From the NCBI GenBank assembly GCA_015227615.1, contig JAALGZ010000056.1:154328-218327 (forward strand): 64,000 nt of DNA, written 5' to 3'. Shown here in pieces: positions 1 to 64,000 of the stretch. Each line of letters begins with the position of its first letter. The first letter of the stretch is position 1. The notes under the pieces are model-generated. The model saw only the letters and a list, made by a program, of their open reading frames with translations. It did no database searches and had not been told where the DNA came from. The position numbers and the translations under genes were made by a program. Source of the DNA: Labyrinthula sp. Ha. Taxonomy: Eukaryota; Sar; Bigyra; Labyrinthulida; Labyrinthulaceae.

Positions 1-1
1 A

Positions 2-1342
2 TTTACAATGCGCGTTGCAAAACGATTTCCAAACTTCAGCTTTATATCTGAAGCAAGTCATATATGTGATATGATTGATCCCCGATCTGTGCGTAGATAT
101 GAAATTAATGACAAGAGCCTTTCTGAGCTAGAACTTGTCGTTGGGGACTTGTTGTGCTTTGAGGTTGGATCCGAAGGACCGACTCTAGAAGAATATATCA
201 ACCAAAAAGTTACAGAAGTGCGACTTAATCTTATTTCTACGGGCACAATCCGAGCGCGCAATCTGCGGGTCCAAATAAGTGCAAACTTACAAATGCCGTA
301 CACGATCCTCGCTCGAAGTCTTGCAGCAACTCTACAACAACTTCCTGAACCTGTTTTTATCGACAAAGAAAGGATTTTGTTTTACGCACGGAATGCTGGT
401 CAACCTTGCCTAGAACCTCTGAAGTATTTATATCAATTTTTGAAACCAACTGATGAAGAAGCCTCTGAAAAAGTTTGGAACCTTTATTTTGATGTAGCTC
501 CTTTTGAAGTAAAAAAAATTACAACCCATAGCTTAGTTAAAATCTCACTATACAACAAACTCGAGAAGTTTGGAACAGAAATTAGGGTCCTGCCAAACAC
601 CACTCCAGTAGATCAAGTTGTCGAAATTTTACTCGAACCAACTAGATTTTCCAAAGGAAGTTTAATACGGATTGAGAAAAACTACACTCCAAATATATCT
701 ACGAAGATTCAGTCGAGTGAAGAAAGGATGACAGCTGCTCACTTGTCGTCTTTACGAGTTACTCTTCCCGAGTATATGATTGACAATGACGATACAAGTG
801 TCGAATCTGAAGTAGCTCCAGGAGACGGGGGAATGTCTTTGGAATACGAGTACTGCTTGCTGTGCAAGGATCGGGAATTAACTCTTCCAATAAAGAAGGA
901 TATAAAAAATATTTTCAAGAGCTTCGAGTTTCCTGTAGATGCGATGTGCAAGCCTGAATCCATTGTCGAAAGCTTTGTTTTTGTTGGTTTTTTTGAAGCG
1001 GATGGAATTAAGCTCAATGTACACCCGTTGCTCTTACCTGTAACTCCAGATAATACGACTGATTACTTGAAAGAGAACTGGCTAAAAAATCTCTTTGGCT
1101 CAGTTGATGACAAGGAGTGGAGTTTCGCTTTTGTCGCACCAGGTTTAAGCCGATTCATTCAGGTTGAAGAGTCTAAAGATTCGAACAAAGCACTCTCAAA
1201 TAAGTTTATATTCCCTGCGCATGAAAATGAAACACTCCGACGAACTACATGCGCTTTTGCCCTGGTCACAGAAAAGTTTGTTCTTTCGAGGATGCAACTT
1301 CTAGATGCAGAGTTTGAAAAATATACCATAGTGACGAGTTGA
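2..1342 (+). CDS. USP7-like ubiquitin C-terminal hydrolase, C-terminal part only
   Basis: The frame is open to the left edge, so the N-terminal TRAF/MATH and protease domains would lie outside the window. What is seen resembles the C-terminal ubiquitin-like (HUBL) domains of USP7, plant UBP12 and yeast Ubp21. The motif VGDLLCFE matches the GDIICFQ type. NLYFDV matches the ILYYEVL type. The end, AHENETL then FEKYTIVTS, matches the IHEGETL and FAKWKFASF type. In USP7 these domains activate the catalytic domain and bind substrates in the nucleus. The ATG at base 8 is internal, not a start. The gene ends with TGA, 66 bases from the convergent next gene. Assignment is by remembered family motifs. 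Confidence 0.72.
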   Translation, partial: FTMRVAKRFPNFSFISEASHICDMIDPRSVRRYEINDKSLSELELVVGDLLCFEVGSEGPTLEEYINQKVTEVRLNLISTGTIRARNLRVQISANLQMPYTILARSLAATLQQLPEPVFIDKERILFYARNAGQPCLEPLKYLYQFLKPTDEEASEKVWNLYFDVAPFEVKKITTHSLVKISLYNKLEKFGTEIRVLPNTTPVDQVVEILLEPTRFSKGSLIRIEKNYTPNISTKIQSSEERMTAAHLSSLRVTLPEYMIDNDDTSVESEVAPGDGGMSLEYEYCLLCKDRELTLPIKKDIKNIFKSFEFPVDAMCKPESIVESFVFVGFFEADGIKLNVHPLLLPVTPDNTTDYLKENWLKNLFGSVDDKEWSFAFVAPGLSRFIQVEESKDSNKALSNKFIFPAHENETLRRTTCAFALVTEKFVLSRMQLLDAEFEKYTIVTS

Positions 1343-1408
1343 ACAAACTCTTTTTATTTTCTTAACCTCGACATAAGTCTAGCCTCCGCAACCCGACTTT
1401 AGTTTAAA

Positions 1409-2633
1409 CTAAGCATCTAGGAGGCTTTTAAGATGATTAAATACGACAAGCTGTTGCTCCTGGCTTAATCTCTCTGCGCTCTCAATTACTTTCTGCACAG
1501 CCATTTGTGCTCCAGAAGAAGCTGATAAATGAATAAATGCTCTTAAGTAGACAAATGTAAAGGCTCCCATGATCATCTGGCAGTCCATTCGATCCGTCAT
1601 TCCTCCATGACCTGGTATACTGTTGCCAAAATCCTTTATTTTGAAGGCTCTTTTGAATCCACTAGCAAAAAATCCTCCAAAGGGAGCTACCAAAGAGGCG
1701 AACAGAGACAAGTAAAGTGCATGTTGCTGTAACTCCTGTTGTTCGAAATATTCGGGTAAATCACACTTCGGCCAGAACAACAGAGCAAATCCCTCTTTTG
1801 GGCAAGTCATCAGCGGAAAGTGAACCAAAACTCTTGCAAAGAAATGCCCAAAAACTAATGTCGAAAAGAAACCACCAATAAAACCTTCCCAAGTTTTTTT
1901 CGGACTTAATTGAATTAAAGGCGTTCTTCCAAAAAAGAATCCAAAGATGTATGCGAAAATATCATTGCACACAACCAAAGAGCAAGGAAACAAGAACCAG
2001 TATAATCCGTAAAACAAGTTGCTTACAATCGCGGAAGATTGTCCAACAACTAGAAGCAAAACCACATGACATAATCCAAACTTCTGAAACTGGTATTTAT
2101 AATGTCTTCTTTTAAGAGAGAGAACAAACAGCACAACAGAAGAAATGTATACCGAAAACGCAGAGAGCTTTGCATACTCTACAATTTGAGAGAAATCTTT
2201 CGGCTGGTGTTCTGGAAAGTAGGTTCCAAGGTAAATGTAAACTTGTGGCCAGAGGATGTAAAAGTAAATTAGCGATGTGAATGAAGCAAACCAGATCCAA
2301 GGGAGAATTGCGGAGAGTACTGAAAGCTGCCTTTCGCGTTCAGGCTTCTTGTTGATCTGAATCAATTCTGAATACATTGCCGTTTGTATTGCAAAAACTA
2401 GGAGAATACAGCCATTGTGTTGCAGGTAAACAATTATAAAGAGGAAAGAAAAGATCATCACCAAGCTCAAGCTTGCTCTTGTTACGAAATTTGCCCACTT
2501 GCTCTAGGGATTAAACTTAAGGAAAAGATACTTTGGGAGCCGCATCGACTAGTAGGGTGGGTTGTGGAGTTTCTTCTTGAGAACTAGCATCATCTTGGGA
2601 GGAATTCTCATCGACATCGCTTTCACCGCCCAT
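1409..2633 (-). CDS. CDS1: Phosphatidate cytidylyltransferase (CDP-diacylglycerol synthase), two exons
   Basis: Makes CDP-diacylglycerol from phosphatidate and CTP in the ER membrane, the precursor of phosphatidylinositol and cardiolipin. The family signature is present near the C-terminus: SGFKRAFKIKDFGNSIPGHGG, then MTDRMD. SPKKTWEGFIGG is also seen. Several hydrophobic helices fit an integral membrane enzyme. Exon 1 is 2532-2633 (34 acidic residues, start ATG at 2633). Exon 2 is 1409-2503. They are separated by a 28-nt GT..AG intron that restores the frame, so that SKWANFVTRASLSL precedes MIFSFLF, as in animal CDS1. The product is 398 aa, near the usual 400-460. The open frame alone would begin at a TTG inside exon 2. 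Confidence 0.9.
2504..2531 (-). other. 28-nt spliceosomal intron in CDS1
   Basis: Begins GTATCT and ends CCCTAG, with TTTAAT ten bases before the end as a possible branch region. It contains a stop codon in the exon 1 frame. Its length is not a multiple of three, and removal joins two frames that together match the family. Confidence 0.75.
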
Positions 2634-5574
2634 TTGCTGTTTTCTTTTGCTTTCTTGTTTATTTTGTAGATTTCTTACCCAATGGATTTTTGGCAAAGAA
2701 TCTTAAAATGGCTGTTGTGGACACTTTTTTTCCCACCTTTTTTTGCGTAAGGATATTTCGTATCTGTTTCGTATCAAGTATTCTAAAAGCAGATACAAAC
2801 ATGAGGAAATAGGAAAGTAAATCAATATGAATTTGATATTCTATTCTTATGTCATAGTATTTTAGCATAATAGCCTTAAGGTTTAGTCTAATTTCGAACT
2901 TGAAGGTGTTAAACAATAATTATATACCGAAGAAGCTAATTTATGCACTTTCCAAAGCTTCAATTAATAATATAGACAATGCTGCCATCGTACTTGATGA
3001 AATATTATACTTATGACATTTTTACAGCAAGAAAACTTTTAGTGGCGCATTCAAAGTGTAAACACACTTTATGGAGACATTTATGACCTGTTCATCGCTT
3101 TCTCAGGGATTACTGGGAAACCTAGAAAATTGCCTTCTAGGTACTCTATTAACTTGCTTAAAGCTTCTCATGCAAAAAAAAATAAGTTTCGAGTAGCGTA
3201 TTCAAATTAAATGGATAAAATAGAGACATGTTCCGAACTTGTCCTGAAATTCTTGAATTTTCTCCAGACCAGTTCTGAAAAAGTCCAAATTGAGTGCTAT
3301 CTAGATGACAACTACAATACTTGGCAAAAAAGACTCTGTAAAATAAAACTCATTTACTTACCCACTCATTGAAGGTGGCTTCAAAATGATAATTCATTTT
3401 TGAATAATTCATCCCATCTTTTTCCAAGCAATTTTTAGAAACTGTTAAGAAGAAATGGCACCAAGCCCGATAAATTGTGCAGATATCCATAATTTATAAA
3501 TCCTAAACCAGCTTTATTCATCAGAAAGAGATAATTCAATAAGATCATTTTTTTTAGTTTTCCATTATCAGGGATCTCTAAAATTAATTCCAATGTCTAA
3601 AGTATAAACCCTTCTTTGTTCGATTCTGAAGTTAGGTTAATGACTAATGCTGTGTAGAATGTTGTCCTGCTTTTTTCAAAAAGAATATTATTCTTATGGT
3701 ATGTATACCCTTTATTAGCTGTTCGCTAATGAGCTAAGACAGTCGTAATTGGTATCCCTTGCTCTACTATAGTAATTAACCGAAGAAATTTGCGTTGTTA
3801 AGATGCTAGTGTTCCTTAATGTCTTTCTCCCTTTTTTGCTTGTCAAAGCATGATTAAAAACTAGCAGGGTTTTTTGTAAAAGCTATTAGATTTGTTTTTA
3901 CAATCTTCATTATAAATAGCAAAGGTTTTAATTCTTTCAGAAACTACTTTCTTATATTGTTTCTTAATGCCCTAATTGCTTATTGGTATTATTATTTTAA
4001 CTAGAAAGAACGTTGATTGTACTTTTTTCAAATCGTGAGTAGGTTGAAAACATATTAGTAGCTACAACCAGTGATGTTCAATCGCCGCCACCCAGCCAGA
4101 CTCATGGTTAGAGTACCCACCCTATAGTTTTCCCAGAGTCTTTCTTTAGTGGCGTGGTGGATATCGCTGAGCTACCGAGAGTCCGGTATTTGGCTAAAAC
4201 ATTGTTCTAATCCCACATTTGGTACTTCAAAAATTACCAGGAAAAGTTTTTTTAAAGAAGAAGGACGAGTAGTCTTGCACATGTATACTTCATTCCAGCG
4301 ACTTCGTGCAGTGTCGAAAGGTTGTTTACCCAATGTGAGTTAATTTTTACTGACGAAAGAAATAGGATGCTCCCTGAAATTTTAGATAAGATTGCTTCCT
4401 TTAACATGGAGCTTAAGCTTTAAGGGTCTTGAATATACTTTCTCTTTTCTTCATATAAATAAGTATTACAGTTTAGCCATAACTTAACCTTCTTTCTGAC
4501 TTTTTATCTCTTAAGAACGAGGTGTAGTTTAGATAAAAACCCAATTGATTTTGGGAAAAAATATTTTTTTTGGTAATTCATGGAAAAGCGTGGGGACGCC
4601 TGGTGTCGCCACGACTGGTGGTGGTAGAACAATAATTTCTCTAATCTTAAGGCCTCCACAGCCGGCCAGAAAGTGTGGCGATTCGGCAAGATCCATAAAA
4701 ATCCAATTGAGGATCAGTGCCTACGACTAATCGTTCGAAATAACTATGGTCAACCTTACTTTTTCTAACCTGTTCTAATCTATATTCTTTTAACTGCCAC
4801 AAGCCAAGTTATCCCAATGTACAGTATTGTCAGTAATTCAAAAATTATCCCTGGCGCACACTTATAACTTACAACTAGACATATACTTGGAAAAAACCTA
4901 ACAATCATCATTTGGTCCTTTTCTCGATATTCGCTATCAAGAAAAAAAAAATTTTCTTTCTGTTAAGCCTAATTATTCAAATTATTCGTTTTGGTTGTTA
5001 CTAATATAATAGACTAACTCCCCGTAAGATAAACTTCCGAATGATTTTAATTATTTCTTATGTTATGGGAAGCCCTCAATATAGTGAGCCCAGGGTGCTT
5101 GAAAATAATCTGGAAATGCAGATGGTTCTCACATGAGAACGTATTTACTATTGCATGTGAGCACATACAAGAATAACTTTTCAAAACTAATCTAGCTTTC
5201 TCCATACTAATTTCCTTGTAGCAAAGCATTCAGTTTTTCTAATTATTAACTATCTGCAAGCTCTCAGCCATATACAATAAGTCCCTCTGACGGATTTCAA
5301 GTTATAAGTATTGCTAGGATGTATATAATAACAGCTCTGATATGTGCATTATTCGGCACAATCCTGCGTTAAGATTGAATTGTGTTCAACGGTATATCCA
5401 TAATTTTGCTTCTACTCTCATGAGACTGTACATTTGAGATGTGAGACTTGCAACGAAAACTGCACAAAACCCTTATCTGCATTATAACGGAAGATTGTAT
5501 ACTTGTAAGTGATCTATGAAGAAAACTAAAAAGGAAGGTTTACATCCTTGAGAACTTAATTTAAAGTCTTAACT
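2634..5574. other. Gene-free stretch
   Basis: AT-rich DNA with only short random frames on both strands. No conserved coding signal was recognised. A tRNA-like remnant lies near 4.1-4.2 kb. Confidence 0.6.
4077..4217 (+). other. Degenerate tRNA-like (SINE-like) segment
   Basis: Two B-box-like motifs are seen: GTTCAATCGCC near 4077 and GTTCTAATCCCAC near 4203. A D-arm/A-box-like ACTCATGGTTAGAGTA lies near 4103, with a second possible A-box ATCGCTGAGCTACCGAGAG at about 4160. No good cloverleaf can be drawn by eye. It could be a tRNA-derived SINE remnant or chance. Confidence 0.25.
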
Positions 5575-6903
5575 TTATGTTTCAATTGCAGGTTGATCCT
5601 CTGAAGTAACTGTTCTAGAGCTTTCAGAACGCTCCCTTAACTTGAAAGTATCCTTTATTTGATTTTTTTCAGGATCATTTGGATGCCGTTGATTATTATC
5701 CTTCTTTGGCATTACGACATTAGAATTCTCTTCAACTTGTTTTTCAGTAACAATTTCCTTCGGGATCTCAATTATCTCACTCTCAGCCTTACTTGATTGA
5801 AAACTTACTCTTCTTGTCCCTTTGATTCTTGGAAGACTTGTGTCCCCGTCGTTTTCATTACGCTCAATTTCACTAACACTTTCTCCTTGGGTGTAAGTTT
5901 CCATTCCACGCCTCAGAATCTCAGAACAAGATCCAAGTAGTCTTTCAAAACTAGCGACATCGAACATCCCGCACACAACTTCATCTGTAGCAACTTTAAC
6001 TGTTGCAGCTCTAGGCTCCCTTTTCAGTAAAGCCATTTCCCCAAAGTAATCTCCAGGTCCCATCTTCCCGATGAGAACATTTTTAGTTTCTAAAACGGAA
6101 CTGCTTGTTCTCCTAGCTTTTCGATGTGGTTTTTCCTTTTTAGAATTACCAGCAGAACTTGGTCGTCTGCTCATTGGTGGAGTAGGTCGTCTGTACTTTT
6201 GTTCACTGGATCTAACACTTACAAAAACTTGTTTGTACGCCACTACTAATCCTGAGAAGACAATGTAGAACTTCATATTTTCATAATCATCCTCACCTTG
6301 TGTCATGATTACCTCATTCTTGGAAAATCTCCTTTCTGTCATCACTTCTGAAATTTTCGCAAACTCAAGCTGTGTCAAATTTCGAAACAATCCACAAAAT
6401 CTTAGCGATTGTTCGTAGTATGATTTTCTTTTTTTCTCGGCTTCACTAATGTAGTAGCGAAACACTTGACGCTCAAGCATCCACACTTCACATTCAGATG
6501 TAGAGTTAACTGTAGCAGCTCTTGGACAGTTGTACATTAAAGCAAGTTCACCAAAACAACTTCCAGGTTCGTAATCTAACACTTTCTCTGTGTTGACAAA
6601 AACTTCACAGCTACCTTTCTCTAAAAAGTAGAAAAAATCTCCTTCTTGTCCTTGAGAAATTATTTCTTCACCACCTTTTACGTTTTTGTGAAACATGAAG
6701 GTAATTACCTCATTCAAAACATCTTCCGGCATACGACTAAACAAAAAGTTCTCCTTTATATTCTTTGCAATCAAACTTGTCTGTTCCTCTGTTTTTGGAA
6801 AAACCTTAAACCGCGGTCCTTTGAAAACACTACCCTGACGAGACAATTCTCCTGAGCATTCGGCCGACACGCTAGATCTTCGAGCTCTTCTACCTTTTCT
6901 CAT
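5575..6903 (-). CDS. pkaR: cAMP-dependent protein kinase regulatory subunit, lacking the docking domain
   Basis: Holds the PKA catalytic subunit inactive until cAMP binds. The start chosen is the ATG at 6903; a GTG two codons earlier is not needed. The 442-aa product begins almost directly with the inhibitor sequence RRSSVSAE (P-site Ser11), a substrate-type site as in RII. Two cyclic-nucleotide-binding domains follow, with phosphate-binding cassettes FGELALMYNCPRAATV (about 117-132) and FGEMALLKREPRAATV (about 287-302); both have the Glu and Arg that contact cAMP. The N-terminal dimerisation/docking domain is absent, as known for Dictyostelium PkaR, so it is probably monomeric. CNB-B carries a basic Ser-rich insert of about 45 residues (about 230-275) with RRPSSA and RRTSSS, possible PKA sites. 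The tail from about 340 is polar and low-complexity. Confidence 0.92.
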   Translation of the reverse strand: MRKGRRARRSSVSAECSGELSRQGSVFKGPRFKVFPKTEEQTSLIAKNIKENFLFSRMPEDVLNEVITFMFHKNVKGGEEIISQGQEGDFFYFLEKGSCEVFVNTEKVLDYEPGSCFGELALMYNCPRAATVNSTSECEVWMLERQVFRYYISEAEKKRKSYYEQSLRFCGLFRNLTQLEFAKISEVMTERRFSKNEVIMTQGEDDYENMKFYIVFSGLVVAYKQVFVSVRSSEQKYRRPTPPMSRRPSSAGNSKKEKPHRKARRTSSSVLETKNVLIGKMGPGDYFGEMALLKREPRAATVKVATDEVVCGMFDVASFERLLGSCSEILRRGMETYTQGESVSEIERNENDGDTSLPRIKGTRRVSFQSSKAESEIIEIPKEIVTEKQVEENSNVVMPKKDNNQRHPNDPEKNQIKDTFKLRERSESSRTVTSEDQPAIET

Positions 6904-7102
6904 TGCCACATTTTAACAAACAACTAAATCTGAACAGTTTGAAGGAAACTAACGTAAAGACTAAGTATAAGACCTTGTACAACTTAATCCCAAGAACTTT
7001 ACAAAGAGAAAAAAGAAAAAATTTGGCGAGAAGCTCTAATTCTAAGCCAGACAAAGATTCACAGTCACTAACTCTTGAAAAACCCAGGATAAAAAGACAG
7101 CA

Positions 7103-8023
7103 CTATTTGAACTTGTGCCTCACCCGAGTGTTCCGAAAGTCAGTAACTCCTTTACCAGAGTTTGTCACACCGACTTTCCCACTCATAACACCACCGACTT
7201 CGGGCACTCTAAAGATACTCGTTTTCAAACCAGTGCTTTCTCTGAACTTTTGCCAATTCTTCTGCCGCTCTTGACTTTCTTCCTCCTTTAAAGCAATCTT
7301 GGATTTTTTCTTTAAGCTCTTCATCATTTTCTTTTTTCTTTGTTTCACAACTTCTGTATCCGTCTCTTTAATCTCATAATGGGACTTCTTCGCGTTCTCC
7401 AAGTAGCCCAGATATTCCAATGGAAGAACTTCTTTAGTATCATATTCAACATAGCTCACCCTCGCAGCCGAATGACTAAGAATTTCAGTCAACACAGCTT
7501 TATAAAATTTACCATCATCGCTAAATCTCGCCAAAACTATCTTCCCAACTAGCTGCGTCAGTTGACTTCGGGAAACAAATGTCAGAGAGTTTTTAAACTT
7601 CAATAATTTTGATAAACTGTCCACATTTGATTTCAAAAAGCTTCCATCTGCAAGATTCCTGAGTGTAACTTCTTTACCCTTAGCATCCTTAGACTCAACA
7701 ACAGCATATATCTCATCTTCTCCTTCTCTTTTTAAAGACACACGATCCCCTATTTCAAAAGATAATTTGGGCAGCTTTCTCTTATTCCCGGAATTTTGTT
7801 TATCCTCGTCTAAATTAACCTGTGAACTCCATGATTCTGCTGTCGAAGTTGTTGATGCCGTTTGCTTCGCTTCAGCGATCAATTTCTGAGTTATAGATAT
7901 ACGCTGTAAAATAATACTTTTTAGCTTAACGAGATCACCATTCTGTTTGTCTTTAGAAAGCAGTTCCTCCACTTTTTTAAGCTTAGTAAAGTTTTCTTCT
8001 AATTTCTTTTTGTTTTCTTCCAT
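7103..8023 (-). CDS. SMNDC1: Survival-motor-neuron-related splicing factor 30 (SPF30/SMNDC1)
   Basis: A nuclear Tudor protein needed for joining the tri-snRNP to the pre-spliceosome. The start is the ATG at 8023 (MEENKKKLEEN, 306 aa); the frame stays open upstream but loses family similarity there. The N-terminal coiled region (KLKKVEELL...LVKLKSIILQRI) matches human SMNDC1. A Tudor domain at about 165-210 contains VGKIVLARFSDDGKFYKAVL and SYVEYDTKEVLPL. The C-terminus WQKF, KTSIFRVPE, SGKVGVTNSGKG then VRHKFK matches the conserved SPF30 tail. A second Tudor-like stretch (FEIGDRVSLKREGEDEIYAV, about 93-140) precedes it and is not typical of human SPF30. The gene is divergent from the next gene (209 bp between starts). 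Confidence 0.88.
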   Translation of the reverse strand: MEENKKKLEENFTKLKKVEELLSKDKQNGDLVKLKSIILQRISITQKLIAEAKQTASTTSTAESWSSQVNLDEDKQNSGNKRKLPKLSFEIGDRVSLKREGEDEIYAVVESKDAKGKEVTLRNLADGSFLKSNVDSLSKLLKFKNSLTFVSRSQLTQLVGKIVLARFSDDGKFYKAVLTEILSHSAARVSYVEYDTKEVLPLEYLGYLENAKKSHYEIKETDTEVVKQRKKKMMKSLKKKSKIALKEEESQERQKNWQKFRESTGLKTSIFRVPEVGGVMSGKVGVTNSGKGVTDFRNTRVRHKFK

Positions 8024-8043
8024 CCGAAGACAATTAAATACAA

Positions 8044-8116
8044 GGCCGTATGGCCCAAAATATTTTTTTGGATACTTGCTCAGGTTCCTCGGGCCATTTG
8101 GCCGTAGTATGGCCAA
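8044..8116 (-). promoter_or_regulatory. GGCC-rich promoter region of SMNDC1 (possibly bidirectional)
   Basis: Contains TGGCCCAAAATAT at 8051-8063, the palindrome GGCCATTTGGCC at 8092-8103, and further GGCC half sites at 8044 and 8111. Both the palindrome and the CCCAAAATAT element recur before the gene at 29852-30064, at nearly the same distance from the start codon. It lies between two divergent genes. Confidence 0.5.
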
Positions 8117-8232
8117 AACAGGCAACCTAAAATTGCAGTTGCAAATAAACAATCTAAAAAAGATTAATTAACCTCTGGAAGAACTGTTAGACCTCCATTC
8201 GTTGAAACCAAACATATATATCTACTAGGTTT

Positions 8233-8904
8233 ATGAGTTTGTTTCATAAAATCCCTTCAAATGAAAAGATGAGAGAGGAGGCACTTGCTGCTGTGGAAGG
8301 TTACTCCGCAACTTGTACATATGATTTATCCACGCTTTCTCTTGTTTCAATAATACTCCCTGAAAAGAACCCACTCAAAAATGTTCCCAGAATCAAATTT
8401 ACTCCCTGGATTCATGAAATATGTTGTGAATCAACATTTGAATGTTCTTTTTCAGAAACAGTTCTTGAAACCTTGCAAAACTTTTTCTATGGCATTGGAT
8501 TAGTTATTGGATACGTAATTCGCTTCATTTATTGTTGCTGGTGCAACTTTCCTTATATAGTTGATTCTAAATTAGATTTAACAATGCATGAAAAATTATA
8601 TCTTGTGCAAACTATTTTTTTGGTATATTCCTCTGGAGTTGTTATTTACGAAAGGCCGCTAAGGAGGATTCTTGATACTCGGCATTGGTTTGTGTGGCAT
8701 GACTATGGGTATGAAGAACGAATTGCATGGATTAAGTTTGTGCCTTGGTCTGAAATAGATTTTACTGTAATGAAAACAGGTTTACATAAAGATGATGAAT
8801 TTGTTTATGTGAGTTTAGCAGGATTCATAATGCTTCATAAAGAAAAAGTTTTTGAACAGCTGCTGGAATACAAGAAAAGATTTCTGTCTGATTCACCTGT
8901 ATAG
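8233..8904 (+). CDS. Hypothetical membrane protein, 223 aa
   Basis: Not recognised. The frame has a good ATG and sense composition throughout. It has one clear hydrophobic segment at about residues 84-104 (FFYGIGLVIGYVIRFIYCCW), with a Cys-rich end. The C-terminal half is soluble-looking and aromatic-rich, with repeated W (HWFVWHDYGYEERIAWIKF, then VPW), and may be a beta-rich domain. It sits head to head with SMNDC1 across 209 bp and may share its promoter. No function can be inferred. Confidence 0.6.
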   Translation: MSLFHKIPSNEKMREEALAAVEGYSATCTYDLSTLSLVSIILPEKNPLKNVPRIKFTPWIHEICCESTFECSFSETVLETLQNFFYGIGLVIGYVIRFIYCCWCNFPYIVDSKLDLTMHEKLYLVQTIFLVYSSGVVIYERPLRRILDTRHWFVWHDYGYEERIAWIKFVPWSEIDFTVMKTGLHKDDEFVYVSLAGFIMLHKEKVFEQLLEYKKRFLSDSPV

Positions 8905-10640
8905 AAATATATTTTTTTACAGTCATTTAGTCATAGGAACTTGTTTCTTTTCATATAATAAAAGCGAATTCTCATTTGAGCACATGCATTGATATTTTGC
9001 GGTTGGCTTTATATTATTCTTGATTACTTAATGTTGTGATATCTAAAAATATATTTGTTAGGAAGTTCGCATAGATATAATTTTTGCTTTTTTTTATTTA
9101 AAAGTATTAATTAAATAATATGTATTTGTTTCTATAGTCTTTTGATCTTGTTTTTATTGAGTGTGGTAAATCTGTCTTTGTATACTTTCTCTTGAAGCTG
9201 ATGTTTCTACAAAACACAATAACTAAATAATATAATGAATGTTTTTACCAAAACAAATTGTTCAGTGTACATAAATAAGGAAAGAGTAAACATAAAGTTC
9301 CACTTAAGAATGAAGGAACAAATAACTCTCACTTATTACAAAAAAAACAGCCTCTACTATTTGATATTTTTCATCAAAAAGTATTATCAAAGACAAAGTT
9401 TCTTCATGAGCTCTGAAATATATGTACATCCAGTGTGTGAGACGACTCAATTTCTTATTGCGTAATTCATATTACTCAAAGTTAATAAACTCACCTCAGA
9501 TCAAAAGTTTCAATTAAATAACATTGGCCAAATTCTAAGTACTTAATTTACTTCATTGATGAGAATCTAGATTAAGACCGTCGTTCAAATTCAACATATT
9601 TTCTTCGTAGGGGTGGAATAAGTATTTGACTAACTTTCTTTCATACTCCAATTCAACTCCTTAACTAAAGTTTCTTCTCCTAAGTCATTTCCTAGTTAAT
9701 CCAAAACCCTTTCTCAAAAACAACTGAAAATTCTCCTGTATTTAGAAATGAGATGAATGAGAATTCTTACTTAAAGGCAAAGCATTCTAAGAAAGCATAC
9801 TATGTTTAACCAGAAACCAACATCTGATAAATAATGTCTTAAGAAGTATATTATTTGTATGAACAACCAAGTTATCAGAGTGCAAGTCATAGTAGAAACA
9901 TCCAGTAAGTGCAAAAGACGCTAACACATGACTGAGCCTGCTTCAACCAGGTTTTGTTACTCGGGCTTGTAATTATAGTACATAAAAAAACCTATCACAC
10001 ATCAAGCATAATGTAAATACCATGCATAGAAAACTACTTTGCCTATCTTCAGGTTTTGCTACTAAATCTTTCGAACGTATTATTTTGTGCAATGTGTAAT
10101 AGAAAGAAACCCAGCTTTTCTGCTTTAATATAAAAATGATAATATTATACTCATTCTCAGTAAGATATGGTCTGCAAAAAACTTCATCAAAGATACAATA
10201 AACACTCTATTTCCTTTGCGATCTTCAAAGGGAGCACATGCAGATGAAAGTTTTAATGGAAACAAAGGACATCTCTAAGTGAATAGTGCACCAGAACATC
10301 AATAAAGTAACAAGACTTACATCCCCGTCTTAGCATTCTTTCACTACCTCAGCCTGATCATTCCACTCTACTTCTTCTGTAATTATTTTTACAATAATTC
10401 TCTTGCTCGGTTCGATGACCAGGTAAATTCAAAATACTAGAACAACCACCTTTTTGCTCCCTAAAAAACCATCTCCGACTGGAAATTAAAAGAAGAGTTG
10501 AAATATCAATTCTTTCTTGCTGTATGTTCCATCTTTTGTTGCTAACATCAATTAGGTCTCGAGTATTTTCATTTTGATTGCTTTACATAGAAAAAAGAAT
10601 ATTATCCAATCTTCATAATATTACAAACTATCCTTGCTCA
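8905..10640. other. Gene-free stretch
   Basis: AT-rich. The longest frame (9235-9465, +) has no recognisable features. TAGGGGTGG at 9608-9616 resembles the end of the hAT-type element at 28.7 kb, but no partner end was found. Confidence 0.55.
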
Positions 10641-11789
10641 TCAATAACTAGTTCCAATAGAAAAATTAGAGGCATCAACCATTTCATCCAAGTAAGTGAC
10701 AGGGCCGCTAAGCAGGTTGAGTCTTTTCATGCGTTGCTCTATTCTGTGTCTTGTACGTTCAAAAATTCCTATACTTTTAGCTTCAACACTTTGTCTTATG
10801 AGTCTTCTAATTGGCACATGTTTTTTTCTCCTTGTTGGCATAAGACTTTCTGTGAGTCTTATTTTCCCATTTAACCAATACCCTAGCTTAAAATTTTTTT
10901 CTATACAACTTAAAAACAAGGCAAACGCGTTAAGTGGCAGCGCGACGTTCAGTTTAAGACGCAAAAGAAGGTGGTTTGCTACCCTTTTCTTAATGAACAT
11001 CCCCAATATATGAAAAAATGCAGAGCTGCCATGAGTTTCAGTATGAACAAATTCCAGATATAATCTTAGCAGCGATTTTTCCATAAAAACAGGAAGCAAG
11101 GAAAAAAAGAACCTGTTTGTCTGGAGGCAACTCTTGTCTACAACGCAGCTGAGATTTAGTATTTGCAAATTTTCATAGGCGCTTGGTAGCGAATGCACAC
11201 AGGAAGGTACAAGAAAAAGTCCTATAGAGCTCTCTGTTTTAAGATTTCTTATACTTTTACTGTGTTGAGATGCTAAATATTTTTGAAATTCCTTTGCGAA
11301 AAACAGTTTTCGTTCTTTCCACCATGTGTATTTTCCAGTGATCTCCAACGTAGAAAGCTTATTGAGTTCTCTCAAGTATTTGAATAAAAGGAACGCCTCT
11401 TCTTTAGAAAATAATTGTTGGTCCAGTTTTAATATAGTTAGCTCTTCGAGGTCATGACATCTTCTCGAAGCAATCTCCAGTATATGTAGCAGGTTTCTTG
11501 TTCTTTCGAAGCTTCCATACAGCTTTATTTCTTTTATATTATTAGCAGAAATAATAACATTTTCAATATCAGTAAGATTTGACTTGTTTATGATAAAATT
11601 TACCTTTTGGAAGGCAATCGATACTCCTGCCAGCAGATTTTTTGTTACCCGTTTCCTGGCAAGGTTAATAGACGTTGTTACTCTATTAGAAGAAACCATA
11701 GGTTCCCCGCTAATAATAATTGTTCTATCTTTACAAATTTCATAATGTATCATATTTTTTCTTCCATTCCCCTTAAAATATGAATTCAT
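10641..11789 (-). CDS. LRR-like protein family member A, 382 aa
   Basis: Function unknown. It is a clear paralog of the product at 21086-22312. Shared blocks in the same order are: I(I/T)(S/T)GEP near the N-terminus; a helix-rich block LLHILEIASRRC with LFSKEEA; LSTLEITGKYTW; LQILNLSCV followed by TNRFF; and a C-terminal EQRMKRLN. LxxLxLxx units (LEELTIL, LSTLEIT, LQILNLS) suggest a ribonuclease-inhibitor-like leucine-rich repeat fold without strict periodicity. There is no signal peptide or membrane segment. The ATG at 11789 is the first in frame. A TGCCCAAAAT motif (sense strand) lies 49 bases upstream. Confidence 0.7.
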   Translation of the reverse strand: MNSYFKGNGRKNMIHYEICKDRTIIISGEPMVSSNRVTTSINLARKRVTKNLLAGVSIAFQKVNFIINKSNLTDIENVIISANNIKEIKLYGSFERTRNLLHILEIASRRCHDLEELTILKLDQQLFSKEEAFLLFKYLRELNKLSTLEITGKYTWWKERKLFFAKEFQKYLASQHSKSIRNLKTESSIGLFLVPSCVHSLPSAYENLQILNLSCVVDKSCLQTNRFFFSLLPVFMEKSLLRLYLEFVHTETHGSSAFFHILGMFIKKRVANHLLLRLKLNVALPLNAFALFLSCIEKNFKLGYWLNGKIRLTESLMPTRRKKHVPIRRLIRQSVEAKSIGIFERTRHRIEQRMKRLNLLSGPVTYLDEMVDASNFSIGTSY

Positions 11790-11837
11790 TCTTTTCTTCT
11801 CTGCAATAAATCTCTTATTAAACGGCTTGTAAGATCC

Positions 11838-11848
11838 ATTTTGGGCAT
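11838..11848 (-). promoter_or_regulatory. TGCCCAAAAT-type upstream element
   Basis: ATTTTGGGCAT on the + strand, 49-59 nt upstream of the LRR-like A start codon. It is the same motif and orientation as upstream of the WW-domain gene. Confidence 0.4.
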
Positions 11849-13149
11849 ACTTTGTCCAAGATGGACAGATTGGTGGTAATCACAATAAAAAAGAAAATTT
11901 TGGTTTCTAAGACAAGAGATACAATTCTCTAGATTCACTTCGAGCAACTTGGGTCAAACCTATCTTCTTGCCACAAAATATGTGAGCTCTTATATACTCT
12001 CAGTATCAAGGTTATTGGTTTCATGAAAATAATTTTGAACACAATTTTGGAAAACATTGGTGACGTAAATGTGTCACTGCTGCAGGAACTGAACAAGAAT
12101 TAATACCAGATACTTCAAAACATGGAAAAATCAGTTTCAGAACATAAAAGTAACTATTATTAAACTTTTTAATTATTCTGAAGACGTAGGAATATTCCTG
12201 CACTAAGAACATGACTTACGGCTCTCAAAATTGTAGGTTCTCGGGGAAAGAATCCATATTGTTATGGCAGATTTTACAGAAAAATCTCAATTGTTTTAGT
12301 GATTTCTTACTAGTCATGTTTCATTAAGAAAATAATATGATATATATTATTCTTAACATCTCTTGCTAGAGCTGTTAGAAACATTGAGAAAAGAAGTTTT
12401 GTTTTCATTGATCAGTATATCAATGTGTAAGTCAAGAGGAATGTTTCAAGCCAAATAAACAAGTATCATTTTTCTAACCTATTTATTGTTACCGCAAACA
12501 TAACTGGATAATTCTTAATTTAAAATGGAAGTGATGTTGTGAAACTTAAGCTCAATATCGGAAGGCGAGGTAGAACGAAATATACAACTTACAATTGAAA
12601 AGGGAAGAGATCTTCACGTTTTAGATAGGCCCATTAATTTTGGTCCATTTACCTGATATAATATATTAAGTAATCTTGATCAATATATTAGCACAATATT
12701 GGGAAGCCCAGACTTTATACACCAGTCTATATAGAAGAACTTCTAGTCAACCACAAAAATAATATTTATGCGAAAGGGTAAACTGGAATTGAGTCTTTTC
12801 AGAAGAACACTTGAATGGTGAAACAGGAAAATGGGAAATTATGTAAAGAATAGAAAAACGTTCACCCAAAGCCCAGTCCCATGAAGGTGGAATAGGATTG
12901 ATTACTTAAGTCCTTAGAAAACTAGTTGCTCTTGCTGGCCCTCACCTAGCACAGAGAGGAAATTCGTAGCGCAAATTCGATCATATAGACCAAAACGGAG
13001 GAAATTGAAGTTGTCTGAATTCACCACAAAGTAACATATTAACCTATCAAATTGTCTGAGTATTAGTTCATTCGAAGCTATGAATATTCAGATCGGCATT
13101 GTTGCATTAAGAATACAGAATTGTTATTCGCAAAATGATCAACGAGCCG
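11849..13149. other. Stretch without intact genes
   Basis: Many stop codons in all frames. It may include the 5' part of the decayed retroelement that becomes recognisable at 13150, but no endonuclease motif was recognised. Confidence 0.45.
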
Positions 13150-13890
13150 TCTTTACTCATTGACATGTACAAAAAAGAGAAGAAACTGTAAACTAATGTC
13201 ATTAAAGAAGATAATGGAAACGTAATGAACACAAGCTACACAGAGAAGCTGTTAAGAGAGCTTATGCAAGAGAAGCAACTACCTCCAATCCAAAGACACG
13301 ACCAGGTTTAACTAAGAGAGAATATGAATAAATTGCGATTCCGGAATCAATTTTATCAAATATGTTAGATCTAAATCTTCCTTCGACCGATGAAAAATAT
13401 GAAGCTATTAGTCACCTAAATAAAAAACGCACAGGAAAAGAAAAAACTACCCTAAACTTATTTAGAAACATTATAGAAAATACAAAAAACAGTACTTAGT
13501 ATGATACAATACGTCTATATGTTGTTTTTCTTAGACAGTAAGGACCTCCAGCTTATTTGCAGCAAAAATTTATCAATATCTATAAGAAAAAAAAAAGGAA
13601 AACATAATTCATATTCTATGAACCAATTGGGACAATCTATGCAAGACTTTAGTACTTTAAGAAAACCTCCACATTCGCATTTCTAATGCTCATCAACAAC
13701 TACCATAATGCCAGAAAATCTTTTCAACCAGTTTTTGTTAAATTTACAAAGTATAGCCATACACCATAGAGATAAGTATTGTTACATAGTGAGGGGATGC
13801 TAAAGTCATTGGTTATGAACTTCAGTGATACTTTCAGTCAATTGGCTAAAGGCTTAGCCAAATATGCTTCAGGGATCAAAACACTCCACA
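13150..13890 (+). pseudogene. Decayed LINE reverse transcriptase
   Basis: Translated across stops and frameshifts, this follows the intact LINE of this window in order. KLLRELMQEKQLPP aligns with ILKEYLEKQQNLPL. STDEKYEAISHLNKKRTGKE aligns with KTDEVKECIKTLKNNKAPGP. IYKKKKRKT then FYEPI aligns with LYKQKGSKN then NYRPI at identical spacing. LINNY and FQPVF align with IINNR and YQAGF. VMNFSDTFSQL aligns with catalytic motif A, FIDFAKAFDSI, with Asp replaced by Asn. At least six stops interrupt it. It is more diverged than the copy at 47.5-50 kb and may be an older or different family. Confidence 0.55.
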
Positions 13891-13967
13891 GAAGTTGAAA
13901 AAATTTATCAGAATATTTCAGAAGGGAGAATAAATCAGAGCAGAAGCATGAAACTTCTAAGATTCTC

Positions 13968-14162
13968 TTAGCTAATAAATTCGAGATTTAAATGGAGCTC
14001 CTTAGCAAATATAACCTTTGTATTGGTCCTGGACCTGTCCATCAATTCAAGCAACCACATCACTATATCCAACAATTTGTTACCCGGGGTTCCTTTCAAC
14101 AATTTAACCTCTTCAGTTAACAAAATCACCATCTGTGAACCAGAAGAACATTTAAGCAGCAC
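13968..14162 (-). pseudogene. Possible inverted reverse-transcriptase fragment
   Basis: A 64-residue open frame with KGTPGNKLLDIVMWLLELMD resembles RT motif B (the KGVxQGxxLSPxxFxxxLD type), on the opposite strand to the preceding fragment. It could be an inversion within the dead LINE or a separate insertion. The similarity is weak. Confidence 0.2.
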
Positions 14163-16996
14163 TATAAATCAACCAACACCTATTGAAAAATTATGAAGGC
14201 TTAGAAGGTGAAAATTAGGGTTAAAGTTAGAATAGGACCCATAAGAGCCTACGCATACTTTTGATGGAGTTGGAAACTGCCAAAGAACAAACTGGTTTGC
14301 TAGTTGTAGGAATTATAGAAGGTATTTTTGGTGCACTGAAAATATTTTGTAGTCTCCAGACTAAAACCAATAACCCATTAAACCCAATCCTAGAAAGTTA
14401 ATTAAACCACTTCAGGAGCTCTAATATCATTAATATAACGACATCCAAATGTAAAATAGATGAAGCGTATGCTAAGCCGCTGGATCGCCTCCCTCTTAAA
14501 AAGACTTCCCTAAAACATATTCGGAATTTTAAGGAAATGATACGAGAATAATTTAATACAATGATACATTGACCAAAGGAATAACCCATATGCTTCTAAT
14601 AATTCCTGCAATAATTACAAAGACACTAAGTGGACCCAAAAGCAGGAGAAGGGTGAACATAACCTAGTTAGAATATCTTCGGTAACTCAGATTTATCAGC
14701 AAACATTTCTTAAAACTTGAAGAGAAGTTTAGCAATAGTCAAATTAAATTAGTTCAGAAAGCTGCACAACCACGACAACAATAACAGCCCCTCATAGTAA
14801 ACATAAAAGGAAGAATAAGTCGTATCCTCGCTCTAATAGAAGGTTTCAAAAATTCAAATAACCTCCCATTTTTCAAACACCCCGCGAGCGAATATTAAGA
14901 TGCCACATGGAATAGAACAAATAAAGCATATTAATTAGATTAGCAACTACAAAAACTTTGCATACATATCTCAGTTCCTAAAAATCAGTCGCAAATACTG
15001 TGAACTGCCGATTTAGGTCCTACCAACCACCCAGAGCTTCTTAATTTAGGAATAAAGCCTATTTTAGCATCTCCTTATGTTTATCTTTCAAGTCTCAAAT
15101 GATTATTTTCTCTAGTAGTTCAACCTAGACATACATGCAACTTTCCAATATCTCATGTTATTCATTTTTTGTTACATTAATCATAATTGTGAATTGAGTA
15201 GCATATTTAGCAAAACCATCAGGTGATCTTTGACATTGAAAATAGCATCAACATAACATTCTGTTGGAAGTTATGAATTTGCTACGAAACATCTATTGTG
15301 ATCTAGAGTTCTAGAACCACTTCCAACAGACTATTTCATGTCAGAAACACCAGTTGAGTTCCAAGGAAGGTGTGCATCACCCTAGTAGAGCATCCTGTTA
15401 ATGTATAGTAAATGGTACATAGAAGAAGTATAGTAGATTAAGCAATTGCGTCTCCGCAGTTGTATTGGGTGATTATGGTAAGCATTAATTACCATATGCA
15501 AGAGCAACAAAGATTCCATTAATCCAAACCACATCAAAGAGCAAGTGTTGAATATTGTACAGTAAAATAGGAAGCAACTGGAGATATAGTAAACTGAAAG
15601 ATTAAGCAACCTGTATTCATATTAATATTAAAATCTAAATAATAAAGGAGATTCGAAGCACAAGTATTTGTATAGCTCAAGTATACATTAGTCGCGTAAA
15701 GACATATATCAAAACTGCACTGCATAGTTAGAGACCCCCAAAAACAAAATGAACTATTCTTCATAGAAGCCAAGTGCTTCGTTTGATTTTGATTTTAGCA
15801 ATTCTGTCTTTGCATGTTACTTCATAGTTTCTAGGGGCTAGGCAACAACTGATAAAGAGCAAAGATTATTCCAGGAATCCAAGGCGGGTATCATTAAGTG
15901 GTTAACCAATTAATTACAAATTGATGAGCACTGGAACAGAAAAATAGGATGGATAGAAATGTTACAAGCTGAAATAGATCCGAAGAGTTTTATGCGACTT
16001 AAGAAGCTTATTAAACATAATGAAGTTCTCTGATCGAGCAAATGGTACTAAGTTTAGACAAGAAGCGAGATTAAAGGTTTGTTTCCTTTTGTTAACTAAG
16101 GCTTCTTATAGAGTTACTTGAATATTTACGAAGATGATGTAGGTATTAACCATTTGAATGAGTTGATAGAATTAGTTTTATTAGCTGTAGTGCTACACAT
16201 AAAATTGAACCTTTAGATTGAGGTAAGTTTCTTTGTATTTGATCTGAAGGCCAAAGCGACTATAATGCGTGCATAGGCTCTTTGATGTATTGATAACACC
16301 GAGTTTAACCTTCAGATGGGATTTGCAGCGTTTATTTAGCTGGTGATCACTAGTTTCTTGGTCTCTTGACTTCATGGGAAGCACACTACTTTCTTGCGAA
16401 CGTTTTCTGCTGCTACTTTGTTAAAACTTAATTGGCCACAATCAAAACTATAATAAATATTTCCTTAGAAGCCTATTGGTGCCCTGTCTATAAAACTACG
16501 TTATTATCATAGAAATAAAAGTCTCATAACCATGAAACTGGTTCTACAGACTAAGTCCGATCTAGCCTTCTTTCCGGGTAAGCTAAGGTCCAATCTTCAG
16601 TAAATGCATCCGTGGTTGTGTTTCCAATGGAGTTCACTCGGGTAGAGCGTTCGTATTGTGTTTTAGATCTATTTCCCTTGCTGTACTTGATATGTACTAC
16701 CTCACAACGGAGAAACGGATTCAAACAATATGATTACAGGGAGATTATAATTCGTTTGAAAATATGAAAACCCTGGATTACCAATCCAGTTCAACAAACT
16801 AAAAGGACAAAAAAGAAACTCACGAAACATCAGATTATATCAAAGTGTTGAAGAACTCTTTTATAGAGCATAGTGAGTACTACCTAGGCTGATTATGCTT
16901 CGTTAGGTCATAATCGACTGTCTTCAGAAGGTATTTTAGACCCAGAAACCAACGGCAAACCTATTTAAGATTAGGACTGCTGCATGAGGAAAATTT
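14163..16996. other. Stretch without intact genes
   Basis: No recognisable gene; frames are short. Around 14.4-14.55 kb a + strand frame (FRSSNIIN..AYAKPLDRLPLKK) may be further retroelement debris. A tRNA-like remnant lies near 16.6-16.7 kb. Confidence 0.45.
16629..16727 (+). other. tRNA-like remnant (possible SINE head)
   Basis: AGTTCACTCGGGTAGAGCG at 16631-16649 resembles a tRNA D-arm/A box. GGATTCAAACAA, starting at 16718, resembles a B box. The spacing (about 75 nt between boxes) is longer than in a normal tRNA, and no cloverleaf is apparent. Confidence 0.25.
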
Positions 16997-17178
16997 CTCA
17001 TTGAGGAAATAAGAACCCTCAAGCTTAAACTCACTCAAAGCCAAATTTTTACGTTCTGAGGGTCCTCAAACTCTATCGGGCATGGACTGAGGATTGTTGA
17101 GGAACTCTTTGAGCAATCTCAATTCCTTAGTAATTCTCAGTCGATTCCTCGTTAATCCTCAGTCAGTTCCTCAATGAG
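16997..17178. repeat. Nested inverted repeats (foldback segment)
   Basis: The perfect 12-bp pair CTCATTGAGGAA (16997-17008) and TTCCTCAATGAG (17167-17178) encloses a second perfect 11-bp pair, GACTGAGGATT (17085-17095) and AATCCTCAGTC (17154-17164). Several more GAGGAA/TTCCTC units lie between. The segment could fold into a long imperfect hairpin. It may be a small foldback element; no clear target duplication is seen. Confidence 0.45.
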
Positions 17179-17223
17179 GTCTCATTTAGCACCTCTGTAT
17201 AGGACAAAGGCCCCCAACTCAAG

Positions 17224-17904
17224 TAAGAGTAATAAAAGGTATGTTTACATCTGTATATGGGAAAGTTCAAGTTATAGAAGCAAAATATGATGCTTCAATC
17301 AAAGAAAGATCAATTAGATATCAAAGTTGGCGCTGAAGACCACGCCTCCCGTATCTACTTTAAATGTGGTGAACAGATGATTACGCAAGACATTTTTCCA
17401 GCACCTATGCATATTGTAAATTACAGCTCGGTTGAAGACTTGGAAGAGATATGAACAGTAGATAAATTTGGAAAATTCAAGGTCAAGACAAATAAAGAGC
17501 CAATCCTACCAGTAGTTACTTTCAAACTACATTTTGATATTAAGAGGTTCGCATCTACACGTGGTACCTTAAGAATACATCACTTCATTTCAGACAAAGA
17601 AACTTCTGGAGATTCTTTAGTTAGAATAGTAAAGTAACATCTCAAAATTTCAGCCTTTGTATCTTGATTCAACTTCTTATATAGATTTAAATCAAAAGGT
17701 GTACAAAGAAGTTCTTACAAAGTTTGATCGCTATACAAATATGGTCCTCATTGACAAGCTGGAACATTACCTTTTGCATCTTCTGCGGCACTTATACAAG
17801 CAGATTTTATATACCTTTCGAATCTATAATGTTCAAGCTCATAACACCCAAATGGGTTCAGGAGGATTTGAAATTTTCATTCTTGAAAGAAAACAACTTT
17901 AACA
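17224..17904 (+). pseudogene. Unassigned decayed coding region
   Basis: Not recognised. Three successive frames look protein-coding. VIKGMFTSVYGKVQVIEAKY runs from about 17230. A second frame from 17289 (DHASRIYFKCGEQM through FKLHFDIKRFAST to SGDSLVRI) contains one TGA at about 17455. The third runs 17654-17902 (YLDSTSYIDLNQKVYKEVL to GSGGFEIFIL). A GT..AG segment of 25 nt (17629-17653) would join the last two in phase. It could be a pseudogene, or an intron-containing gene with a misread stop. No homology is claimed. Confidence 0.28.
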
Positions 17905-18653
17905 GTCTGGACCAATTTTGAACATTGTTCCCAGTGACCTACGAGAAATTACTTTTCATGTCGATCATAATAATTCTTCCTCTATTGGAAGTAGTTTACA
18001 TCAGCGAAAAGACTTCTTGTAATATTGTTCTTGATTTAAAATTCATTTTGAAAAAGATAAAGTCAATTATTGCAATTTTGGTTCTTAACGATGTAGAAGA
18101 TTGCTAAAACAGTCTTCTAGAGTCTTGTTCTTCATCATCAAGCATAAAACAAGTAGAAAACTTAAGTTTCCTTCCTATTGGTCCAGTTTCAATATTATGA
18201 AACTTACACAATGTTGCAGGGGAGTTTCTGTAGAAGGTTCTCACAGAGATTGGCAAAGAGAATATTTATAGAGTTCTTCTGCAGAGTTGACTTCGTTTTA
18301 ATTCCTCTGATTCTTAAACTTAGAATACGCAGTAACTCTTGCGACCTAAGTTTCCTTGAGTTTCTAACTTTTTCAGTTCTATTATATCTCCAGTAAAAGT
18401 TTTGGAAAATATACAGCTTAGGATTCGAACTTCGATTCATTACATCTAGCTCACTCGAATGGAAGCAAACTGGTGACTAAATAGGAGATATATTTTGAGC
18501 TTTTCCATCTTTTAAATGCGTAGTCCCCTCAATGAAAACCTAAGAGCATATTATCAATTTTGATCTGACTAAATTGAATAGATGTCATTTCGTTATTCAA
18601 CAAAATATACTTCTATGAAACATTGTGTTGAAAGATCTCTTGTACATTTGAGC

Positions 18654-18914
18654 CTAAAGAACAAAATGAGGACTCTTAGCAAACTGTTGATTTCTTGAAC
18701 TTATCTCATCAAGATACTCTGACACATTCTTGTACATGAAGGGTAAGAAACAATCCACTGCATGAGTAGAAGTTTTTTCCTCTGGTAAGCTGACGCACTG
18801 GTTGTAACAAGCTACGGAAACCGACTCACAAATAATGAGTCGTGTCCTGGACGAGACCAACTTCCACACTCCATATATCCGCTCACTGTCATACATGTAT
18901 GAAGCAAAGCCCAT
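18654..18914 (-). CDS. Possible small Tim-like mitochondrial chaperone, 86 aa
   Basis: A short frame with a good ATG and coding-like composition. CYNQCVSLPEEKTSTHAVDC has the spacing of the first CX3C and the next Cys of the Tim8/Tim13 family, inner-membrane-space chaperones of about 80-100 aa. A helical SEYLDEI follows. The last Cys of the twin CX3C motif is missing: CFLPF stands where CxxxC is expected. So either it is a diverged member, or the likeness is chance. It is isolated between a decayed region and the acyl-CoA dehydrogenase. Confidence 0.35.
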   Translation of the reverse strand: MGFASYMYDSERIYGVWKLVSSRTRLIICESVSVACYNQCVSLPEEKTSTHAVDCFLPFMYKNVSEYLDEISSRNQQFAKSPHFVL

Positions 18915-19225
18915 AGAACATATTCTCTAAAAATTTTACAAAGTATTCCTTTTCTTTTATGCCATTCACTAGTTTTCTTTCTTTTTCAAAGGTTTTTCTC
19001 GAAGCAATCCTATTTTAACGGTCAAGTACTGCTAAAACAGTGTATATATTTTTCCGAATATATTCTAATGCTTTAAACAAAACTAAGAAAACGAGTAAGA
19101 GCAAGTATGAACATATTCATAGGTTTGAAGAAACGGAGAATATAAACAATGACAAAGATGCAGACAACAATTTTGTTCCGACTTATAAAGTATTTTCTGA
19201 TGTTTTCAACTAAAACCATTAAACA

Positions 19226-20500
19226 TTAAAGTTTGCCTTGAAGTGCTAGCCTTACAGCAGCATCTTCCAAGACTGCTGTTGATCCACCTGGAATAGCGAC
19301 AGAAAGAACATGCCTGTATAAAGATTCAATTCTATTTCCTTTCACATAACTGTTTCCTCCATGAATATGCGCAGCCTCTCTAGCGCAGAATTCAAAAGTA
19401 TTTGTAGCTTGAACTTTCACCAGAGCTGCTTCTGCACCCAGCCTTAAGATACTATTGAACCAATCAACTTCTTCTCTCTCCATCACAGTTACTCTCTCAA
19501 CCACGCTCTCAATATACGCATGTGTAGCAAGAACCTTTCGTGCCATCTGTGAAATTTTAGCTCTTACCACAGGTTGATCCTCCAACTTCTTGTTGAACGC
19601 TCTCCTTCGTCTAATATATTCAATACTTTCTCTCAAACATTCTCTTGCAAATCTATTAGCTTGAATTGCAAGTCCTAATCTTTCAGTAACAAAATTTCTA
19701 AGAAGCAAAGTAACATCCCCGACTAAATTTTCAACAGGAACTTCGACTTCATCAAACTCTACAAAAGCTGTTCCACTTCCTTTAACTCCCATACAGTCCA
19801 TTTCTCTGACACTAACACCTTTACGACTCTTCTCAACCAAAATGAGCTCAATCCCAAACATACCTTCATCTCCCGTTCTAGCAGCTACAGTAAAGTAATC
19901 TGCAAACATTCCGCAAGTAATCCACTTTTTTAACCCATTCACAACATATACTTCTGTTCCATCAGGTTTCTTTGTTAGTCTTGCGGTGGTGCTCAAATTT
20001 GCAACATCAGAGCCTGCAGTTGCTTCTGAGACAGCTAGCGCCATGTTTTTGTTACCGGAGACTACCGCTTCTAAAACTGGTCGGAAATGTTCAACTTCAT
20101 CACAATGAACCAAAGGTGGTGTCCCAATTCCCAGTCCACCTACTAATCCCCAAACAACGCCACCACTGGCACATCTACTTAATTCATCATAAGCAATGAA
20201 CAAGAACAGCCCATCGAACCCTTCAGGTCTTGGTCCACATACTTCTTCTGGCCATCCGATGACAGTCTGAAGCAACCCAGCTTTAGAAGCAGCAAGAAAC
20301 GCGGATCGTGGGATTTTGGCTGCTTTTTCCCACTCGTCTACATGAGGCATGATTTCGCTGTCGACGAACTCACGCATTTTGTTTCTGAAGGCGACATGGT
20401 GCTCTGTGTAAATATGTGATTTATTCCTGCTATCGTACCAAGAAGGCTCTGCGAAAGGTATCTTTGACCCAAACTGTGTTTTTATTTCAATACCTGGCAT
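19226..20500 (-). CDS. Acyl-CoA dehydrogenase family protein
   Basis: An FAD flavoenzyme that oxidises acyl-CoA at the alpha-beta bond, normally in mitochondria or peroxisomes. At 424 aa it has the family length. Family signatures are ALAVSEATAGSDVANL (about 154-169), NGLKKWITCG (about 188-197) and the C-terminal HIHGGNSYVKGNRIESLYR. The usual C-terminal EGT/S base site reads AIPGGST, so the Glu is absent there. TERLGLA (Glu273) falls where isovaleryl- and long-chain dehydrogenases carry their base, so that is the likely catalytic residue (inference). AIPGGS endings are typical of a fungal-type subgroup. No clear targeting peptide is seen. The substrate cannot be told. Confidence 0.88.
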   Translation of the reverse strand: MPGIEIKTQFGSKIPFAEPSWYDSRNKSHIYTEHHVAFRNKMREFVDSEIMPHVDEWEKAAKIPRSAFLAASKAGLLQTVIGWPEEVCGPRPEGFDGLFLFIAYDELSRCASGGVVWGLVGGLGIGTPPLVHCDEVEHFRPVLEAVVSGNKNMALAVSEATAGSDVANLSTTARLTKKPDGTEVYVVNGLKKWITCGMFADYFTVAARTGDEGMFGIELILVEKSRKGVSVREMDCMGVKGSGTAFVEFDEVEVPVENLVGDVTLLLRNFVTERLGLAIQANRFARECLRESIEYIRRRRAFNKKLEDQPVVRAKISQMARKVLATHAYIESVVERVTVMEREEVDWFNSILRLGAEAALVKVQATNTFEFCAREAAHIHGGNSYVKGNRIESLYRHVLSVAIPGGSTAVLEDAAVRLALQGKL

Positions 20501-20895
20501 ATCGGAAAATGTATTGTTTTAGTTTATGTTCTTTTGTGAACAGGACTGAAATTTGGAAATATAGTAAGACGATTTCTTTTTTCCACGTGTACGCCCGAGT
20601 ATTTTAGCCCGTCTGGGGTGTTTTCGACAAATTTGAGGGTTGATTTGAATCGTACAGTTGTTCTTGATCACTTGTTTTGGGAGATTTTGGATACTTGGTA
20701 ACGCAACATTGTCTTCTGTCGTGTCGAATTTCCAATGTCCATGTCGAAAACAAGGAGAACCATTCTGAAATGAAGAAAAACGGGATACATGAGAAAAGTC
20801 TAACCCAATCTACACAACAAGAAGGTTTTTGCTTATAATATAAGAAATATTTCTTAATCACTGCGAAGTTGATATTTCATGTCTTTCTTCAGACA

Positions 20896-20918
20896 ATATA
20901 TATATATATATATATATG
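20896..20918. repeat. (AT)n microsatellite
   Basis: An uninterrupted AT dinucleotide run of about 23 bases. Confidence 0.9.
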
Positions 20919-20940
20919 ATCCAGATTTCTTATGGAAAAG

Positions 20941-20967
20941 TTTCCCGATGAACCGGGAATCGGGAAA
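20941..20967. promoter_or_regulatory. Inverted repeat upstream of LRR-like B
   Basis: TTTCCCGAT (20941-20949) and ATCGGGAAA (20959-20967) form a perfect 9-bp inverted repeat around CCGGGA, 119 bases before the LRR-like B start. It is GC-rich in AT-rich surroundings. It could bind a dimeric factor; TTTCCCG resembles E2F half sites (inference). A near-match to the promoter motif, TGCCTAAAAT, lies at about 21016. Confidence 0.4.
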
Positions 20968-21085
20968 TTGTATCGGTAATGGGTCCAGGAGTGATATGTC
21001 CTACATGGACATAGTATGCCTAAAATGTTTTTCCCAGTATTTAAACTGCAAATAGAAGTATAAACTTAAAAAAAAACAGGGAAAA

Positions 21086-22312
21086 ATGAGTTTCATCACA
21101 AGTACGGGGTATAGACCCAGCTCAAATAAAGTATTTTATGAAACTGGGTACATTAATGGAGTTAAGATCACTGGAGAGCCGCATGACACTTACAGAAACG
21201 TAACTGTGGCTGTAGGCGTTGCACTGGAAAGAATTCAGAAACGTAATAAAGTAGTGAAAGAAGTTAAATTTGATAAGTTAAACTTCAACCTCAGTAAGAA
21301 GACACTTATGAATATTGCAACTTTCCTTTCAAAGTCAAAAGAGGTGGAACAAGTCGTGTTCACGGAATCGCCCGGGAAGAAGAACAACATGTTGAAATTG
21401 TTGCAGTTGGTAGCAAAGCAGTGTCCCCAAGTATCGATGATTTCTCTTATGAACATCGACCACCTTTTATTCTCCCCACAGGAGGCTAATGAATTTTTTT
21501 CTTGTTTAAGTTCATTTTCTGAATTAAAAACTTTAAATCTGAAAGGTGTTTATACGAAGAAACTGAAGCGAACAAATAATTTTCAAAAAGAACTTAGTAG
21601 ATACTTATCCAGCTCCAAATGTGATAAGCTAGAGGATCTTATTGTCGAATCGGCTCTAGGGGGGCTTTATGTATCAACTCGAGATGCAATTTACCCAAGT
21701 GTGTTCAATAATCTTCGAATCCTTACGCTGAGTTCTCTACATGAGAAAGACTATTTTCAAACAAATAGGTTTTTGCATTCTTTTCTTCGACTAAATGGCA
21801 CTTTGAATCTTGAAATCTTGCGTACTACGTTTGCTCAGAATCATTCTTCTGGATGTATAGCATATTTTTGGCTTGTCTCAGAAATTGTAAAAAGTGGAAT
21901 GACAAAAACTCTAAGTCTTCGGTGTGATTTGAGTCCGCTGTACTCTTTAGGACCCTATAATTTTTTTCTTGGAAATTTGGAAAAATATTTCCATTCTGAA
22001 AATGAACTTTTGCTACATACACAAATAAGAAGAGCCTTCAGAGCATTTGCTGGAAAACCATCTGGTGCAGGTATAAGACGGTTTGTTGATGCCATCGAAA
22101 AAAAGGTTCCAAACAAAAAAATTACTGAATATAAGAGCGAAAAAATAAATGTACATTCTTTCTCATACGTTCACAAAAAAACAGAAGAGAGGATGAGAAT
22201 ACTTAATAATTCCGTATTGAATCTTGAATACAGAGACAATAGTTGGTATGATGTCAGCAGATTTTGGTTGCAAAGTCAAAATTTAGCAGAAAACCAAAAA
22301 TTCTTTGTATAA
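21086..22312 (+). CDS. LRR-like protein family member B, 408 aa
   Basis: A paralog of the 10641-11789 product; function unknown. Corresponding blocks are VKITGEP; MLKLLQLVAKQC with LLFSPQEA; LKTLNLKGVYTKK; LRILTLSSL followed by QTNRFLHSF; and EERMRILN. Leucine-rich LxxLxLxx units suggest a solenoid fold. There are no membrane segments or signal peptide. The C-terminal third is basic (about 310-370). It lies on the opposite strand to member A, 9.3 kb away, so it is not a simple tandem copy. Identity between the two looks low, implying an old duplication and probably more members elsewhere. Confidence 0.72.
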   Translation: MSFITSTGYRPSSNKVFYETGYINGVKITGEPHDTYRNVTVAVGVALERIQKRNKVVKEVKFDKLNFNLSKKTLMNIATFLSKSKEVEQVVFTESPGKKNNMLKLLQLVAKQCPQVSMISLMNIDHLLFSPQEANEFFSCLSSFSELKTLNLKGVYTKKLKRTNNFQKELSRYLSSSKCDKLEDLIVESALGGLYVSTRDAIYPSVFNNLRILTLSSLHEKDYFQTNRFLHSFLRLNGTLNLEILRTTFAQNHSSGCIAYFWLVSEIVKSGMTKTLSLRCDLSPLYSLGPYNFFLGNLEKYFHSENELLLHTQIRRAFRAFAGKPSGAGIRRFVDAIEKKVPNKKITEYKSEKINVHSFSYVHKKTEERMRILNNSVLNLEYRDNSWYDVSRFWLQSQNLAENQKFFV

Positions 22313-23217
22313 AGATACTTGGAATAGATTTGTTTTTTTAAATGAACTGAGTGATCTGTATACTAAAAGCACGTTGAGTTTTATTATTTATAGAATTTTT
22401 CTATGATTGAAATAAGCATTATTTTTTGATGTTGTGCCTCCAAGTGAGAGCTAGGTATGAAAGCTGAAGAGAGAGAAGAAATAGAAAGTCCTAAACTATC
22501 TTGATATATCTCAAACATATTTTCAACAAACCTAATTTCTTTGCTCGGCCATGGTTTAGCTATTTAGTTCAAACTCTTCTGTTGGTTTAAACAGAAATAA
22601 TATTGCCATAAACCAACACTCGAAAGAAAAGTTGCAACGAAACAGAAAATTAGCTTTGAATATTTTCTCAACACTATCCTTTACTCACTTGCTCTAAGAT
22701 GCTTTTCTCACAGAAAACCACATTAACATTAAGAAGTATGTAATTTCACTCTACGAAAACATACTCTTCTCGTTTTTCTGAAGTATGCTCTTGTTAATAT
22801 TCTGAAAATAGAATATATCAATAACTAAAGTTCTATTGATAAGTGTTTTCTTCAACAGTACCCTTCTAAATACACTTGCTATATTCTTTATTTCTTAGTG
22901 CATAAGATATTTTACTGTGTTCATAGCATTTCGATACAATTACCCAAAATATCAGCAGTCTGATCCTATTCCTACAATAAACGCAGAACTGTAAAACGCA
23001 GAAAGAAACAAGCAACTGTATCCCTGGGTTCCTTCAACTACTACCAACCTATAGAGCTTAACTCATAAAATCCAAACTTTCAAATTATTGACACTACTTT
23101 CACCAATAACCTGAATCTTACCTGCTGAACTGTTACAGTCTTTTCAAGCCCGGATCGACAAGAACCAAAGAAAACCAAACCGCTTTATCTTACTTTAGTC
23201 TGTCTTACAACCTGAAG
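22313..23217. other. Intergenic stretch with a hairpin
   Basis: No gene seen. The perfect 10-bp inverted repeat TGTTGGTTTA (22580-22589) and TAAACCAACA (22609-22618) has a 19-base loop. TTCAAGCCCGG at 23143-23153 matches the core of the LINE target duplication at 50 and 54 kb. Confidence 0.5.
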
Positions 23218-24342
23218 ATGACTTCGCAAAACTCAACGTTCGGAATACTTCTATACTCCATAGCTCTAACTTATACCTACCATATCCTCGGGTTTCGGAT
23301 TCTTCGACGGTACCTAAACACTACATTGCCCAAACTTTGGTTCTTCAACAACTTAAATTACAAAGGTAAAAACAACGCAGACACTGTAGAAGAATTTAAA
23401 TATGTTTCCATCCTTACAGTTCATCATCTTGTGGGCGGTGCTGTTATGTTACTGGCTTGGCTAATAAACTCACCTACGCTTTTCTACCATGGAATTATCC
23501 TTGAAATAGCAGACGACCTGCACGACTCCGTTGTTTTGTTGACAAAACAATGGCCGTTTGAAGGGAATGGAAATGATAACCTCGCCAAAATAGTTATTCC
23601 GCATCATCTTTTTGGTATTGTTGCAGGACCTATTGCTCTGAAGACTTCGCTGAGTGAGAATGTTCATGCTATGGGTATAGGTGCTGGGTTGCTGTGTGCT
23701 GGGGGTATAAGTTTGCTTGTGTTGACTATTAGAAGGACGATAGATAGAGAGGGCTATGATGAAAGACCGACTGATGCGTGGAAGGAGTTCTCTTTGAGGT
23801 TGGTTAACTATGTGAGCGTAATGGTATTTAGATGGGTCCTGTTTCCTATTGAAATTTACAGGCTTGCTTTCGTTGATGGATATGTCACCCAGTTTCCGCC
23901 TCTTGTTGTAGCTGTGCTTATCTTTGCCATTGGGGGAATGGTTTGGTTTAACTTGATTGTTGCCGTAACTTTATCGACTGGGTTATGGGAAGCATACGAG
24001 CTTGCTAAGAGCAAAATGTATGTAGAAAAGGCCGTGGAAATTTTTCAGGAGTGGATGGTAAATGCGAACGAGGCTGTTGCAGATGGAGTTGAAGACTTGA
24101 AGAATTGGGACGGGGATGATTTTGTCTATGTTTGGAACGGGTTTAAGGAAGAAGTTGCCGACAAGTTTGTACAAGAAGTGCAACAGGATTTTGAAAAGTT
24201 AAAAGAGATAGATTGGCAGGAAGTTAGAGAACAGATAGAAAATGTGACTGATGAAACACAGTATAAGCTACAGACATTGTATAGTCGTATCAGAACACGA
24301 GCAGAGTCAATTCAAAAGCGAATGTTAACAGCTATTAACTAG
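23218..24342 (+). CDS. Multi-pass membrane protein, TLC-domain-like
   Basis: 374 aa with about six hydrophobic segments (roughly 7-27, 62-84, 127-146, 150-171, 192-214 and 226-252). Two His-His motifs occur, VHHLVGG and PHHLFGIVAGP, with DDLHDS between. The layout recalls TLC (TRAM-LAG1-CLN8) proteins of the ER, some of which act in ceramide synthesis or membrane lipid regulation. The cytosolic tail (about 260-374) is a charged, probably coiled-coil region unlike that family. Function is uncertain. It converges on the ribonucleotide reductase gene (112 bp apart). Confidence 0.6.
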   Translation: MTSQNSTFGILLYSIALTYTYHILGFRILRRYLNTTLPKLWFFNNLNYKGKNNADTVEEFKYVSILTVHHLVGGAVMLLAWLINSPTLFYHGIILEIADDLHDSVVLLTKQWPFEGNGNDNLAKIVIPHHLFGIVAGPIALKTSLSENVHAMGIGAGLLCAGGISLLVLTIRRTIDREGYDERPTDAWKEFSLRLVNYVSVMVFRWVLFPIEIYRLAFVDGYVTQFPPLVVAVLIFAIGGMVWFNLIVAVTLSTGLWEAYELAKSKMYVEKAVEIFQEWMVNANEAVADGVEDLKNWDGDDFVYVWNGFKEEVADKFVQEVQQDFEKLKEIDWQEVREQIENVTDETQYKLQTLYSRIRTRAESIQKRMLTAIN

Positions 24343-24454
24343 TTTTGGAACAGAATTTTGTATCGTTTTTTCCCGTGGTTGCACTTTTATAACCTCAGTT
24401 TTGAGCACTAAAGTTAAAAAGGTCACATTTTATTGTATTAACAGTTTCTGAAGT

Positions 24455-26872
24455 TTAACTTCCGCACATAAGACAATCCTCTTCTTCAACTACAGGAGCT
24501 TTCACATTTCTGTTCTTCGCGGCTTCTTGGTCTACAGTAAATTGAATGGCATTCGCTTTAGCCCTTGTTCTCAAATAGTACATACCAGTCTTGAGACCCT
24601 TCTTCCATGCATAGAAGTGCATTGAGGTTAACTTCCCAACGTTAGGATCTGCCATGTGGACATTTAAACTTTGGGACTGATCAATAAAAGCTCCTCTATC
24701 TGCTGCCATATTAAGCACCTGCTTTTGCTTAATTTCCCAAACAGTCTTGTATAATGCTTTCAACTCTTGAGGAATCTCAGCAACGTGTTGAACACTTCCT
24801 CTATCCGCCATGATTTGGTTTCTAATACTGGGTGTCCACAAATTAAGTTTGATGAGATCCCTCAGTAAGTGAGTATTAACCACAGTAAACTCTCCTGCAA
24901 GAACTCTTCTTGTATAAATATTTGACGTATATGGTTCAAAGCATTCATTATTCCCCAAAATTTGACTTGTTGACGCTGTTGGCATAGGTGCTAGTAGCAA
25001 AGAGTTTCTAACCCCAATTTCTTGAACTTTGACTCTTAAACCTTCCCAGTCCCATCCCAGTTTTGGATTTGGTTCCTGCTCCCATAGATCAAACTGAAAT
25101 TTACCTTCAGAAATAGGTGAGCCTTTAAATGTTTCATAAGGACCTTCTTCCTTTGCGAGTTCCATTGAAGCTTCACACGCACCATAATAAATAGTTTCAA
25201 ATATATCTCTGTTTAGTTGTTGCGCTTCAGCACTTTCAAAAGGATAACGAAGTTGCATGAATGCGTCTGCCAAACCTTGTACACCAATTCCGATAGGTCT
25301 GTGTCGCATATTGGAGTTCTTAGCTTCAATGACAGGATAATAATTCTCATCTATGACTCTGTTCAAGTTTCTAGTCACCTGCTTAGATATTTCATAAAGC
25401 CCTTTAAAATCGTATGTCTTCTCTTCGTTGTTGACAAATGTTCTCAAATTTATACTTGCTAAGTTACATACGGCTACTTCATCAGGTGCAGTGTACTCAA
25501 TAATTTCGGTACATAAGTTTGACGACTTGATAGTTCCTAAATTTTTCTGGTTAGATTTCTTATTGCACGCATCTTTGAACAACATATAAGGGGTTCCCGT
25601 TTCTACTTGCGCTGTCAAAATCTGATACCATAAATCCTGGGCCTTAATAGACTGTCTGCCTCTTCCTTCAGATTCATATTTCTCATATAATGCTTTAAAC
25701 TCATCACCATAAACCTCTGCAAGCCCTTTCGCTTCATTAGGACAGAACAAAGTCCAAGTACCATTTGCCTGGACTCTCTCCATAAACAAGTCTGGAATCC
25801 ACAAACCATAAAACAAATCTCTTGCTCGTTGTTCTTCCTTTCCATGATTCTTCCTCAGATCCAGAAATTCAAAAATATCAGCATGCCAAGGCTCCAAGTA
25901 TATTGCAAAGGAGCCCTTTCTCTTTCCGCCTCCTTGATCGACATATCTTGCTGTGTCATTGAAGACTCTTAGCATTGGGACGATCCCGTTACTCTGGCCG
26001 TTTGTTCCAGCTACGTAACTATCTCTGGCTCTGATGTTATGAATACTTAATCCAATTCCACCAGCATATTTCGAAATACAAGCACAAGTTTTCAGAGTAT
26101 CATAAATTCCATCAATCGAATCCTCTTTCATACAAACCAGAAAACAACTGGACATCTGAGGTCTTGGTGTTCCAGCATTGAACAGCGTAGGTGTCGCGTG
26201 TGTGTAAAGCTTCTTAGACATGGCATTATAGGTTTGGATTGCACTCTGGATATCTTCTTTATGAATCCCAATTGCAACTCTCATTAACATATGTTGCGGC
26301 CTTTCAACGATCTTTTTGTTAATCTTCAATAAGTAAGCTCTTTCAAGAGTCTTAAATCCAAAGTAATCATACGTGAAATCTCTCTTATAGTCAATAGCTG
26401 CCTGCAAGACTTCCTTGTTTCTGCCAATTATGTCTATTACGTCTTCTGCGATTAGCGGAGACCATACTCCAGTCTTAGGATGAAGGCAATCCCTCAACTT
26501 CTTCATCGTCTCAAAAAAATCTTCACTTGTATTCTTATGCAGATTGCTGACGCAGATTCTTGCTGCAAGCACGGAGTAATCCGGGTGCTGTGTGGCAGCA
26601 TAAGCCGCAGTTTCAGCAGCAAGCTCGTCCAACTGTGAAGTTGTAACTCCAGGATAAACTCCCATAACAACTTTTTGTGAGATCTTTACTGGATCAACGT
26701 GTGTCGTGTCTAGCCCATAACAAAGGTGACGAATTCTAGAAGTAATCTTGTCAAACAAGACTTCTTCTTTCTTTCCGTTCCGTTTTATTACATACATTGT
26801 TTTCTTATCATCGATCTGATTCTCCGTGGATATGTTTTCCTTACCGATTTCGCTCTTTGGTGATTCACTCAT
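24455..26872 (-). CDS. RNR1: Ribonucleoside-diphosphate reductase large subunit
   Basis: Reduces ribonucleoside diphosphates to deoxyribonucleotides with the small subunit. The 805 aa compare with about 790 in animals. An ATP cone at the N-terminus ([17 protein letters not shown]) gives allosteric control. Active-site segments are [47 protein letters not shown] and [13 protein letters not shown]. The C-terminal shuttle pair is CLMC (Cys800 and Cys803). [17 protein letters not shown] is the class Ia eukaryotic form. The N-terminal 25 residues are a variable extension. Upstream lie two AACCGTTAAG motifs, possibly cell-cycle control sites. No small-subunit gene is in the window. Confidence 0.97.
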
Positions 26873-26912
26873 TTCTTTTTTTTGTTTTAGTTTGGTTTTG
26901 TTATAATTTATA

Positions 26913-26960
26913 AACCGTTAAGTTTTAGTTTATCTAACCGTTAAGATGTGTATTTGGGCA
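26913..26960 (-). promoter_or_regulatory. RNR1 upstream sites: paired AACCGTTAAG and TGCCCAAATA
   Basis: AACCGTTAAG occurs twice, at 26913-26922 and 26936-26945, 23 bases apart (about two helical turns) and 41-73 nt before the start. It fits a Myb-type AACNG site on both strands. TGCCCAAATA on the sense strand is at 26951-26960. These are candidates for regulated transcription of an S-phase gene (inference). Confidence 0.45.
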
Positions 26961-28656
26961 GTTTCTGGATGCTGTTGTTTTTGGGACATTCGTAGTTTGA
27001 ATATTAGAGTGAACCAGCAGAATAGCAGAACAAGTACATACTAAACTTGGGCGAAATAGGCCCATTCCAACATAAAAGATTCGGGGGGGGGGGGGAGTTT
27101 ATGCTCTGTTTTTAAGAAATAGTATTTGTTTCACAACTACGCAAATTTTGACCTAGATCTGTATAATAATGGAAGAAGGTGTTGTCACATATAGTTGTCT
27201 ACTCTATATGACAAGCAAGCAGCTTGCACTTGAAGGTGGGTTATGAAGACTAGTGCACTTGTTTACTCAAGCTAGGTTTGTATGAAAATGAGAGGTTTTT
27301 TAAGTTTCAATCATAGAGCTTATTTATTAGGAAATCCAAGTCAAAGTAGTACGCAGCAACTCCAATCTATACTAAAAGTACGGACAACGTTTGGTGCTTA
27401 TAGTAAGAAACACAACTCGTCCAGTATGAAAGAAGCTCATTATTTTTATGAATTTATGAGATATATGTCTAATGCAAGACTATCTGCAAGAGAACAAAGC
27501 CTTCTTAGGCACCAAATTTTTTTAATATTCTTGACCATTGGCTAGTCTTAGTAGTCGAGACGCCTAAAAACAATAAGAAAATTGCATTTTATGATAATTT
27601 TATAACTTTAGAAAAGAGTTCACTGAGTTAACACTTTCAGAGACACCGATGCAGCGAGTATTCTTCAGTGAAATAGTAAGAAAACTAGGAAAAGCTCTTC
27701 CTGAGCATATTAAAAACCTAAGTACAGCGCCGTTTGCTTAAGAGCTCCCTAAGCAAGTGTAGTTTAATTATTTTAAAACATGTTAGGCAATGCTATGCGA
27801 AAAATAGCTAGTTAGACACCTCAGTAAAAACTAGGCTAACGAGCTTACCACCAGGGACTCAAGCAGCAGGATTACGCAACTGTTCCTAACCTAGTCAGCA
27901 CTCAGATCATTTTAATGTATAAAGAACTGAGTTTGTTGCAAATTTCCTTCTTGAAAATTTAAAAGAATATTTACACAAGCAGAGACCAGCACTGACAAAC
28001 AATCCGAATCTGGGACAATGAGTTCGGTCCTCTTGGATTGCCACCATCAACTCAGCATTCAAACACCTCTACAGGAACCAACTATGTCTGAATTGACAAT
28101 CTGTAGAATACCACAACCTGTGTATATCTTTATTTTGAATTGTTTTCAACAACAATTGAACTAAGGAATTGAGAATATGAATCTAACAGAACCTTCGGCA
28201 TAGTTCTATTTCCAGAGAATCTCGAGCAGACATGCATGGCAGGGAGTTTTTCTCAGAAACGGCCCAAGAAATTTAGTTTAGTTTGGGGCATTAACGGCAC
28301 AGGGTTACATTTTGAGAAGACATAGGCGTTTAGCTATAGTTCCTTATCCCCAAATGTTATTAAATAGAAGAGTTATTGTGTGAAAGCTGTTCGGGCACAA
28401 TCTAGATGCGTGATATTTTAAAGATATGGAATAAATAGAAGATTAAATAGTTAAGGCGTTTATTATTTTTCGGGGCAATTATGTACGTATTACCGATGCT
28501 ATGAGACATGGATTCAACTGCTCATACTGAAAGGAAAATAAGAGTTCTCTATAAAACAATGCCTAACCGCTAGAACCTTAAGTCAACTGCTAGGTGCAAT
28601 AAAAACATGGTCGTGAGGAATTTAAAGACTTTTAATGGAAATAAAGTAAAGCATCT
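26961..28656. other. Gene-free stretch with possible coding debris
   Basis: G13 run at 27083-27095. A + frame at 27282-27545 and broken frames to about 27750 (PMQRVFFSEIVRKLGKALPE) look like decayed coding sequence of unknown origin. No intact gene. Confidence 0.4.
27083..27095. repeat. Poly-G run (13)
   Basis: Thirteen consecutive G, striking in AT-rich DNA and prone to sequencing-length error. Confidence 0.9.
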
Positions 28657-28664
28657 CCTACAGC

Positions 28665-29045
28665 TAGGGGTGGGATTTGTTGAAAAATATCAACAATTAT
28701 TTGCTATTCATTTTGATTCTGATTATCATAAATTAATTGGGTCACATGACCTTGCAGAAAACTGCCAAGGAACATAGAGTTTAATTAAGTACCGCACGAA
28801 ATCCACATAAAAGAGAATATATCCCCGGAATAGTCCAGTAATGGAATGCATGAAGGTCATAAGCACGGTGTTTGAAAATTTTCAAACGGTAGCAGAAAGA
28901 AATGCAAGATTTTTGGCCGGTTGATCCAAGGTCGTGCGGCTCAACTTATTATTGATAAGCAATTGGTTAGACGTAATCTACCAATAAGAAAACATAGGCA
29001 AATTTCTTGTTGATAATTTATCAATAAAACAAATCCCACCCCCTA
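28665..29045. mobile_element. hAT-type MITE, 381 bp
   Basis: The ends are inverted: TAGGGGTGGGATTTGTT at the left, and the complement of TAGGGGGTGGGATTTGTT at the right. A further subterminal match (TATCAACAA then ATTTGC) lies in both arms. It is flanked by 8-bp direct repeats, CCTACAGC (28657-28664) and CCTACACC (29046-29053), 7 of 8 identical. TAGGGGTGG ends and 8-bp target duplications are hallmarks of hAT transposons. It holds no open frame, so it is non-autonomous and needs a transposase from elsewhere. The single extra G and one target mismatch suggest moderate age. Confidence 0.75.
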
Positions 29046-29053
29046 CCTACACC

Positions 29054-29851
29054 AAAAAAGGACCTAGGTCAACACAAGTAGCCGGCTAGAAGGCACAATC
29101 AAAATATGTTTAAAAGCTACACAAAGGGTTTAGAACATCATATAAAAGGGCAGAAAGCTTATAATTTTATGCTTCACTGACTAAAAGGATTATTAATCCT
29201 GTAGCCAAAGAGTACTTTGAAAATTTATGCTGTAGAGGATTTTCCTAAGTGTGAATCTTAGTCTTCAACAGATAGATAGAAGCAGACAAAGCATGAAAGG
29301 GTGCTAGCAATTTCAAAGCAATAAGTATTCAAAGTTCACAGCACGCCATAAGGAAGAGATCCAGTTCTTAAGACAAACCAAGGGTCGATGATGATCCGAA
29401 TAAGCAGCGAATCTAGGCACGTCATAATGGAGTCTAATGACGTGGTAATATTGCTCACAGCTCCACATTGTCAATACTGCAGCAAAGAACTAAACTAAGG
29501 ATTTGTGAGTATGCAGACTATCCTTTTTCTCTGATTAAGACTATATTGCTCTATGTTTGAACAAGGCGGCCTAATCTTGCAGCTCCATTTGCTGGGTCTG
29601 CAGTCAGAGATAGAAACTTTGATTAAGCAAATAAGGCGTGGAACTATGCAATGAACTGTATTGTCTCCATGTATTCTTGAAGGAGTCTTGTAGTGTTAAA
29701 ATTTCCGTGTTCTATACCAGCCGCAGGAAAGGCAAAAACTCTACACAGACGTGCAATACTTAATGACCAATGGAATTGTGACAAAGAAGTTGGTATTTGC
29801 TTGTAATCAAAGCACTTTATCTCTTTGTTTTTAGTGTAGTTATTGTTTTTA
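29054..29851. other. Intergenic stretch
   Basis: No gene or RNA recognised. Confidence 0.5.
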
Positions 29852-30064
29852 TTATGGGCCAACTTCTCTACCTAATAGCCGTAATTTCTGGTTTAAATTC
29901 TCAGTTTGCGCTTCGTCGAACTGCTTCAACTTCAATGCTGCAAGTCCCCCTACTCCAAAAGCAATCACATGTTCCCATGGTCTATGCATTAATGGAAGCT
30001 TTCGTAATCCATTCGAGTACACGTTGACGCTAATTCCAATCAATCCTCCGATTATAAAACCCAT
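29852..30064 (-). CDS. Small single-pass membrane protein, 70 aa, possible complex I accessory subunit
   Basis: Begins with a glycine-rich hydrophobic helix (MGFIIGGLIGISVNVYSNGL) followed by RKLPLMHRPWEHVIAFGVGG and a polar helical tail. RKLP..RPWEH then G(V/I)G(G/A) recalls a small accessory subunit of mitochondrial NADH dehydrogenase seen in fungi and protists. This is from memory and not certain. The frame is clean with a good ATG. It follows the ribose-5-phosphate isomerase gene on the same strand, with only 103 bp between, and that gap carries palindromic and CCCAAAATAT promoter motifs shared with SMNDC1. Confidence 0.62.
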   Translation of the reverse strand: MGFIIGGLIGISVNVYSNGLRKLPLMHRPWEHVIAFGVGGLAALKLKQFDEAQTENLNQKLRLLGREVGP

Positions 30065-30092
30065 CTCTGATTTCTCAATTCTTTCTTTTCAA

Positions 30093-30121
30093 TTGCCCAA
30101 AATATGAAAGGCCAAATGGCC
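30093..30121 (-). promoter_or_regulatory. Promoter motifs of the 70-aa gene
   Basis: TTGCCCAAAATAT (30093-30105, 29-41 nt upstream) and the palindrome GGCCAAATGGCC (30110-30121). The first has the same orientation and nearly the same distance as in SMNDC1 (28-40 nt), and the 12-bp palindrome is identical. Confidence 0.5.
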
Positions 30122-30167
30122 TAGAATATCAAAAAACGAGGTAAAACGAGATAAATAAGAATTTAAA

Positions 30168-30914
30168 CTATAACTGAACTATCTTTGTGTCACCTGACTC
30201 AAAAGCAAAGAAAACTTTATTAGCCATTCGATTAAACAACCCTGTACAAACCACACCAGGAATATTTAAAATACCTTGCTCCAGTTTCTCGGTTTCCTTC
30301 ATGTCTTTCTCTGGAAACACAACGTCCAGAATAAACATGCCATTATCAGTAACAACTGGACCTGCTTTGCTTTTTGCCATCCGCAACTCCACTTTCGTAG
30401 CTGCTAGTTTTTCCTTTAAATGTATCTCAACCATAGTATAACTCATAGGGATTACCTCAACTGGTACTCCTTTCGTCCAGTTTCGGCCTAAAACCGGGCT
30501 ATCCTTGCTTGCATCACAAATAACATAAAACTGTTGGGCAGCAAAAGCGACAATCTTCTCCTGAGTTAAACATCCACCACCTCCTTTTATCAAATTTAAA
30601 TCCCTGTCAACTTCATCAGCACCATCGAGCGCAAAATCGAGTTCTGGATATTGCTCAAGACCTCCAAGAATAAGATTTTTACTTTCCTGGATAAGTTGCT
30701 TGGCTTGAAACGATGTAGGAACACAAATAAATTTAGTTTGGCTTTGCTGAGATGTAAGGATGCCGTCCAAATACTTGACTGCGTGAACTATTGTTGACCC
30801 TGACCCTATTCCAAGGAGTACTGGTGATTTGGTCCCTAGTTGAGACAATAAATGATCCACTGTTGTTTTTGCTGCAAGAGCTTTCTGCTCGTCTTGTGTT
30901 AAGGTCTTACTCAT
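30168..30914 (-). CDS. RKI1: Ribose-5-phosphate isomerase A
   Basis: Interconverts ribose-5-phosphate and ribulose-5-phosphate in the non-oxidative pentose phosphate pathway, in the cytosol. The 248 aa fit the RpiA family. Motifs are GIGSGST (substrate phosphate loop, about 36-42), DGADEVDRDLNLIKGGGG (catalytic region), QEKIVA, VTDNGMFILDVVF and IPGVVCTGLF. No targeting peptide. The product can supply ribose phosphate for nucleotides, but the nearby RNR gene is not co-transcribed with it. Confidence 0.96.
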   Translation of the reverse strand: MSKTLTQDEQKALAAKTTVDHLLSQLGTKSPVLLGIGSGSTIVHAVKYLDGILTSQQSQTKFICVPTSFQAKQLIQESKNLILGGLEQYPELDFALDGADEVDRDLNLIKGGGGCLTQEKIVAFAAQQFYVICDASKDSPVLGRNWTKGVPVEVIPMSYTMVEIHLKEKLAATKVELRMAKSKAGPVVTDNGMFILDVVFPEKDMKETEKLEQGILNIPGVVCTGLFNRMANKVFFAFESGDTKIVQL

Positions 30915-33789
30915 TTTGTTTCTTACAGTGGAATTTCCGTATTGGTCGTGTAGAAACCTATTTTCATTGGTGCAAGCAAACCAATAAAATGCCAGGACAA
31001 AATCCTGCCGGCTCAGTATGGCATTACTGGGAAGATCCTTCTAATAAAGCGATAAATCAGTGTGTATCTCTCTAATGCAAAGAACTAAATATTACCCTGT
31101 TAACTTTTATATAAAGTCACTTGTTTGTATTTAGATTCATTTTCTACTATCTTTACCATAGTTTTTTATAAGAAAATCTCCTATCAAGGTTTTTAATCTA
31201 TTCATTATATACTCCTGTGCATAATGAAGTCGGGAGAATTCTTTTCACGAACCTTTAGAAGTTTAAGGCTAAATAGGACTTTTCTGTTTGTTTCATTTCT
31301 TTTTCCCTCTATCCGAATTAACTCTAATCTTTTTCATGAAACACTAAACAATTACCTTTTTGTATCTGTTCGCAATTAGAAAAAAGTATATTGTTGAGCT
31401 GCAGAAAAGTATTTAAAATCTAAAACTATCTAAAAATAAAAAAATATCTTTTTGGGTGGCGAATTTTTATTTCAACATTTTCTTCTGTAAAAGAGAACTA
31501 AATTTGTTTGTTTTTCAGTGGGTCAAAAGATCAAGAAACTACATCTTGCACAGCTGTTATGTCTTTATTCAGAGAAAATAAAATAACAAGACATGAAACA
31601 CTAAAATTTTTTTATTTTTGCTTTTTCTTGCTCCTTTTTTTTTGCAATCTTAACCTGTCTTGATTGGCTTCCAAAAACCAAAGAATCATACTCAACTCCA
31701 TTGTGTACAAGAGGCCATTTTTATCACATTTATTCTTTACTGTTCATTAAACCAAAACTATTTAATAGCACCATAGTATTCCTAAGTACTTTGAAAACCT
31801 TTCCCTTCCCTTGGCGAAACCTTAGCTATCAGTTCCTTTCTCTTTCTATCTAATTGCCAATAACAAAAAAAGAATATTCCCACATAACCTGAAATCAGGA
31901 GTAAAGGAGAGGGTGAACTTTGAGGTATTTAATTACATGGGCATGGAGAAGATGCTTTCATCTTTTCATGATTCAATACTATCAAATATATTATAGTTTT
32001 TTATTTCCTTCAATTTCTGTAGAAGGCTGAATAAATTGAGAACCCAAGGCCAGCGGATAAATACTATTGCAAAAAAAATAAGTTAGCCTTAATAAAACTC
32101 ATTTTTTACAACGAAGAAACAGACAATGCGAAATATTGAAGTACTTTTATTAAATTTTATTATGATTTGTACTTGCAAGTATTATTTTTCTTGAGAGAAA
32201 CACTTATGCTTAGTACTGAGTTAATAAAAATATATCCAGATCTAGCAGATGTCATTAAAATATTTGTTAACGTGCAGTTAGGACAGATTTAAGTGGGCTT
32301 ACCTTGTGGCACATACTCACTTAACCTGATGAACTTCTTCTTCATTGTTTTCAGTTGATTCTTTCGCCATTACACGTTGAGATTAAAACTAAAGTTCTTA
32401 GAAGATTGTCTTTCTGTCAAAGCAATGTAATATTGTTTTCCTTGAGGTTTAAATTATATGCATAAAAAAGCATATTACAAAATCTATTGAAGCGGATCTT
32501 TTACTTCTTATAAGAGGGAAACTCCAAGAATCAATTATTTTAGCAAATCTGTTCTGTCTCTTAAAGTGTACTTTATCGCATCAATTATAAAGTAACCTCT
32601 CTTCAAATGTATTTTATCCTACACAGCTTATTTCAAAAACTCTTCTTCTACGTCCTTTGGTTGAAACAAAACTTTAACTCACAACAAAAGATATCCAATT
32701 CTTTTCGCACATTAAGAGAATGAAAAAAACTACGCATAGCACACGTAAAAGAGGAAGAATATATCTTCGTTGCAGTACTTCTTGGGAGATGTTGAAGAGT
32801 ACCACTATCACCTAAAGATAAATTGGTCTTCTTTGAAATTATTCGGTTTGTGGTGAAACTTGTGTTATGTATAAAACTAAGTTCTCGGCAGAGTAAAATT
32901 AAGTTCGAATTTACTCTTTTTAGTAGAGTAGAACAAGTTGGGTGAATTTGGTGAGTTTCGGAGTTTTGTGTAAAGAGTTAATCTACGTCGAGACCTAGCG
33001 ACAAATAAGAAGCAGTGAAACTCGAAAACAGGTAAAAAGTAGAATATTTTCTTGGCAGTTGACCATATAAAATCCCGGGAGGTTATAAAAAAAGAACGTT
33101 GGATTTTCTTCACTCTTTATCTCTAGCTGTGTAATTCTCAGCAGGAGAAGATACCCTAGCTTTGCGTGTGGCTTTTCCAGAAACATCTTTTTATTTTGCG
33201 TTAACTCGATATATACTTTATCCGTTACCGGTCAACTTACTAAACGTCACACAGTCTACCTATTCCTCGCTATCTTTATAATGTTAACATTACGTTAGTA
33301 AAAAATGGTTGGTTTTACGAAAGTTCAGTCCTATTAACGTAAAAAAATCGGAAGTTAACGTTCCAATGCTAACGATAGCAATGCTTAAATGTACTAGTAT
33401 TTCAGGAAACTGTATCTTTTATTTCCGACAAAACGATGATGCATTACCACGGAAGAAAACTTTGTAACCCCCTCACACGATATACGAAGGAGAAGATGTT
33501 TGGTATACGTATTTAGCTGACTAGATGATATAAGGAATGAACCCGGTATTAAGCATAACAAACTGAAGTATATGTTATTAGGTGACATGGTGACCGGAGC
33601 TTACTGGTTATACCCAGATATATATAGAAGATGTACTGCCGTAGGGAAGGTTTCTTTAGTTCGTTGAACAGAAGTGGAAAACCGGTTGGGAAGTTTGTTG
33701 TAAGAGTTCGTAGAATATTTCTCGGCGGAAACGTTTTAAATAGCTTTTTGGTTCAGCAGTCTTATTTATGAAGAGGGCGTGTTATCAAA
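30915..33789. other. Gene-free stretch
   Basis: AT-rich with T and A runs, and no recognised gene. Around 33.28-33.38 kb, several TTAACGTT/CTAACGATAG-type motifs cluster 400-500 nt before the Zn2Cys6 gene. Similar TAACG motifs recur near 42.35-42.41 kb. Confidence 0.5.
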
Positions 33790-34026
33790 ATGAAACAGTT
33801 CGTTAAATGGAAGTCTTCTTGTGAAAGATGTAGTAAGAAAAAAAGGTCTTGTGATAGTAACAAACCATCATGTTCTCGTTGTCTTCGAGCAGGATCGGAA
33901 TGTACGTACAGGCCTATGAAAAAACGGATGACGAATGCAGAATGGAATTTGCTGCAAGTTGTGAGCAAAGAGGTTTGTACATTTTCCGACGAGGAGAAAG
34001 AGATTTTGAGGTTTTTTCTCTGTTAG
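33790..34026 (+). CDS. Zn2Cys6 (fungal-type) zinc cluster mini-protein, 78 aa
   Basis: The Cys pattern C11-x2-C14-x6-C21-x6-C28-x2-C31-x6-C38 with basic SKKKRS between the first Cys pairs is the Gal4-type DNA-binding binuclear cluster. Such domains are common in fungi and known in some amoebae. The rest (TYRPMKKRMTNAEWNLLQVV) is short. No middle-homology or activation region is seen, whereas typical members exceed 400 aa. GT..AG segments near the stop would add only a few residues, so the product remains tiny. It may be an isolated DNA-binding domain acting by competition, or the first exon of a gene whose later exons I cannot find. Confidence 0.75.
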   Translation: MKQFVKWKSSCERCSKKKRSCDSNKPSCSRCLRAGSECTYRPMKKRMTNAEWNLLQVVSKEVCTFSDEEKEILRFFLC

Positions 34027-37000
34027 AGTGATTTTTTTGAAGAATTGTTCCTATTGAAGGATAAACAAGTTCTTGATGCTAGTTGTTTAGGTTATGGTTT
34101 GAGTTGATTTTCTTGAAGCTGGGTGAAAAAATTGAGATATAGGTTGGTTGTGGTATTTATTTTAGTGGTATTTTGATTTATATTCTTTGCGCAGTGTAAA
34201 ACCGAATCGCGTTTCATTTAAAAGTCCAAACTGTGTTTACCCCCATGTTCAATATAAAAATTTCCAATCCCATTTTGCTCTGATTTCTTAAACATGCCAT
34301 TTGTAAATTAATCAGTATGATCATGAACTGTTGCTTTCTATAGCTCATTATCAACTGTAGATACCTTTCTTGTTTTTTCTCATCTCCCAAGTTTTTGTTG
34401 TTAATTCCATGCTTAGATCTATTTCTATGTGATTCTAAAGTTGAAACTTCCATTTTTATTGGATTTACAAGAAAGATTTTAACTCAAATTTCAACTATAA
34501 TCCGTAGAAAAAAAATTAACAATACTTTTATAATTGGTAATGATTACTGATATAAACTTTGGACTTTAAATGATAAACAATTTCTTCAGATCATTTTTCA
34601 GGGACTCTTTGTTACTATTAAAGAATACATTACACAAGAACACCCTGTAAGGACTGGTTCGAGTTACCCGGGATGTTGTTTTTGTTTAAGCCTCCAGAAA
34701 AAAAGTGGTATTCCAATGTTCATTTACGAAGTTTTTCAAACTTAAATTCTAATCTACATTATCGCAATTGTTCCAATGGCACGCATTACTGTAAAGGAAA
34801 ATCATCTACTTATCTTATTTGCTTGGTAACACTTTAAACCTCAATGGGCATAAAAGCAAATCTCTTTAAGCGCCAAATTAAGTATTGAATCAAGGACTTT
34901 GATAAGCTGGTTTTCCATTGAGTTATAATTGCATTAGCAACAGAAGATATATTGGTTCTTGTGAGCACCAGGTCATGAAAGTTTGCATACTATGTATATT
35001 AATAAAGCTCAATGTCCAAAAGAAAATATAGGGAATAGTCCGTAGGTTGGTTACCAGACTGCATAATGCTTGTTTGTTTCAGTTAAATTAACTATCTTAG
35101 ATCTGTTAGCCAATAACTAATTTTGTTCAAGAGTATTCACCAGTTGATTACCCTAGTTTTATACAAATTAGTATATTATAATCTTGTTCCCTTTCCCTTT
35201 AAGCAAAAAAATTAATAAGCTTATTAGGTACTTAGTACCAAAGAGACTTAATACATATACTGATAACGTTTAAGCTGAAGTATCTTCCTGATAAAGATCA
35301 TTATCAAGTTATTGATGCTTAACTATTACTGGCACTAGCTATGAAAGACTTGAGTAAGAAATTTTCGTAATTCGCTTAACTATAGAATAATGGATCCTGT
35401 GAAACCTGTTTGAACAGAGCTAGACTCCAGATTTACCCAGTTTGCTAGCATTTTGAACAAATTTTTCTATCTTGCAAATTGAATTCTTTAATTAGGAAAT
35501 AGAGTTTGAGGAAATCTAAAGATTCCAATTCATCATGATATTAGTCGCACTAGAATTATTACAGCCATATTAAACCTTAAACCATGATATAGCACATGTA
35601 ATTTTGACTAAAAACCTGTTGCTATAAGATATTACTTTTTGTACTAATGCCTAGTCCTAGCAATTGGTGTTGTAGCTTAGCAACTTATCCTCTATAAGAT
35701 TTATCAAAATATGAGAAATTATTAACAAGAACATTCTGGTAACAGGTTTTCAGCTGAGTTAATTAAGAATATAACTTACAGAGTGAGATCATGAATCTGA
35801 GGCCAACTTGCATGCATTAATCACTAATCATATGGCGCTTAACATTATCACTTGAAAACTTTACCTCCAAAAAAGCTGTGTAACGAGTGAAACTACTACC
35901 TAGCATCAAAATGCTCTTCACATCTGGTGTATTAGTCAACCAAAATCATTTCAGAGGACTTTGCTTTCAACAGCGAGATTAGTGCTGGGCAATGCCTAAG
36001 CTGGTAGTATTATTCTCTGCTAGTGCCTCTAGAAAATTTATCCCTATGTAGCAATATGAAAGAGTGGCAGCTAAATACGTTGTAGTTTGCCGAATCTTAG
36101 TATAGGAAATTATAGGTATGGTAAGGTCCCTGTGCGGGAATTTGTACCTGCAACCTGTAAAACTGCATGCAGGAAGAGAAACCGCAGTATCTCTAGCCAT
36201 TGTGAGCTGCTGTGTAACACCTGAACATTAAGAACTTGCGGGTAAATTATATTCTCAATTGGGATAATTAAAAAACGAGCATGTTCCTTTTCTACAATAC
36301 TTAAAATAATTCAACTAAGGTCTATTAGCTTTAGATCTCAGATTCTTTTGGTTTGAATGAGATATTAAGCTTCTATTTATTCAAACTTTGGGATCTTTAG
36401 TTGTCTTACTAAGCACTTTAGTGTTAATGTTTAAAATTTAGTTTTTTCATATATTAGGTCTTAAATCTCTTGAGAATAATATACTCTTAGTAAGTCTGCT
36501 TACCTATGTCTTCAGTATATTGTTGTTTTCCTATAAAAAGGTCTAACTCAACGAATTAATGAAATATGAGTTTTTTGACATTGCATAGCATAAGTTCCTT
36601 CTTCACACCTTCCCAATATAAATATAGGATACGGAGCTATTTAAATATTTATGTACCGCGTGTTTATTAACTACAGGGTGTCCTTATACGCTCTCATGCA
36701 TCCCACTCCTGTACACAGAGAACAGCTATCTTAACGATAAATTGACGAATCTAAGCCCTACCTTGTTGTATTCTCTTTAGATATACACCTATTTTTGTTG
36801 ATATTGGGACATATCAGCACTGAACTAGAGATAGAACCTTCATAGAAGGTTTTTTTTTCAACAAATAATACACGTGTTTTAGTTAAAGTAAGTTTCAATA
36901 GGTCAAAATTAAGATATTAATAGCGCCGATAAAATTAATAGCGGTGTATTCACGTTAATGTTCCGAGTATTTCTATTTTAAAAATACATTTATCAGAAAT

Positions 37001-39277
37001 TTTAGAACTATTTATATAAGGGGGTATGGTTCTTATATATCTGTGGGCTCTTTCTGCTTATGTTGTTCTTATTATATTCCTATTTTTCTGGAAGAATTGG
37101 CTTCAGCGGCAGTGGCACATCAGGTATTAACAAATTGTGTTAATTACAGCAGGTAGGGCGAAGAAAGGGGCAGCTCCTTAAATTAGCTCAAGACTATTAG
37201 GTTGTAGCACATATATCTCTGTAAATTATTACTTATTATTGTATGATCCAAAGTGTTAAAACTTCTCTGAACTCAATCCATGCACTAACTTGCAGGGCTA
37301 GAAATAAACTTAGGTATCATTAGAGCTGTTATCTTTATTCATCACGATAATATTAGTTTATTAACGGGAAAATACTTACTATTCAGAGCTAGGAAAATTT
37401 TGTAGTAATTTATTAGTACATTTTTTCTCCTCTCTCTATTTGTTGATTAAGTTTTCTTAGTCTGGGTAAAAGCACGTTATGTTCCGAACTAATTACGGTA
37501 TTGTTAAAATGACCTCTCAAATGCAGAGGCCAAACATTAATAGCTATCAAAATAAAGTTTGAAGCATAAGGTTTCTTGACTGCTATTGATTCACAATTAC
37601 TTGATACAATATTTTTAAAATATCAATTGTAATATTCCAGGTTTATACTTTTCTTACTCATTTTTTAAATGTTGCGAGTGAATGCTAATCTTAGTTCTAT
37701 GATGACAGCACTATTAAAAGCAAGATGCACTTAGTCTATCTGCTATGGTGACTTTCAAGAACTTTACATTTAGTACGATCGAAAATAAATCATAGAATAG
37801 CAGGTTTCTAGGGTTTAATCTTGGTCTTCCTTTATTACAGTTGTTTTCCAAAAAAATCGTACAGTAGAAATTGTCAACCTTCATTACTTTGAATCGAAAA
37901 CACATGGAGCTTAACTCTTGCCTACATCATATTCCTGGCTACCTTTTATATATAGGTACTTAATCTCGGTTACACCATCAAGGCTCTGTAAGATCTCCAT
38001 TTTAGTTTGGATCTATTGAAATTTTACTATTGAAAGTATGAACTTGATACTTCAATTTTTTTCTTATTGCAAAATTTGATAAGCTAGTCTTCTGAGAATT
38101 GTCCTGAGCAAATTTGAAATATTTTATTTCATAAAAAGTAACCATAATATGTAGGAAAATACTTATGATGTTTACAAGATACCTGAAACCTTTCACCACT
38201 TCTACAGGACTGTGGCTTTAGCTATAAGAAACAGGGATGAGATGTCAGCTAAGCTGCGGCGTCACTATTTCATTCCGTTATTTTGTGATTAGGTAAGAAG
38301 TACTCAACTTCATCGAGGTCACAAATTCTCTAATTATTTTATAGCATCGACTGACATTTTACAACCACGAAAATGCAGTTAGGAAAAGAGCTCAAATAAG
38401 CATAGAGAAACCGTTTCAGATTAATATTAGCGGATATTTTCGAGTAGTAGCATATGATGATAACAGATTATATTTGTTTAGGGATTATATGGTAAGAGTA
38501 TAGCAAACCCTGCATAAAATTACTTGGTAAGTGAGATTTTCATGTATGATAAGAGCTTTGGACTTGGTAAAATCTTGGAGGTTATTCCTAGCTCAGGGAC
38601 TAGTCTACCGCAAACAAGATTGTATTGAGAAATCTTTAAATTAGGAACAAATGTATTTTTTAAAAGACCTACAATTATATCATCTATTAAACTACTAAAT
38701 TTATAAAATGATACGTAAATAAAACTCTGCTCCAAACAATATGGAGTATCAATGAAGGGAGTGGTGTACAGCTTTAAAGCTATCTCGAAAATTGGAACAT
38801 GCAGAGAGGCTAAAATAGAGATCAAGTTAAGCCCAAAGTTTTTTTTATTTTAAATTTACTTAATAATGCAAGACTAGAATTCTATATTAGTAAATTAATA
38901 TAAGAGAGGAAAGTTGAATCACAGAATAAATTACCCCACCTTTTCTTAGAACCTTACACAAATATATCCATAAGAAATGGTTCCCTCTGCCCAGCTGAAT
39001 TAATCAACAGAAAGAAACTAAAATCTGAAAAAGAAAGGTTTTTGTGCTTAGCTGTAGAGGATGCTCAGCTAAAAGGCACACAATTGGGCATGTAGTTGCT
39101 CGAGGCAAGTCATACTGCAAGAGTTAGTAACTCTACTTTCGAGAGAACATTGGCATAAAGCAACTAAAACCAAAAGCTTAAAATGAAGTAATACATACGT
39201 TATTTTCATATTTTTGTCACAAAAGTTTACTTTAGAAGGCAAGACTAAGTCTACGACATAGCATTAGAAACAATTAT
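34027..39277. other. Long gene-free stretch (5.2 kb)
   Basis: No convincing frame on either strand. It holds one tRNA-like remnant at about 36.14-36.20 kb. No long repeats were recognised by eye. Confidence 0.5.
36131..36203 (-). other. tRNA-like remnant (possible SINE head)
   Basis: On the minus strand, AATGGCTAGAGATACTGCGG resembles a D-arm/A box. GCAGGTACAAATTCCCGC (plus-strand position about 36134-36151) resembles a T-arm with B box, with a weak stem. No acceptor stem or clear anticodon arm. Confidence 0.3.
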
Positions 39278-39350
39278 GGTCCAGCACGGGCTCGAACCGT
39301 GGACCTTGGTGTTATTAGCACCACGCTCTGACCAACTGAGCTACAAGACC
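39278..39350 (-). tRNA. tRNA-Ile (anticodon AAU)
   Basis: A 73-nt cloverleaf: acceptor GGTCTTG/CTGGACC (one T-T mismatch), D arm AGCTCAGTTGGTCAGAGCG, anticodon arm TGGTG-CTAATAA-CACCA giving AAT, and T arm CACGGTTCGAGCCCGTG with a perfect B box. AAU is the usual eukaryotic Ile isoacceptor (read as IAU). No intron. The first T4 run downstream on its strand is over 50 nt away. Confidence 0.96.
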
Positions 39351-39619
39351 TTTGCTTAGTGCAAAGACCCATCGAAAAAATAGGCTCCCTCTATGGGCGC
39401 ACTGTTAAGTCTCGTTTGCTATAAAACTGATCGAAACAATACATAGTTAAAATACTGTGAATTAGCTGACCTATTAATCCCTCCATATCACTTTCTTCTC
39501 ACTTACTAAAAAGAATAATTTCTGGTAGTTCATTCCTATTTTCTAACTGCTATACCCTAATATTAAACTTTTGGCTTATCTTGTCTAAATTTAACTTACA
39601 AGAACCCTAAGTGTGAAAG

Positions 39620-41023
39620 ATGAGCAGTTTTTTTGGAAGGAAGTTCAAGAAAGATAAAGACCAAGAGAAAGAAAAACTTCTTAGGTTCACCGACGCTAGT
39701 AATCCAGATCATGTTACGAACACTTACGAACCTTTAGACCCCAAGCTTCAAAATTCTGAGCCCAAGGTTGATAAGAAATCGAAGAAGAAGAAGAGTAAGA
39801 AAAAAAGGAAATCCAAAAGAACGAAAAGAAAACATAAGAGAACTACCCAAGATCCTGGTTTTGATGAAAATGATTTCCCTCCTGCTGAAGATCAAATGCA
39901 GCTTCCAACTCTTGACGAAACTGAGCAAATTTTATTGCATTTACACTCTGAATTGACTGCTTTTTACACAATTTATAACCCCAAAAACGTTGATGAAGAC
40001 GTTTTGACAATCTTAATGCAATTTTTTATCGATGTTGGAGATACTGAGCTTAATGAGAAGCTCAAGAAGAAGTATGGGGCCGATCTTAACGACTTTCGAC
40101 AAGTTCAGGAAGAACAGAACTTTCCACCACCTCCAAATCCAAAAATTTCTATGCCGCCGCCTCCAAGTAATCCCCCTGATATCGAAAGCACCTTGCCGCC
40201 ACCTCCCCCACTGAATATAGCTGCCTCTAATGTTTTTTATTTCCTGCCTTTTATTTTTTAGATGCCTTCTAACGATTACATGGCGCGAACTATTGATAGA
40301 GCGAAACGAAAGAAGATGGAAAGCGAATACGGGATCAACCTACCGCCTCCAGCAAGTATGGAAGATTCAGGTCCAATGGCTCGATATATGAGTGCTGAGG
40401 TTGCTAAATCTTTGCCAAGGAGTTTAAGTAAGAGAAATGTTGATGATGAGGAGTTAACACAGTATAAAGAAGAAAAGGAAAGACAGAGTATGAGTTTAGG
40501 AGAAGATGAAAGAAATAGCTTTGCTGCTGCCTTAGAAGACCAGATGGAGGATGCTGAGAAAAGTGATGCGGAGGGTGAAGATTCAGAGGAAAATTTGGAG
40601 GATTCTATGGAGGAAAATGATGATCTGTTTAAACTCTCTGCTCTTGATGAACCATTTGGAGAGGATGATTTGGAGCCTAGAGATTATATTGAAGCCTTTT
40701 ATTCTAAGCACGATCCAAGTAAGTTGGATCGTGAAGATGGAATTCAAAAATTTGTTAGATGGGTTAATAAATATTCCCTTGAAGAATTAAGTACAAAATT
40801 GGAAGCAAAGTATGGAGAAGGTCTTTATGATTTTACAAAACTAGCTGTAAGAAGGAAAAACTTAGAAAAAATCTTGACTGATTTTTACTTGCAGCATGAT
40901 CGACCAAAATTGGATACTAGATGGACTATATTGAAAATCCTTGCATGGACTTTCCAACATGGATTACCTGCGTTGAATAAGAAGTTTGATACTCGATATG
41001 GTTTGCCGGTAGTTCAGCTATAG
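39620..41023 (+). CDS. Protein with three FYxxY(N/D)P-type helical repeats, two exons
   Basis: The 457-aa product results from joining 39620-40231 and 40262-41023. A lysine-rich stretch (about 52-74) is followed by repeat 1 (about 110-158: FYTIYNPKNVDEDV to KKYGADLNDF), two PPPP blocks (about 169-197), an acidic middle, then repeats 2 (about 345-396: FYSKHDPSKLD to KYGEGLYDF) and 3 (about 403-454: FYLQHDRPKLD to TRYGLP). This FY...P.K...KYG motif occurs in many protist proteins with unknown roles. Proline-rich blocks may bind SH3 or profilin (inference). Finding repeats on both sides of the intron supports one gene. Confidence 0.72.
40232..40261 (+). other. 30-nt spliceosomal intron
   Basis: Begins GTTTTT, ends TTTTAG, is pyrimidine-rich throughout, and sits after codon 204 in phase 0. 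Read through, it gives a stop exactly at its last three bases. The next exon continues the same protein type. Confidence 0.7.
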
Positions 41024-41267
41024 TTTCAAAAGTGTTCTGCTTTTTAACATATTTTTAATTTTAGAAGTCACTATGTGTATTTTTCATATTCGCCACAACT
41101 TTATCTAAATAATTCTTAAAGTACACACGTTACAACTCCGCAAGAAAACACAATAAAGCATTACCAGGGAGCAAAACAAAAATTTCTACTATTCAAATCC
41201 TAGGCAGTAAAACAAAAACCTAATTCAAAACACATAATTGCTAAATAAAACAATTTTGAATAAAAAG

Positions 41268-42063
41268 TCAAGAAAACAGTGGGTTGCAATTTTGTCCTCC
41301 TCCATCAGTATCTAAATTGCAAGGAAAACTATCTTCAACAAGAATGTTGATTCCGCAAAAACATCCTGCACTACGTTGAACTCTGTCAGTGCAAACTTGT
41401 TCAATCTTATCATTCTCATCAAGAACAATTTCACCGTTTAGACACCTTACAAACGTATTTACACTTGAACAAAATCCAGAAGGTTCTACAAGACCAGAAG
41501 TATTCTTGCAAATCACTGCAAATGCAGAGTCAACTCCACCATCTAAAGGAGGTTCATTTCCCTCAACTTCATCCCCATCCTCGTTATCAGAAGAAAAAAT
41601 GAGTATCAAGACTCCAATTAAAATTGACATTCCCAACAAAAAAACAACAAAGATTTTAAGACCACGTAGAAAAGCCGCCCTTCTCTTACTCTTAAGCTTC
41701 TTTTCCTGTTCTTGGTCATAGATTTCTTGAGGTTTTGTAGAGATCTCAATCTTTTCACCTCGTGCTTCAAGTGCTCTATCTCTGATTAATAGTTGCTCTC
41801 TGTGCTGTTTGAACTGCGGTGTGTTTCTGTACATTGCGATGGACGCTTCTTTAATTTCCTCGTCAGTAAGATTACCTAAAAATTAGATAGAAACAAAAAG
41901 AACTGTCTTTTAAAGCTTGTGCATTAAGGTAATGGCGTGGAGCAGAATAGTACATCATCTTAGTAGAAAACGTGTCATCACTGAAATTTCCATCTGACTG
42001 ATAGATCTCCATATTTTGCTCATTAAACTTATAACTACTTTGGGTACCTGGTGTTGAGTTCAT
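41268..42063 (-). CDS. Single-pass membrane protein with Cys-rich C-terminal domain, two exons
   Basis: 255 aa after joining 41904-42063 and 41268-41875. Not recognised. Residues 1-124 are polar and charged (QEQEKKLKSKRR just before the membrane). One transmembrane helix lies at about 125-147 (LKIFVVFLLGMSILIGVLIL). The outside part has an acidic stalk and eight Cys (VICK, GFCS, VRCL, QVCT, CFC, FPCN, QNCN), so probably four disulfides. There is no signal peptide, so type II topology with the Cys domain outside or lumenal is likely. The intron join yields LKDSNLTDEEIKEASIAMYR, clearly sense sequence. Confidence 0.72.
41876..41903 (-). other. 28-nt spliceosomal intron
   Basis: Begins GTTCTT, ends TTTTAG, with TCTAAT ten to twelve bases before the end. 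It splits an AGT Ser codon after its first base. Its length is not a multiple of three, and removal joins two long open frames. Confidence 0.8.
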
Positions 42064-45000
42064 TTTTTTGACTGAGCGGAGTTAATGTAATTTGTTTTTC
42101 TTGAGCCTGAAAGTTGGGATTAAAACCAAAAGCAAGAATAAAGAACTAGTTCTTGTTTGGGTAAGAAAAAGTGGGACAAAAAAATTGGTTTTATTCGAGT
42201 GTTATTCAAGTTTTATATCAGCTGGGAAAATAAATCAGATTTGTTGGGCTTCTTTCTAAGTTCAGTATTTGTATTTTGAGTTACGTCAAATAGTAATATC
42301 TTGTACCAGCTTTAAAAATGGGTGTTTATGATTTCTTATCGTTCCTAACGTTAAGTAAAATCCAGTGAGAAATAATATTAACTATCGTTAAGCACGTTAC
42401 GATAAGAAGTACCATGGGTGTTACAAAAAAGGATTTTTTTGGGCACAAGTCAAATAGTAATTATATTTTGGGGACTTTATAGGAGAATGGCTATTCATTT
42501 TAATTTCTTGCGTTTACGTTGTACTGAGGAGTCAGTGAAACTAAATATTCTATAATACAAGTATCTTCTGCATAAGTTCATCTAAATACATATTGAAGCA
42601 TCTTAAAAGCAACATAAAGAAGTAGTTTTATCTAAGAAACACACTAAGTTGCTTCCCTTTTGGTGTACTGAACTTCGCCTGTGCTCAATGACGTATGTTA
42701 TCTTGTTGGAAACATGAAAATTAGCTGATGTACATTAGGGGCCTTATCAACCATAAAGAGTGATAAGTGCTTTATTCAAGACATAAAAAAGAGTGTATAC
42801 ATTAAAATTCCATATGAGATATGCTTCCTGTGGTGCTAAAAAAAGCCCAAAACAATAACATATTAAAAATTGGTTAAATCATCCCTAACGAGCAAAATTT
42901 TTTAGAAATATAGCCCCGCTAACTTTCTTGTTTCTCAGTAAAGAAATTTTCTAAAGCATTACGGGTGCGGAGACTAGTTACTTTAGATGAGTGCTACGCG
43001 TAACCAGAGTAATGCTTCTTTGCTAGGCTAACGGTTTATATTTTTCGAAAGAACGCTAGCAGAAACGTAATCTAGAGCATTCGGTAAAAAAAGATCAGGC
43101 TTTCGAATTAGTTCAAAAACTCTAAGCCTTAAACCGCCATTGGGTTTAGCTCTCATATCTCGCAAGAAAATCTTTCGTGCAGTTAACAGGCTTGGATAAA
43201 CTCTATGTTTGGGACATCAAATGCCTACTAACATTATTAAACTTACCTCTTATCATTCTTTTACTTTGAAAGGAAAATTTTCGGTCGAAGATAGGAGAAT
43301 CCTTAAAATTGTTGATCTTAAATAATTCACCATGTCAAAGTGTCACCTACTTGAGCTCATTAAGCTTATTAAGGACTATTACCATGACCAGGAATTGCAT
43401 GAACAGTACCTGGTCAATATCTATAATGTGTTTTAAAAGAGTTTAGATAGTCAAGCATAGCCGTGCCACCGTTTATAACTGAATTTTCATTCGCCATGAG
43501 GCATGGGACAGTTTTCGCGAAATAACTGGACTTAAAGGACCAGAATAGTACTTACGCAAAACTTTCAACTCCTCTAGATGATTTCTACAAAATACCAGAT
43601 ACACTGCAGAGATGTGCAGAAAGAATTCAAGCAAGTAGCAATCAAATCTTTCCTCAGCGATTGAACTCCAGTTCAAATTTTACACCGCTAAGTAACATTT
43701 TGCTTCATTATTTTCTAACAAAGGTATTATGGTATTTACGTTGTGAAACGAATGATCGACATATTTGGGAAGTTGCAATATCATATGTTAAACCGTCCAG
43801 AAGATATAGTGTTGGTGGAGCTCTGATAGCCAAGCTTTCTTAGTGGAAAATATTCAGAAACCTTGATCTTTCACAGGGTATAAGAAAGAAGTACAGTATC
43901 AAGTGGGATAATTGTCCAGCTCAGACTCAGCCATGCTAACTCAAATATTTTTCTAGATAATCTAGAGGTTGAAGGTGTGCAATCACGAGATAACATAGCT
44001 ATTTCATGGGGGTGATTAGGAGTGAAGTGAAAGTGAGCTATAGGCAGAAAAAATAATGGTTTCTCGTTTATCGACCATTAATGTATTTTTAAAAGCTCTT
44101 CATCTGACGGAATGTTGATATTTTATGTGTAAAGAGATTTGTTTTGTAAAATTAAATTATGTAGTATGTTTGCATTGTCTCACTAAATCTTACACAAAGT
44201 ATTAACTACACATAGACTCATATTACATATTTGCTCTTGTCCAAATATATATAGAGATTTAACTTAAATCCTAAGGAATCAACGTGAATGATTTATTGAA
44301 TACTGAATGAATTCCAAAGTTAACTAAATAATGTATCGTATGTGTTACCAACAGGAAAAGATGTTATTCAAAGGTAGATGTTGTTGCAACGATGATGCTA
44401 CTAGAAATATTTATTTACATGACAAGGTTTTTGCAAACTAATTTAGATTATATGAATTTTTTGAAACAGAAACTGAGAAATTTACTTTTTTTTGAGATTC
44501 TGAGCAAATTTCAGTGTTCGGGGTTTATATTGATTATTGAAATAACCTCCACAATCCATGTACATCATGTAACAACCAAATTAAGTCGAGCTAGGTGGTA
44601 AGGACAGAAAATCTGAAATCGAATTTAAGATTATACTAAAGTTTTCAGAAAATGTTGAGCCATCTTCAATTCAGTGACATATGTTGTTATAGAATTGGCC
44701 TCTCATTCTGTACTAACGTAGATGAAGCTGTAATCTTAAGATGATAATCTGCTGCTTTTTTTTAAGCTTAACACCTGGCTAAGTATGCAATAAGTTCCAC
44801 TTTGTTTTTCTTCGTGAACTATTAACTCCCTCTCCGACTATAAACACATTACTCGTCACAGAGTTCTAAGATCTCCGTAACTGCGGACGCTGTTATTACA
44901 TCTGAAATGTTATGCCGATGAGTTATGAAAGAGAAAAACTAGGCTTAATAACAAGTGTTTGGAAAATACCTTTGACTCTAGGGGGTTCACTTTGATTCTT

Positions 45001-47450
45001 TTGGTTTCTGTGATCCGTACTGAGTTTTGCTTAGGATGTATCGTCATAATTTGAAACCAAAAATCGGTTGCATGTTAGATACAAGTTAGAAACCCCACAT
45101 ATATCTTTTGTATATGAGATGAGGCTTGCTCAGATCTAAAAACCTTTTTAAAACACTGTCAAAGAGCTTCTTATTAGAATATTTTGTAAGAGAAATAATT
45201 GGACAAGTAATGAATCATATCAAACCACAAGGTTTTAGTCTAATCAGCCGTAGTGGACGAGAAAATCAGATTCATACTTGCAAGAAAATATTCCATTAAT
45301 TGAACCTTAATACTAGTTCTTTTGCACAACATTGAAGCAATACTTGGTACATTGACTATACAAGTATCGGGTTTCAAAGAGGAATCTGTCTTAATATAGA
45401 GAGATCCCATTGTATCTGACCAAATATACCTCTGTTTCTATTAAACAAATTCATGCGTTCCCAATATTTATTGTTTACATTAGCTTAAGCTTAAATCTAT
45501 ACCAAGTTTCCACAAGTATTTTGACATTAATATTTTAGCTTAAAGTTTATGTTATGCGCTTTGGAAGAAGCAGTGTATTATTCAATTATGAATCTGGTTC
45601 TCGTCTTATCCCTCATTACACCCATTCTATACGTAAACACGTACCGAAAATAAGTTAAAGTTGGTTCTTCACCAGAACAATACTTCGTTAATGTGTCATG
45701 GCGATACAATATTTTTTTCCGGAAAGGTAACCCTAAGAGTATGTTTTCATCTTATTCTTTTCTGCAAGGTTTATCAACTGCTGCTTTGTGGACGAAGACT
45801 AAATAACTTGATTTTGTGGAGTAATTTCATAGAAGAAATAAACAATATATTTTGTGTGTACTTGAAAAAGATTTAACCTGGTTAACAAGCCCATAAAGTA
45901 CTTAACTGATTTTAATGTGGGAATTTTACTTGACAACTTTTTCTAGTTCACCATACTTGCTTGAAACCTAACTTAGATTTACCTTATTTGATACTTTGGG
46001 TGTTTCAATTCTCTCATGGATACATCTATAATAACCTTGGTGTACCTCTTAATCATGTTGCAAGAGATATTGGTGTCTTATTTAGAAGAAACTCTTACCA
46101 TGAAATGTGATTTTGGAGCTTTTCTTTGATATTGTTACTATTATTCACCCAATTTTCAAAAATAATCAAATATACCAAGACTACTCAACGGATATTTATT
46201 CTATATATCTATATGAAGTGTCACATAATAACAAGATATCCAAGTAGTATCTCGTGTACTTCGGACTTCTGCTCTTATGGCCCAGAGACACGACATGCTT
46301 AGAAGTACTTTGTCCACGCATTTGCGCGAATGGTTACTGGCGTTAATTGCCTTTATTAATTGAGAGCAAAAAATTTCAATAATCCTGAGATTCAACAGCA
46401 GCCATGACCTTAATTATGAAAAGATCTGGAGCTGATGTGAGATTGAGTGTCTTTGTGTGTTAATTTATCAGTTGTACTCAAAATATATTTAGAAGCGTTT
46501 GCCACTAAATTTATTGAATGCTGTTTACTATCAACAAGTAACGGTCTTATTTAGAATCTTTTGTTCACACATAGTGACAGAAACGTTTGATTTAACATTG
46601 AAACAAATAAGTATTCTTAGTAAATATTATTGTTCTAGTGTAATCAGATTGCTTAATACTTCAGTACTACAATAATGTTTCATCATTTCTGGTTATTTTT
46701 TGAAAGATATACAATATAAATGGAATCGATTTACTGGTTATGTAACTTTCTAGGTAGATAACAAAGTGTTCTACTAAAGAAACTTAAGATACGCAATTTG
46801 GATTGTCTTAAGAGTTACCTTTTATCAAAAGGCATCAAGAAAGAAGCGTATATTTTGTCGTAAGTCTTTTTTTCGTTATTTTTGTTGTTTTCCTAAACCT
46901 ATTTTAGCAGAAAAGAAATAGTGACCAGTTGAACAATTGTCCAGACTATACTTTAACTTCCATGCGAAACACTTGATAATGCTCCCAGGCACATTTAGAA
47001 CTGTACAAAAAGTATAAGAAAAAATTCTCGAAAGCCACTATCTTCATTATATTCAAGATTGCGAGAAACATCTGAAGGTACTATAGGTTTGATGACTGAA
47101 TTATTTCGCAAAGAGCTAAAGACTCACTCATCGAGACTGAGGTAAAATAGTTATATGCTATGGATATGAATAAAGGTGTCCACAGGGTTTATTTTATTAA
47201 TAGGAAAATTTACAGGGCTAAATAGTGAAAAACGCTAGAAAATGAAGTTTATAATCTCCAAGAAACCAAAACCAAAATTAGAAGATATATGTTTTCTCGG
47301 ATATTGAATTTGGTTAAGCAGGTGGCTTATTAGGCGAGTCACAGGAAAAGCTCTATGCATCTAAGCGAGAATTCATTCTCTCCACTTTCAAGCGACTAAG
47401 TTCAAGTGTCTAACCCGTTCACAGAGTTCAAAACTTTTAACAAAGTAACA
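42064..47450. other. Long gene-free stretch (5.4 kb)
   Basis: No frame on either strand looks coding. TAACG-type motifs cluster at 42.35-42.41 kb upstream of the Cys-rich gene. Otherwise nothing was recognised. Confidence 0.5.
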
Positions 47451-47459
47451 AGCTCAAAT

Positions 47460-50045
47460 CAAGCTCTTAAAGGAATTAATTAGGCTGTATAGACTAACCC
47501 TATGGCGAGGGGTCAACCTACCATTAGCAATTACATACTAGGATACTAAATTTATCAATACTCGCAATTATTGGCTTTCCGTTATGTTGCATATTGTTAT
47601 CATCTTCTGGTTGGTTCGTTTGCAGGGTTCCATGAAGCTAGTTAGTCACGCTATGTGTCCGGGTTCAGTTCCACGATTTCCCTAAATTCTGTCTGAGACG
47701 ACACAATCTACATTAAAATCAAAAAGAATAAATTGCATAAAAAGAATAAAGAGTCTCACATGTAGTCATTTCAAGCGATCAAGATGTTTTTGGCGTCAAA
47801 TTTTTGTTCTCATGTGTTTCTTTATACTTCTCGTCCATGTTCTGCGCAGAGTTGACATTATGTTAAGTGATTTGATTCTTTTGCTGGACATGTTACTTCT
47901 GTAAATCAAACCTCTTCATCAAAGTGTTGTTGGACATATTTGAGACTTTTTGGATTTTATTGTCCTATGGGGATGATATTTTCTGTTGAAAGGTGATTTT
48001 TTTTTGTTATTTTTAGATTAGTTCAGTGCTTTCTACGGGATTTGGTGAATTCTTGTTTTTGGTAGCTGGGGGACTTCATTTCTCATTTTCCATTTATTTT
48101 CCATAGAATATGTTGAAATGGTTTCTGGTCAAGTAGAGTGCTTCAGTGGTTACTTTCTATTCTTTCAGTTGACGCCATAGGCCCAGGACTTGTATTATTT
48201 AAATCCTTTCTGTTCTAACTGCAGACACATTCATATGTTCAAAAAGCTGAATTTACTCCAGAGGGTTCAACCCTCGGCTACTTAGATTTATTCTTGTAGT
48301 TATGGTTTAGACTCTCTTGCTTGCGTTTCGTCTAGAGTTTAAACTGTTGTATCTCGGGCTTAGTATGGAGCCTGGTGGCCTTCTTATTATTATTATTCCT
48401 CCGGGCCCTCGTTGTATCGTTATTTTCTAGTTCCTGTTCCTATCTTGGTTATCCCACGTTGAAGTTTGGCTATGGTTTGGTTAGTGATTTTTTTGTTTGT
48501 AATCTTGCCGGGTTATTCGGTGATGTTGACCCTTCTCCAAGTAGTGCTATAGCTTCCCAGTAATATATAGGTTTGACTTGAGGTGATGGAACTGGGTTGA
48601 GTTTTGGGGGTTTCTGGATAGCTGTAAATTCATAGTCAACGATATTTCTTGCTTCTGATATGTGGTTTTGTCGTAGAGATTTGAGTATCTTTATAAGATC
48701 CAGGTCTTCTTCTTCAAGTTCAAAGTTATAGTGTTCCTGTTTAGAAATGAGTTTCTTAAATTCTCTGGACATTTTAGATAAAGTTTTACTCATTGATGTG
48801 TTCTGGGACCACTTTTTATCGTTATTTGTTTTTAGTGCAAAGATTATAGTTCTTGGCAGATTCTTGTATAAACCTGTGCTGATGAAAAACTATATCTCCA
48901 CCTATTTATGCCGTTGTGCGCTTCTGAAATTTTCTTAACTTTGGCATCCGAATGAATTCCTTGACCATCAGTCATAGATGCTAAATACTTTTATTTTGTT
49001 AGTGCTTCTATTTTCTTTTTCTGTATTATCAGGTTATTTGCTTTTGGTTGGATATTATCGTCAATTATCCTTTTTCTATCCGTTACCACCAGTGATTCCA
49101 CATTAATTCGGCTTTTACTTCGGTCGTAAAATCAAGAACTAGTGTCGCAGATGAGGAAAGTTAATTATGAAGATACTTGTCGCAGAACGCACAATAGAAG
49201 CTGGATAATATTCTGTCTATATCAATATCTGAAGTTCTATCAATAATGTTTTGCCTTCATTGGTTAACTAAACGTTTTTTTTATATTTTTTTAAGCCAGT
49301 TATTTGATGCACTTATTGTATATGGGTGACAAAACTTATTATTTCATCGCTGTTTCTTGTCAAGAGAACTGGACCAGCCGCAAACAGAAAGTACAAAAAT
49401 TTGCAGTTGTACAAAGTGATACCTCTTAGCGTATTATTTTTTATTCGGTCCATTATTGAATTCCAGAAAAGAATTAATATGCTGAGGGATAGTGAATCCC
49501 CTTGCAAGACTCTTCTTTTTACATCAACGTAAGAGCTCGTTTCTCCGCTGTCAGAAACACAAACTTTCATTTTTTCTTAAAGTGTTTAATGAGCTTAAAA
49601 ATTTTCTCTGGCATTTTATATTCTATTAGAGTTAGGATGATAAACTGGTGTGAAATGCTGCCAAATATCTTAGCAAAGTCTACGAAAAGAATGCACAGAG
49701 AAGCTTCTTGCTTAAGAGTCTCTTAGATGATGGTGCCCAATGCTTCTACCTTTTGAATTATTTATATCTTGTGCCCAAAGCCCGCTTGATAGTCAGACAG
49801 TACTTCAAGTACCAGCTCCAGTTGGTTATTTATTTTTTTCGTTAGAAGTTGAAAGTGTGAGCTCAACAGAGATACGACTCTGCAATTAGACGGATCACTT
49901 TTGCTACCTTTTTGTTTGTACAAGTATTTAACTTTTCCTTTGCACATTTTGTTTATTCTGCTTGATTTTGAGTTTATCCATTATAAAGAAAGATTGAAGA
50001 GTTCTTATTGATTGCTTCTGAACTTCTGGTATTTTCTTGAGAACC
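47460..50045 (-). pseudogene. Dead, 5'-truncated LINE copy
   Basis: Follows the neighbouring intact LINE from RT domain 0 to its 3' UTR. KVKYLYKQKGSKSDPSNC matches KVVYLYKQKGSKNDPSNY. KVCVSDSGETSS and VLQGDSLS match. The catalytic FADD motif has become FAAG, which would abolish polymerisation. The C-terminal NFELEEEDLDL and QVKPIYYWEAIALLGE match FQLEEDDLDL and TVKPIYYYEALALLGE. The 3' UTR is shared (ACCCTATGGCGAGGGG versus ACCCTATGGCGGGGAT). Similarity stops at the intact element's target duplication, so it was truncated or cut there. Multiple frameshifts. Confidence 0.85.
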
Positions 50046-50059
50046 TTCAAGCCCGGTAA
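50046..50059. repeat. LINE target-site duplication, 3' side
   Basis: TTCAAGCCCGGTAA, identical to 54296-54309, directly followed by the element's GTTAAG repeats. Confidence 0.75.
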
Positions 50060-50771
50060 GGTTAAGGTTAAGGTTTTAAGGGAGTTATTTGGGCCTACTG
50101 GCCTAACCCTATGGCGGGGATCTAACTACCAATAAGAGCTACGTACTATTATACTACTTTGTTATTCTATTATGTTCCGTTATGCTTCCTTAATTTCATT
50201 GGTATTTGACAGAATCCTCTGAAGCTGGTTGGTCAAACTATCATCTCATGATCATTTCCATTATTTCCCAAAATCCTAACTTTTCTGATACAATCCACAA
50301 TCAAATTAACAAAACACAAATCATGCAAAAAGTAAAGATAATCTCACGGGTGTCCAGTTCACGCTGCTGAAGGTTTTCCGCTGATGTTTTACCACGATAT
50401 GGCTTTCTATTATGTTCCTGTTCAAGATTTTCACGGTTTTGCTCATTCTTATCTGGATTCTGCATTTTGGATGGCCTGTTTTTATCTTATGTTGGTTTTT
50501 GGACGATCCTATATATGTTTCAAGATGTTTGAAGATAGTTGGAGGTGATTTATGTTCGGGAGGTCGAAGGGGAGTATAGATGGCGATGTTTCTTGCTGTT
50601 TTCAGGATGTTTACTTCATTTCCCGGAGATTTTGCTTCTTGCAGCTGAAGTTATCGATGGTCTTAGTGAGTGCTGGGGGGCCTCCTTTGAGCTGACTTAT
50701 GCTGTTTTCGTGTTATTTTATAGGATGACTGTTCGTTGTTGTTATTCCAGGTGAACGATGTTGATATTTTG

Positions 50772-53700
50772 TCAGGATGGAAGAATTTCGTTTATTTGCT
50801 CCAGCAGCTGAATATAGTCCATTGGGTTCATTCCTCTTCCTCCAGCTGTTATTCTCGACGTTTCTCTTAGTGCTTTAGGTGATATTCTGGTTGTTGCGTT
50901 TTCTGTGGGTTGATTGTGGATGTTGTATCTTGGTCGAAGGATGGGTGTTGTTGGTCTTCTGCTCGTGTCCATGTTCCTGTTCATATCCAAGTCCAAGTCT
51001 GCGTTCCTGTTCAAGTCCAAGTCCGTGTTCCTGTTCGTGTCCAAGTTCCTGTTCAAGTGCTGGCTCCTGTTCAAGTGTTCTTCTGGTTCTTGGCTTCTTG
51101 TGCAGTTTGAAGGTTGGTTCTCATTTTCAGGGTGGTGGGTAAAGTGGGATGGTGGTGGGTCCTCAGGCGGCACTGGTTCTTCTCCTAGTAACGCAAGCGC
51201 TTCATAGTAGTATATAGGTTTTACTGTTGGTGGTGGTGATGGGTTTTGAAGTTGGTATTCTCTCAGAGCTGTCAGTTCTTTATCGACAATATCTCTTACT
51301 GTGGATTTATGGGTTTCCTGACGTTTTTTTACTATATTGGTGAGGTCCAAGTCATCCTCTTCTAGTTGAAAGTCAAAGCTGTCAATCCTGTCTATGGTTC
51401 TCTTCAGCCTTCTTGATATCTTTGTTAAGGCTTTTGTTATCTTCACGTTGGATGGCCAGTTCTCTACATTGTATATGGCTGGAGCTATTACTAGTGCTCT
51501 TGCCAGATTGATTCTTGTTTTCTTTTGGATGTTTGAGGAAGATAATATGTCTCTGAACCTGTTGATATGACTGTGTGCTTCATTTAACTTCTTGGAAATA
51601 GCATCAGCATTAATACCTTGTGGGTCAAAGATAGCTCCAAGATATTTGTACTTTGTCACGGCTTCAATTGTTTCTGCTGCTACTTCAACGTTGCTTGTTT
51701 TGGGTTGGATTTTGTCGTGTATGATCGTTCTACTGTCAGTAACAGCTAAAGTCCCAGCTCTGCTTCTGTTGCGTGTTCCATCACAAAACCTCGAGCTTTT
51801 GTGACACCTTAGTGACGTTTCTGAGTGGAAATATCTATCGCAACGTTCGCAGTGAAAGTTGGTCAATATTCTATTTATATCTACGTCTGGGATTTTATCA
51901 ACCAAACTGTAGCCTTCGTTTGTGAGCATAACTTTTGTCTTGCTAACATTAATTTTTAGGCCTGTGAGTTGTTGAAGGTTTTGCAGTTGCGTTACAAAGC
52001 TGATTATTTCTTCGTCGTTCCTTGTTAGTATTACTAAGTCGTCTGCAAAAGCAAAGTACCTGAAGGTTTGGTTGTGTAAGCTGGTTCCTTGTAAGGTATT
52101 ATTTTTTATTCTCTTCATTATAGAGTCAAGACAGAGGATAAAGATGCTTGGAGACAAACTATCTCCTTGAAGCACACCTTTTTTTATGTTTACTAAACTA
52201 CTTTTTTCTCCGCTGTCTGAAACGAAAACTTTGGTCTTGTCGTAAAGGATGGTGATAAGTTTGATGAGCTTTTTTGGTACATGATGTTCTTCTAGAGCTA
52301 GCTTCATGAATTTATGCGAAATACTATCAAAAGCTTTCGCAAAGTCTATGAAAAGAATTCGAAGATATATTTTCTGTTTCAGAGTTTCCTTTATGATTGT
52401 ATCAAGTGCTTCAATTTTCTGTATCGTTGAGCGGCTGTTTCTGAATCCTGCTTGATAATCTGGAAGCTTATTCAGTATTGGTGCTATTCTATTGTTGATG
52501 ATTTTTGTGAGAAGTTTAAAGTGAGAGTTCAATAGTGTGATTGGTCTATAGTTTGAAGGGTCGTTTTTACTTCCCTTCTGTTTATATAGATACACTACTT
52601 TGCCTCTACAGATTTTTCTCATCTTTTTAGACTTGAACGCATCTAGCCTGAAAAAAGATTGGATTTCTCTAACAGCATGTTTTTGAACTATTTCGACATG
52701 CTTCAGGACCTCGTTTTTTATGTTGTCTGGTCCTGGAGCTTTATTATTCTTTAGGGTTTTGATACATTCTTTGACTTCATCTGTTTTTGGAGGATGAATG
52801 TTTATGCTGTTTGAAGGAGCCGGTGCAAGTATTGGAGTTTGGTAATGTCGTATTTGGTTTTCCGTCAGTAAGTTCGTTGGAAGTGGTAGGTTTTGTTGCT
52901 TCTCTAAATATTCTTTTAGTATCTGAATACGACCTGCGGTTCCCACCAACTTCCCAGCTGTATTCTTGGTTATTTTACCGAACTGTTTACGGACTGGTTT
53001 TACCTTCTTTATCAGTTGATACCCGGTTCTCGTATTGTTGCTTTGGAACGCAGTTTCTGTTTCAGACGCTATTCTCTCCAACCAGTTGTTGTAGTCTTCT
53101 TTAGCTGATCTTTTTACTTCGTTTGTAATTCTTTTCTTCTCCTCAGGATTTAGGTTGTTCCAGTTGGCTCGTTTGTACCTCATCAAAGACATGGTTTGTT
53201 CCGAGTTCTGGTGTTCAGGAAGGTTGTAATTGACTTCTGGGAGATGTTTCTTCATGATGGATGGAATTGAGTGGGTTAGAGTAAGGTAGGTGTCTGTTAG
53301 TGTGTCATTTAGTTCAAGTACCTCCTTGAGATCACTACTTATTTTCTCTTGTAGCGCTGCATTGGACTTTAACACACTGTAGTCCAGCTGTGATCTGGGT
53401 CTCTTCTTCGATGTATGTTTCTGATGCAAGTTCACCCTTATTGAAAGAGCTAGATGATCGAAGTTTTTCTTCATCCACAGGTTGTATGCTATGGCTGAAG
53501 ATATTTTGAAGCCAGTTATTGCAGGTACATGGTTCGTGATTACATAGTCAATTTCAGATGGCCCCCCACTATTTGACCTTGGCATGAATGTAGCATGTTT
53601 CCTAGAGCCTTTCATGCCTGTAACAGCTAAATGGTTACAGATTGTTAGCTCTTTTTCTTTCAAGAACTCCACCAAGAGTTTACCATTAGAATTCGTACGA

Positions 53701-54269
53701 TGAGAGAGTCCTAGTTTACCTTCTACATTTAACTCCTTTCTTGAAACTTGAGCATTGAAATCACCACAAATGAGAACCAACCTTCTCTTGTTAACTCCAT
53801 TCAGCTTTGACTTGAGCTCCTTCAGGTACATCTTGTACGTTTCTTGACCGTGACCGTAGTGTGGCGCGTAAGTGTTAACCAAGACGAGACTTCTTTTTCC
53901 ATCTAGTTTGACAACCAGCTTCAGGATCCTGTCGCTTCTTCCGTCTGTGTCCGTTACTTGACTAGCAAGCTCGTTACACAGGAAAGTCGCTACGCCCGCC
54001 GCTTTTTCAGGCAGTTTTGAGAAAAACCACCTTCCTGAAGCCGAGCTAACGTTCACCATTCGCTGTAGGCGTTGCATTCCTTGCTTGTGCAGTTCCTGTA
54101 ACATTAAAATGTCAGTTTTTTTAGTAAGTTGTTGTACGTAGCTGCACTTAAAGGCAGTTAGACCACCAACATTCACGCTCACCAGTTTAGGAAAGCGCTT
54201 CAGTCGGCTCGCTATCCCTGGGACTTCTCTCGAAGGAGTAGACAGGTCGCTACTCGGAAAACTTTGCAT
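50772..54269 (-). CDS. LINE polyprotein: AP-endonuclease and reverse transcriptase, 1165 aa
   Basis: Endonuclease (about 28-280): SVNVGGL, MLQELH, VNTYAPH, ICGDFNAQ, SEIDYVITN and FDHLALS carry the expected Asn, Glu, Tyr, Asp, Asn and His, for nicking target DNA. Reverse transcriptase (about 495-890): SNYRPITLLN, YQAGFR, FIDFAKAFD, GVLQGDSLSP, FAFADDLVIL, GLKINVSKTK and YKYLGAIFD, with the three catalytic Asp present. Unusually, a C2HC finger (CERCDRYFHSETSLRCHKSS then RFC, about 807-829) sits between RT motifs D and E. The C-terminus has an Asn/Asp/Arg repeat (about 1060-1100) and PIYYYEALALLGE. No RNase H was recognised. Confidence 0.95.
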   Translation of the reverse strand: MQSFPSSDLSTPSREVPGIASRLKRFPKLVSVNVGGLTAFKCSYVQQLTKKTDILMLQELHKQGMQRLQRMVNVSSASGRWFFSKLPEKAAGVATFLCNELASQVTDTDGRSDRILKLVVKLDGKRSLVLVNTYAPHYGHGQETYKMYLKELKSKLNGVNKRRLVLICGDFNAQVSRKELNVEGKLGLSHRTNSNGKLLVEFLKEKELTICNHLAVTGMKGSRKHATFMPRSNSGGPSEIDYVITNHVPAITGFKISSAIAYNLWMKKNFDHLALSIRVNLHQKHTSKKRPRSQLDYSVLKSNAALQEKISSDLKEVLELNDTLTDTYLTLTHSIPSIMKKHLPEVNYNLPEHQNSEQTMSLMRYKRANWNNLNPEEKKRITNEVKRSAKEDYNNWLERIASETETAFQSNNTRTGYQLIKKVKPVRKQFGKITKNTAGKLVGTAGRIQILKEYLEKQQNLPLPTNLLTENQIRHYQTPILAPAPSNSINIHPPKTDEVKECIKTLKNNKAPGPDNIKNEVLKHVEIVQKHAVREIQSFFRLDAFKSKKMRKICRGKVVYLYKQKGSKNDPSNYRPITLLNSHFKLLTKIINNRIAPILNKLPDYQAGFRNSRSTIQKIEALDTIIKETLKQKIYLRILFIDFAKAFDSISHKFMKLALEEHHVPKKLIKLITILYDKTKVFVSDSGEKSSLVNIKKGVLQGDSLSPSIFILCLDSIMKRIKNNTLQGTSLHNQTFRYFAFADDLVILTRNDEEIISFVTQLQNLQQLTGLKINVSKTKVMLTNEGYSLVDKIPDVDINRILTNFHCERCDRYFHSETSLRCHKSSRFCDGTRNRSRAGTLAVTDSRTIIHDKIQPKTSNVEVAAETIEAVTKYKYLGAIFDPQGINADAISKKLNEAHSHINRFRDILSSSNIQKKTRINLARALVIAPAIYNVENWPSNVKITKALTKISRRLKRTIDRIDSFDFQLEEDDLDLTNIVKKRQETHKSTVRDIVDKELTALREYQLQNPSPPPTVKPIYYYEALALLGEEPVPPEDPPPSHFTHHPENENQPSNCTRSQEPEEHLNRSQHLNRNLDTNRNTDLDLNRNADLDLDMNRNMDTSRRPTTPILRPRYNIHNQPTENATTRISPKALRETSRITAGGRGMNPMDYIQLLEQINEILPS
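50966..51080. repeat. Short tandem repeat within the LINE ORF
   Basis: Imperfect units of the GTTCCTGTTC and AAGTCC type encode LNRNxDxDL-like repeats near the polyprotein C-terminus. Length variation between copies is expected. Confidence 0.7.
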
Positions 54270-54295
54270 TTTAGCTTCGTCCTTGACGTTGTTTT

Positions 54296-54309
54296 TTCAA
54301 GCCCGGTAA
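54296..54309. repeat. LINE target-site duplication, 5' side
   Basis: TTCAAGCCCGGTAA, identical to 50046-50059. Confidence 0.75.
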
Positions 54310-54495
54310 CACCCTATTGTAGAAATGGATAAAATGGTCAAACATATGTCTATCTTGGACATAACACAATTAAAGCTGCAAATTACGAAACCTAAAGTCC
54401 CCTTCTTAACAAATCAAAAACTAACTAAAAACAAGAATGATTCGAATGCTAACTGGGGTAAAAAATGAGTTTTTCTTTTATGATTTAGTTGATAA

Positions 54496-54523
54496 GCGGA
54501 AACTCGCCGCTTAGGCGGAAACT
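54496..54523 (+). promoter_or_regulatory. GCGGAAACT direct repeat upstream of the J-like/UBA gene
   Basis: GCGGAAACT at 54496-54504 and 54515-54523, 19 bases apart, with CCGCTTAGGCGG between. It is GC-rich in AT-rich DNA. The complement reads TTTCCGC, E2F-like (inference). Confidence 0.35.
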
Positions 54524-54569
54524 AAGTTCTACTTTCTCCTTGACTGAAGACTTTACACACGAACAATTT

Positions 54570-54598
54570 GTATGTCTCTTATTAACTATTATACTTAG
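54570..54598 (+). other. Candidate 29-nt intron
   Basis: Begins GTATGT, contains TTAAC and ends CTTAG, of the same size class as the three firmer introns here. It precedes the open J-like frame in phase 0, but no ATG in frame is found before it, so exon 1 remains unresolved. Confidence 0.35.
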
Positions 54599-55147
54599 AC
54601 ACCAACACAACAACAAATACAGGAAATAAACCGCATATTAAATGCTAAGAACTTATTTGAAGTACTTGAAATAGCTCCAACCTACAAACTTAATATTGAT
54701 CCAACTCTTGAAGATACGGCAACGCAGAACTATAGTACGAAAATACAACTTCTTCGCCCTTTTGAGATTGATCATCCAGATATTGACAAAGTTTATGATC
54801 TTCTTGTAGAAGCCTTGGAGATATTAACACATCCAGAAAAGTTGAAGAAACACTATCTTGATTGTTTCCCAGGAGAAATTCTTCCAGAAGATGCTCCTCA
54901 ACAGCAAAGGCAGGTTGAACAAATTTCAGATGGTCATGTTAAAATTGGTGATCTAAAGGAATATCAGCGTGAAAAACTGGTAAATGAAGTTCCACAACTG
55001 GCTGAATACTTTGCAGAGGATATTTATCAGGAAGATCTGACAGTTCTCGCGGGAATGGGTTTCACGGATCGGCAGCGAAACATCGAGTTATTGAAAGAAT
55101 ATCAGGGAGATCTCAACGCTGTACTTGCTGCGTATGGAATCATTTAG
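54599..55147 (+). CDS. J-domain-like and UBA-domain protein, 5' end unresolved
   Basis: Coding sense extends well upstream of the first in-frame ATG (54815), to at least 54599. RILNAKNLFEVLEIAPTY, then about 45 residues, then LVEALEILTHPEKLKKHYLD has the layout of a J domain. A canonical HPD loop is not in place: IDHPDID comes late, so Hsp70 stimulation is doubtful. The C-terminus (LTVLAGMGFTDRQRNIELLK through GDLNAVLAAYG) is a UBA domain, a ubiquitin binder. The ATG at 54572 is followed in frame by TAG at 54596, which is also the end of the candidate intron. The stop overlaps the convergent WW gene by 8 bases. Confidence 0.6.
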   Translation, partial: TPTQQQIQEINRILNAKNLFEVLEIAPTYKLNIDPTLEDTATQNYSTKIQLLRPFEIDHPDIDKVYDLLVEALEILTHPEKLKKHYLDCFPGEILPEDAPQQQRQVEQISDGHVKIGDLKEYQREKLVNEVPQLAEYFAEDIYQEDLTVLAGMGFTDRQRNIELLKEYQGDLNAVLAAYGII

Positions 55148-55541
55148 CTTCTGGGAAAAACCAGGTTGTTAATTTTCTTGATTCATTCCAGTAAAATCGC
55201 CTCTTCCGGTCTGGATCATACTTCTCGGTCCATCCAGGTGGTAGGAAGACAGGATGTTCGGGCTTATCCCATGTAGGTTCTTCTGTATATTCATTCCAGT
55301 AATAATATTTTTTACTCTGTTCATCAAAATGCTTTGAGTATCCAACCGGCAGTCTTTCTTCATCAATTTCCATCGATTGATTTTCTCGTGCTTGTTTGAA
55401 TATTTCAGGTTCGTCCCAAGTTGAAGCTCTTGTGCTTTTATTCCAATAATAAAAATGTTTTCGCTTATCGTCGAAGACTCTCATCCATTCTCCCAAGTGT
55501 TCTCTTCCTTTTGCATCCAATCTAATCTTCAGTTCTTCCAT
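55140..55541 (-). CDS. Small protein of three WW domains, 133 aa
   Basis: WW1 (about 11-44): GEWMRVFDDKRKHFYYWNKS then STWDEP. WW2 (about 62-94): LPVGYSKHFDEQSKKYYYWN then PTWDKP, with Tyr for the first Trp. WW3 (about 98-133): LPPGWTEKYDPDRKRRFYWN then TTWFFP. WW domains bind proline-rich peptides. Nothing else is present, so it is probably an adaptor, with Prp40/splicing-type or signalling partners possible (inference). The start ATG is clear. A TGCCCAAAAT element (sense strand) is 46 bases upstream. The 3' end overlaps the J-like/UBA gene. Confidence 0.85.
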   Translation of the reverse strand: MEELKIRLDAKGREHLGEWMRVFDDKRKHFYYWNKSTRASTWDEPEIFKQARENQSMEIDEERLPVGYSKHFDEQSKKYYYWNEYTEEPTWDKPEHPVFLPPGWTEKYDPDRKRRFYWNESRKLTTWFFPEAK

Positions 55542-55586
55542 TTCGATCTTAAGTTTTAAGAGAGAGCTAGTTTCATTTTGCGTTTA

Positions 55587-55599
55587 ATTTTGGGCAATT
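55587..55599 (-). promoter_or_regulatory. TGCCCAAAAT-type upstream element
   Basis: ATTTTGGGCAATT, 46-58 nt before the WW gene start. On the sense strand it reads AATTGCCCAAAAT, the same orientation as for LRR-like A. Confidence 0.4.
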
Positions 55600-58335
55600 C
55601 TTAACATGCTTAGGCACATACAGGAACTGGGACTTATTTGTAGAGGTATAGTTCTTTACATAGTTAATACAATATCTATAGAGTGACTAGTAGTCTAGAA
55701 ACCTTCACTAGGATAGGATTTTTATAGAAAAAATACTCTATATAAAATTTTTATGATCATTAAAGCTGATCAGTCGGAAAGCACAGATTCGCAACCTTGT
55801 ACCGTAACCTAGAAAGAGTTAGTCTCTTGAGCAAATAAGATTAGCTAATCCATTATCTTTGAGAATAATTTAATTTCTTTTTAATCTGAGAAATATTTAT
55901 ATAGAATCTCCCATTTCTCCGATAATTTTATAATTCTCAAGCAAAGAGTTGTCTTCCTCCGTGCTATAGGAAAAGATTGAAAAATAAACACGTCCCCTGT
56001 TTCCTTAGCTTCTGACCTGTTTCCTATTAAGAGGTACTTAAAGATAGAAATAAATAATATTAATAAAACGGATTTTTTATATATATTTTCATGTCTAAAA
56101 GCTTTAAAGACAACAGTTGAGTTGTATGTTACGCTAAAGTTCGAAAGTCCTCAGCAACAAAGCATTAAGCTGTTAAATCTAACCCTTTGAAATTCAAAGT
56201 TGGTTTAACTAATGATATCTTTTTCTGAATGATAAGATGCTATTTGTTTCTTTAACTATCTTTGCCAAAAGGTGTTAATAGTAGAATTTGCTTCCAAGAA
56301 GAATTCTACAGCCAATTGGGTGAAATATAAAACTTCAGCATAGGTGAGTTATGTAGCAATTATGAAGCACCTGATAAGGGCTTTTATTTGCCAAACTATA
56401 TTTTATCCTAGTTGAAGCTCTGCCTCTTGTGTTAAAAATTTTTTGAGAAATAGTCTAACACTAAGATATATTCACAACCTTCGCAGACTTCACTAACCCT
56501 ACTCATACCTGAAAGCAAAGCTTCACATAGAAAATGTCAATTATTGCCAGTTTTGACACGCTATTCAATACAGATTTAGTAAGAAATAAAGCTAACAATA
56601 TTAGTGGCCTATCTGATTAGAGAAGCGCGACGGACATGTGACTCTCATTTTGCGCTTAAATATGTTGCACTTCCCAGTTTATTAGTACTTATCCCAGGTG
56701 TTCAGATAATTCATATGTTTCTTTGTTTGCAAGGATCTTATATTAAAAAATATCATTGTCATATTTTACACCTGTTAGACAATTAGAAAGGTATTTTTTT
56801 TATGGCAGCGATCGAATGGTAACCCAAAGATGATGAATTTTCTTCGTGCCCTGTCTCGATATTAATTATATCGCTCCTTAGAAACACTGGAAAGAAACAC
56901 TTTAATAGCAATATCTAAGTCTAAAATTTGTATCTTTCTTAACGACAGCACATATTATTTTTCTTTGTATACTTTATCCAGTCAGAGTAAAAGAAAAGTA
57001 AATTGTCATATTCTACAGATATTTTAACCTAGTATGTTCGAGTTACTAAGAGATACTACGATAAGATAACATCTGTCGTATGTTATTCTCTCTTGAGAAA
57101 AATATTTTCTCGGAATAAATTGCCTCTCGGGTATGATCCATGTTTTTATTGTAATGCAGTATCACTCTTTCCAGCACTTGCAAATTAATGCAACTTCTAT
57201 ACCCAATTTGTTTTCCATAATATTCTACTGTCTATAATATCGTTTCAATTATTCTTAGTTCCAACTACTTAGAGATTTTAATCATGATTTTACGATGAAA
57301 TCACCCTAAGAATAAGTGATCATTTTCAATTTCCTACATTTCTATGCTCGTGCAGAGAACTGTTCATTTTGCGAGACCGGTTTGCAAACAGCAATTGTAA
57401 AGTTATTTGCTTTCAAAGGTGATACGACCTCAGAGTTTTGCTTGTTACTTGAGTTTGACCTCTATTGGATTTTGGTTCTTTTATAATATTCACCTTCGCA
57501 AAGAACTCCAAAGTGTTCAGCTCAGATTTTTTCAAAATATAATGCCAACTATTTTCTTCTCACAGGAAATCCTTCAATTTTAATTTCTTAGACATGGGAC
57601 AATAGCAAATATATACATTGGAAATATCGTAAACTGACATCATGAATTAAAGGTAGGTCCTCTTATATGTACTGATGACAGTAATGACCATAACAGTTAA
57701 TCCCATTGATTGCAAAATTTTTTCGGAAAATAAAAAAGGATACAATGCACCAAGAAATTCAAATATCTGAGGAGCTGATGTATGTAATATTGATACTGTA
57801 GAGACTTGCCCATGTGTAAGATAAAAATACTTTCATTCTCAAGTAAGAAAACTCAAAATATTGTACCTATAAGCTGTATTTGTTCTCTGGTTTATAAGTT
57901 TTGCTGGTATGTGTGTCAGTTTGGTATTAAAGACTATGTATTTGCCAAAGATATAGCAGATACACGTAAAGTTATGACATGATCCCAAGAAACTATGACA
58001 TTAGCATTATGTTACAAGTATTCGTAAGACTTCGGGCTTCGAATGGGGTCCGGTTATTCCTGGGAGGACAAATCTTACGCCCTGCAATGAAGTTGCACAA
58101 AAATTAGGGGACCTAAGAAAATTTTATCAAACTTATCAATTTGTTCTCAAACATTTGTTTAGTTAAGTTGATATTGATTAGAGACTTATTATAAAATATG
58201 TCTTTCTTGAATAGGCTATTCCAGCTTCATTCCGCTGAGCCAGCCTTGTACTGAATCTTAGAGAAACTTTAATAAAAACACAGTGTCGCATTACTGTGAA
58301 GTCTGCTCCAGTGAAGTTTGCAGACTGCACACAAA
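55600..58335. other. Gene-free stretch
   Basis: AT-rich with no recognisable coding sequence or RNA. Confidence 0.5.
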
Positions 58336-59496
58336 ATGAATTCAATTTCCGAATGGAAAGAGTTCGTTGCTACATTTGGTAAATTGCAAGAACAAGTACT
58401 CAAGAAAAATATTATATCATGTATCCAATTTTTTAATCGTCTTTCCTATAATGTATCTAGAACTTTTACTGCAGCGAGCAACATCATTGAAAGGAAATTA
58501 AACTTAATTTTCTCAGAGCTGGTTCTGCGTAAACAAGAACCAAAATTTAGGGCTGTTTTTATTATAATTTTATCTTTTTCTGCTTTTATTTTATGTTCTC
58601 TAATACTTTTTTATCTACAGAAACCAACTTTGAGTGTCCAGCCAGGCAAGAACCCTGAAAAATCTCAAACTAAGAACGAAGTTTTGGCCGGAAAAAAAAG
58701 AACGGTTAAAGTTCCAAAAAGTTTTAAACGGCCCACTAAGAGAAGTAAACGGAAATTTTATGTAAAGCAAAAGGAGTTTGAACCACATAAGACTGTTAGA
58801 AACACAAAGTCAAGCTTGGCTAGGAAACGTAAAGAAGAAATTCTCTCTTTACAAAGAAGTTTGCAATCTCTAGATAAGAATTCTTTTAAAAGGAAATTAG
58901 ATAGCCTATACTCGGTGAATAAAAAGCCACAGTCCAAGTCACAAAATTTCAAATCTAGAGTGGTTAGAATAAGACCAAGATATAAGACATTACCGAAGTT
59001 GAAACAGAGTAGTTATTCAGAAGATAGTGCTGAGAAATTCAAAAAAATGTTACGTTTTGGAGTTCCGCTTTCTGCTGTGTTACAATCCTTGAACAAAGAA
59101 GATCTTGATCCAGCTGCTTTGGAAAATATAAAGAAAGAACTTGAAGAATTTAGTCTTGTTGTAGGATCAGCAGAAACAAACAAGAGAAAGGAACAGAGAG
59201 AAGGGATTAAACTGGATAAGTATGAAATGATGCGAAAAGTTGGTATTCCAGAAAAAGCAGTTCAACAAGCGATGAAAAATGATGGCATAGATTTAGGCTC
59301 CGTGTCTTTGAGAACTGTTATGGCAGATGAATCTGCAGAAACGAAAGTTGCAGAAGATGGAGATCCACTTGTGATGGAGCTAAAAAGTAAACTAGAAAAA
59401 GGAAAAAGTGTCAACAGATTGATAGACAGTAAATTATTTAGAAAAAGGATTGTCAAACATCGTGTGAATAATACGACCCCCAAATGGAGAATTTGA
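58336..59496 (+). CDS. Single-pass membrane protein with CCDC53-like motifs, 386 aa
   Basis: The start is the ATG at 58336 (MNSISEW). One transmembrane helix at about 74-94 (FIIILSFSAFILCSLILFYL) separates a small helical N-terminus from a very basic middle region (about 110-230, many KRK/KSK clusters). Two motifs follow, KMLRFGVPLSAVLQSLNKEDL (about 237-257) and MMRKVGIPEKAVQQAMKNDG (about 297-316). They resemble the MLxxGVPxxAVxxKMxxEGLDP motif of WASH-complex subunit CCDC53 and some other cytoskeletal proteins. Here they are anchored to a membrane. An actin-related role is a guess. Confidence 0.65.
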   Translation: MNSISEWKEFVATFGKLQEQVLKKNIISCIQFFNRLSYNVSRTFTAASNIIERKLNLIFSELVLRKQEPKFRAVFIIILSFSAFILCSLILFYLQKPTLSVQPGKNPEKSQTKNEVLAGKKRTVKVPKSFKRPTKRSKRKFYVKQKEFEPHKTVRNTKSSLARKRKEEILSLQRSLQSLDKNSFKRKLDSLYSVNKKPQSKSQNFKSRVVRIRPRYKTLPKLKQSSYSEDSAEKFKKMLRFGVPLSAVLQSLNKEDLDPAALENIKKELEEFSLVVGSAETNKRKEQREGIKLDKYEMMRKVGIPEKAVQQAMKNDGIDLGSVSLRTVMADESAETKVAEDGDPLVMELKSKLEKGKSVNRLIDSKLFRKRIVKHRVNNTTPKWRI

Positions 59497-59710
59497 TTTT
59501 GTATTTGTTTTATTTATTTGTGTTTGTCTAACTAAGCATAAAAAAAGGCTTTTGATATATTTATCTCTAGACACAACAGAAAAAAAAGTAGTTAAGAAAC
59601 AAAATAATAAAGCAAAAGAAACGAAATCATATATGAATATACCGTTGTGTAATCCCCAGTGCCCAGTCACTTGTTCAACAGAATAAAAATTATTAATATC
59701 TTGACATAGA

Positions 59711-61141
59711 CTAGAGCGACTCGTCTGAATCTGGTGTGAAATTGTTATCTAGAACTTGTGCATAGAGAGGTGTCGTTTTGAACCTCGGGAGGCAAGTGTT
59801 ACGCAATATATCCATAACTTCTTTGTACGCTTCATCGAATAGCTTATCTGTAGCACCGGCTGCGTTATGATCGTTTATAACATCCTGAATTGGCTTCCAA
59901 GCTTGATAACTGATATTCACTTGATACGGAGATCCTTCTTTAATAAATTTCTTGTAAATATTTTTTGCTTGGGAAGACAGAGAACCCCGATGCGCTTTAT
60001 ATTGCCTGACAACTTGATAAAAATATATATTTTCAACGCAAAACATATCTACTAAGAATTGCTTAAAATATGTATATCCCATCTCATCTTCTAAGATCTC
60101 AGTGAGAGTAAGTCCAGAGTTTCGTCTTCTCTCAATTTCTTTCCTTGTTTTTCCATCAAAGCTCTTAAACCAAGGGTATATAAAAGCTATCACCACAGTA
60201 TTCCAAGTGGAAAAATCCATTAAAATAAAAGGGGTGATGAAAACAACATCATCCTCATCTTTCACCTCTAGCATCTTAAAAGTGAACGGGTCTATAAGTA
60301 ACAACACATTTGCAATGCTCGCCGGAATTAATGCCCATATTATTAGTTTTCTGAGTTGCCTCCTTGACTTCCATCTGTCAGGAAAGTCATTAATGCTCGC
60401 GTTGAACCACCACATATAAAAGAGCGCAGGTCCAAGAACCACACCACCTACCCAAAAAGGCATGGAAAAGTAATCCTTGAAGAATGTACACTCGTCTTGG
60501 CCAAATACATTTGTGCAGAAATACAGCGTCAGTGGCACAGAAACAAGAAAACAAGCTGTGATTGAAGCAACAGTGATGTATATAAACACCTTCCTTCTAG
60601 AGAGTCGTCTCAATCTTCTTAATGTTTTTTCAGCTTCCGATAGGGTGGATGAAGTTTTCATAGAAGAAGAGGCCATAAAAGAGTTTCCAAAGGCTCCACC
60701 AACAACAGGCACACTAACTGAGCTCTGCTGGTTTATCATTTCGAGCAGCTTTTTGTTATATTGTGCTTTCTTCGTTGCAACAAACGCGTAGCCGAAACTT
60801 GGGAAAATACACATCGTGGCTAGATACGTTGAGGCCATTACCACAAGGCACGTGTTTTCTTTTGGCGTTGAACTCTTGAACAAGCAGTGAAAACCCCAGG
60901 AATAAAGCATAGCACACCCACCCACCAACACAGCATAACTTAACCCTCTGCTTTCTACCACAGGATGCCATCGCCGTTTGTTGAAGACATAGATCCCAAG
61001 TATTAGTAAAACTGTGATAGAGATGGAGAAAACCCAGGAATATATCTCATAACCTTCAGCTAAGTGACCTTCATAAGGCGAATGGCAAGTAGAAACAAAG
61101 CTATCAAACGTTTCATTTTCAGCCTTTAAGAGACTAATCAT
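59711..61141 (-). CDS. Seven-transmembrane receptor with C-terminal RGS domain
   Basis: 476 aa. Hydrophobic segments lie at about 33-53, 66-87, 97-121, 184-208, 226-248, 264-285 and 300-325. An RGS domain spans about 345-465 (LTEILEDEMGYTYFKQFLVD, FCVENIYFYQVV, NISYQAWKPIQDVI, LFDEAYKEVMDIL, LPRFKTTPLY). It resembles plant RGS1, fungal GprK-type and amoebal 7TM-RGS proteins, which speed GTP hydrolysis by G-alpha at the plasma membrane. The large loop at about 125-183 is Ser/Thr-rich. The short acidic C-terminus (DSDES) is a possible phosphorylation site. Ligand unknown. Confidence 0.9.
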   Translation of the reverse strand: MISLLKAENETFDSFVSTCHSPYEGHLAEGYEIYSWVFSISITVLLILGIYVFNKRRWHPVVESRGLSYAVLVGGCAMLYSWGFHCLFKSSTPKENTCLVVMASTYLATMCIFPSFGYAFVATKKAQYNKKLLEMINQQSSVSVPVVGGAFGNSFMASSSMKTSSTLSEAEKTLRRLRRLSRRKVFIYITVASITACFLVSVPLTLYFCTNVFGQDECTFFKDYFSMPFWVGGVVLGPALFYMWWFNASINDFPDRWKSRRQLRKLIIWALIPASIANVLLLIDPFTFKMLEVKDEDDVVFITPFILMDFSTWNTVVIAFIYPWFKSFDGKTRKEIERRRNSGLTLTEILEDEMGYTYFKQFLVDMFCVENIYFYQVVRQYKAHRGSLSSQAKNIYKKFIKEGSPYQVNISYQAWKPIQDVINDHNAAGATDKLFDEAYKEVMDILRNTCLPRFKTTPLYAQVLDNNFTPDSDESL

Positions 61142-64000
61142 TTAACTCACTATATCCTGTAGAATCCTCGGTATAGCTCAACAGATTTCTTCTCTGTGTT
61201 AGTTCTTAATAAGTTCTAATAGTTGCCAACTTCTTAGCAATACCCAGTTTCCTTAAAAGTGCTAAATCGAACCAAAGCAACTTTGCTGAAACAGTTTATT
61301 TCTCTAATGTCTGACCTACTACGGGATTCAACCGCTAAATTAAATTCTGCTGAACGATGGGTGTCCCGTTAGCCGTTAATGGGGATATCAGTGGCTGGAC
61401 TAGCCAGTGGTTCTGGTGTTCTTAACATGATACACCAACGACAGAACGATATGTTATCACAATTGTTTTTTTTTTAAGTACTTAGTTTTGGTTATAAGGA
61501 ACAGGTTAAACTTAATAGGAAATTGTTACTCTTTTGTAAAGATCGGCTAACTTATCCGACTATCGCATAGGATAGACTAGACCTGGTGAGAATATTAACC
61601 TTGGAAGGAGTTAACGAGAGTTGAATAGTAGTTCCACTGGCATGAGAAACCAATTATAGAAAACAATAGTTTTAAAGCCAAAGCAAATGTTCATGAACTT
61701 CCTCCTTGATCATATTAACTAGTACTTCGTAACATTTGTAGAACATGATACTTGAAATAAAAAAAATCATTTTGTAGTGTCAGTTTAGTGTAAATAAAGC
61801 AAAGAATTATGTATTAAATATTTTTTAATTCTTCAATTGTTGCAGATTAGCTCTGTTCTAGAGATTCTATTATAATATACTACCTGAATATTTGAAGTAC
61901 GGAAAGCGCTAGTCTCCTCCCTGGCCAGACTTTCGGAACCAAGGCTTGTCACGAATGACTGAAAGCATGAAATTTGCAGTTTGAAAAACAAGTTCCGTCA
62001 AAAAACCTTACGAGCAAAAACATTGCTGTTTTAGTCGGCAAGTAACTGCAATCTAGGTGACAAAAGCACAAATGTCTGCTCTCTCTCTCTCTCTTCGCTA
62101 AGGTCGAAAATAGAGTATGCAAAGGTTCTTTTCGTTTAGACATTCCTTCACTAAAAAGTTCCATTATGAAGAATGTTGGTTTATGAAATAATTAGTAAGT
62201 GAGGTCTATCTTTACACTATAAGGGCCTCCCCTTATGATTTTTATATATCACAACTACTTAAAGCTTCGCCCTAGCCTAGATTGGAACATATGAGGCAAA
62301 CTAGTTAGACTACAGAGTTTATTCTCCAGCAGGGTTAAATACAACAGCAACAGAGATGCACATAATATTCTAATCAAGTTATGATTGAAAATAGGACTAT
62401 ATGTATACTGATTGAAAGGGGGCTTATTGAACCTATCCGAGTGGAAAAGTAAGGATTGGGCATATGCTAGGTTCTATACCTCGTGAGGAAAAGAACTTTT
62501 TCTCCCAATCCATGTGTAAATATTATGCTTTGCCATGAGATTGTTTGTATTTTTCCCTTTATTCTTTGGCTTCGCTACTTTAGCTCTCCAGGAAATTCGT
62601 TGCTATATTGTTCAAACAATTTTGGTCAATTCAGTGGCATTATAATACAAACATCACATTTTATGAAGTTCCGTAGGTTGGGCTTGTCGGGATAGTAAGT
62701 CTTTCTATTTTGTGTGTGTTTTATCTTGTAGATATCTCACGGATATCTGATTAGTTTGCACCGATTTGTTCAAGCACATGATGATACAAACTAGAAGACC
62801 GGGAAGATTTGGTCTCAAGATAACATCTGAACAGCGAATCATAACCTAAGCCCTAAGGGTTGGTTTCTAGCTCCATAGTTTTCTTGTATTACTCGAGCAC
62901 TTTCACGATCATGCCCATATGTTCGCACATGCACGAGACAAAACTCATATATAAGGGAAATGCCTGCCTACCAGTCAAGGGAGAGATATACATACTCTGT
63001 GACCTTTACAAATAACCCTACTGTCGCAGGATGAATAAATTTGAAACAAAGTAACTAAGTCAAGCAAATAGTTGTATGACACTTAGCTAAATAAATAAAG
63101 AATCTTCAAATGTGTCACTGTAGGGAATATCGTGGAACTCTTCAAATAACGAAAACTGAAACATTTAGGTGGGGTTATCGTTAAACTCATGAATATTCAG
63201 GTAATGTTAGTATGGAGCTGGACAATTTGTTTTTTCAAATTACGATTATAGCTTGATGAAGGACTGGAACCACTCTCCAATTACATAGATTCTATGTTTC
63301 CTAGATTTCATGGAATACTTCTTTTCCTAAAATCCAAGTATTAATAAGAAATGTGATGTGAGGGCTAAGATGGAAAAACCAAGAACTGATGGCGAGAAAA
63401 CAGCAAAATATATTTTGTAACAGCTGAACTGCAGATTATATACGAAAAAAATTTGGTAAAAAAGTATAACATTAGCTAATAATTCTAAATGTACATTGCA
63501 AGAGAGCAAATTATTTTATTTCAATCTTTGTCTTTATAGGAAACCGAGGTAGCTCATCCCACATTAATCCATCTATTACTTAGATATGCCAGAAGAGTAC
63601 TGCTAAGAGCAGTTTTCTTAATAGAATTTATTTTTAGTTAACGAAGCAAGAGTATGATTTATTCTTAGCATATGTTCGTCCTAGATTTGTTAGATTATCC
63701 TAAGTTGCTGCTTCAATTTCAAATGTTTGTTGTAATCCGACATTAGCCAGAATGTAGATACTAACCTTTCTACTTAATTTATTTTTTTAACATTAATATG
63801 TTGATTTTGTCTAATTTTCTCCATGTGAAGCTCCAATAACATGTGAAACGAACCCTTACAACTGAACTTACGGTGATAGTTAGTTCTATTTTAACACATT
63901 CTTTGAAAAAATTATTTAGCTAATTTTGCTATCAAGATCAATAGAAATTAAACTGGTGAAAGTTTCTCTAGAGAAAATCATGTTGTATATTGCAGGAAGG
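61142..64000. other. Gene-free stretch to window end
   Basis: No convincing frame. It contains a (CT)8 run at 62079-62094. Nothing else recognised. Confidence 0.5.
62079..62094. repeat. (CT)8 microsatellite
   Basis: Eight uninterrupted CT units. Confidence 0.9.

Follow-up and report, generated by a model that had tools for sequence, protein, structure and literature searches.

The few introns in the stretch of DNA analysed here (64,000 nucleotides, hereafter the window) are, with high probability, ultra-short U2-type spliceosomal introns of 28–31 nt. At least two genes probably carry such introns: a CDP-diacylglycerol synthase-type gene (abbreviated CDS, which here does not denote a coding sequence) and the FY-repeat gene (FY). 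The preliminary description of this DNA had listed segments of 28 or 30 nt in CDS, FY and a Cys-rich membrane gene (Cys), and a further one of 29 nt in what we here call the UBA gene (UBA), and had read them as ultra-short spliceosomal introns. All four segments were recovered at the same positions and with the same lengths, and all four end with TAG. With an additional segment in UBA, there are five candidates of 28, 30, 28, 29 and 31 nt, all with GT..AG ends (Table 1). As judged from the DNA and its translations, ultra-short spliceosomal introns are supported as the best reading of these segments; the support is strong for CDS, good for FY and moderate for Cys and UBA.

Table 1. Proposed exons and candidate introns of the four genes, with positions in the window.
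Feature	Position	Strand	Remarks
CDS proposed exon 1	2532..2633	-	34 codons from ATG, open frame to donor; codon score +7.8 bits
CDS candidate intron, 28 nt	2504..2531	-	GTATCT..CCCTAG; putative branch TTAAT, A 7 nt from end
CDS exon 2	1409..2503	-	Pfam PF01148 (E 4.3e-64) matched from residue 9 on; no Met before residue 16
FY-repeat gene exon 1	39620..40231	+	204 codons, one repeat unit, proline-rich end
FY candidate intron, 30 nt	40232..40261	+	GTTTTT..TTTTAG, in-frame TAG; putative branch TTTAT, A 8 nt from end
FY-repeat gene exon 2	40262..41023	+	one unit aligns with the exon 1 unit; further copy by eye
Cys-rich membrane gene possible exon 1	41904..42063	-	ATG-initiated; codon score neutral, -1.2 bits
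Cys-rich candidate intron, 28 nt	41876..41903	-	GTTCTT..TTTTAG; putative branch CTAAT, A 7 nt from end
Cys-rich nested alternative, 19-nt GT..AG	41876..41894	-	fits same frame as 28-nt choice
Cys-rich membrane gene exon 2	41268..41875	-	codon score +15.7 bits over first 80 codons
UBA gene possible exon 1, 7 codons	54437..54457	+	frame logic only
UBA candidate intron, 31 nt	54458..54488	+	GTAAAA..ATTTAG; TTTAT, A 8 nt from end; newly noticed
UBA gene possible exon 2	54489..54569	+	27 codons, no ATG
UBA candidate intron, 29 nt	54570..54598	+	GTATGT..ACTTAG; no yUnAy with A 7-8 nt from end
UBA gene exon 3	54599..55147	+	C-terminal UBA-like domain, weak UBA matches; no Met near start

The gene content indicates nuclear eukaryotic DNA. 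The window encodes, among others, the RNR large subunit, an acyl-CoA dehydrogenase, an RGS-domain protein, a WASH-complex CCDC53-like protein, cyclic-nucleotide-binding and WW proteins and the CDP-diacylglycerol synthase-type enzyme, and it contains a LINE with endonuclease and reverse transcriptase. On the basis of these predicted proteins, the genes show the window to be nuclear DNA of a eukaryote. Under table 11, the long ORFs of conserved proteins remain uninterrupted, and all three ordinary stop codons occur at their ends; thus, the standard code fits. We counted about 17 genes, LINE excluded, and 13 of these are single ORFs without a candidate intron, so that introns are rare as far as a 64-kb window goes. 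Stretches of several kb contain no ORF of 100 aa, and the intergenic DNA is wide. The G+C content per 2 kb is 32–41% across the window, and the sole Rfam match at the gathering threshold within it is a tRNA.

Reading frames of the four genes

The strongest case comes from CDS. The Pfam match of exon 2 (CTP_transf_1) starts upstream of the first Met (Table 1), and an in-frame TAG, which is the last TAG of the 28-nt segment, stands directly upstream of residue 1. Between this stop and the residues shared with a homologue, the downstream frame contains no Met. Among the relatives of exon 2 in genome_contigs (80 of 341 loci kept), a single locus, L001, has a listed match start before residue 78. 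Its alignment begins at residue 1 of exon 2 (SKWANFVTR versus NKWSSFRAR), the same start was found in a second search of the genome that contains L001, and the raw score of 375 from residue 1 decreases to 355 if the comparison starts at the first Met, a loss of 20 units. The frame of L001 likewise has no upstream Met. Since the Pfam match and the L001 match both begin before the first Met and beside an in-frame stop, the coding sequence must come from beyond that stop; as far as these alignments can tell, something must be removed or bypassed upstream of exon 2.

The upstream side of the join is less firmly tied to the protein family. Adding exon 1 raised the L001 score from 375 to 386, a value that was equalled by 63 of 500 shuffles of exon 1, and exon 1 is thus not significantly confirmed by homology. 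Among the listed matches of the exon 2 protein in phages (14 of 14) and in plasmids (20 of 78), all are named after phages or bacteria, and none begins before residue 24.

The contig of L001 (JALRFH010000167.1) is filed as a Halieaceae MAG. Its positions 1–1500, which carry a eukaryote-type CDP-diacylglycerol synthase stretch, look eukaryotic by eye and the remainder looks bacterial, so that the contig is an apparent chimera or contamination.

The two FY ORFs share one frame and are separated by a single TAG, and the removal of the 30-nt segment results in one protein. A repeat unit (ELTAFYTIYNPK...) occurs on both sides of the stop: the unit of exon 1 aligned to that of exon 2 with a score of 68, whereas the maximum among shuffles was 47 and none of 1000 reached 68. 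Both flanks have a positive codon score (+17.0 and +24.5 bits). Read through, the segment would encode VFYFLPFIF*, which by eye is out of character with the proline-rich, hydrophilic surroundings. The claim that FY needs this removal is hence backed by the repeat unit on both sides of the TAG, although the ORFs could formally be two genes or be split by a stop variant.

Sequencing or assembly errors could in principle have produced such interruptions, and a single wrong base would be sufficient for the FY stop. In CDS, however, reading from the upstream frame into the segment gives TAA after four codons and then TAG, and the downstream frame is closed by its own TAG; a one-base error cannot close both frames. 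Furthermore, the same kind of segment is found in separate genes. We thus regard errors as an extremely improbable explanation.

For Cys, the removal of the 28-nt segment joins an ATG-started frame of 53 codons to the downstream ORF. The preliminary description had stated that this removal is needed, which we cannot uphold: with a Met of its own as residue 17, the downstream ORF does not strictly need the intron, and the nested 19-nt segment is an alternative. From the reading frames, the Cys intron is a plausible candidate.

This internal Met also fits a reading without any introns, where Cys would be translated from residue 17, FY would be two genes or a stop variant and CDS would have a non-AUG start or be broken. 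The ATG of the second FY ORF, which follows immediately after the TAG, agrees with this reading as well. It is nevertheless very unlikely, as repeat units flank the FY stop, the CDS homology extends to the in-frame stop with no Met between, and pyrimidine-rich GT..YAG segments occur in excess at these stops (see below).

The UBA ORF at 54599 has no early Met, and upstream sequence is thus needed. Joining across the 29-nt segment alone reaches an open frame without ATG. If both the 29-nt and the 31-nt segment are removed, a seven-codon exon with ATG is joined, resulting in 217 codons including the stop and no internal stop. The fourth candidate of the preliminary description is thus present in the DNA, but it works only together with its partner at 54458–54488.

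The junctions could also be real introns with other boundaries, either longer introns with other donors or, in Cys, the 19-nt segment. To compare the choices, all GT..AG segments of 12–400 nt were enumerated, which gave 12, 6, 9 and 8 frame-restoring choices with an upstream ATG for CDS, FY, Cys and UBA, respectively; those for UBA are single-intron choices and are all at least 111 nt long. In addition, the first UBA intron has one other short open route (28 nt, 54469–54496). The eleven other choices for CDS, of 15, 30, 46, 48, 81, 112 and 221–299 nt, likewise leave a frame open. Against other boundaries, the 30-nt choice in FY retains by far the most upstream codons, 204, which end at the end of the first ORF itself. 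The 28-nt choice in CDS retains 34, the most among the choices below 200 nt, whereas the 221-nt choices retain 48 codons of another ORF. We favour the 28-nt choice on two grounds: almost all of the upstream ORF is retained, and the interior of this segment, the one examined among the CDS choices, is rich in pyrimidines. Since the short segments of both CDS and FY are unusually rich in pyrimidines, we consider different boundaries unlikely, and the short segments remain our preferred introns.

Chance expectation and putative splicing signals

To estimate how often such segments arise by chance, we asked whether the in-frame stop upstream of an ORF overlaps a GT..YAG segment of 24–34 nt. Of the 24 ORFs with 130 aa or more, 18 entered this stop test; six were excluded by judgement, namely 2–1342, which is not closed at the edge of the window, one LINE fragment and four antisense or overlapping ORFs. 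As a control, we took the frequency of such overlaps among all like stops of the window, with Poisson probabilities, and the interior pyrimidine content (Y) served as a threshold. At Y of at least 0.6, six segments were observed compared to 1.82 expected (P 0.011), and three compared to 0.33 if a branch motif was demanded (P 0.0045). At Y of at least 0.7, the numbers were four versus 0.45 (P 0.0012) and, with the branch motif, three versus 0.11 (P 0.00022). At Y of at least 0.75, they were three versus 0.21 (P 0.0012) and three versus 0.06 (P 3.4e-5). All six settings thus yield an excess, with P from 3.4e-5 to 0.011, where the thresholds were partly set after the candidates had been seen and the loci were picked by the reader, but all 18 ORFs were scored. 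The three recurrent segments are those of CDS, FY and Cys. The fourth positive at Y of at least 0.7 is a 25-nt segment (54574–54598) that is nested in the 29-nt candidate of UBA and is not the candidate itself.

Two further ORFs, 7103–8167 (31 nt) and 21056–22312 (29 nt), have stop segments that pass only at Y of at least 0.6; we rejected both, as the ORF itself offers a start Met further down.

The interior pyrimidine content is 0.75 in CDS, 0.88 in FY and 0.83 in Cys. Among the 3136 GT..AG segments of 26–32 nt in the window, these values are reached by 1.7%, 0.03% and 0.3%, respectively. The UBA candidates are less striking: 6.3% of the background reach the content of the 29-nt segment and 32% that of the 31-nt segment, whose value of 0.56 is ordinary.

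A motif of the form yUnAy with its A 7–8 nt from the end is found in four of the five candidates (CDS, FY, Cys and the 31-nt segment of UBA). The putative branch A occupies position 21 in both CDS and Cys (7 nt from the 3' end) and position 22 in FY (8 nt); in the 31-nt candidate it occupies position 23, again 8 nt from the end. Another TTTAT, with its A at position 8, lies close to the 5' end of the FY segment. The 29-nt candidate is outside this spacing, with an A at position 16 and 13 nt from the end or at position 12 and 17 nt from the end. Such branch spacing occurs in 4.5% of the 1379 background GT..YAG segments, and the share is 10.9% among the 92 segments whose Y is 0.7 or more and 17.0% among the 47 whose Y is 0.75 or more; these frequencies are to be read with the branch distance and the Y thresholds chosen after the candidates were seen, a loose motif (TTAAT, TTTAT, CTAAT) and a sample of three to five. 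A loose intron motif has 132 matches in the window, four of which are candidates, and at Y of at least 0.75 there are 19 matches, three of them candidates. One match of 26 nt (58595–58620) within the ORF of the WASH subunit was rejected, as its removal would shift an open frame.

We also scanned joins with all dinucleotide ends by codon statistics. GT..AG was not singled out, as it ranked 168th and 134th of 256 in the two scans, with fewer joins than the mean (42 versus 58 in the first, 6 versus 7.6 in the second). The model behind the codon scores is weak, as it gives -7.9 bits to the beginning of CDS exon 2, a sequence that is certainly coding. In our judgement, the scans mainly reflect joins within long ORFs or at their termini and a weak codon signal, and are thus uninformative rather than refuting, yet they provide no support for introns.

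Based on general knowledge of the U2-type spliceosome, we infer that an ordinary spliceosome would remove each segment. U1 and U6 would recognise the GT at the 5' end, and U2 would pair with a loose yUnAy branch sequence about 21–23 nt from the 5' splice site. The pyrimidine-rich interior may act as the polypyrimidine tract, and the TAG 7–8 nt downstream of the putative branch A would be the 3' splice site. An unspliced mRNA would encounter a stop codon or a change of frame at once.

Known short-intron systems

The preliminary description had named Blastocystis, ciliates and chlorarachniophyte nucleomorphs as lineages with such short introns. These three are documented in the passages cited below; mikrocytid Rhizaria, with introns of 16–17 nt (PMC10245619), were missing from the list. 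Intron length alone is thus not new, as it is similar in ciliates and Blastocystis and shorter in nucleomorphs and mikrocytids.

Blastocystis is anaerobic and has a compact genome. For subtype ST1, the cited passage reports 35,412 predicted introns, over half of which are 30 bp long (PMC5608401). The candidates described here are similar to these in length (28–31 nt in five candidates); however, Blastocystis is intron-rich, whereas we find five candidates in about 17 genes, beside a LINE, in one window.

The macronuclear genome of ciliates is gene-dense and without retrotransposons, in contrast to the window with its wide intergenic DNA, a LINE ORF of 1174 aa and a related fragment. According to the cited passages, ciliate introns are 20–33 nt long in Paramecium tetraurelia and 21–29 nt in Nyctotherus, their retention leads to stops or frame shifts (PMC2633312), and the mean number of introns per gene is 2.7 in P. 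bursaria (PMC12862383). Paramecium and Nyctotherus thus share with the candidates both similar intron lengths and the stop or frame shift on retention.

Mikrocytids resemble the window in having few, very short introns in transposon-bearing DNA. The cited passages describe introns of 16 or 17 nt with highly conserved sequence, 224 of them in 179 genes of M. mackini, a transposon-invaded genome and a much reduced metabolism of these parasites (PMC10245619). Compared to these lengths, the candidates are longer, and only the 19-nt alternative in Cys comes near. The same source cites introns of 18–21 bp for chlorarachniophyte nucleomorphs and of 15–16 bp for heterotrich ciliates; a narrow range of tiny introns is shared with these, although theirs are shorter than the candidates in the window. 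For Stentor, the cited passage (PMC9505925) places the branch A of 15-nt introns mostly at position 10, so that the candidates are nowhere near the published minimum. With 28–31 nt compared to a minimum of 15 nt, the suggested bearing on minimal spliceosome geometry is only modest.

Concerning the branch point, the distance to the 3' splice site is described as constrained in some intron-poor species, and the branch sequence of E. cuniculi is given as CTAAYTT (PMC2483917, passage cited). The CTAATTT of the Cys candidate resembles it, whereas the branch motif of the window is looser overall. Fused branch and 3' splice motifs, as described for diplomonads and parabasalids in the cited passage (e.g. 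VCTRACACRCAG, PMC6679479), were not seen in the candidates.

Two further groups were considered and rejected. Ascetosporea parasites have a GC content of 24–33% and canonical introns except in two mikrocytids, according to the passage cited (PMC11069148), and nothing links the window to them. The nuclear genome of Anaeramoeba ignava is given as 80.65% A+T (PMC11550330, passage cited) and is thus unlike the window with its G+C content of 32–41% per 2 kb.

Among the papers listed in searches of open-licence literature for particular phrases, none was seen to describe an intron-poor, transposon-bearing genome with introns of 28–31 nt. We tentatively raise the possibility, which we hold to be less probable than its opposite, that ultra-short introns arose here independently and without genome compaction, outside the published short-intron lineages, in an intron-poor, transposon-bearing and metabolically ordinary nuclear genome, with introns of 28–31 nt and a branch A 7–8 nt from the 3' splice site. 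If so, ultra-short introns would be present in a genome lacking both compaction and an abundance of introns, which would help to disentangle the causal roles of genome reduction and intron shortening. It would also provide another natural test of the limits on the spacing among the branch point and the two splice sites, and the organism would be mis-annotated by gene finders whose minimum intron length is larger.

Further observations in the window

The LINE ORF with endonuclease and reverse transcriptase is located at 50772–54296 (-). A related fragment, 2 kb away at 48470–48889 (-), is 45% identical over 109 residues to the C-terminal part of the LINE ORF. No relatives of the LINE, CDS exon 2, UBA exon 3 or FY exon 2 were found in viral_contigs, and the first 25 kb of the window had no megablast match in phages.

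The UBA ORF (54599–55147, +) and a WW-domain ORF (55140–55583, -) are convergent, and their 3' ends overlap by eight bases, whereas other intergenic spaces span several kb. Inside the proposed UBA exon 2, at 54496–54522 (+), there is a short direct repeat of GCGGAAAC around CGCCGCTTAG, which might instead be a promoter-like element.

Two ORFs of about 415 aa each, 10641–11879 (-) and 21056–22312 (+), are paralogous, with 27% identity over 361 residues. No Pfam family matched them above the cut-off, and they are perhaps a lineage-specific gene family. Lastly, the ORF at 7103–8026 (-) encodes a Tudor-domain protein with weak Tudor matches, whose layout presumably resembles that of the splicing factor SPF30/SMNDC1.
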